From Ignavibacteria bacterium (GTDB taxonomy: Bacteria; Bacteroidota; Ignavibacteria; Kapaibacteriales; UBA4661): a DNA stretch of 64,000 bases. Positions 1-64,000 of this stretch are shown here, in pieces. How positions within the stretch are numbered: position 1 is the stretch's first letter; every line of letters begins with the position of its first letter. The DNA is taken from the NCBI GenBank assembly GCA_014654705.1, contig JACVZY010000003.1:1-64000 (forward strand). Reading direction: 5' to 3'. The position numbers were made by a program, and so were the translations under genes. Under the pieces are notes generated by a model. It saw only the letters and a list, made by a program, of their open reading frames with translations. It was not told the origin of the DNA and made no database searches.

Positions 1-105
1 GCAGACTGGCTGCCGCTTTGATTGCTCTGATTTTTAACTTTTAATTGGCATCAATTATCGTAAAGTACTCAGACATCTTCACCTTTCTTTCACAAATACG
101 ATTCC

Positions 106-1116
106 ATGAGCAAAAATCTTCACCTTTTCGGCATTGGCGCTGCCATTGTTGACATCCAACTCCAAATCGAAGAACACGAATTTCAAGAACTCGGTCTAAC
201 CAAAGGCACGATGAACCTTGTGGATGCTGAGCGCCAAAGCGAGTTACTACGGCGCTTCGCTCACTACAACCCACACTGGCAAAGCGGCGGCTCGGCTGCA
301 AATACCGTCATCGGGTTTGCACAACTGGGCGGAAAAGCGGCTCTTGGTTCTATGCTGGGCAAAGACAATCTGGGTGAGTTCTACGCTAACGAATTCAAAG
401 AATTGGGCATTGAGCTTCACGCACCGGTGCTGGATGGTGAAGCAACAGGCACATCGCTCATTGTCATCACGCCCGACACCGAGCGCACGATGAATACAGC
501 GCTCGCCGTCAATGCGGGCTACGATAAGCATCACGTCCCGGAAGACGCAATCAAGCGCTCAGAATGGCTCTACTTCGAGGGCTTTAAGTTTACGGAAGAA
601 ACAGGAGTGGCGGCGATAGAAGAGGCAATGTTCTACGCCCACAAACACGACACCAAAGTAGCTATCAGCTTCTCGGATACTTTTGTGATTAACGTCTTTG
701 GCAGCCACGTACGCAAGGCACTTCTCAAAAGCGACCTTATTTTCTGCAATCAAGCAGAAGCCTCAGCATTTGCCGGCACAGACGACCCCGATGAAGCATT
801 TCACTTCCTGCGCAAAGAAGCAAAGCACGTAGCGATGACGCTTGGCGCAGACGGTTCGCGCATCGTCTGGGAAGGTCATACCTACACGATTCCACCCGCG
901 CCTGCTGCTCCGGTGGATACAACCGGTGCAGGCGATATCTACGCTGCGGGTGTGCTGTACGGACTCACGCACGGGCACACACCCGAAGATGCAGGACGCA
1001 TAGGCTCTCACGCTGCCGCGCGTGTCATATCCCGCATGGGCGCTCGCTTGCCGATGAACGAAATTCATGCAGCAAAGCAAGACGCTCTTAAGCAGAATGC
1101 TCCGAAAAAGTTTTGA
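106..1116 (+). CDS. PfkB-family carbohydrate kinase, adenosine-kinase-like
   Basis: A 336-residue cytosolic ribokinase-fold kinase that probably phosphorylates the 5'-hydroxyl of a nucleoside or sugar. The N-terminal substrate signature GGSAANT lies at residues 61-67 and the C-terminal PfkB signature DTTGAGD at about 271-277, with the final Asp as expected catalytic base. The opening GIGAAIVDIQ and the central ERTMNTALAVNAGY resemble bacterial adenosine kinases more than ribokinase or fructokinase, but substrate cannot be fixed from sequence. The ATG at 106 is the only sensible start. It stands alone on the plus strand and is followed by a terminator-like hairpin at 1136-1180. Confidence 0.85.
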   Translation: MSKNLHLFGIGAAIVDIQLQIEEHEFQELGLTKGTMNLVDAERQSELLRRFAHYNPHWQSGGSAANTVIGFAQLGGKAALGSMLGKDNLGEFYANEFKELGIELHAPVLDGEATGTSLIVITPDTERTMNTALAVNAGYDKHHVPEDAIKRSEWLYFEGFKFTEETGVAAIEEAMFYAHKHDTKVAISFSDTFVINVFGSHVRKALLKSDLIFCNQAEASAFAGTDDPDEAFHFLRKEAKHVAMTLGADGSRIVWEGHTYTIPPAPAAPVDTTGAGDIYAAGVLYGLTHGHTPEDAGRIGSHAAARVISRMGARLPMNEIHAAKQDALKQNAPKKF

Positions 1117-1135
1117 ATTTTGAGTTTTGAGTTAA

Positions 1136-1180
1136 ATGGTGAGTGCGTAGTTGCGTAGGATTGTGTGATGCACTCACCAT
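1136..1180 (+). terminator. Stem-loop after the PfkB gene
   Basis: An exact 11-bp inverted repeat, ATGGTGAGTGC (1136-1146) and GCACTCACCAT (1170-1180), with a 23-nt loop lies 20 bp past the stop codon and is followed by a modest T-rich stretch. It may be an intrinsic terminator, though the U-tract is weak. Confidence 0.45.
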
Positions 1181-1250
1181 TGTTATCCTTATCTAGCCAC
1201 GCCGTCATTTATTATGGCGCTGACATCGTTCATTCTTTTCAAAAAAAGTT

Positions 1251-2645
1251 GTGTCAGGAATACCACCATTACTCCACGAATTGCCGGCATTGCTCTCCGG
1301 CGACGGCGCAAGCATTGAGACGTTTGTTCGCAATGCTCTTCAAACCAACGGCTCCGGGCAAAGCGCACGCGAAGGCAACGCTGACGCGCTTATCACGCTC
1401 TATCGGCGATTGATGGAGCGCAATGAAGCATTGGAGCAGTCGCTCAAGGCGCTTCACAGTGAACGTGCCGAGCGAGAGCGAACCATTGAAGCCCGATACC
1501 GCCATCTGCTGGAAGCAATTACCGACTACACCTTCACCGTTACCGTGCAGCATGGCAACGCCGTCCACACCAAGCACAGCGCAAACTGCGTAGCCATCAC
1601 GGGCTATACATCCCAAGAGTACGAAATCCGCTCCGCGCTCTGGTACGAAATGATATTCCCCGACGACCGCGATGCGGTTGTGCATCAAGCAGAATGCTTG
1701 CTCCGAGGCGAAAACACCGGAGCGCTGGAACATCGAATCATCCACAAAAACGGCTCTATTCGCTGGGTGAAGAACACACCTGTTCTGCGGCTTGCAGACA
1801 ATGGCGACGTGATAGGCTATGACGGACTGATTGCGGACATTACCGAGCGAAAAGAGACCGAACTGGCACTACGCGAAAGCGAAGAACGCTTCCGATTTAT
1901 CGTAGAGCAGTCCCCAATAGGTATTAAATTACTATCGCACAACAATCGGATTTTGAAAGTAAATGCCACCATTTGCAAACTTCTAGGTTATACCGAACAA
2001 GAGCTAACGCGCCTTTATGCGCAAGACATCACCATGCCGGAGGATTTTCGCCGCGAGCAAGTCCTTTTGAAGCAGTTACTTGCTGGGGAAGTGGACGAAA
2101 TCGAGCTTGAAAAGCGCTATTACACTAAATCCGGCGATATTATCTGGGCAAACATACACAGCCGCTATCTGCGCGGCGAAGATGGCAAACCGCTTGTACG
2201 AATCTCTATCATTGAAAACCTTACGCCTCGAAAACTGGCAGAAGAGGCGCTCCGCACGAGCGAAGAACGCCTCCGCGCACTTATGCAAAATGCAAACGAC
2301 GCAGTGGTCATCACCGATGCTGAGGGAAATTTCACCTATCTTAGCCCTTCAGTCGCGCGTATGTTCTACTACTCGCCTGAAATGCTCCTCGGAAAAAATG
2401 CGTATTCGTACATTCACCCCGACGATTTGGAGCGCATCAAGGCACTCTTTTTGAAACTCGTCGAAATGCCTCTGAGCGCAATGGAAACAATGCAGTACCG
2501 CTTCAAACGTGCCGATGGCTCGTGGGCAGAGTTGGAAGCGGTTTCGACCAATTTACTCAAACACCGCGTCATTCGTGGACTTGTCACCAATGCACGCGAC
2601 ATTTCCAAGCGCCACCGCCAAGGGCAAGACACGGACGAGGAATAA
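1251..2645 (+). CDS. Triple PAS/PAC-domain protein without an output domain
   Basis: A 464-residue soluble sensor-like protein. A short helical segment (about 50-85) precedes three PAS domains, each closed by a PAC motif: ITERKE near 205, a degenerate NLTPRK near 325 and ARDISKR near 450. The linkers (RESEERFRFIVEQ, RTSEERLRALMQN) are typical of PAS-histidine kinases, yet the protein stops right after the third PAC with no HisKA, HATPase, GGDEF or EAL domain. The chosen start is a GTG at 1251; the next in-frame ATG (1413) falls just before the first PAS domain and is a possible alternative. It could be a signalling adaptor or a kinase that lost its C-terminus. No partner kinase is adjacent. 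Confidence 0.75.
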   Translation: MSGIPPLLHELPALLSGDGASIETFVRNALQTNGSGQSAREGNADALITLYRRLMERNEALEQSLKALHSERAERERTIEARYRHLLEAITDYTFTVTVQHGNAVHTKHSANCVAITGYTSQEYEIRSALWYEMIFPDDRDAVVHQAECLLRGENTGALEHRIIHKNGSIRWVKNTPVLRLADNGDVIGYDGLIADITERKETELALRESEERFRFIVEQSPIGIKLLSHNNRILKVNATICKLLGYTEQELTRLYAQDITMPEDFRREQVLLKQLLAGEVDEIELEKRYYTKSGDIIWANIHSRYLRGEDGKPLVRISIIENLTPRKLAEEALRTSEERLRALMQNANDAVVITDAEGNFTYLSPSVARMFYYSPEMLLGKNAYSYIHPDDLERIKALFLKLVEMPLSAMETMQYRFKRADGSWAELEAVSTNLLKHRVIRGLVTNARDISKRHRQGQDTDEE

Positions 2646-2867
2646 GGTCAAGGCAGCGTAAATGCTAATTTCCGTAGCGCAGACTGAGTGCCGCGCTCAC
2701 TTGTCTGTGTCCTCAACGCCGACAGGCGTAGTAACGGGACCCCTGCGAACGACTGCCTTTTGAAGATTATACGCTGCGCGTATTAAGGGCGCAGACAGAA
2801 ATGTTCGCGCTACAAATGCTTGATATAGTAGCTTTCAAGGCTTTTGTAGAGTACTGTACTTCGCATT
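2646..2867. other. Spacer with small hairpin and decayed-looking sequence
   Basis: This 222-bp gap between the PAS gene and yraN has no plausible gene. It contains a small perfect hairpin (ACGCC-GACA-GGCGT near 2715) and is GC-richer than most spacers here. It may be a repeat copy, a structured RNA or gene debris; I do not recognise it. Confidence 0.3.
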
Positions 2868-3233
2868 TCAAAATGCCGCTATCAAATGAGTAATTTCCGG
2901 TTCATTGGAAAACAATCGAATTGCAATAACATCAAAACGACACTCGCGATCGGTGATGCCCTGCGTGTAAAGATACCCCGCAGCCACCTTGCGAATAGCG
3001 CGTTGCTTGGAAGGTGTAATTGCTTCTTCGGGAGTGCCATAGAGCGTGGAAGACCTAGCCTTGACCTCCACAAAGACGAGTGCTTGCCCATCTTCGGCAA
3101 TAATGTCAATTTCACCCACACGCCCAAAATGGAAATTGCGCTTCACTATGCGCATTCCTTTTGCCGTTAGAAATTCAGCTGCAAGGTCTTCGGAAGTCTT
3201 GCCCGCCGCACGGTTATTCGCAGGCTGTGCCAT
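2868..3233 (-). CDS. yraN: YraN family (UPF0102) endonuclease-like protein
   Basis: A 121-residue small protein of the YraN/UPF0102 family, which has a PD-(D/E)XK nuclease-like fold but no settled function. The family signature is clear: GKTSEDLAAEFL at the N-terminus, then GEIDIIAEDG and VFVEVKAR supplying the D...ExK residues. The start is placed at the ATG on 3233 (MAQPANN); an in-frame TTG at 3266 lies inside a tandem repeat and is unlikely. It follows the PhoD-like gene on the same strand with about 60 bp between them, so it may be co-transcribed. Confidence 0.88.
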   Translation of the reverse strand: MAQPANNRAAGKTSEDLAAEFLTAKGMRIVKRNFHFGRVGEIDIIAEDGQALVFVEVKARSSTLYGTPEEAITPSKQRAIRKVAAGYLYTQGITDRECRFDVIAIRLFSNEPEITHLIAAF

Positions 3234-3258
3234 TTGCTTGTGCGTCGTTAGATCAGTA

Positions 3259-3300
3259 TTGAACAATTAGTGTTGAACAATTAGTGTTGAACAATTAGTG
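3259..3300. repeat. Three exact tandem copies of a 14-bp unit
   Basis: TTGAACAATTAGTG occurs at 3259-3272, 3273-3286 and 3287-3300, followed by a partial fourth copy (CTGAACAA). The third copy contains the stop codon of the PhoD-like gene and the array fills the gap to yraN. Such an array is prone to slippage. Confidence 0.9.
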
Positions 3301-5616
3301 CTGAACAACAAGCGCACGCCGTATGGTGCTTTGCGGTGTTTCGATGCTACACGTGTACGCGCCTGACGGCAAGCGGCTTGCGTCCAGCATGAGAACGATA
3401 TTGCCTTGCTGCACCTGCCCTTGTACTAACGTGGAAACGACTTTTCCAACGGCATCATAAATTTTCACGGTTACAGGAAGCGCCTCCTCTAGTGCGTAGT
3501 TGATATAGCCCACGCTATTCATCGGATTCGGGTAAAAGCCGAGAAGTAGCATAGCACCGGTGCTTGCCGGAGGAGTATTACTCTGGGAGCGCTTTGCACC
3601 TGTTTGTGGTACTGTCTCTTGTAGTTCTGCCACAAGCGTTGTCAGAAGCGGGCGGGCAGGCGCAGGAAGGGCTTGTATTGGCTTGGGCGGAGCGGGAGTA
3701 TTCGAGCGCGTGAGGTTATTTTGCCCACTCAAGGTAAAGAAACCGCCTCCAAAGCGCTCTCGCACCGACGGCACAAGAATAGTGTCCATGTACCAATAAT
3801 CGCCCTGCGCTCGTTCCGGCGTGATGTCCAGCAGCGTGTAGCCGTGGTCGGTGAGGTTGATATTTTTCAAATGCCTGTTTTGCTCACGCAGTGCATCATT
3901 GAGAACACCCAACAACTCCTGCGTGTCTTTCGCCGCCATAATGTCTGCAAAGCCCTCGCGCTGCGGACTGGGGAAACCGAGTGTGCGCATGATGCCGTTG
4001 ATAACATTAAATAAACCACCGGAAACATTTTCGTCGAAATTTCCCGACGAAATACTCGGGCACATAAACTCAACCGCCACTGCGCCTTGCCCTGTTGCAG
4101 GATTGTAGCGGGTTGTGTTTGCTGCGTCCAGCGTCACGTCCATCGAAAAACCGGTGTGAAAATCGCCGGTGGCGATGACCACATTACGGATAGAATTTGC
4201 ACTAATGGAGTCCATAAGTTTTTTTCGTTCCGCAGGATAATTTGTCCAAACATCTCCGTAGAATGCCTCTTGCAGCGTGGTCATAAGCGTCGGAGCGAGC
4301 AGACTGAGCACGAAGGAGTACCGCCGAACCCTGTCCATATCAACTCTGTCCACCACAAGGGGTGCAAACATAACTTGATTCCCCAGCACACGCCAAGTTG
4401 AGCGGGAAGTACGCATGTTTTCAGTCAGCCACGCAAACTGCTTTGCGCCAAGCATCGTGCGGTTGGGGTTGCTGATAGAATCTTTCGACGCTTGGGACGA
4501 CGACGGCAACACGCCGACAACTTGTGCCTCGCGTCCTTCCAGCCGTGTGTCAAGCATGAGCAAGTCCACAAGCGTACCAAAGGCAAAGCGACGATAGATA
4601 ATCGTATCGGCATTTTCGCGCGTGGGCAGCCATTCATAGGCAACGCGCTTGCCGATTGCTTTGCGAACGTCCCAGCGTCCTTCGGTTTCACGTTGGTGAT
4701 TTTCCGCGCCGTCTTTGTAAGAATCATTTGTCGTCTCGTGGTCGTCCCAGACGTGAATCATGGGGTGCTGCTGATGCACACGTCGCAAATTCTCGTCCAG
4801 ACGATATTGGCTGTATCGGGTTCGGTAGTCCGCAAGCGAAATAATTTCATTCAGAGGATTGCTCATACGCCCAATTTGCTGCCCTGTGCGCCCGCCGTAA
4901 CTGGTCTCGGAGGCATTATACTCATAGATATAATCACCCAAATGCAGCACAGCATCAAGGTCGTTCCGCGCAGCAATACGACCGTAGGCACTAAAAAAAC
5001 CATGTGGGTAACTGCTACACGAAGCAACAGCAAAACGCACCTGGCGAACGATTGCGCCGGGTGCGGGCAAGGTTTTGGTGCGCCCGATAAGAGAATTTGC
5101 ACCCAGCGCCGTAAACATATAGTAATACGTTTTATCAGCTTCCAAGCCCTGTGCATCTACTTTCACCGTGTAATCGCGCGATGGAGACGTGGTAAATGTT
5201 CCCGAGGTAACAATCGCACTCATAGCCGTATCCGTCGCCACATACCAGCGCACGGTAACGGGTGCGTCCACAGTCGGCGTAACGCGCGTCCAGAGAATAA
5301 CGCGGTCTGAAAGCGGGTCGCCGGAGGCAACTCCGTGATAAAACGGGCGCAGCGAGGAGTCGAGCGCCGTCAACTGAGCGCCAACTTTTCTTTTTGCCTG
5401 AATCACCATCACATTTTCAGCAAGATGCTGTGCGTCTAGCACAGGCTGGCTATTACCTTTATCGAGGAGACGTATAGGCGGCAGATTACGCAGAACATCG
5501 GGAGAGGCACGCGACAAATCCGGCAAATCCGATGGCAACAGCTTTTGTGCAAACAGAGCGCTATAACTCGTAAAAACGATTAGCAAGAAAGAAACGAATA
5601 GTCGCATGGGTCTCAT
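3295..5616 (-). CDS. PhoD-like metallophosphatase with T9SS sorting domain
   Basis: A 773-residue secreted phosphodiesterase/alkaline phosphatase of the PhoD family. Order: signal peptide (1-23, ending SYSALFAQ), PhoD N-terminal beta domain beginning FYHGVASGDPLSDRVILWTR (about 92), then the metallophosphatase core with VASCSSY (the Cys region that ligates iron in PhoD), LHLGDYIYEY, VWDDHETTNDSY and ATGDFHTGF. The last 85 residues (FYPNPMNSVGYINY ... KIYDAVGK ... LPSGAYTCSI) form a type A T9SS C-terminal domain, predicting export through the outer membrane to the surface or medium. A role in phosphate scavenging is inferred. A close Bacteroidota-type promoter match lies upstream (5671-5702). 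Confidence 0.9.
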   Translation of the reverse strand: MRPMRLFVSFLLIVFTSYSALFAQKLLPSDLPDLSRASPDVLRNLPPIRLLDKGNSQPVLDAQHLAENVMVIQAKRKVGAQLTALDSSLRPFYHGVASGDPLSDRVILWTRVTPTVDAPVTVRWYVATDTAMSAIVTSGTFTTSPSRDYTVKVDAQGLEADKTYYYMFTALGANSLIGRTKTLPAPGAIVRQVRFAVASCSSYPHGFFSAYGRIAARNDLDAVLHLGDYIYEYNASETSYGGRTGQQIGRMSNPLNEIISLADYRTRYSQYRLDENLRRVHQQHPMIHVWDDHETTNDSYKDGAENHQRETEGRWDVRKAIGKRVAYEWLPTRENADTIIYRRFAFGTLVDLLMLDTRLEGREAQVVGVLPSSSQASKDSISNPNRTMLGAKQFAWLTENMRTSRSTWRVLGNQVMFAPLVVDRVDMDRVRRYSFVLSLLAPTLMTTLQEAFYGDVWTNYPAERKKLMDSISANSIRNVVIATGDFHTGFSMDVTLDAANTTRYNPATGQGAVAVEFMCPSISSGNFDENVSGGLFNVINGIMRTLGFPSPQREGFADIMAAKDTQELLGVLNDALREQNRHLKNINLTDHGYTLLDITPERAQGDYWYMDTILVPSVRERFGGGFFTLSGQNNLTRSNTPAPPKPIQALPAPARPLLTTLVAELQETVPQTGAKRSQSNTPPASTGAMLLLGFYPNPMNSVGYINYALEEALPVTVKIYDAVGKVVSTLVQGQVQQGNIVLMLDASRLPSGAYTCSIETPQSTIRRALVVQH

Positions 5617-5670
5617 TGAGAAGAAATGAATGGTAGAATTTTGTTACGACAAGATTACAATGACACGCCA

Positions 5671-5702
5671 CAAAGCTAGTAAAAAAGCGCCGCACAGCCA
5701 AA
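5671..5702 (-). promoter_or_regulatory. Bacteroidota-type promoter for the PhoD-like gene
   Basis: Read on the minus strand, TTTG (5702-5699) is followed after 20 bp by TAGCTTTG (5678-5671), matching the -33 TTTG / -7 TAnnTTTG consensus with near-ideal spacing. It lies about 55 bp before the ATG at 5616. Confidence 0.65.
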
Positions 5703-5738
5703 CGTAGTCGCAAATGTACTGTACATAATGTAAGAGCA

Positions 5739-7319
5739 TCACAGTGTTTCATTCTCAGGCAACGACGCAAATACAACGGCAAGGGTCTCGATAAGCCCGC
5801 TCGCCGTCAAGGTTTGCTGGCTGTGCATCTCTGCATAGACATCTCCTGCGCGTCCGTGAAGGTATGCCCCAAGCGCGGCGGCTTCGAGCGCCTCTATACC
5901 AAAGGTTGTACCCTGTGCCGCAAGTGCACCGATAATTCCCGCCAGCACATCGCCACTTCCGGCAGTCGCCATGCCCGCATTACCACTCATGTTCCAATAG
6001 GAAATCGAACCATTGCTTATGATGGTGGGAACATTTTTAAGCAGCAACGTACATCCAAGCGCAGAAGTCCATTCGGGAGCAAGCGTTTGTGCGGCTTCGG
6101 GTATATTTTCGTAAGCGCAGCCTGTAAGCCGAGCAAATTCGCCTCTGTGCGGCGTGAGCACGATATTCGGACGAAGCGCAAGAAATCCCCCGCTATCCAA
6201 ACGTACTGCTCGCAAGCCGTCTGCATCAAGCACAACAGGTCTATCAGGTGGAATAAGCGTAAGCAATTCTCGCACCACATCAAGCGTTTCCGCATCGGTA
6301 CCAAGTCCCGGACCAATAACGAATGCTGTATTTTTCTCAATAGCTTCTCGCAAGAGCGGTAGAGCGGAGCGTGTGATTACGCCACGTTCACCGACAGAGA
6401 ACGTATGCGTCATTACTTCTAATTTCGTCATGGCGTGAATTGTGGGCGCATACAACCGAACTAACCCGGCACCCGCAGCAATACAGGCATTTGCGGCAAG
6501 TGCCGGAGCGCCCGCCATAGCTGCTGTCCCACCAATCACTGCCACGCTCCCAAAATCGTGCTTGGTGGCTCGGCGTGGACGTTTGCCCAGCAGCCGCGTA
6601 ATATCAGCATCCTCCAGCACCCGTACCGATGCTTGCTGTTTAATAAAATTTGCTGGAATACCAATAGGAACAGTTCGTATTTCGCCGCAAACATCGGGCG
6701 CGTCGTTCAGAAGCAAACCCGTCTTGAGTGCCGCCATTGTAATTGTGTAATCAGCACGGAAGCAGTCCGGGTGCGCTTTCCCGGTCTCTGCGTTCAGTCC
6801 CGTCGGAATATCAACAGCAATGAACAATGTTCGTGATGACCGATGCTTTTTGATGCTGCGCAGAATATCCACCACAATACCGCGCACATTCTCGGTTCCA
6901 CCATTACCTATGAGCGCATCCACAAGGCAATCTGCTTCCATGTCCACATCCCGCAGTACCTCCGGCGAGGAAATGTGCTGCGTGTGAATACCATGCGATT
7001 GCAGCAATGTAAAATTCATCCGGGTCTCGGCACTCATTTTCTCCACCGCACCCGTCCAGTACACGCATACATCCGCACGATGCGAGAAATGTCGCGCTAG
7101 CACAAAACCGTCGCCGCCATTGTTGCCGGAGCCACAGAGAAAAATGATTCGTGGGCGCAAAGCGCGGGACTGTTTGCAATGTTCATCTAAAAGTGCACGC
7201 ATCACCTCAAAAGCAGCACAGGCAGCATCTTCCATGAGAATAGCCGCCGGAATGCCAAGCGTTTCTATGGCATATGCATCGGAAGCACGCATCTGTGCAG
7301 GTGTGAGGACATAACGCAT
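5739..7319 (-). CDS. nnr: Bifunctional NAD(P)HX epimerase / ADP-dependent dehydratase
   Basis: A 526-residue two-domain cytosolic enzyme that repairs hydrated NADH and NADPH. The N-terminal YjeF_N epimerase domain carries LCGSGNNGGDGFVLARHF. The C-terminal ribokinase-like dehydratase domain carries VIGPGLGTDAE, VVLDADGLRA, LTPHRGEFARLTG and GMATAGSGDVLAGIIG. The ATG at 7319 (MRYVLTPAQMR) is the true start: the upstream in-frame extension would overlap the end of the neighbouring hydrolase gene and has no family similarity. It is 13 bp downstream of that hydrolase gene on the same strand, so the two are probably co-transcribed. Confidence 0.93.
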   Translation of the reverse strand: MRYVLTPAQMRASDAYAIETLGIPAAILMEDAACAAFEVMRALLDEHCKQSRALRPRIIFLCGSGNNGGDGFVLARHFSHRADVCVYWTGAVEKMSAETRMNFTLLQSHGIHTQHISSPEVLRDVDMEADCLVDALIGNGGTENVRGIVVDILRSIKKHRSSRTLFIAVDIPTGLNAETGKAHPDCFRADYTITMAALKTGLLLNDAPDVCGEIRTVPIGIPANFIKQQASVRVLEDADITRLLGKRPRRATKHDFGSVAVIGGTAAMAGAPALAANACIAAGAGLVRLYAPTIHAMTKLEVMTHTFSVGERGVITRSALPLLREAIEKNTAFVIGPGLGTDAETLDVVRELLTLIPPDRPVVLDADGLRAVRLDSGGFLALRPNIVLTPHRGEFARLTGCAYENIPEAAQTLAPEWTSALGCTLLLKNVPTIISNGSISYWNMSGNAGMATAGSGDVLAGIIGALAAQGTTFGIEALEAAALGAYLHGRAGDVYAEMHSQQTLTASGLIETLAVVFASLPENETL

Positions 7320-7332
7320 ATACGTCTGGGGA

Positions 7333-8682
7333 TTAGGGTTGGACGAGGAGTGGCAAGGACGTAAAAGAGCCATTTGCCACGAGACGGCACAGATAAGCAC
7401 CGCTTGGAAGGCTTGCCAGCGCAATCTCAATGTCGTGATTCCCTGCGCTCAGCGGTGTTTCAGGCAGCACGCGCAGGCGCTCTCTACCCAAAATATCGAA
7501 TATGCTGACCGTGAGTGTTTGTGCCGCTTGCAGGCGAAGCGATAGTACCGCACGGTCCGAAGCGGGCTGCGGAAAAAGTCGCGCAAATGGTCGTGTTTCC
7601 TCGCGCACGGCAACGGGTGCTTGCAGCGAACAGTAATCGCGGCGAGTATTGGTTGCATTATCGCATTGAAAACCGGCACGGGGAGCGGTAGAAAGCGGTG
7701 TGGGGCGGTCGGTTACTGTCATCGGCTTCAGAATGCGATTGTCCACAGTGCCCATAAAAACTTGCTCCGCGCTCCCATTGCCGAGAGCAACGTTTTTTGC
7801 TGCGGTGTTGGCGGTATTGAACGTGTATTGCATGAGCGCATCTAAGGGGCGAAAAACGGCGTAGTAATCATATCCATCGAACACGCCTCCTGTCGGCGTT
7901 TGTATCGTGCAGAGCTGGTGTCCGGCGGTGTAGGAATATCCCTGCACGGTATCGGCGAAAACGGTGATGAAATCTTTCTCGGAATTGGGAATGTTGATAT
8001 TGATAAAAATATCCATTGCCATTCGGTGGTCATTTGTGGCATCGTCGGCGTAGATTTGCATGAGGAGTTTTGTATCTCCGGGGAAGGAACGAAGCTGTTC
8101 TTGTGTGGTCTCAAGAGAATACCACGGAGCCATGGGGAAAAGAAACTTCCCATTTGCGCCCCATTTGCGCGTCGTGAACGCCTTGAACGCAATGCTGGGA
8201 ATAGCGCCCGCACCGAAAGAATGTCCCGCAAAGCCGATGCGCGTGGAATCAATCACAGTGGAGAAGCGCCGCACCGCTTCAGCAAAGCCGCTATCCAGCG
8301 TGCGGTAGAGTCCGGCGAGATTGATTGAAATCGGGTATGGTACAAATACTGCTGCGTAGCCACGCGAAACAACATTACGCAAGAGTTCGCCATAATAGCG
8401 CGGGTCATTACCGCCAAAGCCGTGTGCAAAAAGCATCGTTGGGCGAGGTGTGGTGCTGCCGCGCGGATAATAGACTTCCACATTCGGCGTTGAGGCAGCG
8501 CCTTCCCAGCCAGATGCCGGAAAACGCAGCGTATCCACAGCAAACGCTCCGTCCGCACCAAAGCCGCTTGTGATGCGGGGTACAGGACCCCGATACAGTG
8601 TCTGACTGCGGACGATGGCGAATGAACTGACGAAAAGTCCAAGAAGAATGATGGTAGAAAAGAGGAGACGGGAACGGTTCAT
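7333..8682 (-). CDS. Secreted alpha/beta hydrolase with T9SS sorting domain
   Basis: A 449-residue exported hydrolase of the dienelactone-hydrolase / PET-hydrolase-like type. A signal peptide (about 1-26, LLFSTIILLGLFVSSFA) precedes an alpha/beta hydrolase core with the oxyanion strand LFAHGFGG and nucleophile elbow GHSFGAG; likely Asp and His partners sit in YADDATNDH and TAGHQLC. The last 85 residues (LFPQPASDRAV ... IFDILGRERLR ... LPSGAYLCRLV) are a type A T9SS domain. Substrate is unknown; an ester or polymer cleaved outside the cell is inferred. It heads a probable two-gene unit with nnr, a pairing without obvious metabolic logic. Confidence 0.83.
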   Translation of the reverse strand: MNRSRLLFSTIILLGLFVSSFAIVRSQTLYRGPVPRITSGFGADGAFAVDTLRFPASGWEGAASTPNVEVYYPRGSTTPRPTMLFAHGFGGNDPRYYGELLRNVVSRGYAAVFVPYPISINLAGLYRTLDSGFAEAVRRFSTVIDSTRIGFAGHSFGAGAIPSIAFKAFTTRKWGANGKFLFPMAPWYSLETTQEQLRSFPGDTKLLMQIYADDATNDHRMAMDIFININIPNSEKDFITVFADTVQGYSYTAGHQLCTIQTPTGGVFDGYDYYAVFRPLDALMQYTFNTANTAAKNVALGNGSAEQVFMGTVDNRILKPMTVTDRPTPLSTAPRAGFQCDNATNTRRDYCSLQAPVAVREETRPFARLFPQPASDRAVLSLRLQAAQTLTVSIFDILGRERLRVLPETPLSAGNHDIEIALASLPSGAYLCRLVANGSFTSLPLLVQP

Positions 8683-8955
8683 AGTGCTTAATATTCAAAG
8701 TGAAACAAGTGGTATCAAGTAACAACACATCTTTGACAAACAAAAGAGCACAATATTCACACAATATCCATTCAAAACCGTTGGGGAAACCAAAGAGATG
8801 ATGTAAACCTATGCTCAATATGGGTGATTTTTGCGTATTTTATTTTTCTAAAAACTTGACTCTGCAATGCTTGCAAGTCTTTGGAGTGCGCAAAGTAGGT
8901 CCATTCGTCGGGTATTATTTCTACACCAAGAACCAAGAACCTTGGAGAAATCGGC

Positions 8956-10236
8956 TTATTTAGACTGAGGAAGCAGCACAACATCTGCGTGAAGAGCGCT
9001 TGATTTCTGGCTTGCAGGAACACTTAGCACGCGCTTCATTTCTTTGTGTCCCGGGGCGGTGATACTTTGCTGATAGGTCTTGCCGACGCGCAAGACGGCT
9101 GAATAATATCCCGTGTCGCTTGTGCTTACTTCTTCACTGTCCATTTCGCTTGCGCCACGGAAGGTGATTTTTGCAATGAGCGGTTCATTACCGGATTTGC
9201 TCCGCACCGTACCGGAGACCACAGCCACAGGCTCGGGCTTCAATGCCGCAAAAGCACTGGTGAGTTTTGCCATAAAAATATCACCATTACGAATAAAGTA
9301 CACCTCACTGCCGTCGGCACTAACGGTAAAGCCGTAATCATCGGCTTTGGTATTGAAGGGTTCGCCGATATTGGTGATGTTCGTTACAGTGCCGTCGTCA
9401 TTCAATGTTGCCTTGAAAATATCCAATCCGCCGAAACCACCCAAGCCGTCGGAGGCAAAGTAGAGAGTTCTACCATCGGCGGCAAGATGCACCGAGCGCT
9501 CATTACCGTCGGTGCTGACGTCGAGTTTTTGACAATAAAGCCAGCCTGCTTTGCCTGCTTTTCGGCTGAAATACAAATCCATCGGTCCGTCGTAATCAGG
9601 TCCGCAGGCAACAACAAATAGTCTGCCATTCGCCGAGAAAGCTGCACCATCTGTACCGTACAATTCGCCTGTCTGCTTGCGCATCTGCGTAAAAAAGAGA
9701 TTGATTCCGCCCCCTACACCGACTGGTTTTGCCCATTTGCTGCCCTGCATTTGTGCGCTGTAATAGGGTCCCCCGCTATTTTGCCAACCGGGCTGCCAGC
9801 TTTGAAAAATCACTGCCTGACCGTCTGCCGAGATATTCGGCTCATCTTCGCCGCGAGCCGTGTTGACCGTTGCATCCAGACAGCGCGGGGCTTGCCACTC
9901 ACCGTTGACGCGCTCAGACACCCAAATATCACCGTCAAAACGGTCAAGAGTGTCGGGACGGCGCGACCACACCTGAGCGCCTCTGTCCGACATAAAGAAC
10001 ATCCGTTTTCCGTCGGGTGTAATCGAAAGGTTTGCTTCTTGATAGGGAGAATTTATCTGGTTCAGCCGCGTAATAGAGACGTTCCCTTTCAATTTTAATA
10101 TCGGAATTTTGGGTTCATGATCTTCTCCAAAACGTGTTTGCGCTTCGAGAACATTCTGGGGCGCAAGAACCAGAAGGCAAGCGAACAATAGCATTGGCGC
10201 GATTGTCATACAACGAAAGAAGCGTAGAGCGTTCAT
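8956..10236 (-). CDS. Exported PD40/WD40-like beta-propeller protein
   Basis: A 426-residue protein with an N-terminal signal peptide (about 1-33, MLLFACLLVLAPQ core) followed by repeated PD40-type blades, seen as recurring phrases such as SITPDGKRMFFMSDRG, NISADGQAVIFQS, LAADGRTLYFASDG and VSADGSEVYFIRNGD. The last 80 residues (VVSGTVRSKSGNEPLIAKITF ... YSAVLRVGKTYQQSITAPGHKE) form a carboxypeptidase-regulatory-like fold. This pattern is common in periplasmic OmpA-associated proteins of Bacteroidota, but here no OmpA peptidoglycan-binding domain follows. It likely acts in the periplasm or at the surface; function is unknown. Confidence 0.8.
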   Translation of the reverse strand: MNALRFFRCMTIAPMLLFACLLVLAPQNVLEAQTRFGEDHEPKIPILKLKGNVSITRLNQINSPYQEANLSITPDGKRMFFMSDRGAQVWSRRPDTLDRFDGDIWVSERVNGEWQAPRCLDATVNTARGEDEPNISADGQAVIFQSWQPGWQNSGGPYYSAQMQGSKWAKPVGVGGGINLFFTQMRKQTGELYGTDGAAFSANGRLFVVACGPDYDGPMDLYFSRKAGKAGWLYCQKLDVSTDGNERSVHLAADGRTLYFASDGLGGFGGLDIFKATLNDDGTVTNITNIGEPFNTKADDYGFTVSADGSEVYFIRNGDIFMAKLTSAFAALKPEPVAVVSGTVRSKSGNEPLIAKITFRGASEMDSEEVSTSDTGYYSAVLRVGKTYQQSITAPGHKEMKRVLSVPASQKSSALHADVVLLPQSK

Positions 10237-10455
10237 AGCACAGAAAGAAGAAATGAAGAGAGGAATGTGTAGATTGATTGCTACAAAACTGCATTACTAC
10301 ACAGATTGAAAATGGTTTGTAAAATACGCATTTTTCGCCTTGGATGTACTTTTTTCACATATTTTTTTGCAGCGATGCCTACTTTGTAGCAATTTACGCT
10401 ATGCCCCAAGCATGATCGATGGTATCGCACTATAATTTCACGCAAGAGTTCTAGA

Positions 10456-11499
10456 ATGATGAAAGCGCTTATTCTGCACGAGAACCCCGCGGTGGAGACG
10501 ACGGCAGCCGCCGGCAAAGAACGTACAACGTACCGCGTCAGTATTGAAGAAGCCCCCAAACCAGTACTTCAAGCGGGTGAGGCGCTGGTGCGCATGAGAG
10601 CAGCCGCACTTAACCACCGCGACGAATGGATTCGCAAAGGACAATATGCACGGATTCGTGAAGGTGTCATTTTGGGTTCGGACGGCTGTGGAGTCGTGGA
10701 GGAAGTTACCTCAAAAGCCGACGAACACTGGCTTGGCAAAGAGGTCGTTTTGAATCCGTCGTTGGGATGGGGCGCAAACCCTCGCGCTCAAGACCGTAAC
10801 TACGCCATCATAGGCTTGCCGACGAACGGCACGTTTGCGGAATACTGTGCCGCGCCGGTACAGAATCTCTATGCCAAGCCACCACACCTAAGCACCGCCG
10901 AAGCAGCAGCAGTACCACTTGCGGGCATCACGGCATATCGCTCCGTGCGTACACAAGGCGAAATCGGTGCGGGAACAAAAGTCCTCGTTACGGGCATTGG
11001 CGGAGGCGTGGCGCAGTTTGCAGCACAATTTGCCGTTGCTCTGGGAGCAAGCGTTTATGCGACGTCCGGGGATGAAGCAAAACTTCGCACCGCAAAAGAG
11101 CGGCTTGGAATAATGGGTGGAGTAAACTATCGATCGGACAACTGGCATAAAACACTTCTTGCTGAGGCGGGCGAACTCGACTGCATCATTGACAGCGCCG
11201 TCGGCGACAGTCTGGACGCGCTTCTTGGGCTGCTTGCACCGGGCGGGCGCTATGTGTTTTACGGCGCGACCAATGGTCGCCCGCAGTCGCTGAACGTACA
11301 GATGATATTTTGGAAACAACTTCGCTTGCAAGGCTCCACGATGGGCAGTGATGCGGAGTTTGAGGCAATGCTGGACTTTGTTGCCGAAAAGCGCCTTGTC
11401 CCAATTTTGGATTCTGTGCGTCCGTTTGCGGAAATTGGCGCGGCATTTGAGGCAATGGCAAAAGGAACGCAGTTTGGTAAACTTGTCGTCACGTTTTAA
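10456..11499 (+). CDS. MDR-family quinone/alcohol oxidoreductase
   Basis: A 347-residue medium-chain dehydrogenase/reductase. The N-terminal GroES-like domain (LNHRDEWIRKGQY, VILGSDGCGVVEEV) and the Rossmann segment VLVTGIGGGVAQFAAQFAVALGA near residue 176 are clear. The Cys that binds catalytic zinc in alcohol dehydrogenases is replaced by the HRDEW sequence, so this is more likely a zinc-independent NAD(P)H quinone oxidoreductase or enoyl reductase type. Start could be 10456 or the next codon (two consecutive ATGs). It is monocistronic and divergent from the PD40 gene. Confidence 0.87.
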   Translation: MMKALILHENPAVETTAAAGKERTTYRVSIEEAPKPVLQAGEALVRMRAAALNHRDEWIRKGQYARIREGVILGSDGCGVVEEVTSKADEHWLGKEVVLNPSLGWGANPRAQDRNYAIIGLPTNGTFAEYCAAPVQNLYAKPPHLSTAEAAAVPLAGITAYRSVRTQGEIGAGTKVLVTGIGGGVAQFAAQFAVALGASVYATSGDEAKLRTAKERLGIMGGVNYRSDNWHKTLLAEAGELDCIIDSAVGDSLDALLGLLAPGGRYVFYGATNGRPQSLNVQMIFWKQLRLQGSTMGSDAEFEAMLDFVAEKRLVPILDSVRPFAEIGAAFEAMAKGTQFGKLVVTF

Positions 11500-11608
11500 T
11501 TACGAATGAGAAATTCCGAATGAAGGTTGAGAACGATACGCAGTCAGCGCATAAGCGCTTTGTACGCCTAACTCACCCCTCATCCTTCATCTTTTCAATC
11601 TTTCCACA

Positions 11609-13132
11609 ATGCACCTTCCTTCTCTTCTCGGTCATTCTGCGCAACTGCTGAGGCTCATTGACCACTCGCAGCGCCCTGCCGATGTGCTTGCATCGGAGTA
11701 TTTTCGCGCAAAAAAATATATCGGCGCGAAGGAACGTCGTTTTATTTCGTCGGTGGTCTTTGCGGCACTGCGCGGACGCTCGGCATTCGATTTCTGTGCG
11801 ACCGAGGCTTTACGGGGCATTGCGCCACAAGTCCAAGCCGCACAAGAGCAATTTCACCACGAGCACAAAGGCAAAAAAGCAAGCGTCGAGCTGCTTTTCC
11901 ACGAGCTAGGCATCATCACGGCGTGTGCGCTCGTGGGAAATCAGGTTGGCGTGGGGAATATGGTCGAGAGTATTGAGCAGACGTTAGGCATTGCCTACCA
12001 AGACATCGAGGGGCGCATCATTGCTTTGGGTGAGGCATTTGCGCTTCGCTCCGGTATTGCTGCCGATGCGGGCATTCAGTTCGCAATGGCACTCCACGAG
12101 ATTTGGTCAGCGCTGGCGGAAGAAATTGAATTGATTTTTGCAGGTGAAGAATTTTCCGAAGCCGCACGAGAACTCCTCGCAACGCGCTTTGCCACTCCGC
12201 GCTGGATGCTGGAGGCGTGGCAGGAGGGTACAATCGAAGCGAACGATTGGTTTTCTTCCGTCGAACTCGCGGCTTCGCTTTTGGGCGCAGCGCCGATTCC
12301 TTTGCGCGTCAATACGCTTGCTGCCGACCGCGAAACCGTTCTCAAGATACTCCGCGAAGACGGCATTCATGCTCGCACGGGCAAACTGTCGCCCGACGCA
12401 ATTTTGATTGACCGACGTGTGAACCTGACGGGAACGAATCTGTACCGCGAAGGCACAGTAGAAATTCAGGATGAAGCAAGCCAACTTGCGGGGTTTGCAC
12501 TTGCGCCGGAAGCGGGATGGCGCACGCTGGATGCTTGCGCAGGAGCGGGCGGTAAGGCGCTTCACATCGGAGCATTGCAGAAAAACAAGGGCGAAATTAT
12601 TGCCTCCGATATTGAGTACCAACGTCTGAAAGAATTGCCTCTTCGCGCCAAACGAAGCGGGTTATCACTCATTTCCACCAAGCAACTCACGGACAGAAAG
12701 ACAACAGTAACGCTTCCGACGCAATTGGCACACCTCAAAGACGCTTGTGATGCCGTCGTGGTGGATGCTCCCTGCTCCGGCGTAGGCACGGCGCGGCGTA
12801 TGCCAATGTCAAAATGGCGGCTCACACCCGAAATACTTCTGAAGCACAGCCGCAAGCAGCTTGAAATCGTGAATCTCTACGCAAATGCTGTCAAACCCGG
12901 CGGAGTGCTGCTTTACCTGACGTGTTCGCTCATGCCACAAGAAAATGAGCACGTTGTACGAGAATTTCTCTCCGCAAACCCTGATTTTACACCGGAAGCA
13001 TTGGAACCTGTTTTTGCGCACCACGGTATCCGTATTCCGGGGTTAGCTCCCGATGCGCCATGGCTTACTCTCACGCCCGCACGACACGGCACGGATGGCT
13101 TTTTTATGGCGCGAATGCGAAAGGCTCTTTAA
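11609..13132 (+). CDS. RsmB-type RNA 5-methylcytosine methyltransferase
   Basis: A 507-residue S-adenosylmethionine-dependent RNA methyltransferase of the NOL1/NOP2/Sun family. A helical NusB-like region (residues 1-200, diverged) precedes the catalytic domain, with LDACAGAGGKALH binding SAM, VVVDAPCSGVGTARR as the motif IV cysteine and LLYLTCSLMPQENE as the motif VI catalytic cysteine. Both catalytic cysteines are present. The second family member at 13885-15786 is closer to classical RsmB, so this one may modify another rRNA site. The start is the ATG at 11609 after a pyrimidine-rich leader. Confidence 0.85.
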   Translation: MHLPSLLGHSAQLLRLIDHSQRPADVLASEYFRAKKYIGAKERRFISSVVFAALRGRSAFDFCATEALRGIAPQVQAAQEQFHHEHKGKKASVELLFHELGIITACALVGNQVGVGNMVESIEQTLGIAYQDIEGRIIALGEAFALRSGIAADAGIQFAMALHEIWSALAEEIELIFAGEEFSEAARELLATRFATPRWMLEAWQEGTIEANDWFSSVELAASLLGAAPIPLRVNTLAADRETVLKILREDGIHARTGKLSPDAILIDRRVNLTGTNLYREGTVEIQDEASQLAGFALAPEAGWRTLDACAGAGGKALHIGALQKNKGEIIASDIEYQRLKELPLRAKRSGLSLISTKQLTDRKTTVTLPTQLAHLKDACDAVVVDAPCSGVGTARRMPMSKWRLTPEILLKHSRKQLEIVNLYANAVKPGGVLLYLTCSLMPQENEHVVREFLSANPDFTPEALEPVFAHHGIRIPGLAPDAPWLTLTPARHGTDGFFMARMRKAL

Positions 13133-13227
13133 TTTAGAACGCAAGCGCACCCAAAGCTGCAGAAAGTTTCAACTTTGTCAGGAAGGCTACGCATCAACGC
13201 GATACTCAGACGCGGTACTCAGAATTT

Positions 13228-13767
13228 TCAAGCAGCCTCGTCTGCTTGTGGCTTTGCTGGGCGCTGCATCACTGTCCCACATTTTTTGCAGGTGCAATGC
13301 TCGACGTTGCCATAGAATCTATCAAAAATAGGTGGTAGCTGCTCCACAATGTTGCTCACAAAGTGATATTCTTCGTAAAGTTTGCTGCCACAATTCTCAC
13401 AGAACCACAGAAAACCGTCTAGCTCCTGCGTTGCTCGTTTGCGCTCCATCACAAGACCAACCGTGTTGACACGGCGCTGTGGCGAGTGCGGTGTGCGTGG
13501 CGGCAGCAAAAAAATATCCCCTTCTCGAATCGGCATATCTACTATTTTCTCGCCGTCGTGCAGTCGCAAGACCATATCGCCTTCGAGTTGGTAGAAAAAT
13601 TCCTCGCCTTCGTTGTAATGAAAATCCTTCCGTGCATTCGGACCTCCGACGACCATGACGATAAAATCATCGGTTTCATCATAGACAACAGCATTGCCGA
13701 CAGGCGGCTTGAGCAGATGACGGTGTTCGTCTATCCACGTGCGGAAATTGAAGGGTTTGGTCGGCAT
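13228..13767 (-). CDS. nbaC: 3-hydroxyanthranilate 3,4-dioxygenase
   Basis: A 179-residue non-haem iron cupin that opens the ring of 3-hydroxyanthranilate in the kynurenine route to quinolinate and NAD, or in tryptophan/2-nitrobenzoate breakdown. Iron ligands lie in DFHYNEGEEFFYQLEGD (His, Glu) and PPRTPHSPQR (His). The C-terminus has the two CxxC pairs (FCENCGSKL, CTCKKCGTVM) of the bacterial rubredoxin-like extra iron site. The ATG at 13767 (MPTKPFNFR) is preferred; the longer in-frame extension (to 13863) is repeat-like spacer sequence. It is flanked by two RNA methyltransferases and no other kynurenine gene is nearby. Confidence 0.93.
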   Translation of the reverse strand: MPTKPFNFRTWIDEHRHLLKPPVGNAVVYDETDDFIVMVVGGPNARKDFHYNEGEEFFYQLEGDMVLRLHDGEKIVDMPIREGDIFLLPPRTPHSPQRRVNTVGLVMERKRATQELDGFLWFCENCGSKLYEEYHFVSNIVEQLPPIFDRFYGNVEHCTCKKCGTVMQRPAKPQADEAA

Positions 13768-13884
13768 ATGGTTGGTAAGTTTTGAATGTTGAGTGCGGTT
13801 TGTAATGGTTCTGAGATTGGGGGTTGTGCGTGTATTCGGAAGATTTGTCTGCGCACTCATCATTCAAACGTAGCACTTCCAAAT

Positions 13885-15786
13885 CTACGATTTACGCACA
13901 AGCCGTGCAGCAAATGCGCCGTCTGTTTGGTGCACGTGCGGGAACATCTGCATAAAACCATCCTTGCAAAGTGTTTCGGGCAGATAGTTCTCGGCGCGGT
14001 CAAGTTCGTAGTTAGGAAATTCCTTCAGGAACCATGCTATTTGCGCGGTGTTTTCTTCCGGCTCAATCGTGCAGGTGCTATACACGAGCGCCCCACCGAC
14101 CTTGACCAGCTTTGCAGCATTGGTGAGCAATTCGCGTTGTGTGCGCAGAATCGGTGTAAAATCGGTTATCTCGAACTTCCACTTAATGTCAGGCTTTTTC
14201 GCCAGTGTTCCTAAGCCGGAACACGGCGCATCGAGCAGCACAATATCTGCTTTTTCCTTTGGTGCAAACGTCCGTGCGTCTTGCGCTTGAGCGGTGATAG
14301 ACGTGAGGCGCAGGCGTTCGGTATTTTCCTGAATCACCTTGAGTTTTCCGGCGTATTTATCCAGTGCAATAATCGTCGCTTCGTCGTTGGTGAGTTCTGC
14401 TGCAAAGGTAGATTTCCCGCCGGGTGCAGCACAGAGGTCATAAATTATTTGTCCACGATGCGGGCTTGCCAAACGCACCACCATTGCGGCACTGGGGTCT
14501 TGCACCGAAAACCATCCTTCTTGGAATGGCTTCCACTCACGCACGGACGAAAGCGAACCGACTAGGACAAGGCGCTCCGGCTCAATTGGGGAATCCCACC
14601 GCTTCACATCTTGTGCTTGGAGAAATGTAAAGAGTTCTTCGGGCACACAGCGCATCATGTTCATACGAAGCGTGATCTTAGGGCGTTCGTTGTTCATACG
14701 CAGGAGTTCTTCGGCATCTTTCTCGCCGAAACGCTCTATCCAACGCTTTACCATCCAGAATGGGTGCGAGTAAATTATTGAGAAATGCCGCGCAACGTCT
14801 TCGTGACGAAGTGGATAGCGGATATTGTTGATATTATTCAAAATGTTCCGCAAGATAGCATTGACAAGGTTTCCCGAACGGTGTCCCTTCAATCGTTTGA
14901 TGAGTTCGACCGACTCGCTCACCGCCGCAAAGGGCGGAATTCGCTGCAAAAACATAACTTGGTAGAGTGCGATACGCATGGCATTTTTCACGGGCACAAT
15001 ACACTTCACAAATTCCCCGTGATAAAAGCCCGTCAGCACCCAGTCCAGCTTTGCTTGCCAGCGCGTCACGCCATGCACAAGTTCTGTCAGCAAGGCACGA
15101 TCAACCGGCTTCAAATCACAGTGCGCTAATTCGTATTCCAAAAGTTTGTCTAAGTACGAATCACTTTGATCAAGACGAGAGAGAATTTTAATTGCCAAGC
15201 CGCGAGCACCGGTATAGAGTGGGTTGTAATCCTTAAAGAAAATGCTGTCGCTGCCTTTAGCGGGCTTATCCGGCACGTAGGGCGGGTCGTCGTAGCGGAG
15301 AGCCTGCGGAATGCCACGCCGTTGTAGTGCCTCCAACTGCTCCGGGCGCTCAATCCCTTCGTGTGTCGGTATGAACTCCGGCGTAATAAGTGCAGGACTT
15401 ATCGGCTCAAAGCGTGGTGTTCTCTCGTTTCTATCGTTTCGCTGTGGGCGATTGCCCTGCTCCGGTCTTTCTTGATGCGGTCTGTCTTGAGGATTTCTAT
15501 CCTGAGGCGGTCGCCGCCGGGTGTCATGGTCACGGCGGTCGTCTGGGCGCTTATTCTCATGCGGACGATTAAGGTTTTGCTGTGGAGTGCGCTCTGATTG
15601 AGGACGCTCCTGCTGAGGGCGTTCCTGCTGAGGGGTTCTCTGATGCGGGCGCTCCGCACGTTGCTCCGGTGGGGCTTGCGGCGATTTATTCGCAGGATAT
15701 TTATGACGATGTTCTTTTTCGTGCTTGGGCTTCGGATGCTGCTGATTATCCGGCGGAGTGCTTGGGGAGTGGTCTTGTGGAGCCAT
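13885..15786 (-). CDS. rsmB: 16S rRNA m5C967 methyltransferase RsmB with disordered N-terminal extension
   Basis: A 633-residue protein. Residues 1-130 are a low-complexity extension made of Pro, Arg, Gln, Glu, His and Asn (repeats such as RPQQERPQ and RPHQERPEQ), not found in usual RsmB of about 430 residues. Then come a NusB-like RNA-binding domain (residues 195-335) and the methyltransferase core with YDLCAAPGGKSTFAAEL, LLDAPCSGLGTLAKKPDIKW and VYSTCTIEPEEN, retaining both catalytic cysteines. It methylates C967 (E. coli numbering) of 16S rRNA. The extension could aid RNA binding. The start at 15786 gives MAPQDHSPSTP; a shorter version starting inside the low-complexity region cannot be excluded. 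Confidence 0.9.
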   Translation of the reverse strand: MAPQDHSPSTPPDNQQHPKPKHEKEHRHKYPANKSPQAPPEQRAERPHQRTPQQERPQQERPQSERTPQQNLNRPHENKRPDDRRDHDTRRRPPQDRNPQDRPHQERPEQGNRPQRNDRNERTPRFEPISPALITPEFIPTHEGIERPEQLEALQRRGIPQALRYDDPPYVPDKPAKGSDSIFFKDYNPLYTGARGLAIKILSRLDQSDSYLDKLLEYELAHCDLKPVDRALLTELVHGVTRWQAKLDWVLTGFYHGEFVKCIVPVKNAMRIALYQVMFLQRIPPFAAVSESVELIKRLKGHRSGNLVNAILRNILNNINNIRYPLRHEDVARHFSIIYSHPFWMVKRWIERFGEKDAEELLRMNNERPKITLRMNMMRCVPEELFTFLQAQDVKRWDSPIEPERLVLVGSLSSVREWKPFQEGWFSVQDPSAAMVVRLASPHRGQIIYDLCAAPGGKSTFAAELTNDEATIIALDKYAGKLKVIQENTERLRLTSITAQAQDARTFAPKEKADIVLLDAPCSGLGTLAKKPDIKWKFEITDFTPILRTQRELLTNAAKLVKVGGALVYSTCTIEPEENTAQIAWFLKEFPNYELDRAENYLPETLCKDGFMQMFPHVHQTDGAFAARLVRKS

Positions 15787-16013
15787 GATACAAAAATTGA
15801 GTGAACAAAAGTGCTACGGAATATGATTCAGCGTTCAAAAATTGCGTGGAAAATCATATCTTTGAACATGACTAAAACATTTTTTGGTTCAAAAACGCTG
15901 AAGACATGCAAAATACGTGTTTTTTGACAATTCCTGAAACCAAGTTTTGCAATTGCGTAATTTACTGCGACGACCCGAACCCAAATTTTCTATCATTGTT
16001 TCCCCTTTGCATT

Positions 16014-16298
16014 ATGAATATCTTCAAACGATTCTTCTATACACTCTACCGCCCAGTGGATTGGAAGCGCAGTAGCCATGAGAATTTCGAGCATTGGAAA
16101 GGTATTAAAGTCGGCGATGTGGTCGAGGCTGCCGTCGAAAATCCAAATGGTATCCGCTACCGAGTCGAAGAAATGAACGAATCAGAACTCCAAGCCCGCG
16201 TTACTCGTCTGGATAGTGACGGCGCAACACCGCTTGAGAAGTACACGCTTTCGCTCAAAATGCTCCGCCCGATAATGCCTCCGACAAAGCATTGGTAA
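16014..16298 (+). CDS. Small hypothetical protein
   Basis: A 94-residue protein of unknown function beginning MNIFKRFFYTLYRP. It has a basic, aromatic N-terminus and a mixed alpha/beta-looking body (KGIKVGDVVEAAVENPNG, YRVEEMNESELQARVTRLD). The KVGDVVEA stretch recalls small beta-barrel folds, but I cannot assign a family. The ATG at 16014 is preferred to an upstream in-frame ATG at 15906, whose extension is AT-rich and cysteine-rich and looks non-coding. It lies 64 bp upstream of the FAH-family gene on the same strand. Confidence 0.6.
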   Translation: MNIFKRFFYTLYRPVDWKRSSHENFEHWKGIKVGDVVEAAVENPNGIRYRVEEMNESELQARVTRLDSDGATPLEKYTLSLKMLRPIMPPTKHW

Positions 16299-16362
16299 TT
16301 TGCGCGCGCCATTATCCCCAAAGGCAGTTTTATCAATTATTCATTACCACTGATTACACGTT

Positions 16363-17049
16363 ATGTCTCGTTCTCATTTTCTTTTTACCGACGGAACAAC
16401 GCTTGAAGCCGGTACAATCTATGGTATCGGTAAAAATTATGCGGCTCATGCCCGCGAAATGGGCGGCGAAGTTCCCGCCTCGCCAATGGTCTTTCTCAAG
16501 CCTCCGGCAGCACTGGTGCAGGACGGCGGGACGGTCGTTTGCCCCGCGTTCTCTGCGAATCTGCACCACGAGGTGGAAATGGTCGTTGTTATCGGCGAGG
16601 ACTGCCAAGATGTGCCCGCAAATGATGCAAAAAGCGTGATTGCGGGGTATGGCTTGGGTTTGGATATGACGTTGCGAGATTTACAGCACGCCGCAAAACA
16701 GCAGGGTTCACCATGGGCTGTGGCAAAGGGCTTTCGCACATCTGCACCGATTTCACGAATTTTGCCGGCAGCACTTTTTACCCATATTCCTGATTTTGAC
16801 CTCGAACTCAGCGTCAATAATGTGGGACGGCAAAAAAGCTCTACCAAGCTCATGGAACGCAGTGTTGCGACGCTAATAGAATACCTGTCCTCAGTCTTCA
16901 CCCTGCGCAAAGGTGATAGCATTTACACCGGTACGCCCGAAGGTGTTGGGCAAGTAGTACCGGGAGATGTGCTCACGGCGCGGATGAGTCCCGAGGTTGG
17001 CACGTTTGCAGGAGTGCAGACGCTCTCACTTACGGTTACGATTGCTTGA
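16363..17049 (+). CDS. Fumarylacetoacetate hydrolase family protein
   Basis: A 228-residue cytosolic metal-dependent hydrolase/decarboxylase. The fold starts with YGIGKNYAAHAREMG, and the metal ligands are in NLHHEVEMVVVIG (two Glu) and GLGLDMTLRD (Asp); GDSIYTGTPEGVGQV is the conserved C-terminal signature. Family members include acylpyruvases, oxaloacetate decarboxylases and 2-hydroxyhepta-2,4-diene-1,7-dioate isomerases. The short length fits the FAHD1-like acylpyruvase/oxaloacetate decarboxylase group best. The yqaA-like gene follows after 18 bp, so they probably share a transcript. Confidence 0.88.
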   Translation: MSRSHFLFTDGTTLEAGTIYGIGKNYAAHAREMGGEVPASPMVFLKPPAALVQDGGTVVCPAFSANLHHEVEMVVVIGEDCQDVPANDAKSVIAGYGLGLDMTLRDLQHAAKQQGSPWAVAKGFRTSAPISRILPAALFTHIPDFDLELSVNNVGRQKSSTKLMERSVATLIEYLSSVFTLRKGDSIYTGTPEGVGQVVPGDVLTARMSPEVGTFAGVQTLSLTVTIA

Positions 17050-17067
17050 CCAATACATATCAGAAAG

Positions 17068-17529
17068 ATGACTATGAGTTTCAACTGGCATGACTTCGTA
17101 CTCAATTACGGACTCTGGGGCTTAGGTGGAGCATCGTTTGTATCGGCAACAATTATCCCGCTCAGTTCGGAAGCGATTTTGATTGCCGGCATTGCGGCAG
17201 GCTTACCCTTTGCCCCTGCGTTTACCATCTGCTCGGCTGCGAATTGCCTTGCGTGTGTGTGCAACTACGGGCTTGGTGCGGCATTGCGTTCCAAAATGCT
17301 TCCTCGTCTTGCCGGAAGCAAGAACGGGCGCAGAGCCATCGTGTGGATGGAGCGTTGGGGAGTCTGGAGTCTGCTCGGCTCGTGGCTGCCTTTTGTGGGC
17401 GACCCGCTCACGGTCGTTGCAGGTACAGTACGTGTACATTTGCTGTGGTTTGCCATCATTGTTTTTGCGCTCAGAATACTACGGTACCTTGCGGCGATAT
17501 ACGGCGCACAGCTTGCTCATGTTTTGTAA
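17068..17529 (+). CDS. YqaA-like DedA-related membrane protein
   Basis: A 153-residue inner-membrane protein with about four hydrophobic segments (FVLNYGLWGLGGASFVSATI, ILIAGIAAGLPFAPAFTICSA, GVWSLLGSWLPFVGDPLTVV, LLWFAIIVFALRILRYLAA). Residues such as the acidic SSEA in the first hairpin and SWLPFVGDPLTVVAG match the YqaA/SNARE-associated family, relatives of DedA lipid scramblases. A lipid or ion transport role is possible but not shown. Confidence 0.85.
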   Translation: MTMSFNWHDFVLNYGLWGLGGASFVSATIIPLSSEAILIAGIAAGLPFAPAFTICSAANCLACVCNYGLGAALRSKMLPRLAGSKNGRRAIVWMERWGVWSLLGSWLPFVGDPLTVVAGTVRVHLLWFAIIVFALRILRYLAAIYGAQLAHVL

Positions 17530-17570
17530 ATTTTACGCTTCTTTTTCGTCCGACCTCTTCCATCATTTCC

Positions 17571-17599
17571 TTGTCATCCTGCATTTTTTCGTATATTTG
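17571..17599 (+). promoter_or_regulatory. Bacteroidota-type promoter for the 1049-residue regulator
   Basis: TTG (17571-17573), an 18-bp spacer and TATATTTG (17592-17599) match the -33/-7 pattern, ending 50 bp before the ATG. A second similar core (CATATTTTG, 17612-17620) follows closely. Confidence 0.6.
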
Positions 17600-17649
17600 A
17601 CAGCATTTTCCCATATTTTGACACATCGGAAATTGATTCTGGCAACATA

Positions 17650-20600
17650 ATGACGCACACCGTATCATTCACAACAGCCCGCTATACCAATCTTCAAACG
17701 CTGATTCTTACCGACCACGCACATTTGCTGCGCTCATTCGACACCGAGCGCGACGAGCACGTGCTTATTCGTGTGTTTCGCACCAGTAATGAAGCCGAAC
17801 AATCGTATATTCTGACCGAAGCCGCCGCACTATCAAAGCTCTCTTCGCCGCATATTGCGATGCTTTACGATGTCAATATTACGGCAAACAACGAGCCGTA
17901 TATTGCCTTTGAGAACCTTCAGCACATACCGCTTGATACCGTGCCGCACTCGCAGTTCAGCAATACACAATTTATCGTGCAGATGGCAGCTTCGCTGCTA
18001 ACAGCTCTAGCGCCACTTCATGCGCAAATGCGGGCGCTTTTGTGCCTCACGCCATCGTCCATTCGTCTTGCTGATGAAGAAAGCCCTGTGGCGCGTATTG
18101 CGCTTGACGAGTGGTTCCCACTTGCCGGGGATAGCGTCGCTCGCGCTGTTTATGGTGCACATAACCCCTATGCCGCACCGGAACTGGCATTGCAACGCAC
18201 GGCGGATGCGCGCGCAGACTTATTTAGCATCGGTATTACGTTGTACGAAACTATTACCGGTCAGTCATTTAACGATGTGGCAATGGTGGAATCATCCGGG
18301 ATGCTGTCGCACTTAGTTCTCAAGTCCCTCCGCGAGAGTGCTCCTGCGCTACCGGATGCGCTTGTGCAATGGGTGTACGCGCTCTTGGAGCGCGACCGTT
18401 CGATGCGCTTCTTCTCCGCACGGGAGGCACTTGAATATCTTGCTACGCACGGGCTTCTGGCAAAGGACATCCTGAATGGCATGGAGCAAACGCCTGTAAG
18501 TCTTGTACCTGTCAGTGGTATTGGCTTGGAAACTGCTCTGGCTGCTGTGGTCAATATCCAATCGCCCTTTGTGGAATCGCCCGTGCTGGAAATATCAGGC
18601 GAACCGGGACTTGGCAAAACCATGCTTTTGCGCCTCCTCGTTCAATCACGTCTTGAATCCATAACGCTTTTGCGTCATAAGATTGTCTATTTTGCTGCAA
18701 TAGCAACGAATACTCTACCCAAACAAATCCGCGAAGCATTAGAGAAACAAGAGCCGACACTCTTTCTGGTGGATGATGCCGAGCAAATGCCCGAAGACGT
18801 GCGACTTGAAGTAAAAGACCTGTTAGCACTTGAAGATACATCGCTGGCAGGGATTCGTGTTGTTGCCACGCATCGCTCGCAGCTTGCGCGGTTGGCGGCA
18901 AAACCTGCAATGCTAACCTTATCAAACTTTGCACCCTCGCACGTACCGCTTTTTTGTGCAGAACTCCTTGGACGATGCGCTTTCACGCCTGAGTTTTATC
19001 GCCAACTCTATGCCCGTACCAAAGGTCATCCGCTTGTCCTCGCAATGACCGTGCGAGCAATGGTGCAAAGTGGTTCGGTAAAGCGGCGCAATCGTATTTG
19101 GACGAATGACGCACAGGAAGAAGATTATACGCCGCCTGTGGCTTTGTCGCTGGGAAGCGCAGCGCTGGATGCCATTCGTCTTTTGCCCGACGATGCCCGT
19201 ACCATGTTCGCGGCAGTTCTTGCGGCGTTACGGGTTTGCGAGCCGCTCCACTTGCCAGTATCGCTGCATCTTTTAGCAGAAATGCTGGACACCTCGACCC
19301 AGAGCGCTCTTCGGCGGCTTTTACCTCTCACGTTTGATGGCTTTGTGCAGCTTCATAATTCAGCAGTCGAATGTACGCACGAAATCTTCCGCGAGACCGC
19401 CACATCGGTTTTTGCTGAGGATGAGTTCAAGAATTTTCAGCGTATAGCACACGAGCTTGTCCAGAATCGGCATCCACACTTGTTTTTGCAAGAAGTGACT
19501 GCGGAGGAAAAGCCTCACGCGGAAAACCCTCAGGAGGAAAAGTCTCACGCAGAAAAATCTCAGCAAGAAAAAACTCAGCAACACGATAAAGAGACGCAGG
19601 CAAGGATTCAAGGCACTTCCCAGCCAAACAAGACGGCAGCATCTGTCTCATCTGTGGAAGCACATAGTGTGGATGCAAATATTGTGAGCGAACACAGTGC
19701 ACCATCAAGCGGAGCAACGGTTCAAAGCGAGCTGGCTCAAGGTGAGCTGGCTCAAAGCGAGCCAGTTCAAAACGAACCGAACCAAATCCTACCGGAAATT
19801 AGCCACAACATCCTTGTTCGCGGGGAGTCTCCGGCAGCAGAGTTTCTGCGAAAGAACGTCGAAATTGCGGTTTCCCACGATGTTCCGTGCTTGATTGAAA
19901 GCGTGTACGGCGGTTACCGCGAAGAATTAGCTACCTTGCTTCACACGAGCGGTAATCGCCGTGAACGCCCATTTCACGCGCTTTCCTGTGCTGATTTTGA
20001 GGGCACTGAGTTGGAGTCGTATTTGTTTGATACCGGCACAGATAAAGGTTTGATTGCTGAATCGGAAGGTGGAACAATCTTTTTAGATGAGATTTCCTCC
20101 GCTCCCATGACCGTACAACTACGTTTGGCACGGGTGGCACAAACACTACGCAAGCAAAGTAAAATTCCTTCGCCACGCCCTACCCTGCCCGATGTACGGC
20201 TTATCGTAGGCTATACCGTTACCGATGGCACACGAGCCGATGCGGCAATGCGACTGGGAACAATCAGCAGCGAACTGTTTTTTGCTGTCGGCGCGGTACG
20301 GATAATGCTCCCTGCTCTTGGCGACCGCCGCGAGGATATACCACTATTAGCACGGTATTATGCGGAAAATATTGCCGCAGAATATGGAATAAACCTTAAT
20401 ACCGAACTCATACCCGCAGCATTTTGGAAAAAACTCAGCGCAAAAACGTGGATTGCGGACATGACCGAACTTGAAGCAAATATGCGCTCTTTGGTGCTTC
20501 AGTTTGACCCGAAACGCATAGAAGTCTCTATTTTTGCCGTAGAAGAGCAGTTGTTCGGTGAAGCATCATCATCAAACGCAAAACCAATCGTTCACGCGAT

Positions 20601-20799
20601 GGGCGGCGTCTCTTCGCTCAAGCCGCCTCCCACAGCACCCGATGACGATTTGCTGCTGTCCATTGACGATGCTCAAAAAGAGCATATTCTTCGTGCTTTG
20701 GAGTTGACAGGCGGCAATAAAACGAAAGCTGCCGAAATGCTTAGAATCAAGCGTACAACACTTCTGGCACGGATGAAAAAATTCGGGCTGATGCCGTAA
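17650..20799 (+). CDS. Pseudokinase / P-loop ATPase / degenerate sigma54-activator / Fis-HTH fusion regulator
   Basis: A 1049-residue soluble regulator. Residues 5-275 have a Ser/Thr protein kinase fold: the YAAPE motif (174-178) and ADLFSIGITLYE are kept, but the ATP lysine is Arg41, the HRD aspartate position is Cys132 and DFG reads DEW (153-155), so catalysis is unlikely. Residues 290-600 form a P-loop ATPase with Walker A GEPGLGKT (about 317-324) and Walker B LFLVDDAE (about 371), resembling AAA/STAND modules. Residues 620-710 are a low-complexity linker. Residues 719-960 resemble a sigma54 activator (GGTIFLDEIS near 807, GDRREDIPLLARYYAE), yet the P-loop reads ESVYGGYREEL, the GAFTGA loop is absent and the Arg-finger YYRL is FFAV. 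A Fis-type HTH closes the protein (GGNKTKAAEMLRIKRTTL). It probably binds DNA with ATPase-dependent control but should not activate sigma54 in the classical way. Confidence 0.85.
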   Translation: MTHTVSFTTARYTNLQTLILTDHAHLLRSFDTERDEHVLIRVFRTSNEAEQSYILTEAAALSKLSSPHIAMLYDVNITANNEPYIAFENLQHIPLDTVPHSQFSNTQFIVQMAASLLTALAPLHAQMRALLCLTPSSIRLADEESPVARIALDEWFPLAGDSVARAVYGAHNPYAAPELALQRTADARADLFSIGITLYETITGQSFNDVAMVESSGMLSHLVLKSLRESAPALPDALVQWVYALLERDRSMRFFSAREALEYLATHGLLAKDILNGMEQTPVSLVPVSGIGLETALAAVVNIQSPFVESPVLEISGEPGLGKTMLLRLLVQSRLESITLLRHKIVYFAAIATNTLPKQIREALEKQEPTLFLVDDAEQMPEDVRLEVKDLLALEDTSLAGIRVVATHRSQLARLAAKPAMLTLSNFAPSHVPLFCAELLGRCAFTPEFYRQLYARTKGHPLVLAMTVRAMVQSGSVKRRNRIWTNDAQEEDYTPPVALSLGSAALDAIRLLPDDARTMFAAVLAALRVCEPLHLPVSLHLLAEMLDTSTQSALRRLLPLTFDGFVQLHNSAVECTHEIFRETATSVFAEDEFKNFQRIAHELVQNRHPHLFLQEVTAEEKPHAENPQEEKSHAEKSQQEKTQQHDKETQARIQGTSQPNKTAASVSSVEAHSVDANIVSEHSAPSSGATVQSELAQGELAQSEPVQNEPNQILPEISHNILVRGESPAAEFLRKNVEIAVSHDVPCLIESVYGGYREELATLLHTSGNRRERPFHALSCADFEGTELESYLFDTGTDKGLIAESEGGTIFLDEISSAPMTVQLRLARVAQTLRKQSKIPSPRPTLPDVRLIVGYTVTDGTRADAAMRLGTISSELFFAVGAVRIMLPALGDRREDIPLLARYYAENIAAEYGINLNTELIPAAFWKKLSAKTWIADMTELEANMRSLVLQFDPKRIEVSIFAVEEQLFGEASSSNAKPIVHAMGGVSSLKPPPTAPDDDLLLSIDDAQKEHILRALELTGGNKTKAAEMLRIKRTTLLARMKKFGLMP

Positions 20800-20871
20800 G
20801 AGACCCTCTCTTCCACTGTCTGCCATCACTAGTAAGTTATTTCTTTCTCTACTTATTTTTCTGCACACCTC

Positions 20872-21759
20872 ATGAATACAAGCAATAAGGGCATTATTCT
20901 CGCCGGAGGGAGCGGCACACGCCTCTATCCGCTCACGTCGCTTTTCAGCAAGCAGCTGCAGCCGATTTATGACAAACCAATGATTTATTACCCCCTTGCA
21001 ACGCTCATGCTTGCTGGTATTCGGGACATTCTCATTATTTCTACACCCATTGATACGCCGAATTTTGAGCGGCTACTGGGCGACGGGAAACAGTGGGGCG
21101 TGAACATCACCTACAAGGTACAACCTGAGCCGAAGGGCATCGCGCAAGCGTTTATCTACGGGCGGGAATTTATTGGCAACGACCAAGTGTGCCTCATCTT
21201 GGGCGACAACCTTTTTTACGGGAAACTCAATTTTCTGCGTCAGGCACTTCTTTCCAACGTTGGCGGCACAATTTTCGGCTACCCGGTACATGACCCCGAA
21301 CGCTACGGTGTGGTCGAATTTGGCGCAGACAAGCGCGTCTTAAGCATTGAAGAAAAACCGCAAAAGCCGAAGTCGAACTATGCTGTGCCGGGGCTATACG
21401 TGTATTCATCGGACGTGTGCGACATTGCCGCGAACCTTGAACCAAGCCCGCGCGGAGAACTCGAAATCACGGATATTAACAATACTTATCTGAAGCAAGA
21501 CCGCTTGCACGTGGAAGTGATGGGGCGCGGACTGGCGTGGCTCGACACCGGTACGCCGAAAAGCCTCTTAGAAGCCAGTATGTTCATCCACACCATCGAA
21601 GAGCGTCAGGGTTACAAAATCGCGTGTTTGGAAGAGATTGCGCTTCAGCAGGGCTTCTTGAAGCCTGATGAATGGCTGCAAGTGGTGGAGCGTCTGCCCA
21701 AAAGCCCCTACAAAGAATACTGCTTGCGGATTTTTGAGGAAGTGCGCGCGGGGCAATAA
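20872..21759 (+). CDS. rfbA: Glucose-1-phosphate thymidylyltransferase
   Basis: A 295-residue nucleotidyltransferase that makes dTDP-glucose from dTTP and glucose 1-phosphate, the first step to dTDP-rhamnose and other surface sugars. The pyrophosphorylase signature GIILAGGSGTRLYPLT with SKQLQPIYDKPMIYYPL is at the N-terminus, LILGDNLFYG supplies the metal-binding Asp, and GRGLAWLDTGTP is the conserved C-terminal motif. Length and motifs fit RmlA throughout. rmlB and rmlD are not in the window; an RmlC-like cupin lies 0.5 kb away on the other strand. Confidence 0.95.
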   Translation: MNTSNKGIILAGGSGTRLYPLTSLFSKQLQPIYDKPMIYYPLATLMLAGIRDILIISTPIDTPNFERLLGDGKQWGVNITYKVQPEPKGIAQAFIYGREFIGNDQVCLILGDNLFYGKLNFLRQALLSNVGGTIFGYPVHDPERYGVVEFGADKRVLSIEEKPQKPKSNYAVPGLYVYSSDVCDIAANLEPSPRGELEITDINNTYLKQDRLHVEVMGRGLAWLDTGTPKSLLEASMFIHTIEERQGYKIACLEEIALQQGFLKPDEWLQVVERLPKSPYKEYCLRIFEEVRAGQ

Positions 21760-21791
21760 GTCTCGAAAAACGCAAACATTTTAGTACAAAG

Positions 21792-21832
21792 AAAAAGTTG
21801 TAGCCCGCTCTCAATGAGGACTACAACTTTTT
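21792..21832. terminator. Bidirectional terminator between rfbA and yajC
   Basis: AAAAAGTTGTAG (21792-21803) and CTACAACTTTTT (21821-21832) form a 12-bp stem with a 17-nt loop. The A/T flanks give a U-tract in both directions, suited to the convergent rfbA (+) and yajC (-). Confidence 0.8.
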
Positions 21833-21872
21833 TGTGCATCTATAATTTCCGAGCAATTCAATTCGAACGAAC

Positions 21873-22193
21873 TTACTTTTCTGCTTTCGGAACGATATTC
21901 GCCACTGCCACGCGATTGACGCGAATGCGTACATTGTCCGCAATTTGGACTACCACAACATCCTCTTCAAGGCTGGAAACTGTGCCGTGAATTCCATTGG
22001 TCATCACGATTTTGTCGCCTTGCTTGATTGCAGCAAGCAGTTTCTTATGCTCGTTCTCGCGGTTTTTCTGCGGGCGCAAAATCATAAAGTAGAAAATCAA
22101 AATAACCGAGCCGAACATAATGACAGTAGAAAGTAACTGGCTCGTCGGGTCGCCGCCCTGTGCGGGCGACATTGCAAAAAGAAAGGTGTTCAT
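21873..22193 (-). CDS. yajC: Preprotein translocase accessory subunit YajC
   Basis: A 106-residue inner-membrane protein that associates with SecDF and the SecYEG translocon. One transmembrane helix (residues 21-40, LLSTVIMFGSVILIFYFMIL) is followed by the family signature RPQKNRENEHKKLLAAIKQG and GDKIVMTNGIHGTV. secD/secF are not adjacent here. Confidence 0.95.
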   Translation of the reverse strand: MNTFLFAMSPAQGGDPTSQLLSTVIMFGSVILIFYFMILRPQKNRENEHKKLLAAIKQGDKIVMTNGIHGTVSSLEEDVVVVQIADNVRIRVNRVAVANIVPKAEK

Positions 22194-22268
22194 AATCGGA
22201 AGTGTTGAGTTTTGAGTGATGAGTTTTGGATTGAAAAAATTAAATGCAGTTGTAGTTTGGGGACGTAC

Positions 22269-22799
22269 TTAGCCGAACTTTGGCTCCCAGACCTCACTCA
22301 AGACGGCATCCCACGCAAATTTCATCTCGTCGGCGGGGTCATAAGGGTGAGATTGGAGATTGACAACAATGGTTTCGGGCTGCGAAAGTGCTTTCCAACC
22401 GTGCATCACGCCGGGCGGAATGAGAATCATTGCAGGATTCTGTATGCCGATAATAAACGAATTAACGTGCCCGAAGGTGGGTGATTCCTCACGAATATCA
22501 ACGCAGACGACCTGCATTTTGCCGCGTGTAACGGTAAACTGGTCGGTATGAATAGCGTGCAAATGCCATGCCTTGACAACGCCGTAATCTGTCGCCGACT
22601 GATAGACGTGCTGCGGTACAATCACGCCCTCACGCTCCACCCAAGGCAAGCTCCACAGCTCAATCACATCGCCGCGACCGTCCACGATAGTTTTCAGCGC
22701 CTTGAAGCGTACACCGTCAATAGTGGCACCGTTGAAGGTAGAGTGCTGTTTGTAAGGAACGGAATGCAAAAAAGAAAGCGTAACATCAGTATTCTTCAT
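22269..22799 (-). CDS. RmlC-like cupin (dTDP-4-dehydrorhamnose 3,5-epimerase family)
   Basis: A 176-residue cupin related to RmlC. Recognisable elements are YGVVKAWHLHAIHTDQF (in place of the RGLHYQ epimerase motif), RGKMQVVCVDIREESPTFG and LIPPGVMHGWKAL. The motif containing the catalytic His is altered (VKAWHLH), so it may act on another nucleotide sugar rather than the rhamnose intermediate. The start ATG at 22799 (MKNTDVTLSF) is chosen over the longer ORF, whose first 28 residues look like leader sequence. Proximity to rfbA suggests a surface-polysaccharide role. Confidence 0.78.
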   Translation of the reverse strand: MKNTDVTLSFLHSVPYKQHSTFNGATIDGVRFKALKTIVDGRGDVIELWSLPWVEREGVIVPQHVYQSATDYGVVKAWHLHAIHTDQFTVTRGKMQVVCVDIREESPTFGHVNSFIIGIQNPAMILIPPGVMHGWKALSQPETIVVNLQSHPYDPADEMKFAWDAVLSEVWEPKFG

Positions 22800-23148
22800 G
22801 GTTTCCGGGAATGGTACGAACAAAATACAGTGAGCAATTTTATGAGGCGCTATGTTTTGCCACAGCAGCCCCAAACTTAGCATTTTTCCGCAACTTCCCG
22901 TACAAGATTCTGCTTTTTTGCGCCTGTCTTTTGCAAAATATGCACTTGTGGATAACTTTTCCGAGTAGTTTTCTCACACAGCAGAATCAGTCGTAAGATC
23001 GAGGTATAGCACGATAGTTGACACATGAACGATGATAAGCATAGCAAAATGAATAAGAAAATGAATTTCTTTTCATCGTTTTGTCATTGAGTAGTGATTT
23101 GTTTTGGTGTATTTTCGCCCCCGATAGTTTGTAACACTTTGGATTAAA
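22800..23148. other. Divergent intergenic region with a DnaA-box match
   Basis: This 349-bp AT-rich gap separates the RmlC-like gene (-) from rlpA (+). It contains a perfect DnaA-box sequence TGTGGATAA at 22947-22955 and the rlpA promoter at 23103-23131. No gene or other structure is evident. Confidence 0.55.
23103..23131 (+). promoter_or_regulatory. Bacteroidota-type promoter for rlpA
   Basis: TTTG (23103-23106), an 18-bp spacer and TAGTTTG (23125-23131) approximate the TTTG-N19-TAnnTTTG consensus, 17 bp before the ATG at 23149. Confidence 0.5.
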
Positions 23149-24066
23149 ATGTTCATGATTTTTCGCACTCTCTCTTTCGTGCTTCACCGCTCGCATCGTG
23201 CTTTGCATATTGCTCGTGTCGCCGTATTTATCTTGATTGTTTGTGTTGGGGCAATGTATAGCTTTGGCGTACAGGCAAAAATTCGTACTTTTTTTATCGG
23301 CAATGCAGTTTCTACCAGTGATGCAATAGCCGCAGCAACATCTGCACTTGTGCAGCACGGCGTAGCCTCATGGTACGGTCCGCGCTTCCACGGGCGCAGA
23401 ACAGCAAACGGTGAAATTTACGATATGCACGATTTTACCGCAGCGCACCTCACGTTGCCACTTGGTACTGTTATTCGCGTGACGAACACCGAAAACAATA
23501 AAACAACCCTCGTGCGTGTCAACGACAGAGGTCCCTATATCGAAGGGCGAATTCTCGACCTTTCGTACAGCGCTGCAAAAGCAATCGGCATTCTGGGAAA
23601 TGGAACGGGCGATGTAAAAGTAGAAGTCGTCGAGGGCATACGCCTTGGCGATACGACCGTTGCGACGGATTTTCTGAGCAGTAACTATGAATTTGCAGCC
23701 ATCAAAGACCTTCTGACTACTACCGCCTTTGCACATGACATGAAGCCACTTGTGGTGGATGCCGGAACGTTCAGCATCATCCACGAAACCGACAATTTTG
23801 CCGAAGCGCTCAAAACATGGCAAACGCTGCGTAAAAAACATGGCGACATCGTGTACCTTGTCCCACAGCGCAAGCCCGATGAGCAAATTGCTTTCGAGGA
23901 ATGGCAGCACAAAACAGACAAAACCCTGAAGAAAGCCTTTCACGCCGACAAACGTTCTCTGAAGCGCGGAAAAAATGGAAAAGCTGCCGAAGAGCGCAGC
24001 CGCCTCTACAACTACCAATTACTCTTGCTGGAATTAGACAATCCGCTTGAGTTGGCGGCAAACTAA
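23149..24066 (+). CDS. rlpA: RlpA-like septal ring lytic transglycosylase
   Basis: A 305-residue exported protein with a double-psi beta-barrel domain. A membrane/signal segment (ARVAVFILIVCVGAMYSFGV) ends near residue 42. The RlpA domain runs from about 65 to 165 with GVASWYGPRFHGRRTANGE, HLTLPLGTVIRVTN and VRVNDRGPYIEGRILDLS, including the catalytic Asp of DRGPY. The C-terminal part (FSIIHETDNFAEALKTWQTLRKK) resembles a diverged SPOR domain, which targets denuded septal peptidoglycan. RlpA cleaves such strands during cell separation. Confidence 0.85.
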   Translation: MFMIFRTLSFVLHRSHRALHIARVAVFILIVCVGAMYSFGVQAKIRTFFIGNAVSTSDAIAAATSALVQHGVASWYGPRFHGRRTANGEIYDMHDFTAAHLTLPLGTVIRVTNTENNKTTLVRVNDRGPYIEGRILDLSYSAAKAIGILGNGTGDVKVEVVEGIRLGDTTVATDFLSSNYEFAAIKDLLTTTAFAHDMKPLVVDAGTFSIIHETDNFAEALKTWQTLRKKHGDIVYLVPQRKPDEQIAFEEWQHKTDKTLKKAFHADKRSLKRGKNGKAAEERSRLYNYQLLLLELDNPLELAAN

Positions 24067-24102
24067 GATGATGCCTCCAAATATTGACAGAATTTGCAGA
24101 AG

Positions 24103-24134
24103 CCCCTTGTTTCCTTGTGATGCAAGGGGTTTTT
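24103..24134 (+). terminator. Terminator after rlpA
   Basis: CCCCTTG (24103-24109) pairs with CAAGGGG (24123-24129), followed by TTTTT; it starts 36 bp past the rlpA stop codon. Confidence 0.75.
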
Positions 24135-24225
24135 GTTTGGTAGGGGAGCGGAAAAACTTTAACTTGTAGCAAATTCCCAGCAAATTCCCCGAACTTTATC
24201 ACCGAACTTTCCTTTCAAACAGGCT

Positions 24226-24744
24226 ATGGAACATCTTTGGTCGCCGTGGCGCTCGCAATATATTGAAACCTTTAGCGATGAATCCCGCAACAAAAGTGAC
24301 TGCTTTTTGTGTGATGCCTTCTTGCAGCCGCAGCATGATGCACGGCTTTTGGTCGTGGCGCGGCGCGAATACTGCTTCGTCATTATGAATCGTTTCCCCT
24401 ACAATAGCGGGCACATCATGGTCGTACCGAACCGCCACACGGGAGAACTTCGGCTTTTGAGTGACGATGAGCTTTTGCATCTTTTTCGTACTGTCCGCGA
24501 GGCGGAAGATGTGTTACATAAAGTTTTTAAGCCGCATGGAATCAATGTTGGTCTTAATCTTGGCAGTGCCGCCGGGGCAGGTGTTCCCCAGCACCTCCAC
24601 GTCCACCTTGTGCCACGCTGGAACGGCGATGTCAATTTTATGCCTGTTCTGGCGGATGTCAAAGTCGTCTCTGAGCGCCTTGAAGATACCTATACCAAGC
24701 TCACGCAAGGCTTCGCCGCAAGCGCTCTTGCCATGAGTGCATAA
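24226..24744 (+). CDS. HIT-family nucleotide hydrolase/phosphorylase-like protein
   Basis: A 172-residue histidine-triad protein. The N-terminus MEHLWSPWRSQYIE and a CFLCDAF cysteine pair match the AP4A-phosphorylase-like HIT branch common in Bacteroidota and actinobacteria. NSGHIMVVPNRHTGEL and the triad HLHVHLVPRW (near 125-134) supply the active site, acting on dinucleoside polyphosphates or nucleotide phosphoramidates. Its 3' end reaches into the leader of rsmA, indicating co-transcription. Confidence 0.9.
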   Translation: MEHLWSPWRSQYIETFSDESRNKSDCFLCDAFLQPQHDARLLVVARREYCFVIMNRFPYNSGHIMVVPNRHTGELRLLSDDELLHLFRTVREAEDVLHKVFKPHGINVGLNLGSAAGAGVPQHLHVHLVPRWNGDVNFMPVLADVKVVSERLEDTYTKLTQGFAASALAMSA

Positions 24745-24766
24745 ACACTTCCACAACAAAAGCCAC

Positions 24767-25681
24767 ATGAAATCTCGCTTTAGCGCATCGTCTTCACAAA
24801 CCGATTCCACTGCCGACCGTATTGCTCCTCGCAAAGACTTGGGGCAAAATTTCTTACGCGACCCCAATATTGCTCGCAATATCGTACGTGCATTGGATGT
24901 GCAGACAGGGGACGCAGTTCTGGAAATCGGTCCGGGCGAAGGTGCGCTCACGGCGCTGCTACTGGAAACATCAGCACGTGCACTCGTCGTTGTGGAATAC
25001 GATACGCGAGCTGTGGAAGTCCTCACCAAGCGTTTTCCGGCAGAACTTGCCTCGGGGCGCTTGCGAATTATTCACAGCGACGTACTTGCCGTGCGGCTCG
25101 ACGAGGTTTTTCCGCATACCAGCGAACCTCTAGATGCAGCTCCTTTGAAAATTGTGGGCAATATCCCGTATTATATCACAAGCGACATTCTTTTTTGGGT
25201 ATTCGACGAATGGGCGCGTTTGCTCATCAGCGATAATGCGGCTTCTGCACCACACAAGACGGTGATAATGATGCAAAAAGAAGTCGCCCAGCGCATCGCC
25301 GCCAAACCGCGCACCAAAGATTATGGTATTTTGAGCATCGCATCACAACTGGTTTCCGAGCCTAAATTGCTGTTTCAGGTTTCGCCACATTGCTTTTTCC
25401 CGCAGCCAAACGTTACCTCGGCGGTCGTGGAATTTCAGATGAAATCAAATCGTGATGCCGCCGAAGCATACCGCACGGTGCATCCTCTTGTGCGCACCGC
25501 CTTCAATCAGCGTCGTAAAGTCCTGTCGAATGCACTTTCCAGCGTATTGCAGAAAGAGCGGTTACCCGACATTCTTCATGCTGCCAAAGAGCGTAAAATT
25601 TTGTATTTTCGGCAGCGAGCAGAAGAACTCACGCCGCAAGATTTTGTGCGCTTGTACGACTTTATTCGTGAATTTCGGTAA
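24767..25681 (+). CDS. rsmA: 16S rRNA N6,N6-dimethyladenosine transferase
   Basis: A 304-residue KsgA/RsmA enzyme that dimethylates A1518 and A1519 (E. coli numbering) near the 3' end of 16S rRNA, a late 30S checkpoint. Motifs: DLGQNFLRDPNIARNIV, VLEIGPGEGALTALLL (SAM), and the catalytic NIPYYITSDILFW. The ATG at 24767 is preferred; an in-frame GTG at 24737 overlapping the HIT gene would add ten residues. The first 20 residues are a Ser/Thr-rich tail not usual in the family. The PAP2-like gene follows after 11 bp. Confidence 0.95.
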   Translation: MKSRFSASSSQTDSTADRIAPRKDLGQNFLRDPNIARNIVRALDVQTGDAVLEIGPGEGALTALLLETSARALVVVEYDTRAVEVLTKRFPAELASGRLRIIHSDVLAVRLDEVFPHTSEPLDAAPLKIVGNIPYYITSDILFWVFDEWARLLISDNAASAPHKTVIMMQKEVAQRIAAKPRTKDYGILSIASQLVSEPKLLFQVSPHCFFPQPNVTSAVVEFQMKSNRDAAEAYRTVHPLVRTAFNQRRKVLSNALSSVLQKERLPDILHAAKERKILYFRQRAEELTPQDFVRLYDFIREFR

Positions 25682-25692
25682 ACACTTCCATT

Positions 25693-26763
25693 ATGACGAA
25701 GCACTCCAACACATCCGCCAAACATCGCTCCCGCGCTACAAAACGTCTCCAAGATCATGAGATGCCGCACACCCGCAGGAAAAATGAGGTTGTAAGCGGT
25801 TTGGGTGCTGTACTCCCGCAAATACGCATCACTCCGCGCCGCTTGAAGGAATCGCTAACCACAGCCGAACTTCTGACGCTCTTCATGTTCAGCGTCTATG
25901 CAATTCTGGGATGTATCTATGCGGCAGAGGTGAATAATGCTCTCACCTTTGTTGTGGTTAATTGCTGCTTTATGTGGATGCAGTGCGCCTTGGCAGTGAG
26001 CGTGGCGGAAACAGGTTCGGGACGAGTTTTTCGGTCGCTGTTGCTTGCGCGGCGCTTTTTTCTTTTGCCCGCCATTTATTTCATTTATTCTCAGGCACAT
26101 CTCTACATCACGCACATCAACCCGCGTGATTACGATAACGTACTGGCACAATGGGATTTTGCGCTCTTCGGCGTGTATCCCACACAATGGATATATCAAT
26201 TTGCCCACCCCATTCTGACGGAATTTTTGCAAATCTGCTACTTTCTCTACTTTTGGATTCCCCTTAGTTTGGGCGCGGAGTTCTACGCCACACGCCCAAC
26301 GCACGTTTATATCCGCTATTCGCTCTATGTGGCGTGCGTAAGCTATGCGCTTTATTTGGGTTATTTTTTCATGCCCGCCATTGGACCATGCTTCACGCTG
26401 CATGATTTCTCGCTTCTGAACCGCGAATTGCCGGGACTCTTTTTTACCGAGCCGCTCCGTGCTATTGTCAACAATGGCTCCGGCGCAGGCACTTCCGCAC
26501 CGCACATCACCGCCCACCGCAACTGTATGCCAAGCGGACACACGATGGTAACACTGCTGAACATGATGATTGCCTTTCGCTGGAACTCACGTTTTCGCTG
26601 GATTTATTTTGTTATTGGTTCCGGCATTATTGTTTCGACCGTGTACTTGCGCTATCACTACGTGGTGGATTTGTTGGCAGGTGCGTTGGTCACGGTGCTG
26701 GCACTCGTGGGCGGGCGTTTATTAGAGCGCTTTTTGAGCAAAATGGGCTTTTTGAACGCCTAA
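25693..26763 (+). CDS. PAP2-superfamily membrane phosphatase, IPC-synthase-like
   Basis: A 356-residue polytopic membrane protein of the PAP2_3 (Aur1/inositol-phosphorylceramide-synthase-like) branch. A basic N-terminal tail (1-55) precedes about six transmembrane helices. Active-site motifs are AHRNCMPSGHTM (C2) and RYHYVVDLLAG (C3), with His and Asp conserved. Such enzymes move a phospho-head group between lipids or dephosphorylate a lipid phosphate. A ceramide or glycerolipid substrate is possible; sequence alone does not say. It lies between rsmA and an ABC ATPase with short gaps. Confidence 0.82.
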   Translation: MTKHSNTSAKHRSRATKRLQDHEMPHTRRKNEVVSGLGAVLPQIRITPRRLKESLTTAELLTLFMFSVYAILGCIYAAEVNNALTFVVVNCCFMWMQCALAVSVAETGSGRVFRSLLLARRFFLLPAIYFIYSQAHLYITHINPRDYDNVLAQWDFALFGVYPTQWIYQFAHPILTEFLQICYFLYFWIPLSLGAEFYATRPTHVYIRYSLYVACVSYALYLGYFFMPAIGPCFTLHDFSLLNRELPGLFFTEPLRAIVNNGSGAGTSAPHITAHRNCMPSGHTMVTLLNMMIAFRWNSRFRWIYFVIGSGIIVSTVYLRYHYVVDLLAGALVTVLALVGGRLLERFLSKMGFLNA

Positions 26764-26798
26764 TTTCTTCACGCTACTTCCCAATTTCCCACGCTGTT

Positions 26799-27551
26799 TT
26801 GATAACACTTAACTCCATAACCAAGCAGTATGGTGCATTGCAGGCGCTTGATGCTGTTTCGCTGACTTGCCCGCAGGGCGGTGTTTTAGCACTTTTAGGC
26901 GAAAGTGGTTCGGGAAAGTCCACAGTGCTGCGCATCTTGACGGGATTGGTGCAACCAAACAGTGGCGAAGCGCAGATAGCAGGGATACGTCTCACCGATA
27001 CAAAGCCACCGCGAGAAGTGCTTGAGGCATTACGTCTGCGAATAGGCTATGTCATTCAGGAAGGCGGGCTATTTCCGCACTTAACCGCCGAGGAAAATGT
27101 TCTGCTGGCGGCACGGTATCGGAAGTTAGAAGCAAGAGAGATGCAAGAGCGCCTGCAGGAACTCCTCGCTATGATGCGGCTTTCGCACGATGTTCTTGAG
27201 CGGTATCCGGGGCAACTTTCCGGTGGGCAACGCCAGCGCATAGCGCTCATGCGGGCGCTCATGCTGAAGCCGGACGTACTTTTACTGGACGAACCCTTCA
27301 GCGCTCTTGATCCCCTTATCCGGCGAGATTTGCAGCGTGACGTACTGGCTACTATTCGCTCCTTGGGCATAACGACGGTGCTTGTTACGCACGATGTTCG
27401 GGAAGCACAGATGTTTACTACTGCCGAAGGTGATACGCTTGTGGTCATGCGCTCCGGGCGTGTGGTGCAGCATGGGGCGTTTGCTCACCTCGCCGCAGCA
27501 CCGAAAAATGATTTTGTGCGTGATTTTTTGAGTATTGGCACATCGCCGTAG
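26799..27551 (+). CDS. ABC transporter ATP-binding protein, orphan
   Basis: A 250-residue ABC ATPase with Walker A GESGSGKST, Q-loop VIQEGGLFPHLT, signature LSGGQRQRIALMRAL, Walker B VLLLDEPFSALD and H-loop VTHDVREA. The Q-loop and signature resemble the glycine-betaine/osmoprotectant (ProV/OpuCA) and methionine groups, though the CBS domains of ProV are absent. The start is a TTG at 26799; no ATG or GTG fits. No permease or binding protein is adjacent, so its partner must be elsewhere. Confidence 0.85.
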   Translation: MITLNSITKQYGALQALDAVSLTCPQGGVLALLGESGSGKSTVLRILTGLVQPNSGEAQIAGIRLTDTKPPREVLEALRLRIGYVIQEGGLFPHLTAEENVLLAARYRKLEAREMQERLQELLAMMRLSHDVLERYPGQLSGGQRQRIALMRALMLKPDVLLLDEPFSALDPLIRRDLQRDVLATIRSLGITTVLVTHDVREAQMFTTAEGDTLVVMRSGRVVQHGAFAHLAAAPKNDFVRDFLSIGTSP

Positions 27552-27632
27552 CTCTATCGTGAATATTTTTCTCCGACCCTCTGTCTAATCCCTCAGAAAC
27601 AATTTATTACTCACCGAACCTTATCTAACGCT

Positions 27633-28187
27633 CTGAAGACCGACCTCAGCGATACAGATCTTATCGCAGCAACGCTCGGCGGCGACGGTGCTGCTTTCAC
27701 GCTCATAGTGCGCCGCTACGAGCGCCCTATCGCTGCGACCATTACGGGTATGCTGGGGCGCTGCGACGAAGTAGATGAAATCGGTCAACAAGTATTTATA
27801 CGGTTTTACGAAGCACTCCCGAAATTTCGCGGTGATTCGAGCGTGAAAACATATCTGACGCGCATCGCTATCAACCTTTCGCTCAACGAACTCAAGCGCC
27901 GCAAACGCCGTTTTATGCTCTTCCGCCCTGTGGAAGATGCTGCCGAAATCCGCAGTAACGATGCAGAAGCGCACGGCGACATGGCGCTCATCGAGCAAGC
28001 ACTGGCAAGGCTTTCGCCCGATGCACGGGATGTCGTTGTGTTGCGACTCGTGAATGGTTATTCCACCGAAGAAACGGCAGAAATGCTTGCTATTCCTGTC
28101 GGGACAGTACTTTCACGGCTTTCGATTGCACGAAAAAAATTGCGCGATTGGCTTGCCCCGCACTTTGCGGATATGATTGAAGAATAA
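27633..28187 (+). CDS. ECF-type RNA polymerase sigma factor, start codon non-standard
   Basis: A sigma-70 family ECF factor of about 184 residues. Region 2 is seen in RYERPIAATITGMLG, VDEIGQQVFIRFYEALPKF and KTYLTRIAINLSLNELKRRKRR, and region 4 in LARLSPDARDVVVLRLVNGYSTEETAEMLAIPVGTVLSRLSIARKKLRDWL. Reading upstream in frame, LSDTDLIAATLGGDGAAF is clearly part of region 2, but there is no ATG, GTG or TTG between the stop at 27549 and an internal GTG at 27708. CTG at 27633 (reading KTDLSDTD next) is the best placed start and is adopted here; ATT at 27606 is an alternative. It leads a cassette with a small one-TM protein and a periplasmic sensor-like protein. Confidence 0.82.
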   Translation: MKTDLSDTDLIAATLGGDGAAFTLIVRRYERPIAATITGMLGRCDEVDEIGQQVFIRFYEALPKFRGDSSVKTYLTRIAINLSLNELKRRKRRFMLFRPVEDAAEIRSNDAEAHGDMALIEQALARLSPDARDVVVLRLVNGYSTEETAEMLAIPVGTVLSRLSIARKKLRDWLAPHFADMIEE

Positions 28188-28232
28188 TGACTTTTTGGAC
28201 GATGTTGTAATTCTACTAAACGAGATATTGCC

Positions 28233-28553
28233 ATGAACCCCATAAAAAAAGACAGTCTTGAAGACGCTTTCAAGCACTTTGCCAATGAAAGCCATTTTCA
28301 ACCCCATTTTGCCGAGCGCCTGCAAGCACGTCTTGCTGTACTCCGCGAGGTGAGGACAAATCCTTTCGATATATTTGCGAGCGAACTGTCCGCGCTCTTC
28401 CGCCGCGTCGTGATAGCGGGCACGGTCGTTATCACACTTTTGAGCGCATACAATCTTTCCTCCGGCGGTGAATGGTCGGTTTCTGCCGCCTTTGGTGTAG
28501 CGCAGCTTGCGGATATGCACGAGGGCAGCATAGAGATGCTTTCAGATGAGTAG
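28233..28553 (+). CDS. Small one-TM protein, candidate anti-sigma factor
   Basis: A 106-residue protein with a charged cytoplasmic N-terminus (1-58, SLEDAFKHFANESHFQPHF), one transmembrane helix (59-76, RVVIAGTVVITLLSAYNL) and a short extracytoplasmic tail. No zinc-binding HxxxCxxC anti-sigma motif is present. Its place 45 bp after the ECF sigma gene and its one-TM topology are like CnrY-type anti-sigma factors; the role is inferred from context, not from recognisable homology. Confidence 0.6.
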   Translation: MNPIKKDSLEDAFKHFANESHFQPHFAERLQARLAVLREVRTNPFDIFASELSALFRRVVIAGTVVITLLSAYNLSSGGEWSVSAAFGVAQLADMHEGSIEMLSDE

Positions 28554-28615
28554 CAGTTCGCTTGCCTCAACCATAACACTCAATCTTTTATACTTGTAAA
28601 ATAGCAGTACCAAAT

Positions 28616-29002
28616 ATGAATCCGAAACTCAAATCTGCACTTGTGCTGGGTGGTACGCTCTTGCTTGGCATGGTTATCGGTGGCTTGGTAACAGGAATGG
28701 TGATTGGCAAACGTGCACAACGCACCGCACTTTTTCTTGGCAATGAAGAGCGTTTTGTCACCGGAGCGATCAATTTTATCGAACCACTACCGGAGAAGCG
28801 CGATACGGTCGCACGTGTTTTGCACCACTACGGCAGCGCAATGGCAAGTGAAACACGGAATTACCGCAAACAACAAATTATGATACTGGACTCCATGAAG
28901 CATGACCTCATGCCGCTTTTGACCGACGAGCAACGAGAACGAGTCCATAAGCGCTACGAACAGATGGAGCGCGGTAGAAAACGATTGTTCCAAACAGAAT
29001 GA
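28616..29002 (+). CDS. CpxP/CnrX-like periplasmic helical protein
   Basis: A 128-residue protein with an N-terminal membrane anchor (8-30, ALVLGGTLLLGMVIGGLVTGM) and an alpha-helical periplasmic body. LTDEQRERV near 102-110 resembles the LTxxQ motif of CpxP/Spy/CnrX proteins, and His pairs (VLHHYGS, MKHDLM, RVHKRY) could bind metal. Heavy-metal sensors of this family sit next to ECF sigma and anti-sigma genes as here. The start of the next gene overlaps its stop by 4 bp, so the two are translationally coupled. Confidence 0.65.
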   Translation: MNPKLKSALVLGGTLLLGMVIGGLVTGMVIGKRAQRTALFLGNEERFVTGAINFIEPLPEKRDTVARVLHHYGSAMASETRNYRKQQIMILDSMKHDLMPLLTDEQRERVHKRYEQMERGRKRLFQTE

Positions 29003-29295
29003 GAGACAAAACCACGACTCTACTAGTACAGAGCAGTACAAAAGAATGCCGACTGGGTTGCGGAGCGTGCTGCATTGCGCCTTCCATCTCATCGCCCATT
29101 CCGGGTATGCCCATGGGCAAGCCCGCAGGTGTACGATGCGTCCAGCTAACAGCAGAAAATACGTGCGCTATTTTTGGTCAGCCGGAGCGCCCTGCCGTGT
29201 GCACAAGCCTTATGCCTTCTGAGGAAATGTGCGGCACAAGTACCGAAGAAGCTATGCAAACACTAGCGCGGTGGGAAAGCGTAACAACGCCGTGA
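28999..29295 (+). CDS. YkgJ-family cysteine-cluster protein
   Basis: A 98-residue zinc/iron-chelating protein of the YkgJ family. The cysteines CRLGCGACC, VRCVQL, NTCAIF, AVCTSL and EMCG match the family pattern in order, together with IAPSISSPIPGMP. Function is not established; metal binding is inferred. ATG at 28999 overlaps the TGA of the CpxP-like gene (ATGA), tying it to that cassette. Confidence 0.88.
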   Translation: MRDKTTTLLVQSSTKECRLGCGACCIAPSISSPIPGMPMGKPAGVRCVQLTAENTCAIFGQPERPAVCTSLMPSEEMCGTSTEEAMQTLARWESVTTP

Positions 29296-29373
29296 AAATA
29301 AATTGTACGGCACTTATTTTGCAGTACGTACAGCAGAATTCTTCATCTTTTTTGAAAATAATGCCCATCGAAT

Positions 29374-29724
29374 ATGCACCCTATCCCATTCCAAATTATT
29401 GACTGGACAACGGTCGAAAAAACAGAGCACCCGGGCGAAACAGGTACTGCCTTTTGGCAGACGCTTCACTTTCAGGGGTTGCGCGTACGCATCGTGGAGT
29501 ATTCAGCAGGATATATCGCTGACCACTGGTGCCAAAAAGGTCATATTGTTCACTGCTTGGAAGGGGAATTTGTGAGCGAGCTGGAAGGAGGTGAGGCTTG
29601 GACACTGCGTGCGGGCATGACGTATATCGTATCAGACGAAATGAGTTCTCATCGCTCCACTGCCACAAACGGAGTGAAACTGCTTATCGTTGACGGTGAT
29701 TTTCTCACAACAGGAACCGCTTGA
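29374..29724 (+). CDS. DHCW-type cupin-fold protein
   Basis: A 116-residue single-domain cupin. The segment ADHWCQKGHIVHCLEGE provides the metal-binding-like His cluster and DHWC signature, and LRAGMTYIVSDEMSSHRS the second cupin motif. It starts TIDWT-like (FQIIDWTTVEKTEHPG), usual for this family of uncharacterised proteins. It is probably cytosolic and metal-binding; the reaction is unknown. It ends just before a strong terminator. Confidence 0.78.
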   Translation: MHPIPFQIIDWTTVEKTEHPGETGTAFWQTLHFQGLRVRIVEYSAGYIADHWCQKGHIVHCLEGEFVSELEGGEAWTLRAGMTYIVSDEMSSHRSTATNGVKLLIVDGDFLTTGTA

Positions 29725-29742
29725 ATTACTTGATTTCAAGAC

Positions 29743-29789
29743 CACCGAGAGCACCGAAAACAGTGCGTGTGCTTTCGGTGCTCTCGGTG
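29743..29789. terminator. Strong terminator between the cupin gene and rnr
   Basis: CACCGAGAGCACCGAAA (29743-29759) pairs perfectly with TTTCGGTGCTCTCGGTG (29773-29789), a 17-bp stem with a 13-nt loop. A T-rich tail follows on the plus strand; it lies between convergent genes. Confidence 0.8.
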
Positions 29790-29792
29790 TTT

Positions 29793-32336
29793 CTAGCGTT
29801 TTTTCTTTCCACCTTGGGAAGAGCTTTGCGGGCTGGTCTTCAAAGTTTTGAGCGCCTTGCGCGTGATGCCTGCACCTGTTCCGGCTTTTCCGCTTTTCGA
29901 CTTGCCGCCTTGAGTTCTCTCACCTTGTGCTCTTCCGCCTTGCGACGTTCCGCTTTTTGCGGCAGCACCTTGACCGCCTTCGCGTCGTGCTTTCTGGCTT
30001 GCGTGGTGTCCGGCAGCTTTTTTTTCTTTGCGCAGCGCGGTTTTGAGAACGCTTTCCACCGACAAATCATCGCCTTTTTCTTTCGTTCCTTTGCTGAGAA
30101 GTGATGTTTCAGCACGCTTTGCGTTGACTTCGGCGAGTTCTTCCGGTGTCATGGGCTTTCCGGTATAGAGGAAATCCAACTCACGTTTTTGTAGATTCAC
30201 CTTTGCAATGCGCACACGAACACGCATCCCCATTTGAAACTTTCGCTTGGTGTATTTGCCCACTAAAGAAAATTCGCGCTCGTTGTGGTAATAATAATCC
30301 GTCGGCAAGTCCAGCACCCGCACTAAACCTTCGGCATAGAGGTCATCCACCATCACGAAAATTCCGAAATGCGTTACGCCCGTTATCGTGCCATTAAATT
30401 CTTCGCCCAGATGTGAGAGTGCCAGCGCTGTCTGGGTGAGCTTGATAGAAGCACGCTCGGCTTCGGTGGACAGGCGTTCGGTTGTGGAGCAATGAGCACT
30501 CACAGCGGGCAGATGTTCGGAAAGCTCACGCACACGGTCTGCATCAGGCTTTGTGATGGCAAATTCCTTCAATAAACGGTGCACAATCAGGTCGGGATAA
30601 CGACGAATAGGCGAGGTAAAATGGGAGTAGTAATCGAAACCCAAGCCATAATGACCGATGTTGTACTCAGCATACACGGCTTTTGCCATAGAGCGCAACA
30701 TCACTTGGTTCATCGCCATTTGTCCCGGATGCCCGGAGAGACTTTGCAAAAAAGCATTGATGTCTCTGGACGTGATTTTCTCCACCGTTGGTGCAGCTAC
30801 GCCGAATGACCGCACGAGGCTGAATGCCAAGCCAAGTTTTTCGGGGTCGGGCTGGTCGTGGATGCGATACATGAAGGGAAGCACTTTTTTCAAACGATAC
30901 TGCGATGAGAGTTTTTTTACGTGTTCCGCCACCACACGGTTTGCCGCCAGCATAAATTCCTCCACGAGCGATGTCGCATCGGTGCGGCGCTTGAGCATTG
31001 CCTTGACGGGCTGCTTGTTTTCGTCCAACACAAAACGAACTTCACTGGTCTCAAAGTCAATACCGCCGACAGAGTAGCGTTTTTTGCGCAGCACATCTGC
31101 GAAAGAGTTTAATTCAAGAACCAAGGTTGTAAGCGGATCTTCTACTTTGCCATCGATAATATCCTGCACTTCTTCGTAGGTAAAACGGCGTTTGCTGTGG
31201 ATTACCGTTTCGCGGATTTCGTAGGACTTAATCGCACCACGTGGCGAAAATTCTATCAGCACCGAGTACGCGAGACGGTCTTCGTTGGGCACAAGCGAAC
31301 ACATGTTGCTGGAGAGGGTGTGCGGGAGCATCGAAACTACGCCGTCCACAAGATACGTGCTGTTTCCGCGCTTGAGCGCTTCCTCGTCTAATTCCGAGCC
31401 TTCAGTCACGTAATGGCTCACGTCGGCAATATGCACACCCAGACGGATATTGCCATTGTCCAGCTTTTCCAGCGACAATGCGTCATCGAAATCTTTCGCA
31501 TCCACGGGGTCAATGGTGATAATCGTATGCTTCCGCATATCCAAGCGCCGTGCGATTTCTTCTTTTGAAATCGGCACAGCAACGGCGGCAGCCTCTTCTT
31601 CCACTTTCGTATCGAAATCACGTACCAATTTGAATTCGCGTAAGACCGATGAAAACTCGACGCTCGCAGTACCGGCGCGTCCCAGAATCTCAACCACACG
31701 GGCTTCGGGGGACTTCATCGGGTCGTCCCAGCGGTAAATCTCTACGACAACTTTGTCGCCATCGCCTGCATCCATCATACGTTTGGGATGTACGAGAAAA
31801 TCCACGTGGATGTGATCGTCATCGGGAATGAAAAAAGTGAAATCGTCATTGCTTTCGAGTTTGCCCACAAAGCGCGTTGGTGCACGCTCTACAATTTCGA
31901 CAACCTCACCCGTGACTTTGGCTTGCTTGCGCAGCGCAAGGAGCTTCACACGCACACGGTCGCCGTTGAACGCCGTGCCAAGATTGGGACGCTTGACAGT
32001 AATATGCGGAAATTCTTTTGAATCGGTCGAAACGACACCGTTGTAGCCGTCTATGGTCAGAATACCTTCAAACGTCGTGGCGTTATTTTTTACCTCGCGC
32101 ACCGCCTGTTTTACTTTCACCGACGTTTCTGCCGGGGGGATTTCCACGCCGTATTTGCGGCGTGTGGAGCGGTATATGGTTTTGTCGTCCACGAGCCTCC
32201 CAAGCACGATGCGGAGCTGCTCGTAATCAGCAGAGTTGGTGGCGAAATGAAAATGCTCTGCAATGTCGTGCAGGCGAAGAGTGGCGGGAGCGGCTTTTTT
32301 TAGCAGCTCAAGAATCTGGTTATTGTCAGGGAACAT
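29793..32336 (-). CDS. rnr: Ribonuclease R
   Basis: An 847-residue 3'-5' exoribonuclease that degrades structured RNA. Order: winged-helix N-terminus (1-70), cold-shock domains (75-250), RNB catalytic domain with DPVDAKDFDDALSLE near 277 holding the metal-binding aspartates and GVHIADVSHYV, S1 domain (GTITGVTHFGIFVMVDDL, about 645-730). Residues 745-847 are a Lys/Gly/Ser/Ala-rich tail (GGRAQGERTQGGKSKSGK). Basic tails occur in RNase R, but this one is long. pth lies upstream on the same strand, separated by 256 bp. Confidence 0.95.
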   Translation of the reverse strand: MFPDNNQILELLKKAAPATLRLHDIAEHFHFATNSADYEQLRIVLGRLVDDKTIYRSTRRKYGVEIPPAETSVKVKQAVREVKNNATTFEGILTIDGYNGVVSTDSKEFPHITVKRPNLGTAFNGDRVRVKLLALRKQAKVTGEVVEIVERAPTRFVGKLESNDDFTFFIPDDDHIHVDFLVHPKRMMDAGDGDKVVVEIYRWDDPMKSPEARVVEILGRAGTASVEFSSVLREFKLVRDFDTKVEEEAAAVAVPISKEEIARRLDMRKHTIITIDPVDAKDFDDALSLEKLDNGNIRLGVHIADVSHYVTEGSELDEEALKRGNSTYLVDGVVSMLPHTLSSNMCSLVPNEDRLAYSVLIEFSPRGAIKSYEIRETVIHSKRRFTYEEVQDIIDGKVEDPLTTLVLELNSFADVLRKKRYSVGGIDFETSEVRFVLDENKQPVKAMLKRRTDATSLVEEFMLAANRVVAEHVKKLSSQYRLKKVLPFMYRIHDQPDPEKLGLAFSLVRSFGVAAPTVEKITSRDINAFLQSLSGHPGQMAMNQVMLRSMAKAVYAEYNIGHYGLGFDYYSHFTSPIRRYPDLIVHRLLKEFAITKPDADRVRELSEHLPAVSAHCSTTERLSTEAERASIKLTQTALALSHLGEEFNGTITGVTHFGIFVMVDDLYAEGLVRVLDLPTDYYYHNEREFSLVGKYTKRKFQMGMRVRVRIAKVNLQKRELDFLYTGKPMTPEELAEVNAKRAETSLLSKGTKEKGDDLSVESVLKTALRKEKKAAGHHASQKARREGGQGAAAKSGTSQGGRAQGERTQGGKSKSGKAGTGAGITRKALKTLKTSPQSSSQGGKKKR

Positions 32337-32592
32337 AATGTGGTTGCAGAAAATGCCAAAGAAAATATCAAAGACACTGCTACGAAAATTAGTGTACGAA
32401 AATTGTAATTGAGGGAAGAAGGCACAAGCAAATTACAAAATTTTTCGTTGTTTTCGGCTATATCAATACCAAAGGAAATCCCGTACATCGGTCATACATT
32501 GCGCATTGAAAAATTCGAGCACAAGTAGTATTGTCCCCATATCTTTCTTTCAAGAGTCCTTGGCTTCAGAGATTGTACAAATTTCTTCACCG

Positions 32593-33177
32593 TCATTTCT
32601 GCACATTCACTATCTGCATTGCCCTCGCTGCACCTACCTCGATAAGCGTTTCGAGTGCTGCGACTGCTTTTTCTATCATTTCATCGCGTGATGCAATTTC
32701 CTCGGAAGCAAACGGCTTCAGCACGTAATCTACTAATTCGCCGGGACCAAATTTTTTATCAATGCCGCAGCGCAGGCGAAAGAATGCCTTCGTACCAAGT
32801 TCTTCTATCATCGAGGACGTGCCGTTGTGCCCGCCGTCGGAGCCTGAATTTTTGAGGTGAATACGTCCTACGGGGAAATTATATTCATCCACGAGAGCAA
32901 CAATGCGCTCTTTGGGGATGTGGAAATGCCGTGAGGCGTGAGCAGCGGCTTTACCGGAAAGATTCATGTACGTCGTGGGCAAAATGACCACCACGTCCGT
33001 TCCGCCGACGGCGCACCGCGCCTCATACCAATCACCTTTTCCAGCAGAAAAAAGCGGCGTATTTCTATTAGTGGTGTGCTTACGGGCAAAGGCATCGGCG
33101 ACCATCCAACCGATATTGTGGCGCGTTTCGGCGTAGCGTGCGCCCGGATTACCCAAACCAACGATGAGCCATTCCAT
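32593..33177 (-). CDS. pth: Peptidyl-tRNA hydrolase
   Basis: A 194-residue enzyme that releases peptides from peptidyl-tRNA after premature drop-off. MEWLIVGLGNPGARYAETRHNIGW contains the catalytic His and Asn; TYMNLSGKAA and GSDGGHNGTSSM are the other family motifs. Length is typical. It starts 24 bp after the transglutaminase-like gene on the same strand and is probably co-transcribed with it. Confidence 0.96.
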   Translation of the reverse strand: MEWLIVGLGNPGARYAETRHNIGWMVADAFARKHTTNRNTPLFSAGKGDWYEARCAVGGTDVVVILPTTYMNLSGKAAAHASRHFHIPKERIVALVDEYNFPVGRIHLKNSGSDGGHNGTSSMIEELGTKAFFRLRCGIDKKFGPGELVDYVLKPFASEEIASRDEMIEKAVAALETLIEVGAARAMQIVNVQK

Positions 33178-33201
33178 GCTGTCTCTGCAAATGTTCTTAA
33201 G

Positions 33202-34383
33202 TTACTTGCTAATGATTGCCATGCTACGTGGCTGCTTATCACCGATATTGACATTGTATTCGGCAACCGTTTTGACGGAACAGCCCACAACTTCACTCGT
33301 ACCGCGCTCACGAATGAGTTCAGTGGCGGTAATCTCAAGTTTGAACGTACCTTCAGCAGGAAATTTGACATGAACGGTAAATTTACGTCCTTCGCGTTGG
33401 GTTTTGACCGAAGCGTGCTGCTCTTTTGCACCTTTCTCTGCATAAACTCGTGCGCCTAGTTGCAACGCGGGTAGCGCATCGAAGCTGAGAGTAAGTGAGC
33501 GTGGCTTTGAGAAAATTTCGTAATTGCGGTGCGATATCGGTGTTATCAAATAGCCATGATACGCGCCAAAACACTGAACACTCGTGAGAAACTGCTCTTT
33601 GGTTATCGGTTCGTTCAGCAGTTGCCAGCGTTTGTCGTCTGGGAAGTTCGTAAAGACCATCTGCTCGGGTTGGATGCAGAAGAAAGCATCCGCATAGGCG
33701 AGTTTGTAGGAGCCATCGGTTTCAACTTCTTTGTACACCGGCAAATCCACCAAGTACCATTTTCCGCCCGTGCGAAAAGCATTCCACGTATGGCGTTTGA
33801 GCGTAGAGGCATCGCCGGGAGCAAAGTTAAAGCCTTTTTTCAGTCCGTTGATGGCAAATGTTTCCACTCCGGCAGCGTGCATCATCCGCACGAAAAGAGC
33901 TGCAAAGCCACTTTCGAGCGCATGACGATTGAGAAAAACACTATCGGCGTTGTCGGAAGGGCGATATTTTTCGTTGGATGCAGCTTCAAAGTCAAATGCA
34001 ATATTGGAAGTAATCCAGCGAGCAATAGCACGGGCTTTCTCAATATCATTCGTGGCAGGTTTTGTCAGGTATGCAACCAATTTGGGGATGGATTGGGTCG
34101 CAATATGCTGTGGAACGCGCTGCGCATAGTTATCAATAGCCACAAAATTGAGCGATTCCTTGCTCAAGAGTTCTTTTGCGGCAAGTTCTTTTGCAGTAAG
34201 TTCTTTTGCATGGGCTTCGTTTACCGCACCAGTGGTGTACGAAAGATTCTTGTCGGCATTGAGTAAATACCCTACCGGAGGTGCTCCGGCAAATATTGGG
34301 GTGAAACCCAGACAAAAAGTAAATATGCTCAACGAAAATACAATGCGTGAAGTGGTGCTGTGAGCGAGTGAGAGGATAGTCAT
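33202..34383 (-). CDS. Exported transglutaminase-like protein lacking the catalytic Cys
   Basis: A 393-residue secreted protein. An N-terminal hydrophobic signal (12-32, SRIVFSLSIFTFCLGFTPIFA) precedes a lysine/alanine repeat (AKELTAKELAAKELLSKE, 59-76). The transglutaminase-like core spans about 115-220: ARAIARWITSNIAFDFEA, NRHALESGFAALF, KRHTWNAFRTGGKWYLVDLP. The expected catalytic Cys is Glu157, while His198 and Asp213 remain, as in the kyphoscoliosis-peptidase-like group where activity is doubtful. The C-terminal 140 residues are beta-rich (LTLSFDALPALQLGAR, HVKFPAEGTFKLEITA). A structural or binding role is likely. Confidence 0.75.
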   Translation of the reverse strand: MTILSLAHSTTSRIVFSLSIFTFCLGFTPIFAGAPPVGYLLNADKNLSYTTGAVNEAHAKELTAKELAAKELLSKESLNFVAIDNYAQRVPQHIATQSIPKLVAYLTKPATNDIEKARAIARWITSNIAFDFEAASNEKYRPSDNADSVFLNRHALESGFAALFVRMMHAAGVETFAINGLKKGFNFAPGDASTLKRHTWNAFRTGGKWYLVDLPVYKEVETDGSYKLAYADAFFCIQPEQMVFTNFPDDKRWQLLNEPITKEQFLTSVQCFGAYHGYLITPISHRNYEIFSKPRSLTLSFDALPALQLGARVYAEKGAKEQHASVKTQREGRKFTVHVKFPAEGTFKLEITATELIRERGTSEVVGCSVKTVAEYNVNIGDKQPRSMAIISK

Positions 34384-34458
34384 AGCGTAATGTGGTAAAA
34401 TTTGGTCTGCGCTTAGAAAAACGGCAACGAAACGCCTTCATGGCTTTTCGATTATGAA

Positions 34459-34512
34459 CAGTCCGCACGGAAGGAAATTCGTCATGCTGCTTCTGCTCAA
34501 CCGTGCGGACTG
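34459..34512. other. 12-bp inverted repeat with 30-nt loop
   Basis: CAGTCCGCACGG and CCGTGCGGACTG flank a 30-nt loop and are followed on the plus strand by ATTATTTCTTTT, terminator-like though no plus-strand gene precedes. An ATG at 34454 opens a 19-codon ORF spanning the loop with four consecutive Leu, ending TGA at 34513. It may be the end of a small RNA or a leader peptide. Confidence 0.4.
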
Positions 34513-34783
34513 ATTATTTCTTTTGTAAGCGTCAGAATGAAATGTGCTTTGGCTTGCCTTGTGCAAACCTATTGAATACTTTCTCAATTCCTATGCCAAA
34601 AAATGGTTGTAATAGAAGAACAGCCAAGTAGCCGCAAGGATACACGTTTTTGTCAGAATCACAGATAATTTTTTGCAGAGCACATTTGCACATCTCTTGT
34701 ACTCTATTCTCAAAACAGAACAGATTGGCGTTCACAATACGAAAAATAATTCACAATACGTGAGAAAAACGAGTGAAAAATTC

Positions 34784-34814
34784 TTGCTTGGATTAGAAAG
34801 GAAGAGTATATTTG
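34784..34814 (+). promoter_or_regulatory. Bacteroidota-type promoter for the CI-HTH hybrid kinase
   Basis: TTG (34784-34786), a 20-bp spacer and TATATTTG (34807-34814), an exact TAnnTTTG -7 box. The ATG adopted for the gene is 91 bp downstream. Confidence 0.6.
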
Positions 34815-34905
34815 CACATATCACACTTTGTGAACATACGAAGTGAAATAAAATAACGTGTGGAACGAAATCACGCATTTATCATTTTTGCCATTGCCTG
34901 GGTTT

Positions 34906-36336
34906 ATGACCACTATGACCAAACATTCTCCCGCCCGAGAAATCCTCCAACGGATTAAAGATCTCTATGATATTTCCACCGATGCAGAACTTGCGGAGTT
35001 CTTCGGTATTACGCCCTCAGCGCTCTCAAACTGGAAGTATCGGAATACGGTTGACTATCGCTTGCTTTTTGAGAAATGCTATGGTTTCAATTATCACTAT
35101 ATCATCACCGGAGAGGGTGACCGCTATGCGCCGGACGAAGATGAAATCCTCGAAATTCAACGTGGAAACAAGGATTTACGAGCACTCGTAAGCGAAGACG
35201 GAGTGATAACACAAAAGAAAATTCTTATTATCGAAGACCACAGCCAAATGCGCCATTTGATAGAGCGCCATTTAAAGAAAGAGGGGTATTTGGTGCTGGG
35301 TGCGGGCGACGGCACTGAAGGCTTGGCAATGGCAAAAGAACATATTCCTGATGTTATTATCTCCGATATTTTGATGCCTGGTCTGAGTGGTTATGAGGTC
35401 TTGAAGGAAATTCGCGCCGACTTGCACACCACGCATATCCCGCTTTTGTTCATTTCCAGCAAGGCAGACACTACCGAAATCCGCCACGCAATGAACCTCG
35501 GCGCAGACGACTACCTCACCAAACCCATTCAAATCAAAGAACTCATGCACGCCGTTCATGCTCGTCTCCACAAAAGCGCTCTTGTGCAGCGGCAGATGGA
35601 TTCAGTCTTGCAGAAGATTCGCTCCGGTTTTGTTCGTGTGCTTCCACACGAGTTCCGTACGCCACTTTCCACAATTATCGGCGGCACAAAATACATCATT
35701 GATTCTTTTGAGACGCTCTCCAAGCCCGAAATCCTTGAACTGCTTAAAATGGTCAATAGCTCGACCAACAACCTCAACCGTCTTTTGGAAAAAATCTTGC
35801 TCTATGCCAAACTGGAATCCATTGCCCACGAAGGCGAAGAAGGTTTGGAGCAGCTCGGACGGCGCGTTGCCGATAATGCAGGTGATACCATTTCGGATGT
35901 GGTGTTGGATGCGGCACAGGAACAAAACCGCATGAAAGATATTGAACTTAATATCGAAGAAGAAAATATCACGATTGGTATTAACGCTGTCTATTTGACC
36001 ACACTGATTACCGAGCTGATGGACAATGCCATGAAATTCTCTCAAGCCGGTACGCCGATTGTCGTCGCGGTCAAGCAAGAGGAGGATATGTGCCTCATCT
36101 CCATGCGTGATGAGGGGCGCGGCATGAGTTCGTCACAAATAAAAAATATCGGTGCCTTTACGCAATTCGACCGCGAGATGTATGAGCAGCAGGGCATTGG
36201 TCTTGGTTTCTCCATCATCGCACGAATTGTAGATTTATTTGGCGGGAAACTCACCATCAAAAGTGAGCCGGCAAAAGGGACGCTGGTTACAGTAGCGCTA
36301 CCGCTTACAGCGCCCACCAAAGGACGGAAGAACTGA
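34906..36336 (+). CDS. CI-repressor HTH / receiver / histidine kinase hybrid protein
   Basis: A 476-residue soluble hybrid regulator. Residues 10-72 match the phage CI repressor HTH (AREILQRIKDLYDISTDA, LAEFFGITPSALSNW, YIITGEGD). A receiver domain spans 104-220 with IIEDHSQ, phospho-Asp154 in IISDILMPG and Lys206 in LTKPI. A HisKA domain carries His248 in LPHEFRTPLS, and the HATPase domain has N box ELMDNAMKFS, G1 DEGRGMS and G2 GIGLGFSI. No transmembrane segment exists. A DNA-binding domain N-terminal to a receiver-kinase is unusual. Starts possible at GTG 34858, ATG 34906 or ATG 34915; the ATG at 34906 is used. Repeats near the promoter suggest autoregulation. Confidence 0.88.
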   Translation: MTTMTKHSPAREILQRIKDLYDISTDAELAEFFGITPSALSNWKYRNTVDYRLLFEKCYGFNYHYIITGEGDRYAPDEDEILEIQRGNKDLRALVSEDGVITQKKILIIEDHSQMRHLIERHLKKEGYLVLGAGDGTEGLAMAKEHIPDVIISDILMPGLSGYEVLKEIRADLHTTHIPLLFISSKADTTEIRHAMNLGADDYLTKPIQIKELMHAVHARLHKSALVQRQMDSVLQKIRSGFVRVLPHEFRTPLSTIIGGTKYIIDSFETLSKPEILELLKMVNSSTNNLNRLLEKILLYAKLESIAHEGEEGLEQLGRRVADNAGDTISDVVLDAAQEQNRMKDIELNIEEENITIGINAVYLTTLITELMDNAMKFSQAGTPIVVAVKQEEDMCLISMRDEGRGMSSSQIKNIGAFTQFDREMYEQQGIGLGFSIIARIVDLFGGKLTIKSEPAKGTLVTVALPLTAPTKGRKN

Positions 36337-36362
36337 TAAAACCGATTACCAACACAACAAAC

Positions 36363-36403
36363 AAACAAGCCGCATCAGCAATTATTGCTGATGCGGCTTG
36401 TTT
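36363..36403 (+). terminator. Terminator after the hybrid kinase
   Basis: A perfect 19-bp stem (36363-36381 with 36385-36403) closed by a TTA loop and followed by TTATTT. It begins 27 bp past the stop codon. Confidence 0.9.
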
Positions 36404-36485
36404 TATTTCGTTTTGTACTCAATTTTGTACTCGCTCGCGGATTATATGAAGGGTAGATTTCAAAAAGTGTGGGTTGGTGTAGCAA

Positions 36486-37070
36486 TTACACCGAAGAATC
36501 AGACGGGAAAAGCGTTGTGAGCGAGACAGTACCGAATGTTCCGAAGGGAAGCAAAAGCACATTGTCGCCTTGAATCACTTCACATGACGAATACACTGCT
36601 CCATGAGGCTCGGTGTAAACTTCTACGGTGCGATCATTGAGATTAACAAGCCAATAGCAGGGGATTCCTGCGTTGGCATATAGTTCAGCCTTTTTGCGGT
36701 CGAGAGCAAGGGAAGATAATGCGACTTCTACGACTAATACCGTCTCTGCACCCTTTGGGTGGCGCTCCGCATAGTTATCCGCAGCGCCGTACACAATCAC
36801 AATATCAGGCTCCGGCTCAGAAAGTACAAGGGCAAGAGGTTCTTCTTTGCGAAGGCTAAATTCTTGACTGAGAATGAGAAGTAATGCGGCTTGCAACCGT
36901 GAAACCGTGATAGTGTGAAGCGGCGTTTTGGGCATTTTTTCGAGAATAAAGCCGTTGATAAGCTCCACATTCGATTGCAGCAACCCGCTCTCGCCCATCA
37001 AACGATATTGTTCCGGCGTGATAGGTGCAAAGCGGCTCCGAATAGTAGATTCATCCAGAAGAAAACTCAT
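36486..37070 (-). CDS. Uma2-family (DUF820) nuclease-like protein
   Basis: A 194-residue protein with a PD-(D/E)XK-type fold. Motifs: ELINGFILEKMPKTPLH, SEPEPDIVIVYG (Asp) and TVLVVEVALSSLALDRKKAELYANAGIPCYWLVNL (Glu and Lys, given by positions about 110-145). Uma2 proteins are abundant in cyanobacteria and some Chlorobi; their targets are unknown. The ATG at 37070 (MSFLLDESTI) is used; the in-frame upstream extension is AT-rich and unrelated to the family. Confidence 0.87.
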   Translation of the reverse strand: MSFLLDESTIRSRFAPITPEQYRLMGESGLLQSNVELINGFILEKMPKTPLHTITVSRLQAALLLILSQEFSLRKEEPLALVLSEPEPDIVIVYGAADNYAERHPKGAETVLVVEVALSSLALDRKKAELYANAGIPCYWLVNLNDRTVEVYTEPHGAVYSSCEVIQGDNVLLLPFGTFGTVSLTTLFPSDSSV

Positions 37071-37246
37071 CGCTGTACCTTGCAAAGAAATGTAACCATG
37101 GTGATAAGCTTTGTTGCTAGGAGTGTTTAGAAAACTAATTAGACTATGCAAGCAGAATTTACTAAAAAAAACGCCATACCACAAAGGCTTTTTCATTGCC
37201 AGCGCCATATCGCCAGCGTCCTGCGGTGCTCGTTAATTTTATATTC

Positions 37247-39973
37247 TCATGCATCCACCATTGCCCGCAGTTCCGCAAGTACCGTCAATGCTTGGATGGG
37301 AGTAAGTGTATTCACTTCTATTTTCCTGATTCGCTCACGGATCTTATCATCACGGATTTCAAACAGCGAGAACTGCGGCTCGGCTTCGGAGGCTTGGGCG
37401 CTCGTTGCTTTGTCGTTCGGCGTTTGCAGGCTCGCTATCTGCGGAATAATCGCATCGTAATTCGTAATTCGTAATTCTTCTTTCTTCTCCCCTTCCAGCG
37501 CCTGCATGACTACTCGCGCCCGCTCGGTAAGCTCTTTCGGCAGTCCAGCCATTTCTGCGACATGAATGCCGAAAGAGTGGTCGGCAGTGCCTTCCACCAC
37601 GCGCCGTGTGAAGATAATGCTTGCCCCCACTTCTTGTACGTCCGCCTTGTAGTTACGCGCTTTTGGAAGTCGCTCGGTGATGGAGGTCATTTCGTGATAA
37701 TGCGTAGCAAAGAGCGTTTTTGCGCCCGTGTGGTCGTGGAGATACTCCGCAATCGCCCATGCAATCGCTATCCCGTCAAATGTCGCCGTGCCTCGCCCCA
37801 CCTCATCCAGAAGAATAAGACTCTTGCGCGTGGCATTGTTGATAATGTTCGCCGCCTCCTGCATCTCCACCAAAAATGTACTTTCGCCCGCCGTGATATT
37901 GTCCTGTGCACCGACACGGGTAAAAATGCGGTCTGTCAGCCCGATGGTTGCTTGCTTTGCAGGCACAAACGCGCCAATATGTGCCAGAAGCGTTATCAAG
38001 CCAATTTGCCGCAAGTAGCTGGATTTGCCCGACATATTGGGTCCCGTAATAATGTGCATCTGCTCTGTGCTTGTGTCCATGCGGGTCGAGTTAGGAACAT
38101 ATTTCTCACCAATGGGTAAAAGCCGCTCCACAACCGGATGACGACCGCCTTCGATGACGAGCGATTCGGATTCATCCACCGCTGGGCAGACGTAATCATA
38201 TTCCCGTGCGGCTTGCGCAAAACTTTGCAAACAATCAATCGCCGCCACGAGTGCTGCGTTATGCTGCACGTCGGCGGCAAATTCGCTCAATTCCGTGCGG
38301 AGGCGCTGAAAAATGGCACGTTCCGTGTCGGCAAGCCGCTCTTCGGCACTCAGAATTTTTGCCTCCATTTCTTTGAGTTCAGGCGTGGTGTAGCGCTCGC
38401 CATTAGTGAGAGTTTGCTTGCGCTGGTAATGCTCCGGCGCTTTATTCTTGTGCGTATTGGAAATTTCAATATAATACCCAAAAACACCCGTAAAACCGAC
38501 CTTTAGCGACGGAATACCTGTTGCGGCACGCTCCCGCTCCTGATATTCCGCAATCCAATTTTTACCCGAATACATCACGTTCACAATTTCGTCCAGTTCC
38601 GGCGCAAAGCCTGTGCGAAAGACACCACCGCCGCCCACCTGCGCAGAAGGTTCTTCTACAAGAGCAGATTTGATGCGCTCCACAAGGGCGCTCATGTCGC
38701 GCAAGGATTGCACCGAGCGTTCCAATGCCTCCGGCGCATTGGAAGTTGCTTTGGTGGTTGAATCGGTGGTCGCGCTCAAGCCTGTGCAAAGCTCTTTCAC
38801 ACGCGGCAATCGTGCAAGCGTTTTGCCCAGCGCAACCACATCGCGCGGCGTAGCGCGTCCCGTCGAAATTTTGGCAATGAGCCTTTCAATATCGCCCATC
38901 TGCCCCAGTTCCGCACGGAGAGCCGCACGCACGTTGTCGTGCTGGAACATTGCCGCAACGGCGCTCTGACGCTGATGTATCTGCTGTAAACGTCTGAGCG
39001 GGCGCGTAATCCATTTCTTGAAGAGGCGGCTTCCCATCGGAGTTTCGGTCTTGTCCAGAATTCCAATAAGCGTTCCTTCGCGCGAAGAATCATTCATGCT
39101 GAAGGTAATCTCAAGATTACGCTTGGTAGCAAAGTCCAACGTCATATATTCGCTGGGATTAAAGAGCGACACGCGCTGAATGTGCGGTAGCTGCCCTTTT
39201 TGCGCTTCTTGAATGTAGTGCAGCACCACGCCCGCAGCCCCCACGCCCGCTGTTAGTTCTTCAATGCCAAAGCCCTTCAGGTTTTGCGTCTTGAAGTGGC
39301 GTAAAAGCGTATCTCTACCAAAATTTTCTTCAAAAATCCAGTCTTCCAGCCGCGTGAGGGCGGGCGAAACATTTGCAGGAAATGCCTTGCGAATGTGCGG
39401 TGTGAGAGTGTCCACCTTGCCTTTGGGAAGAAGGATTTCTGCGGGTTGCAGGGTTTCCAGTAATGTGGCGAGGTGCTCTTCGTCGGTCTCGGTCGTGAAA
39501 AATTCACCCGTTGAAATATCGGCACAACTTACGCCGACAATGGCAATTGCTTTTGCTCCCATGCCGCTTGCGAGCGGTGCAAGCGCAGCTACGTAGTTAT
39601 TCCGCCGCGCATCAAGTAATTTTTCATTGAACGCCACGCCCGGCGTAACGACTTCGACTACATCTCGCCGCACGATTCCACGCGCTTGCTTGGGGTCTTC
39701 CAGCTGCTCGCAAACAGCAACGCGGTATCCGGCACGGACAAGTTTCGGGAGGTAATTGTCCAATTGATGATGCGGAAAGCCAGCAAGCGGGGTTTCTTCC
39801 GCACCACCGTTGTTGCGCTTGGTCAGCGTGATTCCACAGGCTTTGGCGGTAATGACCGCATCTTCCTCGAAGGTTTCAAAAAAATCGCCCAGCCGAAAGA
39901 GCAGGACGGTATCGGGGTGTTTTTTCTTGATCTGGCTGTATTGCCGCATGAGCGGTGTTTGCTTGTCTGCCAT
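37247..39973 (-). CDS. mutS: DNA mismatch repair protein MutS
   Basis: A 908-residue mismatch sensor. The mismatch-recognition domain I includes LFRLGDFFETF (Phe-x-Glu wedge), connector and lever domains follow, and the ATPase has Walker A GPNMSGKSSYLRQIG near residue 645, STFLVEMQE and LLDEVGRGTATFDG. Start is the ATG at 39973 (MADKQTPLMRQYSQIKKKH), the normal MutS N-terminus; the longer ORF adds unrelated residues. Near the C-terminus the sequence ELRITNYD is encoded by an AATTCGTAATTCGTAATTC-type repeat that looks like an inserted intergenic repeat. mutL is not in the window. Confidence 0.96.
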   Translation of the reverse strand: MADKQTPLMRQYSQIKKKHPDTVLLFRLGDFFETFEEDAVITAKACGITLTKRNNGGAEETPLAGFPHHQLDNYLPKLVRAGYRVAVCEQLEDPKQARGIVRRDVVEVVTPGVAFNEKLLDARRNNYVAALAPLASGMGAKAIAIVGVSCADISTGEFFTTETDEEHLATLLETLQPAEILLPKGKVDTLTPHIRKAFPANVSPALTRLEDWIFEENFGRDTLLRHFKTQNLKGFGIEELTAGVGAAGVVLHYIQEAQKGQLPHIQRVSLFNPSEYMTLDFATKRNLEITFSMNDSSREGTLIGILDKTETPMGSRLFKKWITRPLRRLQQIHQRQSAVAAMFQHDNVRAALRAELGQMGDIERLIAKISTGRATPRDVVALGKTLARLPRVKELCTGLSATTDSTTKATSNAPEALERSVQSLRDMSALVERIKSALVEEPSAQVGGGGVFRTGFAPELDEIVNVMYSGKNWIAEYQERERAATGIPSLKVGFTGVFGYYIEISNTHKNKAPEHYQRKQTLTNGERYTTPELKEMEAKILSAEERLADTERAIFQRLRTELSEFAADVQHNAALVAAIDCLQSFAQAAREYDYVCPAVDESESLVIEGGRHPVVERLLPIGEKYVPNSTRMDTSTEQMHIITGPNMSGKSSYLRQIGLITLLAHIGAFVPAKQATIGLTDRIFTRVGAQDNITAGESTFLVEMQEAANIINNATRKSLILLDEVGRGTATFDGIAIAWAIAEYLHDHTGAKTLFATHYHEMTSITERLPKARNYKADVQEVGASIIFTRRVVEGTADHSFGIHVAEMAGLPKELTERARVVMQALEGEKKEELRITNYDAIIPQIASLQTPNDKATSAQASEAEPQFSLFEIRDDKIRERIRKIEVNTLTPIQALTVLAELRAMVDA

Positions 39974-40438
39974 TGGTGCGTGCGGTTTTTCGGGTAGATT
40001 GGTTTGGGTCAAATGTTCCGCAATATAGCACAAAAATACAGCACTAAACGTGCGGTTTTTTGCTGGCAATAGTCTGGAGAAATTTTCCTATCCCTGAACG
40101 GATTTTTGCAGGAAATTTTTCAGTCTCCATCTCGTTTGACCATGCACCTCAACTACACTTTTCCCTTTCTCCGGCGCTCGCGCTTTTGTGCGCTCCGGTA
40201 AAAATGGAGGTAGTTTCTATTCCCAACGATTATGGAATCAATTTCACTCCTTGACATCAAGTCTTCAGCCATCGGATACCAGCTCAAATTTTCCACTGTA
40301 AGCATTTTGTAACACGCTTCCATAATTGGTGAATCGCTGAATTTTGTTATTTTATGCGATAATGGTGTGTGTGCTTTTTTTGCTCACATAATTCCTTTTC
40401 GTTACCTCTTCTCACCTCTTCATTTGCCCCTTTACGGT
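39974..40438. other. Divergent region between mutS and ppk
   Basis: This 465-bp stretch holds two similar boxes (GTGCGGTTTTTC near 39979 and GTGCGGTTTTTTGC near 40050) and a GC-rich potential hairpin around 40176-40203. An open frame of 64 codons at 40060 is not convincing. Promoters for both genes must lie here but I cannot place them securely. Confidence 0.4.
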
Positions 40439-42733
40439 ATGCCTGTTACCAAAGCTGAAAAACCTGAGCGCGTTGACCAAAAGCGTATAGACCTAAGCGA
40501 CCCCTTGTACTACATCAACCGCGAACTAAGCTGGATTGCCTTCAACCAACGGGTCTTGGAGGAGGCAGAAGATACCACGAATCCACTCTTGGAGCGGCTC
40601 AAGTTCCTTGCCATTTTTAGCGCAAATTTGGACGAATTTTTTATGATTCGCGTTGCCGGCTTGAAAGAGCAGTTGGACGCGGGGGTGGTGAATTTGGCAG
40701 TGGACGAAATGTCTGCCGCGGAACAATTACACGCCATACGGGAACGTATTTTGCCGCTGATTGCGCATCAATCAACACTTTTGCGCGAACTTCTGCCGCA
40801 GCTTGCCGAAGCGGGCATTGTGATTCACTCCTACGATAAGCTCAATTCTCGCGACCGCGCCGCGCTGGAGGAGTATTTCTACCAGACCGTTTTTCCACTG
40901 CTCACACCGTTAGCGATTGATTCTGGGCATCCGTTCCCGCAGGTGCTGAATCGTAGTTTGAACATTCTTTTCACTATCCAAAGCCCCGATGAGCCGGATG
41001 AGCGCCGTGCGGCGGTCTTGCAGCTCCCGCAAGTTCTTTCGCGGTTTGTGCCGCTCAAGCGCAAGTCGGGATACCATTTTGTACTGATGGAAGAAGTAAT
41101 TCAGGCTCATTCCGATGCGCTTTTCCCTGGCTTGCACGTAGTGGAATCGTACAATTTTCGTGTCTCACGCGATGCCGATATTGAAATTGCCGAAGACGAG
41201 GCAAGTGACCTACTGACCGAAATGGAAGAGCAAGTCCGCCAACGCAGATGGGGAGCCGCTGTGCGACTGGAACTAGACGAGAGAGCGCCTGAAAACCTCC
41301 GCGAACTTCTGATGACGCTTCTCGACCTGACCAATGAAGATGTGTATGCTGTGAGCGGACCGCGCAATATCTCGGACTTCATGGGACTGACGGGCTTGGA
41401 TGCGCGGCAACTACGCTACCCGTCCTTCAGCACCCGCGTTTTGCCTCGTTTTAATGCGGAATCATCGAACCCCGCAGCGCTCTTTGCGGCTATTCGGCAG
41501 CAAGATATTATCGTGCATCATCCGTTCGATTCTTTTTCCAATCACGTTGTAAAATTTGCCCTTGCCGCTGCCGAAGACCCTGCGGTGCTGGCAATAAAAG
41601 TAACACTCTACCGTGCGGGACGAAAATCGCCCGTAGTGGATGCGCTTATCAAAGCCGCGCAAAACGGGAAACAGGTAACTGCTTTCGTGGAACTCAAAGC
41701 CCGCTTTGACGAAGAAAATAATATCCTGTGGGCGCGAGAACTGGAAAAAGCAGGTGTTCATGTGGTCTATGGTATTATGGGATTGAAGACCCACGCCAAA
41801 ATCATGATGGTCGTGCGCAAGGACGACGATAAAATTCGCACCTACGTCCACCTTGCTACCGGGAACTACAACCAAGTAACAGCGCGGATATACACCGATT
41901 TGGGATACTTCACTGCCCGCGAAGATTTTGGATCGGATGCTATCAATCTTTTCAATTTTTTGACGGGGTATTCGCAGTGCAAGACGTGGCGGCAGTTTGC
42001 CATCGCACCGATAACGCTCGCCGATGTTCTGCTCATGCTCATTCGTCGTGAGACCGAATCGCATACGCCGGAGAATCCGGGTGAAATCGTCGCGAAGTTG
42101 AATGCGCTTGTGGACGAAAAAATCATTCGGGCGCTCTACCGCGCTTCGCAAAAAGGCGTAAAGATTAAGTTGCTCGTGCGTGGCGTATGCTGCTTGCGTC
42201 CGGGTGTGCCGGGTGTGAGCGAGAATATCGAAGTGCGCAGTATCGTGGGGCGCTTTCTGGAGCACAGCCGCATTGCATACTTCAAAAACAGTGGCGATGA
42301 GGAAATTTACCTTTCCAGTGCCGACTGGATGCCGCGCAATCTCTATCGCCGTGTGGAGGTGATGTTTCCTGTGCCGGAGCCGAGCGCGAAGACACAAATC
42401 AAACATTTTCTGAATGTCTATTGGAGCGATACCGCCAAATCGCGTATTCTCAAGCCCGACGGTAGTTATGAAAAATTAGGCGACCGCATCAAAACGAAGG
42501 ATAAAAAACTCTTCTCCTCTCAGCAGCATTTCTTGAACGAGCTGCGCTTGTACTCTAAAGGTGCAGCCACAGGCGGAGCCAGCCTTGACGACATTCAAGC
42601 ACTACTTTTTTCACCGAGCCTTTTTTCTCAAGACCCAGCACCGCCATCGCAAGCAAACGCTGAACAAAAAAGCAATCATCATAAAAATACCCCGCAAGGA
42701 GCGAAGAATAATGCCGCACATACTCAATCCTAA
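40439..42733 (+). CDS. ppk: Polyphosphate kinase 1
   Basis: A 764-residue enzyme that makes polyphosphate from ATP. The N-domain begins YINRELSWIAFNQRVLEEA and contains FLAIFSANLDEFFMIRVAG; the catalytic phosphohistidine is in LKTHAKIMMVV (about residue 452) and the second conserved His in FLEHSRIAYF (about 608). ATG at 40439 (MPVTKAEKPE) is favoured over an upstream ATG at 40367 whose extension is hydrophobic and unrelated. The last 60 residues are a Ser/Gln/Asn-rich tail. Its 3' end overlaps the carbonic anhydrase gene by 23 bp. Confidence 0.95.
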   Translation: MPVTKAEKPERVDQKRIDLSDPLYYINRELSWIAFNQRVLEEAEDTTNPLLERLKFLAIFSANLDEFFMIRVAGLKEQLDAGVVNLAVDEMSAAEQLHAIRERILPLIAHQSTLLRELLPQLAEAGIVIHSYDKLNSRDRAALEEYFYQTVFPLLTPLAIDSGHPFPQVLNRSLNILFTIQSPDEPDERRAAVLQLPQVLSRFVPLKRKSGYHFVLMEEVIQAHSDALFPGLHVVESYNFRVSRDADIEIAEDEASDLLTEMEEQVRQRRWGAAVRLELDERAPENLRELLMTLLDLTNEDVYAVSGPRNISDFMGLTGLDARQLRYPSFSTRVLPRFNAESSNPAALFAAIRQQDIIVHHPFDSFSNHVVKFALAAAEDPAVLAIKVTLYRAGRKSPVVDALIKAAQNGKQVTAFVELKARFDEENNILWARELEKAGVHVVYGIMGLKTHAKIMMVVRKDDDKIRTYVHLATGNYNQVTARIYTDLGYFTAREDFGSDAINLFNFLTGYSQCKTWRQFAIAPITLADVLLMLIRRETESHTPENPGEIVAKLNALVDEKIIRALYRASQKGVKIKLLVRGVCCLRPGVPGVSENIEVRSIVGRFLEHSRIAYFKNSGDEEIYLSSADWMPRNLYRRVEVMFPVPEPSAKTQIKHFLNVYWSDTAKSRILKPDGSYEKLGDRIKTKDKKLFSSQQHFLNELRLYSKGAATGGASLDDIQALLFSPSLFSQDPAPPSQANAEQKSNHHKNTPQGAKNNAAHTQS
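42696..42710 (+). promoter_or_regulatory. Clear Shine-Dalgarno site inside ppk
   Basis: AAGGAG (42696-42701) lies 9 nt before the ATG at 42711, within the end of ppk. Strong SD sites are scarce in this window; this one fixes the start of the carbonic anhydrase. Confidence 0.7.
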
Positions 42734-43250
42734 TCTTGTTACTATTGCCCCCTACAAAGGCATTATGCCGCGTCTGCACGAGAGTGTTACCCTTTTCGAC
42801 GGAGTGCGCATTACAGGCGATGTGGAAATGGGCGAAGACTGCACTGTTTGGTATAACTCCGTGATTCGTGGCGATGTGAACACGATTCGGATTGGCAAGC
42901 GAACCAATGTGCAGGATTTGTGTATGCTCCACGTTACGCACGAAAAGCACCCGCTTGTCATTGGCAATGATGTAACGCTTGGACATTCGGTGGTGGTGCA
43001 TGGTTGTACGATTCACGATTTCGCTCTTGTCGGCATGGGTGCCCGTGTTTTGGATGGTGTGGTTGTCAATTCGCACTCCATTATCGCCGCCGGTGCAATC
43101 GTGCGCGAGCGCTTTATTGTGCCGTCGGGTGTACTGGTGGCGGGAATTCCTGCAAAAATTATCCGAGACCTCACCGATGCTGACCGTGCAATGATTACGG
43201 CTATTCCGCCGCGCTATGTGGACGTAGCTGCAGAGTATCGAAAGGGGTAG
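42711..43250 (+). CDS. Gamma-class carbonic anhydrase-like hexapeptide protein
   Basis: A 179-residue left-handed beta-helix protein. The hexapeptide series (ITGDVEMGEDCTVWYNSVIRGDVNTIRIG, about 30-58) and zinc-type His residues in LCMLHVTH, TLGHSVVVHGC match gamma carbonic anhydrases of the YrdA/PaaY group. It may interconvert CO2 and bicarbonate or act as a related hydrolase. It overlaps ppk and is translationally coupled to it. Confidence 0.9.
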   Translation: MPHILNPNLVTIAPYKGIMPRLHESVTLFDGVRITGDVEMGEDCTVWYNSVIRGDVNTIRIGKRTNVQDLCMLHVTHEKHPLVIGNDVTLGHSVVVHGCTIHDFALVGMGARVLDGVVVNSHSIIAAGAIVRERFIVPSGVLVAGIPAKIIRDLTDADRAMITAIPPRYVDVAAEYRKG

Positions 43251-43296
43251 TAGCTTTTCAATATACCCGATTGTGTTTACATCTGATGTACATCTG

Positions 43297-43474
43297 AGAG
43301 GTTGTTTGAAAAGTCAAAAAAGATTTAAAAAAGCGTTCAATACCCGGCGGTTGAGGGATATGAATATGACTTCTCACCCCTCCAGTCTGAGCATTGCCCA
43401 GTAGATATACTCAAGTCGATGATTCACCTTTTGCTTCGCAGATTGGCGAAAAAATGACTTTTCAAACAACCTCT
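43297..43474. mobile_element. MITE-like element with 20-bp terminal inverted repeats
   Basis: AGAGGTTGTTTGAAAAGTCA (43297-43316) and its exact reverse complement (43455-43474) bound a 178-bp non-coding segment between the carbonic anhydrase and pbpC. The interior has no transposase; the ends look like insertion-sequence termini. No target-site duplication is evident. It may be a MITE or the collapsed remains of an IS, and may also serve as a terminator for the convergent genes. Confidence 0.75.
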
Positions 43475-43506
43475 ACGAAGCCTTCCGACGAACGCAGATA
43501 GCCCAC

Positions 43507-45933
43507 CTACTGCCACATAACTGTTATCCAGATATTGGAATTTCTCCCCTTGTCGTCGCTGCATGAAATCTTGATTTGCCCGCGCTCCGGCGTGAAAAAA
43601 ATCCGTTCTTCGGGCGAAGCTGCACGCAAAAATTTGTCGTTCAAAAACCAATACACCGTGCGGACATCATTCGCGGCATGACACGTAAGAAGTAGCTCCG
43701 ATGCGGCTTGCCCGCTTTTACTTTTTTCAATGAGGTATTCTTTGCCATCGGTGAGCGAGGTAATCGTAGGCGCAGTACCGCCCACAGCACGGCTGCAGGA
43801 CGGATTATGCTCCGGTATGCGTTCAAATGCTTGATTCTGTGCGGTGTAGAGCGCCAGCATTTCCGGCGGCAAATTCGGGTAGAGTTTCTTTTTGTAGCCT
43901 GTCGGGGGCAGACAGTCCGTGCAGTAGGATATTTGCTCGTCTGCCGAGACCGCAACTTCTTTCAGATGTTGGCATTTGGCATTGCTGGAAATGCGCGGCA
44001 GATAGTATTCCGAAACTTGATTTTGGCAGAAATCGCTTGGCGGCAAGCCACTTTCGGAGCATACCAAGCGAAAGTCCAATTCCGGCGGCGGCTGAAACCA
44101 ATCGTTTGGCGAGTTGTAGTCAATGGCATTAAAAATATCGAACAAAAGCGGTGTTGCAATGTCCGCCCCGACTAACTCCGGCGCACCAACACCGGAAAAA
44201 TTCCCCACCCATACGGCAACCGTATAACGCTTGTTGTAGCCGATGCTCCACGCATCGCGTCGCCCGTAGGAGGTGCCGGTTTTCCACGCCACTTTGGGCA
44301 GATGCCGCGTGGAACCGAAATTGCGCGGCACATCGGGGCGCGTAAGCTGGGTCAGAATCTCACCTAACATAAACGCTGCCGACGGCGAAACAAGGCGCGT
44401 TCCGAGCGCTTTATTGCTTACTGCATCTTTCCTAAAAACGAGCGATTTCCATTCGCCATAATTCGCAAACGCGCAGTACAAACCCGCCATTTCTTCCAGT
44501 CGAACACCGCAGCCGCCCAGCACCACGGACAAACCCAGCTTTTTGCCGTCCTTGCGAATTTGCTCAAAACCCGCATTGGTAAGAGCTTCAGTGAATGCTG
44601 CCACGCCAAGACTACGCACGAGTTTCACCGCTGGAATGTTGAGCGAGTTAATGAGCGCTTTTTCGGCAGGAACAAAGCCACGATAGGTGCGGTCGAAGTT
44701 TTCTGGTGCATAGCCGTCAAAGTTCGTGGGAACGTCGGTCAAAACGGTTTTGGGCGTAATCAAGCCCTTGTCCATTGCAAGCGTGTATGCAAGCGGCTTC
44801 AGGGCGCTTCCGGGCGAACGCACGGCGCGAACCCCGTCCACCTCGCCCGATGCGGCTTTGTCGGCATAGTCCGGCGAACCTAAGTACGCCTCCACTTCGC
44901 GCGTTTGGTTGTTCACCACGAGCACTGCAGCATTGTTAATACCGTATATCTTCAAACGCCGAATGACGTTTTGCGTAAGTGTCTGAACGCTTTGTTGCTT
45001 CCGCGTGTCGAGCGTGGTCGGAATGGTGAACTCCAACGGGAGCAGTCGTTTCATGCGGTAGGCGAAGTGCGGCGCAATCGTGGTTGGCGCGTCGTGGCGC
45101 TGGATATCGGTCGGCTCACGGAGAGCATCGTCTATCTGAGTACTTGGGAAAACGCCTTCTGCGCGGAAGCGTTCAAGCCATTTGTCGCGCTCACGGCGGA
45201 TAACGGCGTTGTTTTCGTCGAGTTTGAGCGTTGTGGGACGGTTCGGGATTATTGCCAGCGTGGTGGCTTGCGCAAGACTGAGCTTTTCGGGCAGCGTTCC
45301 GAAGTATAGGAGTGAAGCGGCTTTCACGCCTTCGATGTTGCCGCCGTAGGGGGCGAGATTGAGATAGAGTTGCAGAATTTCGCTTTTGGAGTGTGTGATT
45401 TCCAGCTGGAGAGCGCGGAAAACCTCAACTATTTTATTCCACACTGTTCGTTCGCGTTGCGTCGGGCGCTTGCGATTACCCTCTTTTTGAGCCGTGTACT
45501 GATTCTCAAGCATCCGCGCTACTTGCATAGTGAGAGTACTTGCGCCGGAAGTGGTCTTTTGATGCCGCAGATTATTCACGGCAGCCCGCACAATAGCGAA
45601 AGGATTGACCCCGAAATGCCAATAGAACCATTTGTCTTCTTTTTGCAGAAGGGCGCTGCGAAGCGTGGGGGAAATTTCCGAAAGCTCCGTTTTCATGCGC
45701 CATTTGTCGTCATCGGCAAGGAAAGCATGAAGCACAGTGCCGTCGCGGGCAGTAACAATCGGCGCAAAAGGAACGTCAGTGCGAAGCGGAAAAAGAAACG
45801 AAAGCACAAGGAGAAATGTAAGAAAACCTACTACCATCAAGAGCACAAGCCGCAGAAACGGCTTCAGAAAAGAACATTTGTGCAGTCGCCGCACGAGCAC
45901 ACCAGAGCCGATGAGATTATGGCGGGCAGTCAT
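43507..45933 (-). CDS. pbpC: Penicillin-binding protein 1C
   Basis: An 808-residue bifunctional peptidoglycan synthase. One N-terminal TM helix (27-50, RLVLLMVVGFLTFLLVLSFL) precedes the glycosyltransferase with LLQKEDKWFYWHFGVNPFA and TLTMQVARML. The transpeptidase has the SxxK nucleophile in PGSALKPLAYT (about 375) and WKTGTSYGRRDAW (about 551). A BiPBP-type C-terminal beta domain occupies the last 100 residues and includes cysteines. PBP1C differs from PBP1A/1B in poor beta-lactam binding. Its start is 3 bp past the pdxA stop, so they form an operon. Confidence 0.95.
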   Translation of the reverse strand: MTARHNLIGSGVLVRRLHKCSFLKPFLRLVLLMVVGFLTFLLVLSFLFPLRTDVPFAPIVTARDGTVLHAFLADDDKWRMKTELSEISPTLRSALLQKEDKWFYWHFGVNPFAIVRAAVNNLRHQKTTSGASTLTMQVARMLENQYTAQKEGNRKRPTQRERTVWNKIVEVFRALQLEITHSKSEILQLYLNLAPYGGNIEGVKAASLLYFGTLPEKLSLAQATTLAIIPNRPTTLKLDENNAVIRRERDKWLERFRAEGVFPSTQIDDALREPTDIQRHDAPTTIAPHFAYRMKRLLPLEFTIPTTLDTRKQQSVQTLTQNVIRRLKIYGINNAAVLVVNNQTREVEAYLGSPDYADKAASGEVDGVRAVRSPGSALKPLAYTLAMDKGLITPKTVLTDVPTNFDGYAPENFDRTYRGFVPAEKALINSLNIPAVKLVRSLGVAAFTEALTNAGFEQIRKDGKKLGLSVVLGGCGVRLEEMAGLYCAFANYGEWKSLVFRKDAVSNKALGTRLVSPSAAFMLGEILTQLTRPDVPRNFGSTRHLPKVAWKTGTSYGRRDAWSIGYNKRYTVAVWVGNFSGVGAPELVGADIATPLLFDIFNAIDYNSPNDWFQPPPELDFRLVCSESGLPPSDFCQNQVSEYYLPRISSNAKCQHLKEVAVSADEQISYCTDCLPPTGYKKKLYPNLPPEMLALYTAQNQAFERIPEHNPSCSRAVGGTAPTITSLTDGKEYLIEKSKSGQAASELLLTCHAANDVRTVYWFLNDKFLRAASPEERIFFTPERGQIKISCSDDKGRNSNIWITVMWQ

Positions 45934-45936
45934 TGC

Positions 45937-46956
45937 TTATGCCACTCCTGCATTGCGCCTATTGCGGACAATCTGACACGCCATTTCGATGGCATCCACC
46001 GTGCTACCTTCGTTTGCAATGCCCTTACCCGCAATCCCGTACGCAGTGCCGTGGTCGGGCGAGGTGCGCACAATCGGCAAGCCCGCCGAAAAATTCACGC
46101 CTCCGCCGCCAGCCAAGAGTTTAAGCGGTATCAAGCCTTGGTCGTGGTACATTGCCAAAATCCCGTCAAAACGCCGATATTCCCCGTGGGCAAAAAAACC
46201 ATCCGCCGGAAATGCGCCTTCTACTCTGATTCCCTGAGCTTGTGCTGCTTGGATAGCGGGCTGAATCATCGTGATTTCCTCGTCGCCCAACGCACCTTGC
46301 TCGCCGGCATGAGGATTCAACCCCAGAACGGCAATACGTGGTGCAGCAATGCCAAAATCCTGACGCAATGCCGTGTACAACGCCATCACACGCTCCTCAA
46401 CGCGCTCTGTGGTGATTGCAGCAGACACTTTTTGCAATGGAATATGCACCGTTGCCAATCCCACGCGCACTGCGGAGCGCTTGGGGTCAAGTTCGGCGGC
46501 ATTGGTGGCAAGAATCATCATTTGGCTCTTCACGCCAAAGCGCTCGGCGAAAAATTCGGTTTGTCCCGGATAGAGTGCGCCCGCTAAGTGCAGACCGCAC
46601 TTGGAAACAGGCATCGTGCAGACCGCACTCGCCCTGCCTTCGCGGAGTTCTTTGGCAGCAATTTCGAGTGCTTCCAATGCCAAAATGCCGCCATCGCGTG
46701 TTTCCAAGCCAAGTTCAAGTCGTGATGCTGCCGAGCACGGCACAATGGTACATTCCAGACCGCCGTCCGCTCGAAAGCCGGACTCAGTGGGCGTTATAGG
46801 CAAGGCAACAGATTCTGCATACTGCCAGAACAAAGTGGGGTTCACCGCCAAGCGAAAGGAAACATCGTTCATCGTACCCGCAAGCCGCACCAATGCTTTT
46901 GTGCAGACTTCTAGTCCAATGCCGTTGGGGTCGCCGCAAGTGAGAAGAATAGTCAT
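45937..46956 (-). CDS. pdxA: 4-hydroxythreonine-4-phosphate dehydrogenase
   Basis: A 339-residue NAD-dependent enzyme of pyridoxal 5'-phosphate synthesis. MTILLTCGDPNGIGLEVCTKAL starts the family fold; PVSKCGLHLAG, ILGLNPHAGEQGALGDEE and FDGILAMYHDQGLIPLKLL contain the metal-binding His residues, followed by GGGVNFSAGLPIVRTSPDHGTAYGIAG (about 262-288). The ATG at 46956 is the family start; the longer in-frame ORF crosses the terminator at 47026-47057. Confidence 0.96.
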   Translation of the reverse strand: MTILLTCGDPNGIGLEVCTKALVRLAGTMNDVSFRLAVNPTLFWQYAESVALPITPTESGFRADGGLECTIVPCSAASRLELGLETRDGGILALEALEIAAKELREGRASAVCTMPVSKCGLHLAGALYPGQTEFFAERFGVKSQMMILATNAAELDPKRSAVRVGLATVHIPLQKVSAAITTERVEERVMALYTALRQDFGIAAPRIAVLGLNPHAGEQGALGDEEITMIQPAIQAAQAQGIRVEGAFPADGFFAHGEYRRFDGILAMYHDQGLIPLKLLAGGGGVNFSAGLPIVRTSPDHGTAYGIAGKGIANEGSTVDAIEMACQIVRNRRNAGVA

Positions 46957-47025
46957 ACGTTCGGAATGAATGAAAAAATGTTCGGGAAGCAATTTACAAA
47001 CATTTTTTGCGCAGAGCATAATAAA

Positions 47026-47057
47026 AAAGCCTGTCTGAACAGCGTTCAAACAGGCTT
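47026..47057 (-). terminator. Terminator after the chemoreceptor gene
   Basis: On the minus strand, GCCTGTTTGAAC and GTTCAGACAGGC pair (one mismatch) across a GCT loop and are followed by TTTTTTATT. It ends the chemoreceptor transcript about 90 bp past its stop. Confidence 0.85.
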
Positions 47058-47144
47058 CTGTGTGTGTTTCCCCTTCCATGCGAGGTATAATGGAGTTTGT
47101 CGTAAAGGCTCTTGACACCTTTTGTTTCTCTCATCCGGCTTGCC

Positions 47145-49466
47145 TTAGGCGGGCAAAGATTGCGGGAGACGCTTTATTGGTGTTCCAATGAGCGTTCCCA
47201 TCGGTTGCAAGTTATGGTTTTCGCTCAAAGACTTGATACCATTGGTTCCGTTCATTGCCAGGCTTTTCAAAATGGTTTGCGCTCTGGGACGTTGATGCAC
47301 TGTCGGTTCCGAATGTGCTGCTTTTTCAATTTCATCATTCATTTGGCGGACAGTCGTCAGGGTAAAGTTCTGAAGACTTTCGTACATAACCGCCATAGAC
47401 ATTTTGAGTTCGCGGGCAATCTCGGCAAGGTGCTTGATGCTGAGTTCGGATTCCATCACGACGGTTGTGATATTCTGCACGTTGGCGTTCACTTGTTCGC
47501 TCATTGTTCGCTGTTGGCGGCTTTGGTGCTGCACATCGTTCATAGCATCAGAGACGTGGAGCGCATCATTCAAAATCTCTTCAAACATATAGGTAATGGT
47601 CTGGGTCATCTCAATTCCCTTGGAAACGCTCATTCGTGCAGTCGCCATGACGGCGTTAGCGCTTTTTGCTTCTTTGTGAATACCGCTAATGGTCTCGGTA
47701 ATTTCCTTTGTGGCATCGCTGGTACGGTCGGCAAGTTTTTTGACTTCATCGGCGACGACTGCAAAGCCGCGTCCATGTTCACCTGCTCGGGCAGCTTCGA
47801 TAGAGGCATTAAGCGCGAGGAGGTTCGTCAAGTCCGCAATCTCCCGAATCGCACCCGCAATTTCATCAATCTTGGCAATACGCTCGGTGAGGCGAATAAT
47901 TTGATGCTCCATCTCTTTGGTTGCCGTAACGATAGCATTGATGCCGTTTGCGGTGTGCTCTACCGTTTCGACACCTCGCCGTGCGCTTTCGCTGGCGTGG
48001 TGCGAGCTAACGGCTGCAGCATTGATGTAGTCTATGGTGTGGGTGATATTGCGCATCATCTCGTCCACCGATTGCGCCGCAATAGCAGCCTGCTGACTTT
48101 GCTCCTGAGCACCTTGTGAAAAATCGTCCGCTTTTTCGGCAATAATGACGCCCGCTTGTGCGGCTTCGACAACGGCTTCGTGGGTGGTGAGCAGAAGATT
48201 TTGAACCTTCTCAAGCGCTTTATTGAATCCGGCATAGAGTTTTCCCATCGCGCCTTCATGTGAAGTATCGTTTGTATCAAAGCGCAAGGTCAGGTCGCCG
48301 CCTGCAAAGCGCTCTATTCCCTGCAAAAGCGTCTCGACGTTGTTCACCAAATACGTGCGCTCCTGCTCAATAGTGGCGACGGCTTCTTGTACTCTGCCCT
48401 CAACGCTCTGCTTTTCTGCATGGAGTTCATCGTGGCTTGTGCGTAGGCTTTGAATCATGCTATTGAAAGCATCGCCGAGGTCGCGGATTTCGTCGTGCGT
48501 GCGAACGGTGATGGCAGTATCGAAGTCTCCCGCTGCCACGCGCCGCGCCGCATTTTTAAGACGAACAATAGGCTCAGCTATATCGCGCGACATCCTGAGT
48601 GCAAGCCAGAGGCAGACAACAAACGCAGCCGCCAAGATCGCAAGAGAAGCCATGCGGAAGGCAAAGGCGGTGCGTTCTTTTGCTTCCACGAGTTTATCTA
48701 AGTGGCGATTCATCGCCAGAAACTCATTGTTCAGCCGTGCATCCAGCATATCCACACGCTTCAGCAAGGCAACGAGCGCAAGAAATTTCACGGTGTATTC
48801 GCCTGCAAGTGTGTCTATGGTGGCTTTGGCAGCATCGCTCACGCCGGAAGCGCGTGTTTCCTCGCGTAACGACGTTATATGCGTTTGCACATCAGCAATG
48901 TATTTTTCTTGGCGACGCAGAAGAAAGTCTTTTTCATGCCGCCGCACTTGAAGCATGGTATTCAAAAGGTGAATTTCATTTGCTTTGGTAATGAGGTTCT
49001 CAATGCTGTGAACGCTGCTTCGGAACGCACCTTCAGCACCAAGTTTCTCATTCAAGCCACGCTGCTCCAATGCTGTGGTGAGATTTTGGAAAGAAATGGT
49101 ATAGCCTTTTGCTTGTCGAGCGAGAACTTCGATTTGTGAATCCTCAGAGTCGTTTTCTGCCAAGAGCGCATCAAAATTGTGGAGCGTAGCGTGAAAATTC
49201 CGAACAAAGGCACTATCACGTGTAGTAAGAAAATCCCGCTCAAAGCGGTGCGCATTTAGAAGTAGTACGCTCATCCGGCGCATATCATCTCGCTGCGCAT
49301 AGGCGCGAATCTCCAGACGCATACAGACGACCACAACGCCACCGAGCAAAAGCAACAGGAGCGCAAGTCCCAAAATTTTATGCCGAACACGTGATGTAAG
49401 TGCAGCAATGCCAGTCTTTGGTGATAGTATTGTCATAACCGAAGGAGCGTTCGTGAACAAAGACAT
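47145..49466 (-). CDS. Methyl-accepting chemotaxis protein
   Basis: A 773-residue transmembrane chemoreceptor. TM1 (29-50, [20 protein letters not shown]), a long helical periplasmic sensor (about 50-260) and TM2 ([19 protein letters not shown]) are followed by a HAMP domain ([20 protein letters not shown]) and the signalling domain. The CheA/CheW-contacting tip is conserved ([18 protein letters not shown]). The C-terminal tail ends [10 protein letters not shown] with no CheR pentapeptide. No che genes are adjacent, so its array and ligand are unknown. Confidence 0.93.
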
Positions 49467-49574
49467 TCTAAAAACTTCACAAAACTAAAACTCAGGTATT
49501 ATCTAGGTATTATGCGCCACGTTATGATTTGGCAATACCGTTTGGTGATTCCTTGCTGCTCTTTTGAATTTGAG

Positions 49575-49642
49575 TGTGGATAACACGTGGATAAAATTGG
49601 AACAACCATGATTTTACAAAAAGTTTTTGGTATTCTCCACAA
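49575..49642. promoter_or_regulatory. Cluster of three DnaA-box-like sites
   Basis: TGTGGATAA (49575-49583, exact complement of TTATCCACA), CGTGGATAA (49586-49594, one mismatch, 11 bp start-to-start) and TTCTCCACA in the opposite orientation (49634-49642, one mismatch). Such clusters occur at origins, datA-like titration sites and DnaA-regulated promoters. Confidence 0.5.
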
Positions 49643-49796
49643 AAAAGTGTAAACTTGCAGGTTGATTACACGCAAACCGCGAAGCAACATTTTGTGTGCA
49701 AGGAACATACGCAAAAGCCGTATTTGAAGCCTGCACACATTGAAAGCATCCGCCCCGAAAGCGCAATGCACATTAGTACGAAACGCAATTTTATCA

Positions 49797-49843
49797 AGGA
49801 TTTCCCGAATCGCACCGAACTCCGGCGTAATTCGGGAAATCCT
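49797..49843. promoter_or_regulatory. 14-bp perfect inverted repeat in the rpoB leader
   Basis: AGGATTTCCCGAAT (49797-49810) and ATTCGGGAAATCCT (49830-49843) enclose a 19-nt loop about 150 bp before the rpoB ATG; CTCTTTG follows. It could be an attenuator or a protein-binding site controlling rpoB, or the terminator of a short upstream RNA. Confidence 0.5.
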
Positions 49844-49993
49844 CTCTTTGTCTAAAGTATATCTGAAAAATGGTGTGTTCTTGTTTCACAAAACTGGATA
49901 CTACCGCCCCTCATTCAGCACTTTCGACCACCGCAAAAAACGCAAATTCAAAACGTATAACTTTTCAAACACGAATTACCAAAGGTGTTTTCC

Positions 49994-52900
49994 ATGAGTT
50001 CGATGAACGACAAAAACGGTCAACTCGGTCAGCGTATTTCGTTTGCAGAATTCCCCACGCGCAATAGCCCCGTGGATCTGCTTTCGGTACAGATGTATTC
50101 CTACGAGGAATTTTTACAAGACAATGCTGAACCGGCAGACCGTAAAAACGCCGGCTTGCAGCAAGCATTTTTGACCAATTTCCCTATCAGCGATGCGCGG
50201 GAAATCTACGAATTGGAATTTATCGAGTATTACATTGAGCGCCCCAAATACACCGAAAATGAATGTCGTGAGCGCGAATTGACCTTTGCCCGTCCGCTCA
50301 AAGCGAAGCTACGTCTGTCCTCCAAGGCAGATCCGAAATCGGAAGACTTCATCGAGACCATTGAGCAAGATGTGTATTTAGGGAACGTCCCGGCGATGAC
50401 TCCGCGCGGCACATTCATCATCAACGGTGCAGAGCGCGTGGTGGTGTCGCAGTTGCACCGCTCACCGGGCGTGTTTTTCTCGGATGCCATGCACCCGAAC
50501 GGTACGCGCGTCTTCTCGGCACGTATTATTCCGTTTCGCGGCTCGTGGGTGGAGTTCACAACGGACATTCACCAAGTAATGTATGTCTATATTGACCGCA
50601 AGAAAAAATTCCCCGTTACCATGCTTCTTCGTGCGCTCGGATATTCCTCCGACGAGCAGATTCTCGACCTCTTCAATTTGACCGAATCGCTCAAAGCGAA
50701 AGAGGTGAACGATGAATGTGCCGGTCGCCGTGTGGCTGCTGACATTGTTGATTTCACAACAGGTGAAATTGTTGCCGGACGCGATACGATGCTGGACGAA
50801 GCAATGATTGCGACGATTCGCGCATCCAAAGGCATCCAAGAAGTCAAACTCTTCAAATATACCAGTTCCAGCGACGAACCTATCATCGCGCGGACGTTGG
50901 CAAAAGACCCCTCGCGGACGAAAGAAGACGCTTTGGAAGGCATCTATCGCCAACTGCGTTCCGGTGAAGCACCCGACCTTGATACGGCAGTCGCGCTTCT
51001 CGACAAGCTCTTCTTCAATGCAAAGCGCTACGATTTGGGCTTGGTGGGACGCTACCGCATGAACAACAAACTTGCGATTAACATTGACCCCGAAACCACA
51101 ACGCTGACAATTGAAGATATTATCGCCATTATCAAGTATTTGATTGAACTTCGCGCCGGTCGTAAGCCCGTGGACGATATTGACCACTTGGGCAATCGTC
51201 GTGTGCGCACCGTTGGCGAGCAGCTTGGAGCACAATTGAACGTTGGTCTGGCGCGTATGTCTCGTACCATCAAAGAGCGTTTGAACATTCACGACACCGA
51301 AACGCTTACTCCGGCTGACTTGGTAAATGCCCGCACAATTTCGAGCGTGATTAACCAATTCTTCGGCACAAACCAGTTGTCGCAGTTCATGGATCAGACC
51401 AATCCACTTTCGGAGATGACCCACAAGCGCCGTATGTCGGCGCTTGGACCGGGCGGTCTGACGCGCGAACGCGCAGGCTTCGAGGTGCGCGACGTTCACT
51501 ACACGCACTACGGACGACTTTGCCCCATCGAAACGCCGGAGGGTCCGAACATCGGTCTTATTTCCTCGCTTTCGATTCACGCCCGCATTGACGCATTTGG
51601 CTTTATTGAAACGCCATATTTGAAAGTGAAAAACGGCAAAGTAACGACAGACATTGAGTTCCTGACGGCAGAAAAAGAGGAAGACCGCATCATTGCGCCC
51701 GCTTCTACGCCTATGGACGCAAAAAACAATCTTGTCGGCGAGCGTATTAAAGCGCGTCGTTCCGGCGATTTCGTGATTGTTACCCCTGAAGATGTAGAAT
51801 ACCTCGACGTGGCGACAAATCAAATTGCCAGCGTTGCAGCGTCCCTTATTCCGTTCTTGGAGCATGATGACGCGAACCGTGCGCTCATGGGCTCGAACAT
51901 GCAACGTCAAGCAGTACCGCTTCTGCGCCCGAAAGCGCCTGTCGTCGGTACGGGTATGGAACACCTTGTGGCGAAAGACTCACGCGCTATCATCGTGGCG
52001 GAGTACGACGGACTCGTCGAGTATTCTTGCGCAGATTATATTCGCGTTCGCTACGACGACCAGATGGCGGAAGACGAACGCCTCGTTACCTACGATTACA
52101 ACCCCGTGGTGGTTTATCCGCTTATCAAGTTTTTCCGCACAAACCAAGACACCTGCGTTAATCAACGCCCCAGCGTCGTTTCCGGTCAGCGCGTGAAAAA
52201 AGGTGATGTGCTGGCGGACAGCTCTTCGACCGAAAATGGTGAATTGGCGCTTGGACGGAACGTTCTGGTAGCATTCATGCCATGGAGCGGGTATAACTTT
52301 GAGGATGCTATCGTGCTTTCTGAAAAAGTTGTTTCGGAAGATATTTTCACCTCCATTCACATTGAGGAGTTTTCGCTCCAAGTCCGCGACACCAAGCGCG
52401 GCGAGGAAGAACTCACCAAAGAGATTCCGAACGTCAGCGAAGAAGCCACCAAAGACCTCGACGAAGACGGTATCATCCGCGTTGGTGCGGATGTGCGCGA
52501 GGGCGATATTTTGATTGGTAAAATTACTCCGAAAGGCGAAACCGATCCGACACCGGAAGAGAAACTGCTCCGCGCTATCTTCGGCGACAAAGCCGGCGAC
52601 GTGAAAGATGCTTCCATGAAGTCGCCTCCAGGCTTGAAGGGCGTGGTTATCAATACCAAACTCTTCACTCGCCGCTTGATGACACGCGAGCAGGACTTAC
52701 GCCGTCAGGAAAAAGAGCGTCAGGACGAACTGAACCAACGCGAAAACAGAGGTATTACTGACCACAACCGTGATTCCGCGCAGCGTATTGCAAAATTGCT
52801 GGATGGCGAAAAAGTCATGGGCGGTATGCGCACGAAATCTGCTGAGGCGATTTTCCGTGCCGGCACGGTGCTGAAGCAAGACGAAGTGTTCAAGAAATTT

Positions 52901-53809
52901 AACGAGAACCCGCAGTATTTCGCCGAGTTTGACGCCTCCGAGCAGTGCATCGAAAACAAAGAGAAAATGGTGCTTCTGCGCCGACTCATAACGGGCTACA
53001 AGCAAAAAGTAGCGCTTATCAAAGATGATATTCGTATTGAGCGCCAAAAAGTGCTCACAGGCGACGAATTGCAACCGGGCATTATGAAAATGGCGAAAGT
53101 CTATGTTGCCAAAAAGCGTAAGCTCCAAATCGGTGACAAAATGGCTGGTCGCCACGGTAACAAAGGCATTGTGGCAAATATCGTTCCGGCAGAAGATATG
53201 CCGTTCTTGCCCGATGGAACACCTGTGGACATCGTTCTGAACCCGCTTGGTGTACCGTCGCGTATGAACTTGGGGCAGCTGTATGAAACAGCGCTCGGCT
53301 GGGCGGCTGCGAAACTCGGTACGAAGTTCGCATCGCCGATTTTCGACGGTGCTTCGTGGGATGAAGTTGGTGATTACCTCGAAAAAGCAGGTTTGCCGCG
53401 CGATGGAAAAACGGTTCTCTACGACGGACGCACAGGCGACCGCTTCGACAACCGCGTTACCGTCGGCATGATTTATATGCTCAAACTCTCACACTTGGTG
53501 GACGATAAGATTCACGCTCGCTCGATTGGACCGTACTCGCTCATCACGCAGCAGCCGCTCGGTGGTAAAGCGCAATTCGGTGGTCAGCGTTTCGGAGAGA
53601 TGGAAGTCTGGGCGCTTGAGGCTTATGGCGCAGCGCACACGCTCCAAGAAATCCTGACGCTCAAATCCGACGACGTACAAGGTCGTGCGAAGGCATATGA
53701 AGCAATCGTCAAAGGCGACAATATGCCGCAACCACACTTGCCGGAATCCTTCAACGTGCTTATCCGCGAGTTGCAAGGTCTGGCGCTCGAAGTGCGCGTG
53801 GAGGAATAA
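49994..53809 (+). CDS. rpoB: RNA polymerase beta subunit
   Basis: A 1271-residue beta subunit. Hallmarks include the rifampicin region [25 protein letters not shown] (about 455-480) with [21 protein letters not shown], and [11 protein letters not shown] and [23 protein letters not shown] at the C-terminus. The rif-region residues look wild-type in the conserved core. The ATG at 49994 is used; a GTG at 49985 is in frame. rpoC does not follow directly: 1.15 kb separates them. Confidence 0.98.
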
Positions 53810-53821
53810 ATGTTGAATGAG

Positions 53822-53860
53822 GAGTGTTGAGTTTTGAATGTAATTCGAGGCTCAACACTC
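53822..53860. other. Stem-loop just after rpoB
   Basis: GAGTGTTGAG (53822-53831) and CTCAACACTC (53851-53860) can pair over a 19-nt loop. No U-tract follows, so full termination is uncertain; the left arm belongs to the spacer repeat family with TTGAGTTTTGAAT. Confidence 0.4.
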
Positions 53861-53894
53861 GCTTTCGCAACGAAATTTTGAGAGAATCCCGACT

Positions 53895-54095
53895 ATGAAA
53901 GTCATCAATGTAGATAGCGAAATTCTTGGCGGAACACCAGTCTTTAACGGCACACGTGTACCCGTGAAGAATCTATTCGATTATCTGGAAACAGGTGATT
54001 CGATTGGTGAGTTTTTAGAGGATTTCCCGTCGGTGCAGCGCGAGCAAGTTGTGGCTCTACTCGAAACCTCTCAGAAAAGCGAGGTAGTTACTTAA
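53895..54095 (+). CDS. DUF433 antitoxin-like protein
   Basis: A 66-residue DUF433 protein (winged-helix-like, VapB45-type antitoxin family) with GGTPVFNGTRVPVKNLFDYLE and FLEDFPSVQREQVVALLE. Such proteins normally precede a DUF5615 PIN-like toxin, but the next gene, starting on the base after this stop codon, encodes an unrelated secreted protein. It is an orphan sitting between rpoB and rpoC. Confidence 0.87.
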   Translation: MKVINVDSEILGGTPVFNGTRVPVKNLFDYLETGDSIGEFLEDFPSVQREQVVALLETSQKSEVVT

Positions 54096-54698
54096 ATGAA
54101 GTTTAAGATGATTGTTCTGCCATGTGCGTTTCTGTTTTTACTGATCCACCTAAACTCGCTTGTTTTTGCTCAGAAAAAAACAGTAAAACTTGCTTCTCTT
54201 GATGGTTTTTGGGGTATTAAATTTGGTACTTATCAGCACGAATGTAAAAAAATTCTGGCTAGTAACCCTAATATCATCTCAGTGAGCCAAGATAATGATT
54301 CAAAAATAAGTGTTGGCATTGATAGCTTTGCAGGTCATAAGGTATCGGTTATTGAGTTGCTTTTTATAGAGCAACGATTTTCTGGGAGCAGAGTTATCTT
54401 TGAAACAGAGGGGCAAGTAAATGAGTTTGAGTTATACAAAGAGATTCAAAAAGAGATTGATTCAAAGTATTTAGGAAAAACGTTAACAGGAGAATATGGT
54501 GATAAATCATCATGGCGCTTTAGACCTCGACAAGACCCATCGAATGACAAAATGACTGTTTGGATGTTTAAGAAAACTAGTGATTTATCAAATTCAATTT
54601 GTTTGATTTTTGAAGAGATTACGAGAAAAGTATCATTACTCTACTTGCACACGAACAAAATTGATAAACATCAAATGAAATTACTTGAAGACTATTAA
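54096..54698 (+). CDS. AT-rich gene for a secreted hypothetical protein
   Basis: A 200-residue protein with a clear signal peptide (1-25, MIVLPCAFLFLLIHLNSLVFA core). The mature part is Lys/Ser/Ile-rich: LDGFWGIKFGTYQHECKKIL near the start recalls the small periplasmic proteins that begin with a WG-motif, and ITRKVSLLYLHTNKID lies near the end. I recognise no family with confidence. Its codon and base use (roughly one-third GC) is far from its neighbours, suggesting recent acquisition. It abuts the DUF433 gene, so they may be translationally coupled. Confidence 0.75.
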   Translation: MKFKMIVLPCAFLFLLIHLNSLVFAQKKTVKLASLDGFWGIKFGTYQHECKKILASNPNIISVSQDNDSKISVGIDSFAGHKVSVIELLFIEQRFSGSRVIFETEGQVNEFELYKEIQKEIDSKYLGKTLTGEYGDKSSWRFRPRQDPSNDKMTVWMFKKTSDLSNSICLIFEEITRKVSLLYLHTNKIDKHQMKLLEDY

Positions 54699-54722
54699 AA
54701 ATTTATACACCAAGTTTTATTA

Positions 54723-54917
54723 ATGTCCACATTGCAATCCATACCGGAAACAGCTTCCACGCTTGATGCGCTGCGTATTGTCGCGGCGGAGTATGATGCT
54801 GCCGTAGCGGACTTGGTGAACAAATTGGCGAACTTTTGGCAGCGTTTCAGCATATTCTGGATTATTACAAAACGATTTTGTAGAGACTTTGCCTCGAAAC
54901 TCAAAACAACAACGTAA
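54723..54917 (+). pseudogene. Small ORF before rpoC, probably frameshifted
   Basis: The ORF starts MSTLQSIPETASTLDALRI, then YDAAVADLV, and returns to GC-richer sequence. After about 54805 the -1 frame reads LGEQIGELLAAFQHILDYY to a stop at 54881, a clean amphipathic helix, while the ORF's own frame becomes Phe/Trp/Lys-rich and implausible. A single frameshift or sequencing error would explain this. Family unknown; it may be the original small gene next to rpoC. Confidence 0.4.
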
Positions 54918-54964
54918 AAAAATCACAATTCTCAATTCAAACACAAGCAGAGGGCATACATTAC

Positions 54965-59302
<4,338 letters not shown>

Positions 59303-59350
59303 TGCACGTGAACACAATCCGTGTTCCCTGTGCTGCATGAGTGAAAGAAT

Positions 59351-59392
59351 AAAAGCCCCACGACCAGTATTGATGCGGTCGTGGGGCTTTTT
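59351..59392. terminator. Bidirectional terminator after rpoC
   Basis: AAAAGCCCCACGACC (59351-59365) pairs with GGTCGTGGGGCTTTTT (59377-59392); A/T tracts on both sides give U-runs for rpoC (+) and the surface protein gene (-). Confidence 0.92.
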
Positions 59393-59448
59393 GTCTAAAC
59401 AGTGAACAGCGCTCAAAATGAAAGAATCCCCATTTCAAGAAAAATCAC

Positions 59449-62400
59449 TCACCGAGCTACGATAATTTTTTGCGAGACCACGCCCGTACCTCCACGAAGC
59501 AGTACCGTATAGACACCGCTTGCAAGCCCATTGAGATTCAGACTTATTGTGTAGCTTCCGGCTTCTTGGAGCGGAAAACCGAGGCTTTGCAGCGTTTTTC
59601 CGGTAGCATCGCTGAGGCTAATTTCCGGCGACACTGCCTCCGCAAGCGTATAAGCTACTTCCACGGCTTCCCGTGCCGGATTGGGATTGACCGATAGCGT
59701 CATGCCCTTTGTCGGCGCGATGAGTCGCACCCCACCTGCCCGCGAAACCGATGCCGTGAACACCGTGTCTCGCGACGGTTCCACAAAAATCTGCCGCCCA
59801 ACGACGTTGGATAGAACATTCATAGATTCAAGGCGCAAGCGTGTCCGAACCGTATCACCTGCTACGACACGGCATTGCATCGTTGCCAGCTCTCTTTTCA
59901 GATTGGCAAATCGCCCCGTCACTTCTATTTGCGTTTCGCGTCCGGTGCTGTCACTACGACGTAAGGTGCGTACACCAGACTGTCCTTCTATCGGCACCAG
60001 CACGTTCCTGTCGAAGCTCACAATAGCGCGCCACTCGGATTCTGCGGAGGTAACGAGCTTTTCCACATTTCCCGAATCAAGTACAATGGAAACAGTCACC
60101 AAAGTCCCCGGCGGCAGATTGTCGGCGCTCGGTCGCGCACCAAAGCGCACCACGATATCGTCCGTTGTTGGCAGTCGGGCAATCGTATTGAGGGAAATAA
60201 CTGCCTCATCGCTTACACCCGCTTGCGTTTCTTCGTATCCTTTGAGCGCCAATCCGCCACTGATATCACCTTCACGCAATGCCAAGCAGGAATACGCGAC
60301 CACCGCCGTATCGTTCACGCCCACTTGCCGGCGAGTGCTCTCTGCAAAGCCGAATACTGCATCGGAAGGGCTTTTTGCTGTCTCCAATGTGATTGTTTTT
60401 TGCCAACGATTGATAACGTTCAGCGCACCAACAATACGTCTGCCGACGGCAACCGTGTCCGGCAGCGCTGTTTGAATAAACAAGACCCCTGCCTTGCCCG
60501 TGAGCGTCGCGCTTGTCGTTTGCGAGGCAGGTAAGCCGGAAGCTCGGAAGCGCACGTGCAAACCTGCTTCTTTCGATTCACCCAACCGATTCACTGTGCG
60601 GGGTGCAAATGCGACAAGCACCTCCAAGCTCTCACCCGACTGTAAAACTCTGTTTTGAAGCGGCTCAAGAAGAGTATAATTCGTTTCTGCATTGTTCGTC
60701 AGAGTCACATCTTCGAGTGTCAGCGATACTTTTGTTTGGTTGGTCAGTACGATAGGCTGTGTACTGCTTTCGCCCAGCACAGTACGGGGAAATGCAGCAA
60801 AAGAAAGCGCTATCTCCGCCGTGCCGGAAGCTGTGGTGAAGCGCCACACCGAAGACCACGCGCCCACACCGCCGCCGTTGACCGCCCGTACTCGCCAGTA
60901 GTACGTCCTGAGCGGCTCCAAGCCCCTAATTGAAGCCTCCGCAGAAGCAGTCGTTATCTCTGCCACCAGACTTGCGAAACTCGTATCCAAGGCGATATGC
61001 GTCTCGTACGACACCGTGCGCACATTCCCTTCGGCAGTTGGCGGAATGGCTGCCCAGCGCACGGTGGCGAGAGTGGAAATATTGATGCTTTCATTCAACG
61101 GAAACACCAAACGAACGATGTCAGTAGGAGCAAGTGGCGGTGCGATGCTGAGTGTAATACTCGCCGTTGTGAGCGCAAGACCGGGAAAGCTGTTGGAAAC
61201 TGCTCTGCAAACATAGTTGCCTGCATCGCTAGGGCGCACAAAGGGAAAAACAAGCAGAGAATCAAGCGATGCCGACCGAACTTCTTCGCCATTCTTGAGC
61301 CATTGGTACGAAACTCGTCTGCCCGCTAGACGAGGGTTCAGCGTAAAACGACTTTCAAGCGGTACGTTTTTCACGATGCCTGCTTCGCCAAGACTGTCTT
61401 GCGGTGCATAGCTGATTCCGCGTACACCCGCGTTTGGCTCTAAAGCAGCAAAATCAAGTTTGTTGCGCTCTACGGCAAATTTTGTCAGGCGTTTGAGAGC
61501 GCTCATGTCCGCCAATTCCTCAAGGCGATTGCCTGCCACGTTTACTTCTTCCAGCAAATTCAGGCTTGCAAGCGAAGCAGGTAATGAGCCTGAAAAACGG
61601 TTATCGGCAAGCACAAGCCTTCGCAACAGTGGAAAAAGACTCATCTGTGGGGGAATTGCGCCCTCCAAGGCGTTGCTCGAAAGGTCAAGCTCCTCTAATG
61701 CCGTAGCATCTGCTTGGGTTCGCGCACCTTGCGTCAACCGCTTTGTCGTTTGTGTTGTGTTGCCAAGCTCTAAACGCCCTGCGAAGCGATTCCGCGATAG
61801 ATTGATGCTGCGCAGTTGTGGCAACAGTAACACCGATGGCGGAATAGAGCCGGAAAGCGCATTATTGCTCAAGTCGAGCCGTTCCAATGCCTTCCAGTCC
61901 TCAAGGAACGACGGCAATGTGCCTTCGATAAAACAGGAATTGAGAATCAGCGTTTTGAGGCTCGTGAGTTGCCGGAGCGTGTCGGGAAGCGCTCCCACAA
62001 GCGTTGCGCCCGTGACGGCAATACCCGTTACTCGCCCTTGCTCTATTGTAGTGCCTCGCCAGCGCTCCATCGGAATTGTGGAGAGCCAGTCAATATGGGC
62101 GTTAGAAGCGTTATTCGTGCGCTCTGCCCACACCCGCGCAGCTTCTCGGAGCGTCAGAGAATCCACTTGAAGCGGCGTGTAGTATGTCAGTCGTGCGGAT
62201 GAGGTCGCCACGCCATTTACCGTCAGCACTTGCACTTGTCCGCTTGCTCCCGCACCAAGCGTCAGGACAACTTGATTCGGGGAAAGCGAAACAACCCGTG
62301 CGGCAAGCACACCGCCCACATACCCCACCAACGACGAATCAAGATTTGCGCCGCTTACGGTAATAGTGGTGCCCTTGCTGCCGACCTTCGGCGTAAAATC

Positions 62401-64000
62401 CATAATGCGTGGCGAGCGCACCGTTGCTTGCGTAGGAACAAACGTAAAAAATGAATCGGTAAGTAACGTACTTGTAGAAATGCCGCCTTCGCTTTGTACG
62501 GACACGATGCCGCTTCCACGCTCACGCTGCGGCGCGATGACAGTGATTTGCGAGGGAGAATCAATCGTGAAGCGGCTTGTGTTCACGCCGCCCAGAGTAA
62601 CGCTGGTAACAATTTGAAAATTCATACCCGTCAGAATAACCGCCGTACCGCTTGTGGCGGCTCGCGGCACAAAACTGGTGAGAACAGGAGCAGGTGGCGC
62701 AAAGTCATTAGCAGATTCGGCACGCCCCGTGGATCCTTGCACGACCACTTTCCCGCGAGAGCGCACCGCCCCTGCCACCGCACTGATGCGACTGTCGCTG
62801 TCAATCGTGAACAGCGCACTCACACCCGCAATGGTGACAGTCGTTGCGCCCAAAAATCCTGCGCCGCTCAATACAACGGGCGTTCCGGCAAAACCGACCG
62901 CAGGCGAAAAACTTATTAGTGCCGCTCGCTCGGTGATGGGAATAAGAACGGACGATGTCGTCTCTCCAAAAGGCGTAGCAAGGCTTACCGATGCAGGCGA
63001 CGACACAATACTTGCCGGAACGCGCACCCGTAGTTGCTTTGCCGTTGTATCGAGTATTTCGGCGGCAATGCCACCGACACGCACGTCCCTTGTTTTGAGA
63101 AGATTTGTCCCCCTAATGCTCAGACTTGCGCCCGTGGTAACGGCACGCTCCGCAAAGCCTGTAATGGTCGGTGCTCCCTCGAAACTAAACTCTTGGGGTG
63201 CTGTTGCCGAGCCGCTTCGTGTGCGTACAGTCAATGCTCCACTGGTGCCGCCTGCGCTAACGGTTGCCGTGATTTGCCCCGCTGTCTCAACGCTGACAGA
63301 CGACGCCGACACACCACCAAAAAAAACCTCTGCCGGAGTGCTAAAATTCGTACCCTGAATCACCACACGACCGCCTGCGCCAGCAGAACTCGGCGCAAAG
63401 TCGGTAATCGTCGGTGGAAGCAGATAGGTAAAGCGTTGCTGCGATTCAACGCTTCCATAGACCGTTGCCACCTGAACGCTGCCCGTTGCGCCATCGGCAA
63501 CCACTGCTTGCAGTTCGGCGGAAGAAATGACGCGCACTGAAGCTGCCGTCACGCCACCGAACATCACCGTCGCGCTTGTCGTAAAATTCGTGCCCGTGAT
63601 GCTGACCACTGTTCCGGTTGTACCGGATTCCGGTGTGAAGCTGCTGATGGTGGGCGGTGCATTTGCGCCCAAGGCAAACACGCCGTTCAAAAAGCTACTT
63701 TGGGTCAAGGGTAAACTCACGATTGTTGTTGTGCTGACAGTTGCCGCCCCCACGCCCACAAACACACCGGCGGGCGAATCAGAGCGGGCTACGCTACTGA
63801 GCGCGGTAAGCGGAGAAGTGGGACGAAGACCGATTTGCACGTGTGCAAGCGCACCGCTCACAAGGCGTGTTTCCCAGTATCCCACTCCTGTCAGTAGGGA
63901 AATGTTCTCGCCCACACTGCCGCTCACTTGGGCATTGAATGCTTGTGCCTGCACGATAGCGCCTTCACTGCCGCTCGCAGGTGCGATGAGCGAAAGAGGA
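59449..64000 (-). CDS. Giant surface protein with IPT/TIG, LRR, Ig/FN3 and T9SS domains (5' end beyond window)
   Basis: The last 1517 residues or so of a very large secreted protein; the frame remains open to position 64000, so the N-terminus is missing and the GTG at 63954 is internal. From the visible N-terminal side: a tail-fibre-like segment (GSVGENISLLTGVGYWE), six IPT/TIG domains (each with P-I-x-x-F-x-P and G-T-x-F), a plant-type leucine-rich repeat block (LKTLILN, LERLDLSNNALSGSIPPS, LEELDLSSNALEGAIPPQ), an Ig-like domain (YQWLKNGEEV ... DAGNYVCRA), an FN3-like domain (YYWRVRAVNGGG), ASPM/SPD2-like beta modules and a final T9SS type A domain (VNPNPAREAVEVAY ... GLASGVYTVLLRGG). An adhesive or polymer-binding role at the cell surface is inferred. 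Confidence 0.88.
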   Translation of the reverse strand, partial: PLSLIAPASGSEGAIVQAQAFNAQVSGSVGENISLLTGVGYWETRLVSGALAHVQIGLRPTSPLTALSSVARSDSPAGVFVGVGAATVSTTTIVSLPLTQSSFLNGVFALGANAPPTISSFTPESGTTGTVVSITGTNFTTSATVMFGGVTAASVRVISSAELQAVVADGATGSVQVATVYGSVESQQRFTYLLPPTITDFAPSSAGAGGRVVIQGTNFSTPAEVFFGGVSASSVSVETAGQITATVSAGGTSGALTVRTRSGSATAPQEFSFEGAPTITGFAERAVTTGASLSIRGTNLLKTRDVRVGGIAAEILDTTAKQLRVRVPASIVSSPASVSLATPFGETTSSVLIPITERAALISFSPAVGFAGTPVVLSGAGFLGATTVTIAGVSALFTIDSDSRISAVAGAVRSRGKVVVQGSTGRAESANDFAPPAPVLTSFVPRAATSGTAVILTGMNFQIVTSVTLGGVNTSRFTIDSPSQITVIAPQRERGSGIVSVQSEGGISTSTLLTDSFFTFVPTQATVRSPRIMDFTPKVGSKGTTITVSGANLDSSLVGYVGGVLAARVVSLSPNQVVLTLGAGASGQVQVLTVNGVATSSARLTYYTPLQVDSLTLREAARVWAERTNNASNAHIDWLSTIPMERWRGTTIEQGRVTGIAVTGATLVGALPDTLRQLTSLKTLILNSCFIEGTLPSFLEDWKALERLDLSNNALSGSIPPSVLLLPQLRSINLSRNRFAGRLELGNTTQTTKRLTQGARTQADATALEELDLSSNALEGAIPPQMSLFPLLRRLVLADNRFSGSLPASLASLNLLEEVNVAGNRLEELADMSALKRLTKFAVERNKLDFAALEPNAGVRGISYAPQDSLGEAGIVKNVPLESRFTLNPRLAGRRVSYQWLKNGEEVRSASLDSLLVFPFVRPSDAGNYVCRAVSNSFPGLALTTASITLSIAPPLAPTDIVRLVFPLNESINISTLATVRWAAIPPTAEGNVRTVSYETHIALDTSFASLVAEITTASAEASIRGLEPLRTYYWRVRAVNGGGVGAWSSVWRFTTASGTAEIALSFAAFPRTVLGESSTQPIVLTNQTKVSLTLEDVTLTNNAETNYTLLEPLQNRVLQSGESLEVLVAFAPRTVNRLGESKEAGLHVRFRASGLPASQTTSATLTGKAGVLFIQTALPDTVAVGRRIVGALNVINRWQKTITLETAKSPSDAVFGFAESTRRQVGVNDTAVVAYSCLALREGDISGGLALKGYEETQAGVSDEAVISLNTIARLPTTDDIVVRFGARPSADNLPPGTLVTVSIVLDSGNVEKLVTSAESEWRAIVSFDRNVLVPIEGQSGVRTLRRSDSTGRETQIEVTGRFANLKRELATMQCRVVAGDTVRTRLRLESMNVLSNVVGRQIFVEPSRDTVFTASVSRAGGVRLIAPTKGMTLSVNPNPAREAVEVAYTLAEAVSPEISLSDATGKTLQSLGFPLQEAGSYTISLNLNGLASGVYTVLLRGGTGVVSQKIIVAR

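Follow-up and report, generated by a model that had tools for sequence, protein, structure and literature searches.

The open reading frame at positions 17650..20799 (+ strand) of the window, i.e., the 64,000-nucleotide stretch of a Kapaibacteriales (Ignavibacteria) metagenome-assembled genome analysed here, encodes a protein of 1049 amino acids in which two enzyme parts, a kinase and a sigma54-activator AAA+ module, are stripped of their active sites in all close relatives, and in which an ATP switch of the STAND type and a DNA-binding part are preserved. On this basis the protein probably is an ATP-gated assembly switch and not a kinase or a sigma54 activator. The more specific reading, i.e., a transcription regulator composed of a dead kinase, a dead sigma54 AAA+ module and a STAND switch, which would oligomerise upon ATP binding and act at non-sigma54 promoters, is the one that we favour, with somewhat better than even chances.

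Module architecture and distribution

The boundaries of the reading frame, which starts with ATG, are exact, and its assignment is based on the ORF call, family matches and orthologues. The modules follow each other in the order pseudokinase, STAND-type P-loop NTPase, low-complexity linker, degenerate sigma54 AAA+ module and Fis HTH. Structure prediction and HMM searches, both of which had been proposed with the initial annotation, were carried out, whereby Pfam located Pkinase to residues 31-260 (38 bits, above its cut-off), a P-loop NTPase to residues ~311-430, Sigma54_activat to residues 725-883 (60.7 bits, cut-off 20.2) and HTH_8 to residues 1005-1045 (46.5 bits, cut-off 22), and the middle NTPase, when searched alone, passed the AAA_22 cut-off (29.8 bits versus 27). 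AlphaFold models of the window protein, built from 12-sequence alignments, cover residues 1-550 (pLDDT 84.2, pTM 0.81) and 716-1049 (pLDDT 85.0, pTM 0.70). The former matched bacterial kinases (PknA, Z 23.3; PknS, Z 23.1) and the latter the sigma54 AAA+ proteins ZraR (Foldseek, 1ojl, E 3e-18), NtrX, NtrC1 and PspF, indicating that both folds persist despite the lost active sites.

Orthologues were identified in 13 of the 123 genomes of the order, namely in all ten genomes of family f1 (eight of the window's genus, including the window genome G000, as well as G008 and G009), in two genomes of family f8 and in one of family f10. Class- and phylum-wide searches of sampled genomes did not find a stripped member outside these families, and a scan of the genome contigs added three records only, all belonging to genomes already found. 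Identity across the three families is ~25% overall. The f8 and f10 proteins have a greater length (1272-1342 aa), and in L037 and L038 the region that separates STAND and sigma54 parts gave TPR matches. Motif counts given below refer to the 12 out of 13 orthologues with a full C-terminus.

The pseudokinase domain

The pseudokinase comprises residues ~10-270 (17677..18459, + strand), an assignment based on Pfam, alignment motifs and the fold match of the model. Its losses are those claimed initially: Arg takes the place of the ATP-binding VAIK lysine (VLIRVF, residues 38-43), Cys that of the HRD aspartate (LLCLTPSS, residues 130-137) and DEW stands where DFG is expected (LDEWFP, residues 152-157). 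In addition, LLCLTPSS has Thr at the catalytic-loop lysine, and a Gly loop is absent. Throughout the stripped clade the full set of VAIK Lys, HRD Asp and DFG Asp, by which an active Hanks-type kinase is recognised, is not found, as the HRD Asp is missing in 12 of 12 orthologues; the DFG Asp is unconserved and the VAIK position varies (Arg, Gln, Lys, others), Lys being retained only in L037 of f10. The C-lobe scaffold of the window protein is retained (APE, DARxDL..G, R250), and the invariant residues of the domain (P177, E178, D186, A187, R188, D190, G195 and R250) belong to this scaffold, none of them being catalytic. Since few parts of the protein are as conserved as the pseudokinase, as judged from the orthologue comparison, this domain is considered to be a working component, for which a role as a sensor may be assumed.

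Alternatively, the kinase domain could be active by a non-canonical mechanism, either WNK-like (in WNK the catalytic Lys is relocated) or by SelO-type transfer. The well modelled kinase fold, the VAIK Lys still present in f10 and the finding that, among the large modules, purifying selection in the closest orthologue pair is strongest on the pseudokinase would fit with this idea, but Gly loop, HRD Asp, catalytic-loop Lys and DFG Asp are all unconserved, and the ATP-binding positions vary (Arg, Gln, Lys, others) next to an invariant C-lobe scaffold, for which reason we regard it as quite improbable.

The STAND NTPase and the linker

The STAND-type P-loop NTPase, together with the winged-helix-like part after it, spans residues ~290-550 (18517..19299, + strand) and possesses the motifs GEPGLGKT, LFLVDDAE, THRSQL and TKGHPL (GxP). 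The middle P-loop, which had been described as apparently intact, is intact throughout the clade: Walker A (GEPGLGKT, residues 317-324; 18598..18621, + strand) is invariant as G-E-x-G-x-G-K in the 12 orthologues and so is the first Asp of Walker B (LFLVDDAE, residues 371-378; 18760..18783, + strand), and with the GxP motif included the invariant residues are G317, E318, G320, G322, K323, D375, G459 and P461. In the orthologue alignment this is the sole module with invariant catalytic motifs, which agrees with the initial view of the middle ATPase as the only active one to the extent that no other module qualifies; judged from its sequence, however, the term STAND NOD, which denotes a nucleotide-gated oligomerisation switch, describes the module better than active ATPase does. 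Further profile matches are to AAA_16 (in relatives, 37.8 bits in L038 and 42.4 bits in L103), nSTAND and NACHT. As the matches listed for the 1-550 model in a fold search against the PDB are all kinases, with no STAND fold found among them, the STAND assignment stands on motifs and Pfam; with the STAND part as query, a profile search of the PDB returned weak generic AAA+ matches only.

Bacterial STANDs typically carry a TPR sensor. Such repeats are present in f8 and f10 and absent from f1, including the window protein, in which residues 616-720 (19495..19809, + strand) form a low-complexity, fast-evolving linker at the place where the f8 and f10 relatives have TPR repeats and the f11 relatives TPR and GAF regions. 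The disappearance of the TPR and GAF sensor regions from f1, and a conservation that is higher in HTH and pseudokinase than in the STAND domain, would be in line with a DNA-binding repressor or an architectural Fis-type protein whose STAND core holds nucleotide as a structural cofactor, without an ATP switch. To this idea we assign a minor though real chance, as P-loop residues, Walker B Asp and GxP remained invariant over three families at ~25% identity, a pattern to be expected where turnover or exchange of nucleotide is important.

The degenerate sigma54 module and the Fis HTH

The sigma54-activator AAA+ module (residues 721-965; 19810..20544, + strand) is confirmed to lack Walker A, GAFTGA loop and arginine finger, all three of which the initial annotation had reported missing. 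In the window protein, VYGGYREEL (residues 752-760) occupies the expected Walker A site, LFDTGTDKGLI (residues 792-802) that of the GAFTGA loop, and SELFFAV (from residue 874) replaces DLYYRL. Among the orthologues neither a full Walker A (0/12) nor GAFTGA (0/12) is found, and the arginine-finger motif occurs in one of the 12. Partial states are represented by L037 (f10), with the VAIK Lys and a Walker A remnant (GTGKE), and by L038 (f8), with the arginine-finger motif. The elements described as kept, GGTIFLDE (residues 807-814), RREDIPLL (residues 893-900) and the Fis HTH, are all present in the window, but the Walker B FLDE is unconserved clade-wide (LLDD, YLMD, LLEA); the positions of FLDE, VAIK and DFG vary within the clade and therefore do not represent retained functions. 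The Fis-family HTH (residues 1001-1049; 20650..20796, + strand) is very strongly conserved among orthologues, with 84-96% identity to the window within the genus. Taken as a whole, the protein is neither a bEBP nor an active kinase by the defining motifs, and it carries the STAND motifs without the repeat sensor.

Sigma54 context of the genome

The Sigma54_DBD family was found in 60 of 61 related genomes, and RpoN of the window genome, whose presence was to be checked according to the initial annotation, is intact both in the RpoN box (ARRTVAKYR) and in region I, its Q-rich N-terminal part. Seven other sigma54 activators with GAFTGA-type loops are encoded in the same genome. A genome-wide loss of sigma54 function was rejected on these grounds, and the motif loss is thus specific to the protein described here. 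As a separate observation, the sigma54 DNA-binding region of RpoN from the window genome (G000:C51:311881-312435, L127) is interrupted by an insertion of ~27 residues as compared to RpoN of G018 and G008, and G009 as well as every genome of the genus shows a split match to the RpoN DBD.

Intact rpoN, the seven activators and the retained AAA+ fold would be compatible with a dominant or modulatory sigma54 partner, which forms mixed rings with an intact bEBP of the same cell or competes for its enhancers. This was considered unlikely, as the interface residues of arginine finger and Walker A have been lost and the recognition helix, KRTTLLARMKK, differs from those of the examined other activators of the window genome.

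Purifying selection and gene neighbourhood

Ratios of dN/dS were determined according to Nei-Gojobori. For the closest pair, L029/L031, they amount to 0.010 for the pseudokinase, 0.047 for the STAND part, 0.113 for the sigma54 module (121 codons, partial) and 0.755 for the linker, and for the window and L028, where synonymous sites are near saturation, to 0.043, 0.079, 0.080 and 0.352 in the same order, with 0.058 for the HTH; over the pairs other than L029/L031, the large folded modules gave 0.04-0.18. All folded modules, the dead ones included, are consequently under strong purifying selection, which is weak in the linkers only. A decaying relic or sequence errors, as might be suspected when several active sites are lost within one gene, are of negligible probability: independent assemblies of 13 genomes show the gene without internal stops, whereby a frame-shift or assembly error was rejected, and dN/dS is far below 1 in every folded module, whereby a relic was rejected. 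The losses, for which local sequence errors had to be considered from the outset, are shared by all orthologues.

No conserved neighbour genes were found in f1, where the gene stands alone, so that a target is not implied by its surroundings. In f8 and f10 lnt (apolipoprotein N-acyltransferase) follows next after the regulator on the same strand (L036:5563-7194, L037:6024-7751, L038:6646-8295); this adjacency is not kept in f1 and was not seen beside f11 genes, and a conserved operon partner was rejected. Further upstream, the window encodes two RsmB/F-type rRNA methyltransferases (11609-13132, + strand, and 13885-15786, - strand) with a 3-hydroxyanthranilate dioxygenase-like cupin gene (13228-13863, - strand) between them. 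An exact inverted-repeat scan of the upstream regions for an operator yielded nothing shared. Upstream of the gene (17560-17652), an element TATATTTG, which resembles the Bacteroidota -7 box, and a block TTTTGACACA are common to the window, L028, L031 and L029, L034 sharing TTTTGACACA; these could be the regulator's own promoter or operator.

Intact relatives and probable origin by loss

The sigma54 modules closest to the stripped clade belong to families f11, f26 and f27 of the same class, i.e., to kinase-STAND-TPR-GAF-sigma54-Fis proteins (L103-L113, L115-L117, L122), which, where full length, have the same module order and share the KRTT-xxx-MKK recognition helix. Full-length f11 proteins have 1695-1722 aa (one open frame is longer) and display intact HGDLKPxN, GESGTGKE and GAFTGA motifs. 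The f26 and f27 members are partly cut by contig ends, the f27 protein starting within the kinase region; their placement relies chiefly on the C-terminal modules. In contrast to the window protein, the intact relatives have TPR and GAF regions, an HGDLKPxN-type kinase in the nine members that reach this region, and Walker A, GAFTGA and arginine finger in 15 of 15 cases each; for other activators of the class the counts are 18/19, 18/19 and 19/19. The search for homologues with intact motifs, as called for initially, has therefore a divided outcome: the close relatives all lack HRD Asp and GAFTGA, whereas homologues elsewhere in the class are intact in the sigma54 module and, where readable, in the kinase.

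In the tree of the C-terminal module, in which long branches demand caution and no root was inferred, the stripped clade is monophyletic with support of 100/100, and stripped and intact kinase-STAND proteins together are split from the other activators (99/96). Loss rather than gain of the motifs is the parsimonious direction, and the same-architecture relatives with intact motifs suggest that this lineage was stripped stepwise by secondary loss. Sigma54 activators of ~714-763 aa with intact GAFTGA were also observed in other genomes of the genus (L118, L119 and L120, with GAF domains in L118 and L119); their C-terminal modules score next below the kinase-STAND group.

Proposed mechanism and comparison with known systems

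The suggested mechanism assumes a kinase-STAND-TPR-GAF-sigma54-activator protein as ancestor. The dead kinase domain would serve as a sensor or docking domain that binds a protein or ligand, and the middle STAND NTPase would alternate between a closed ADP and an open ATP form, the latter driving oligomerisation, as suggested by STAND biology. The dead sigma54 AAA+ module may act as a structural connector or packing surface, and the Fis HTH would bind one conserved DNA operator. With GAFTGA loop, Walker A and arginine finger gone, remodelling of the sigma54-RNA polymerase is impossible, and housekeeping-type promoters would be activated or repressed instead, a promoter class proposed by analogy with GAFTGA-less bEBPs. 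Counted against the STAND-switch reading are the TPR sensor missing in f1, the empty operator scan and the kinase-only fold matches of residues 1-550.

Each ingredient has a precedent. CP1 pseudokinases, a group in which ~40% of kinases are classed as pseudokinases, are fused to a predicted COG3899 ATPase, often with FhlA (PMC12599244). Their likeness is one of architecture, i.e., kinase and AAA_16/STAND here versus kinase and COG3899 ATPase, often with an FhlA-type region, there; the regulator additionally lacks the active site of its sigma54 part as well as the TPR/GAF region. GAFTGA-less bEBPs, i.e., Caulobacter and Rhodobacter NtrC and V. cholerae VpsR, act at sigma70 promoters (PMC10274813), and a deletion in the L1 loop removes GAFTGA in the regulator likewise. 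Caulobacter and R. capsulatus NtrC, however, need their own AAA+ ATP site, which is gone in the regulator, whose sole P-loop resides in a separate STAND domain, and unlike the GAFTGA-less bEBPs compared it has no receiver domain. In STAND proteins a closed, ADP-bound state gives way to an ATP-bound state that assembles into multimers, and the bacterial representatives are for the most part transcription activators and Ser/Thr kinases (PMC6468293). A STAND NTPase core and a DNA-binding domain are also united in one protein in MalT and further STAND transcription factors (PMC6468293); the regulator differs by its N-terminal pseudokinase, by a Fis HTH on a dead AAA+ module and, in f1, by the missing TPR sensor. 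The exact architecture was not found in a search of open-access papers. What had been proposed as a new use of NtrC parts is hence partly known from the GAFTGA-less sigma70 bEBPs and the CP1 fusions, whereas a STAND core preserved between two stripped modules is new.

It is conceivable, with chances somewhat short of even, that the protein represents a new regulator class, in which an NTP-driven STAND switch has assumed, inside one polypeptide, the energetic function of the sigma54 AAA+ motor, pseudokinase and pseudo-AAA+ module being strongly selected as non-catalytic parts, and a sigma54 activator turned into a STAND-controlled regulator of other promoters. One bacterial class offers a natural series of the same multi-domain regulator, from versions with every catalytic site intact through partial loss to versions in which a single site is left. 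On this series the role of pseudokinases and pseudo-AAA+ domains that are selected for in spite of being non-catalytic can be studied, as can the question whether a sigma54 motor is replaceable by a STAND switch.
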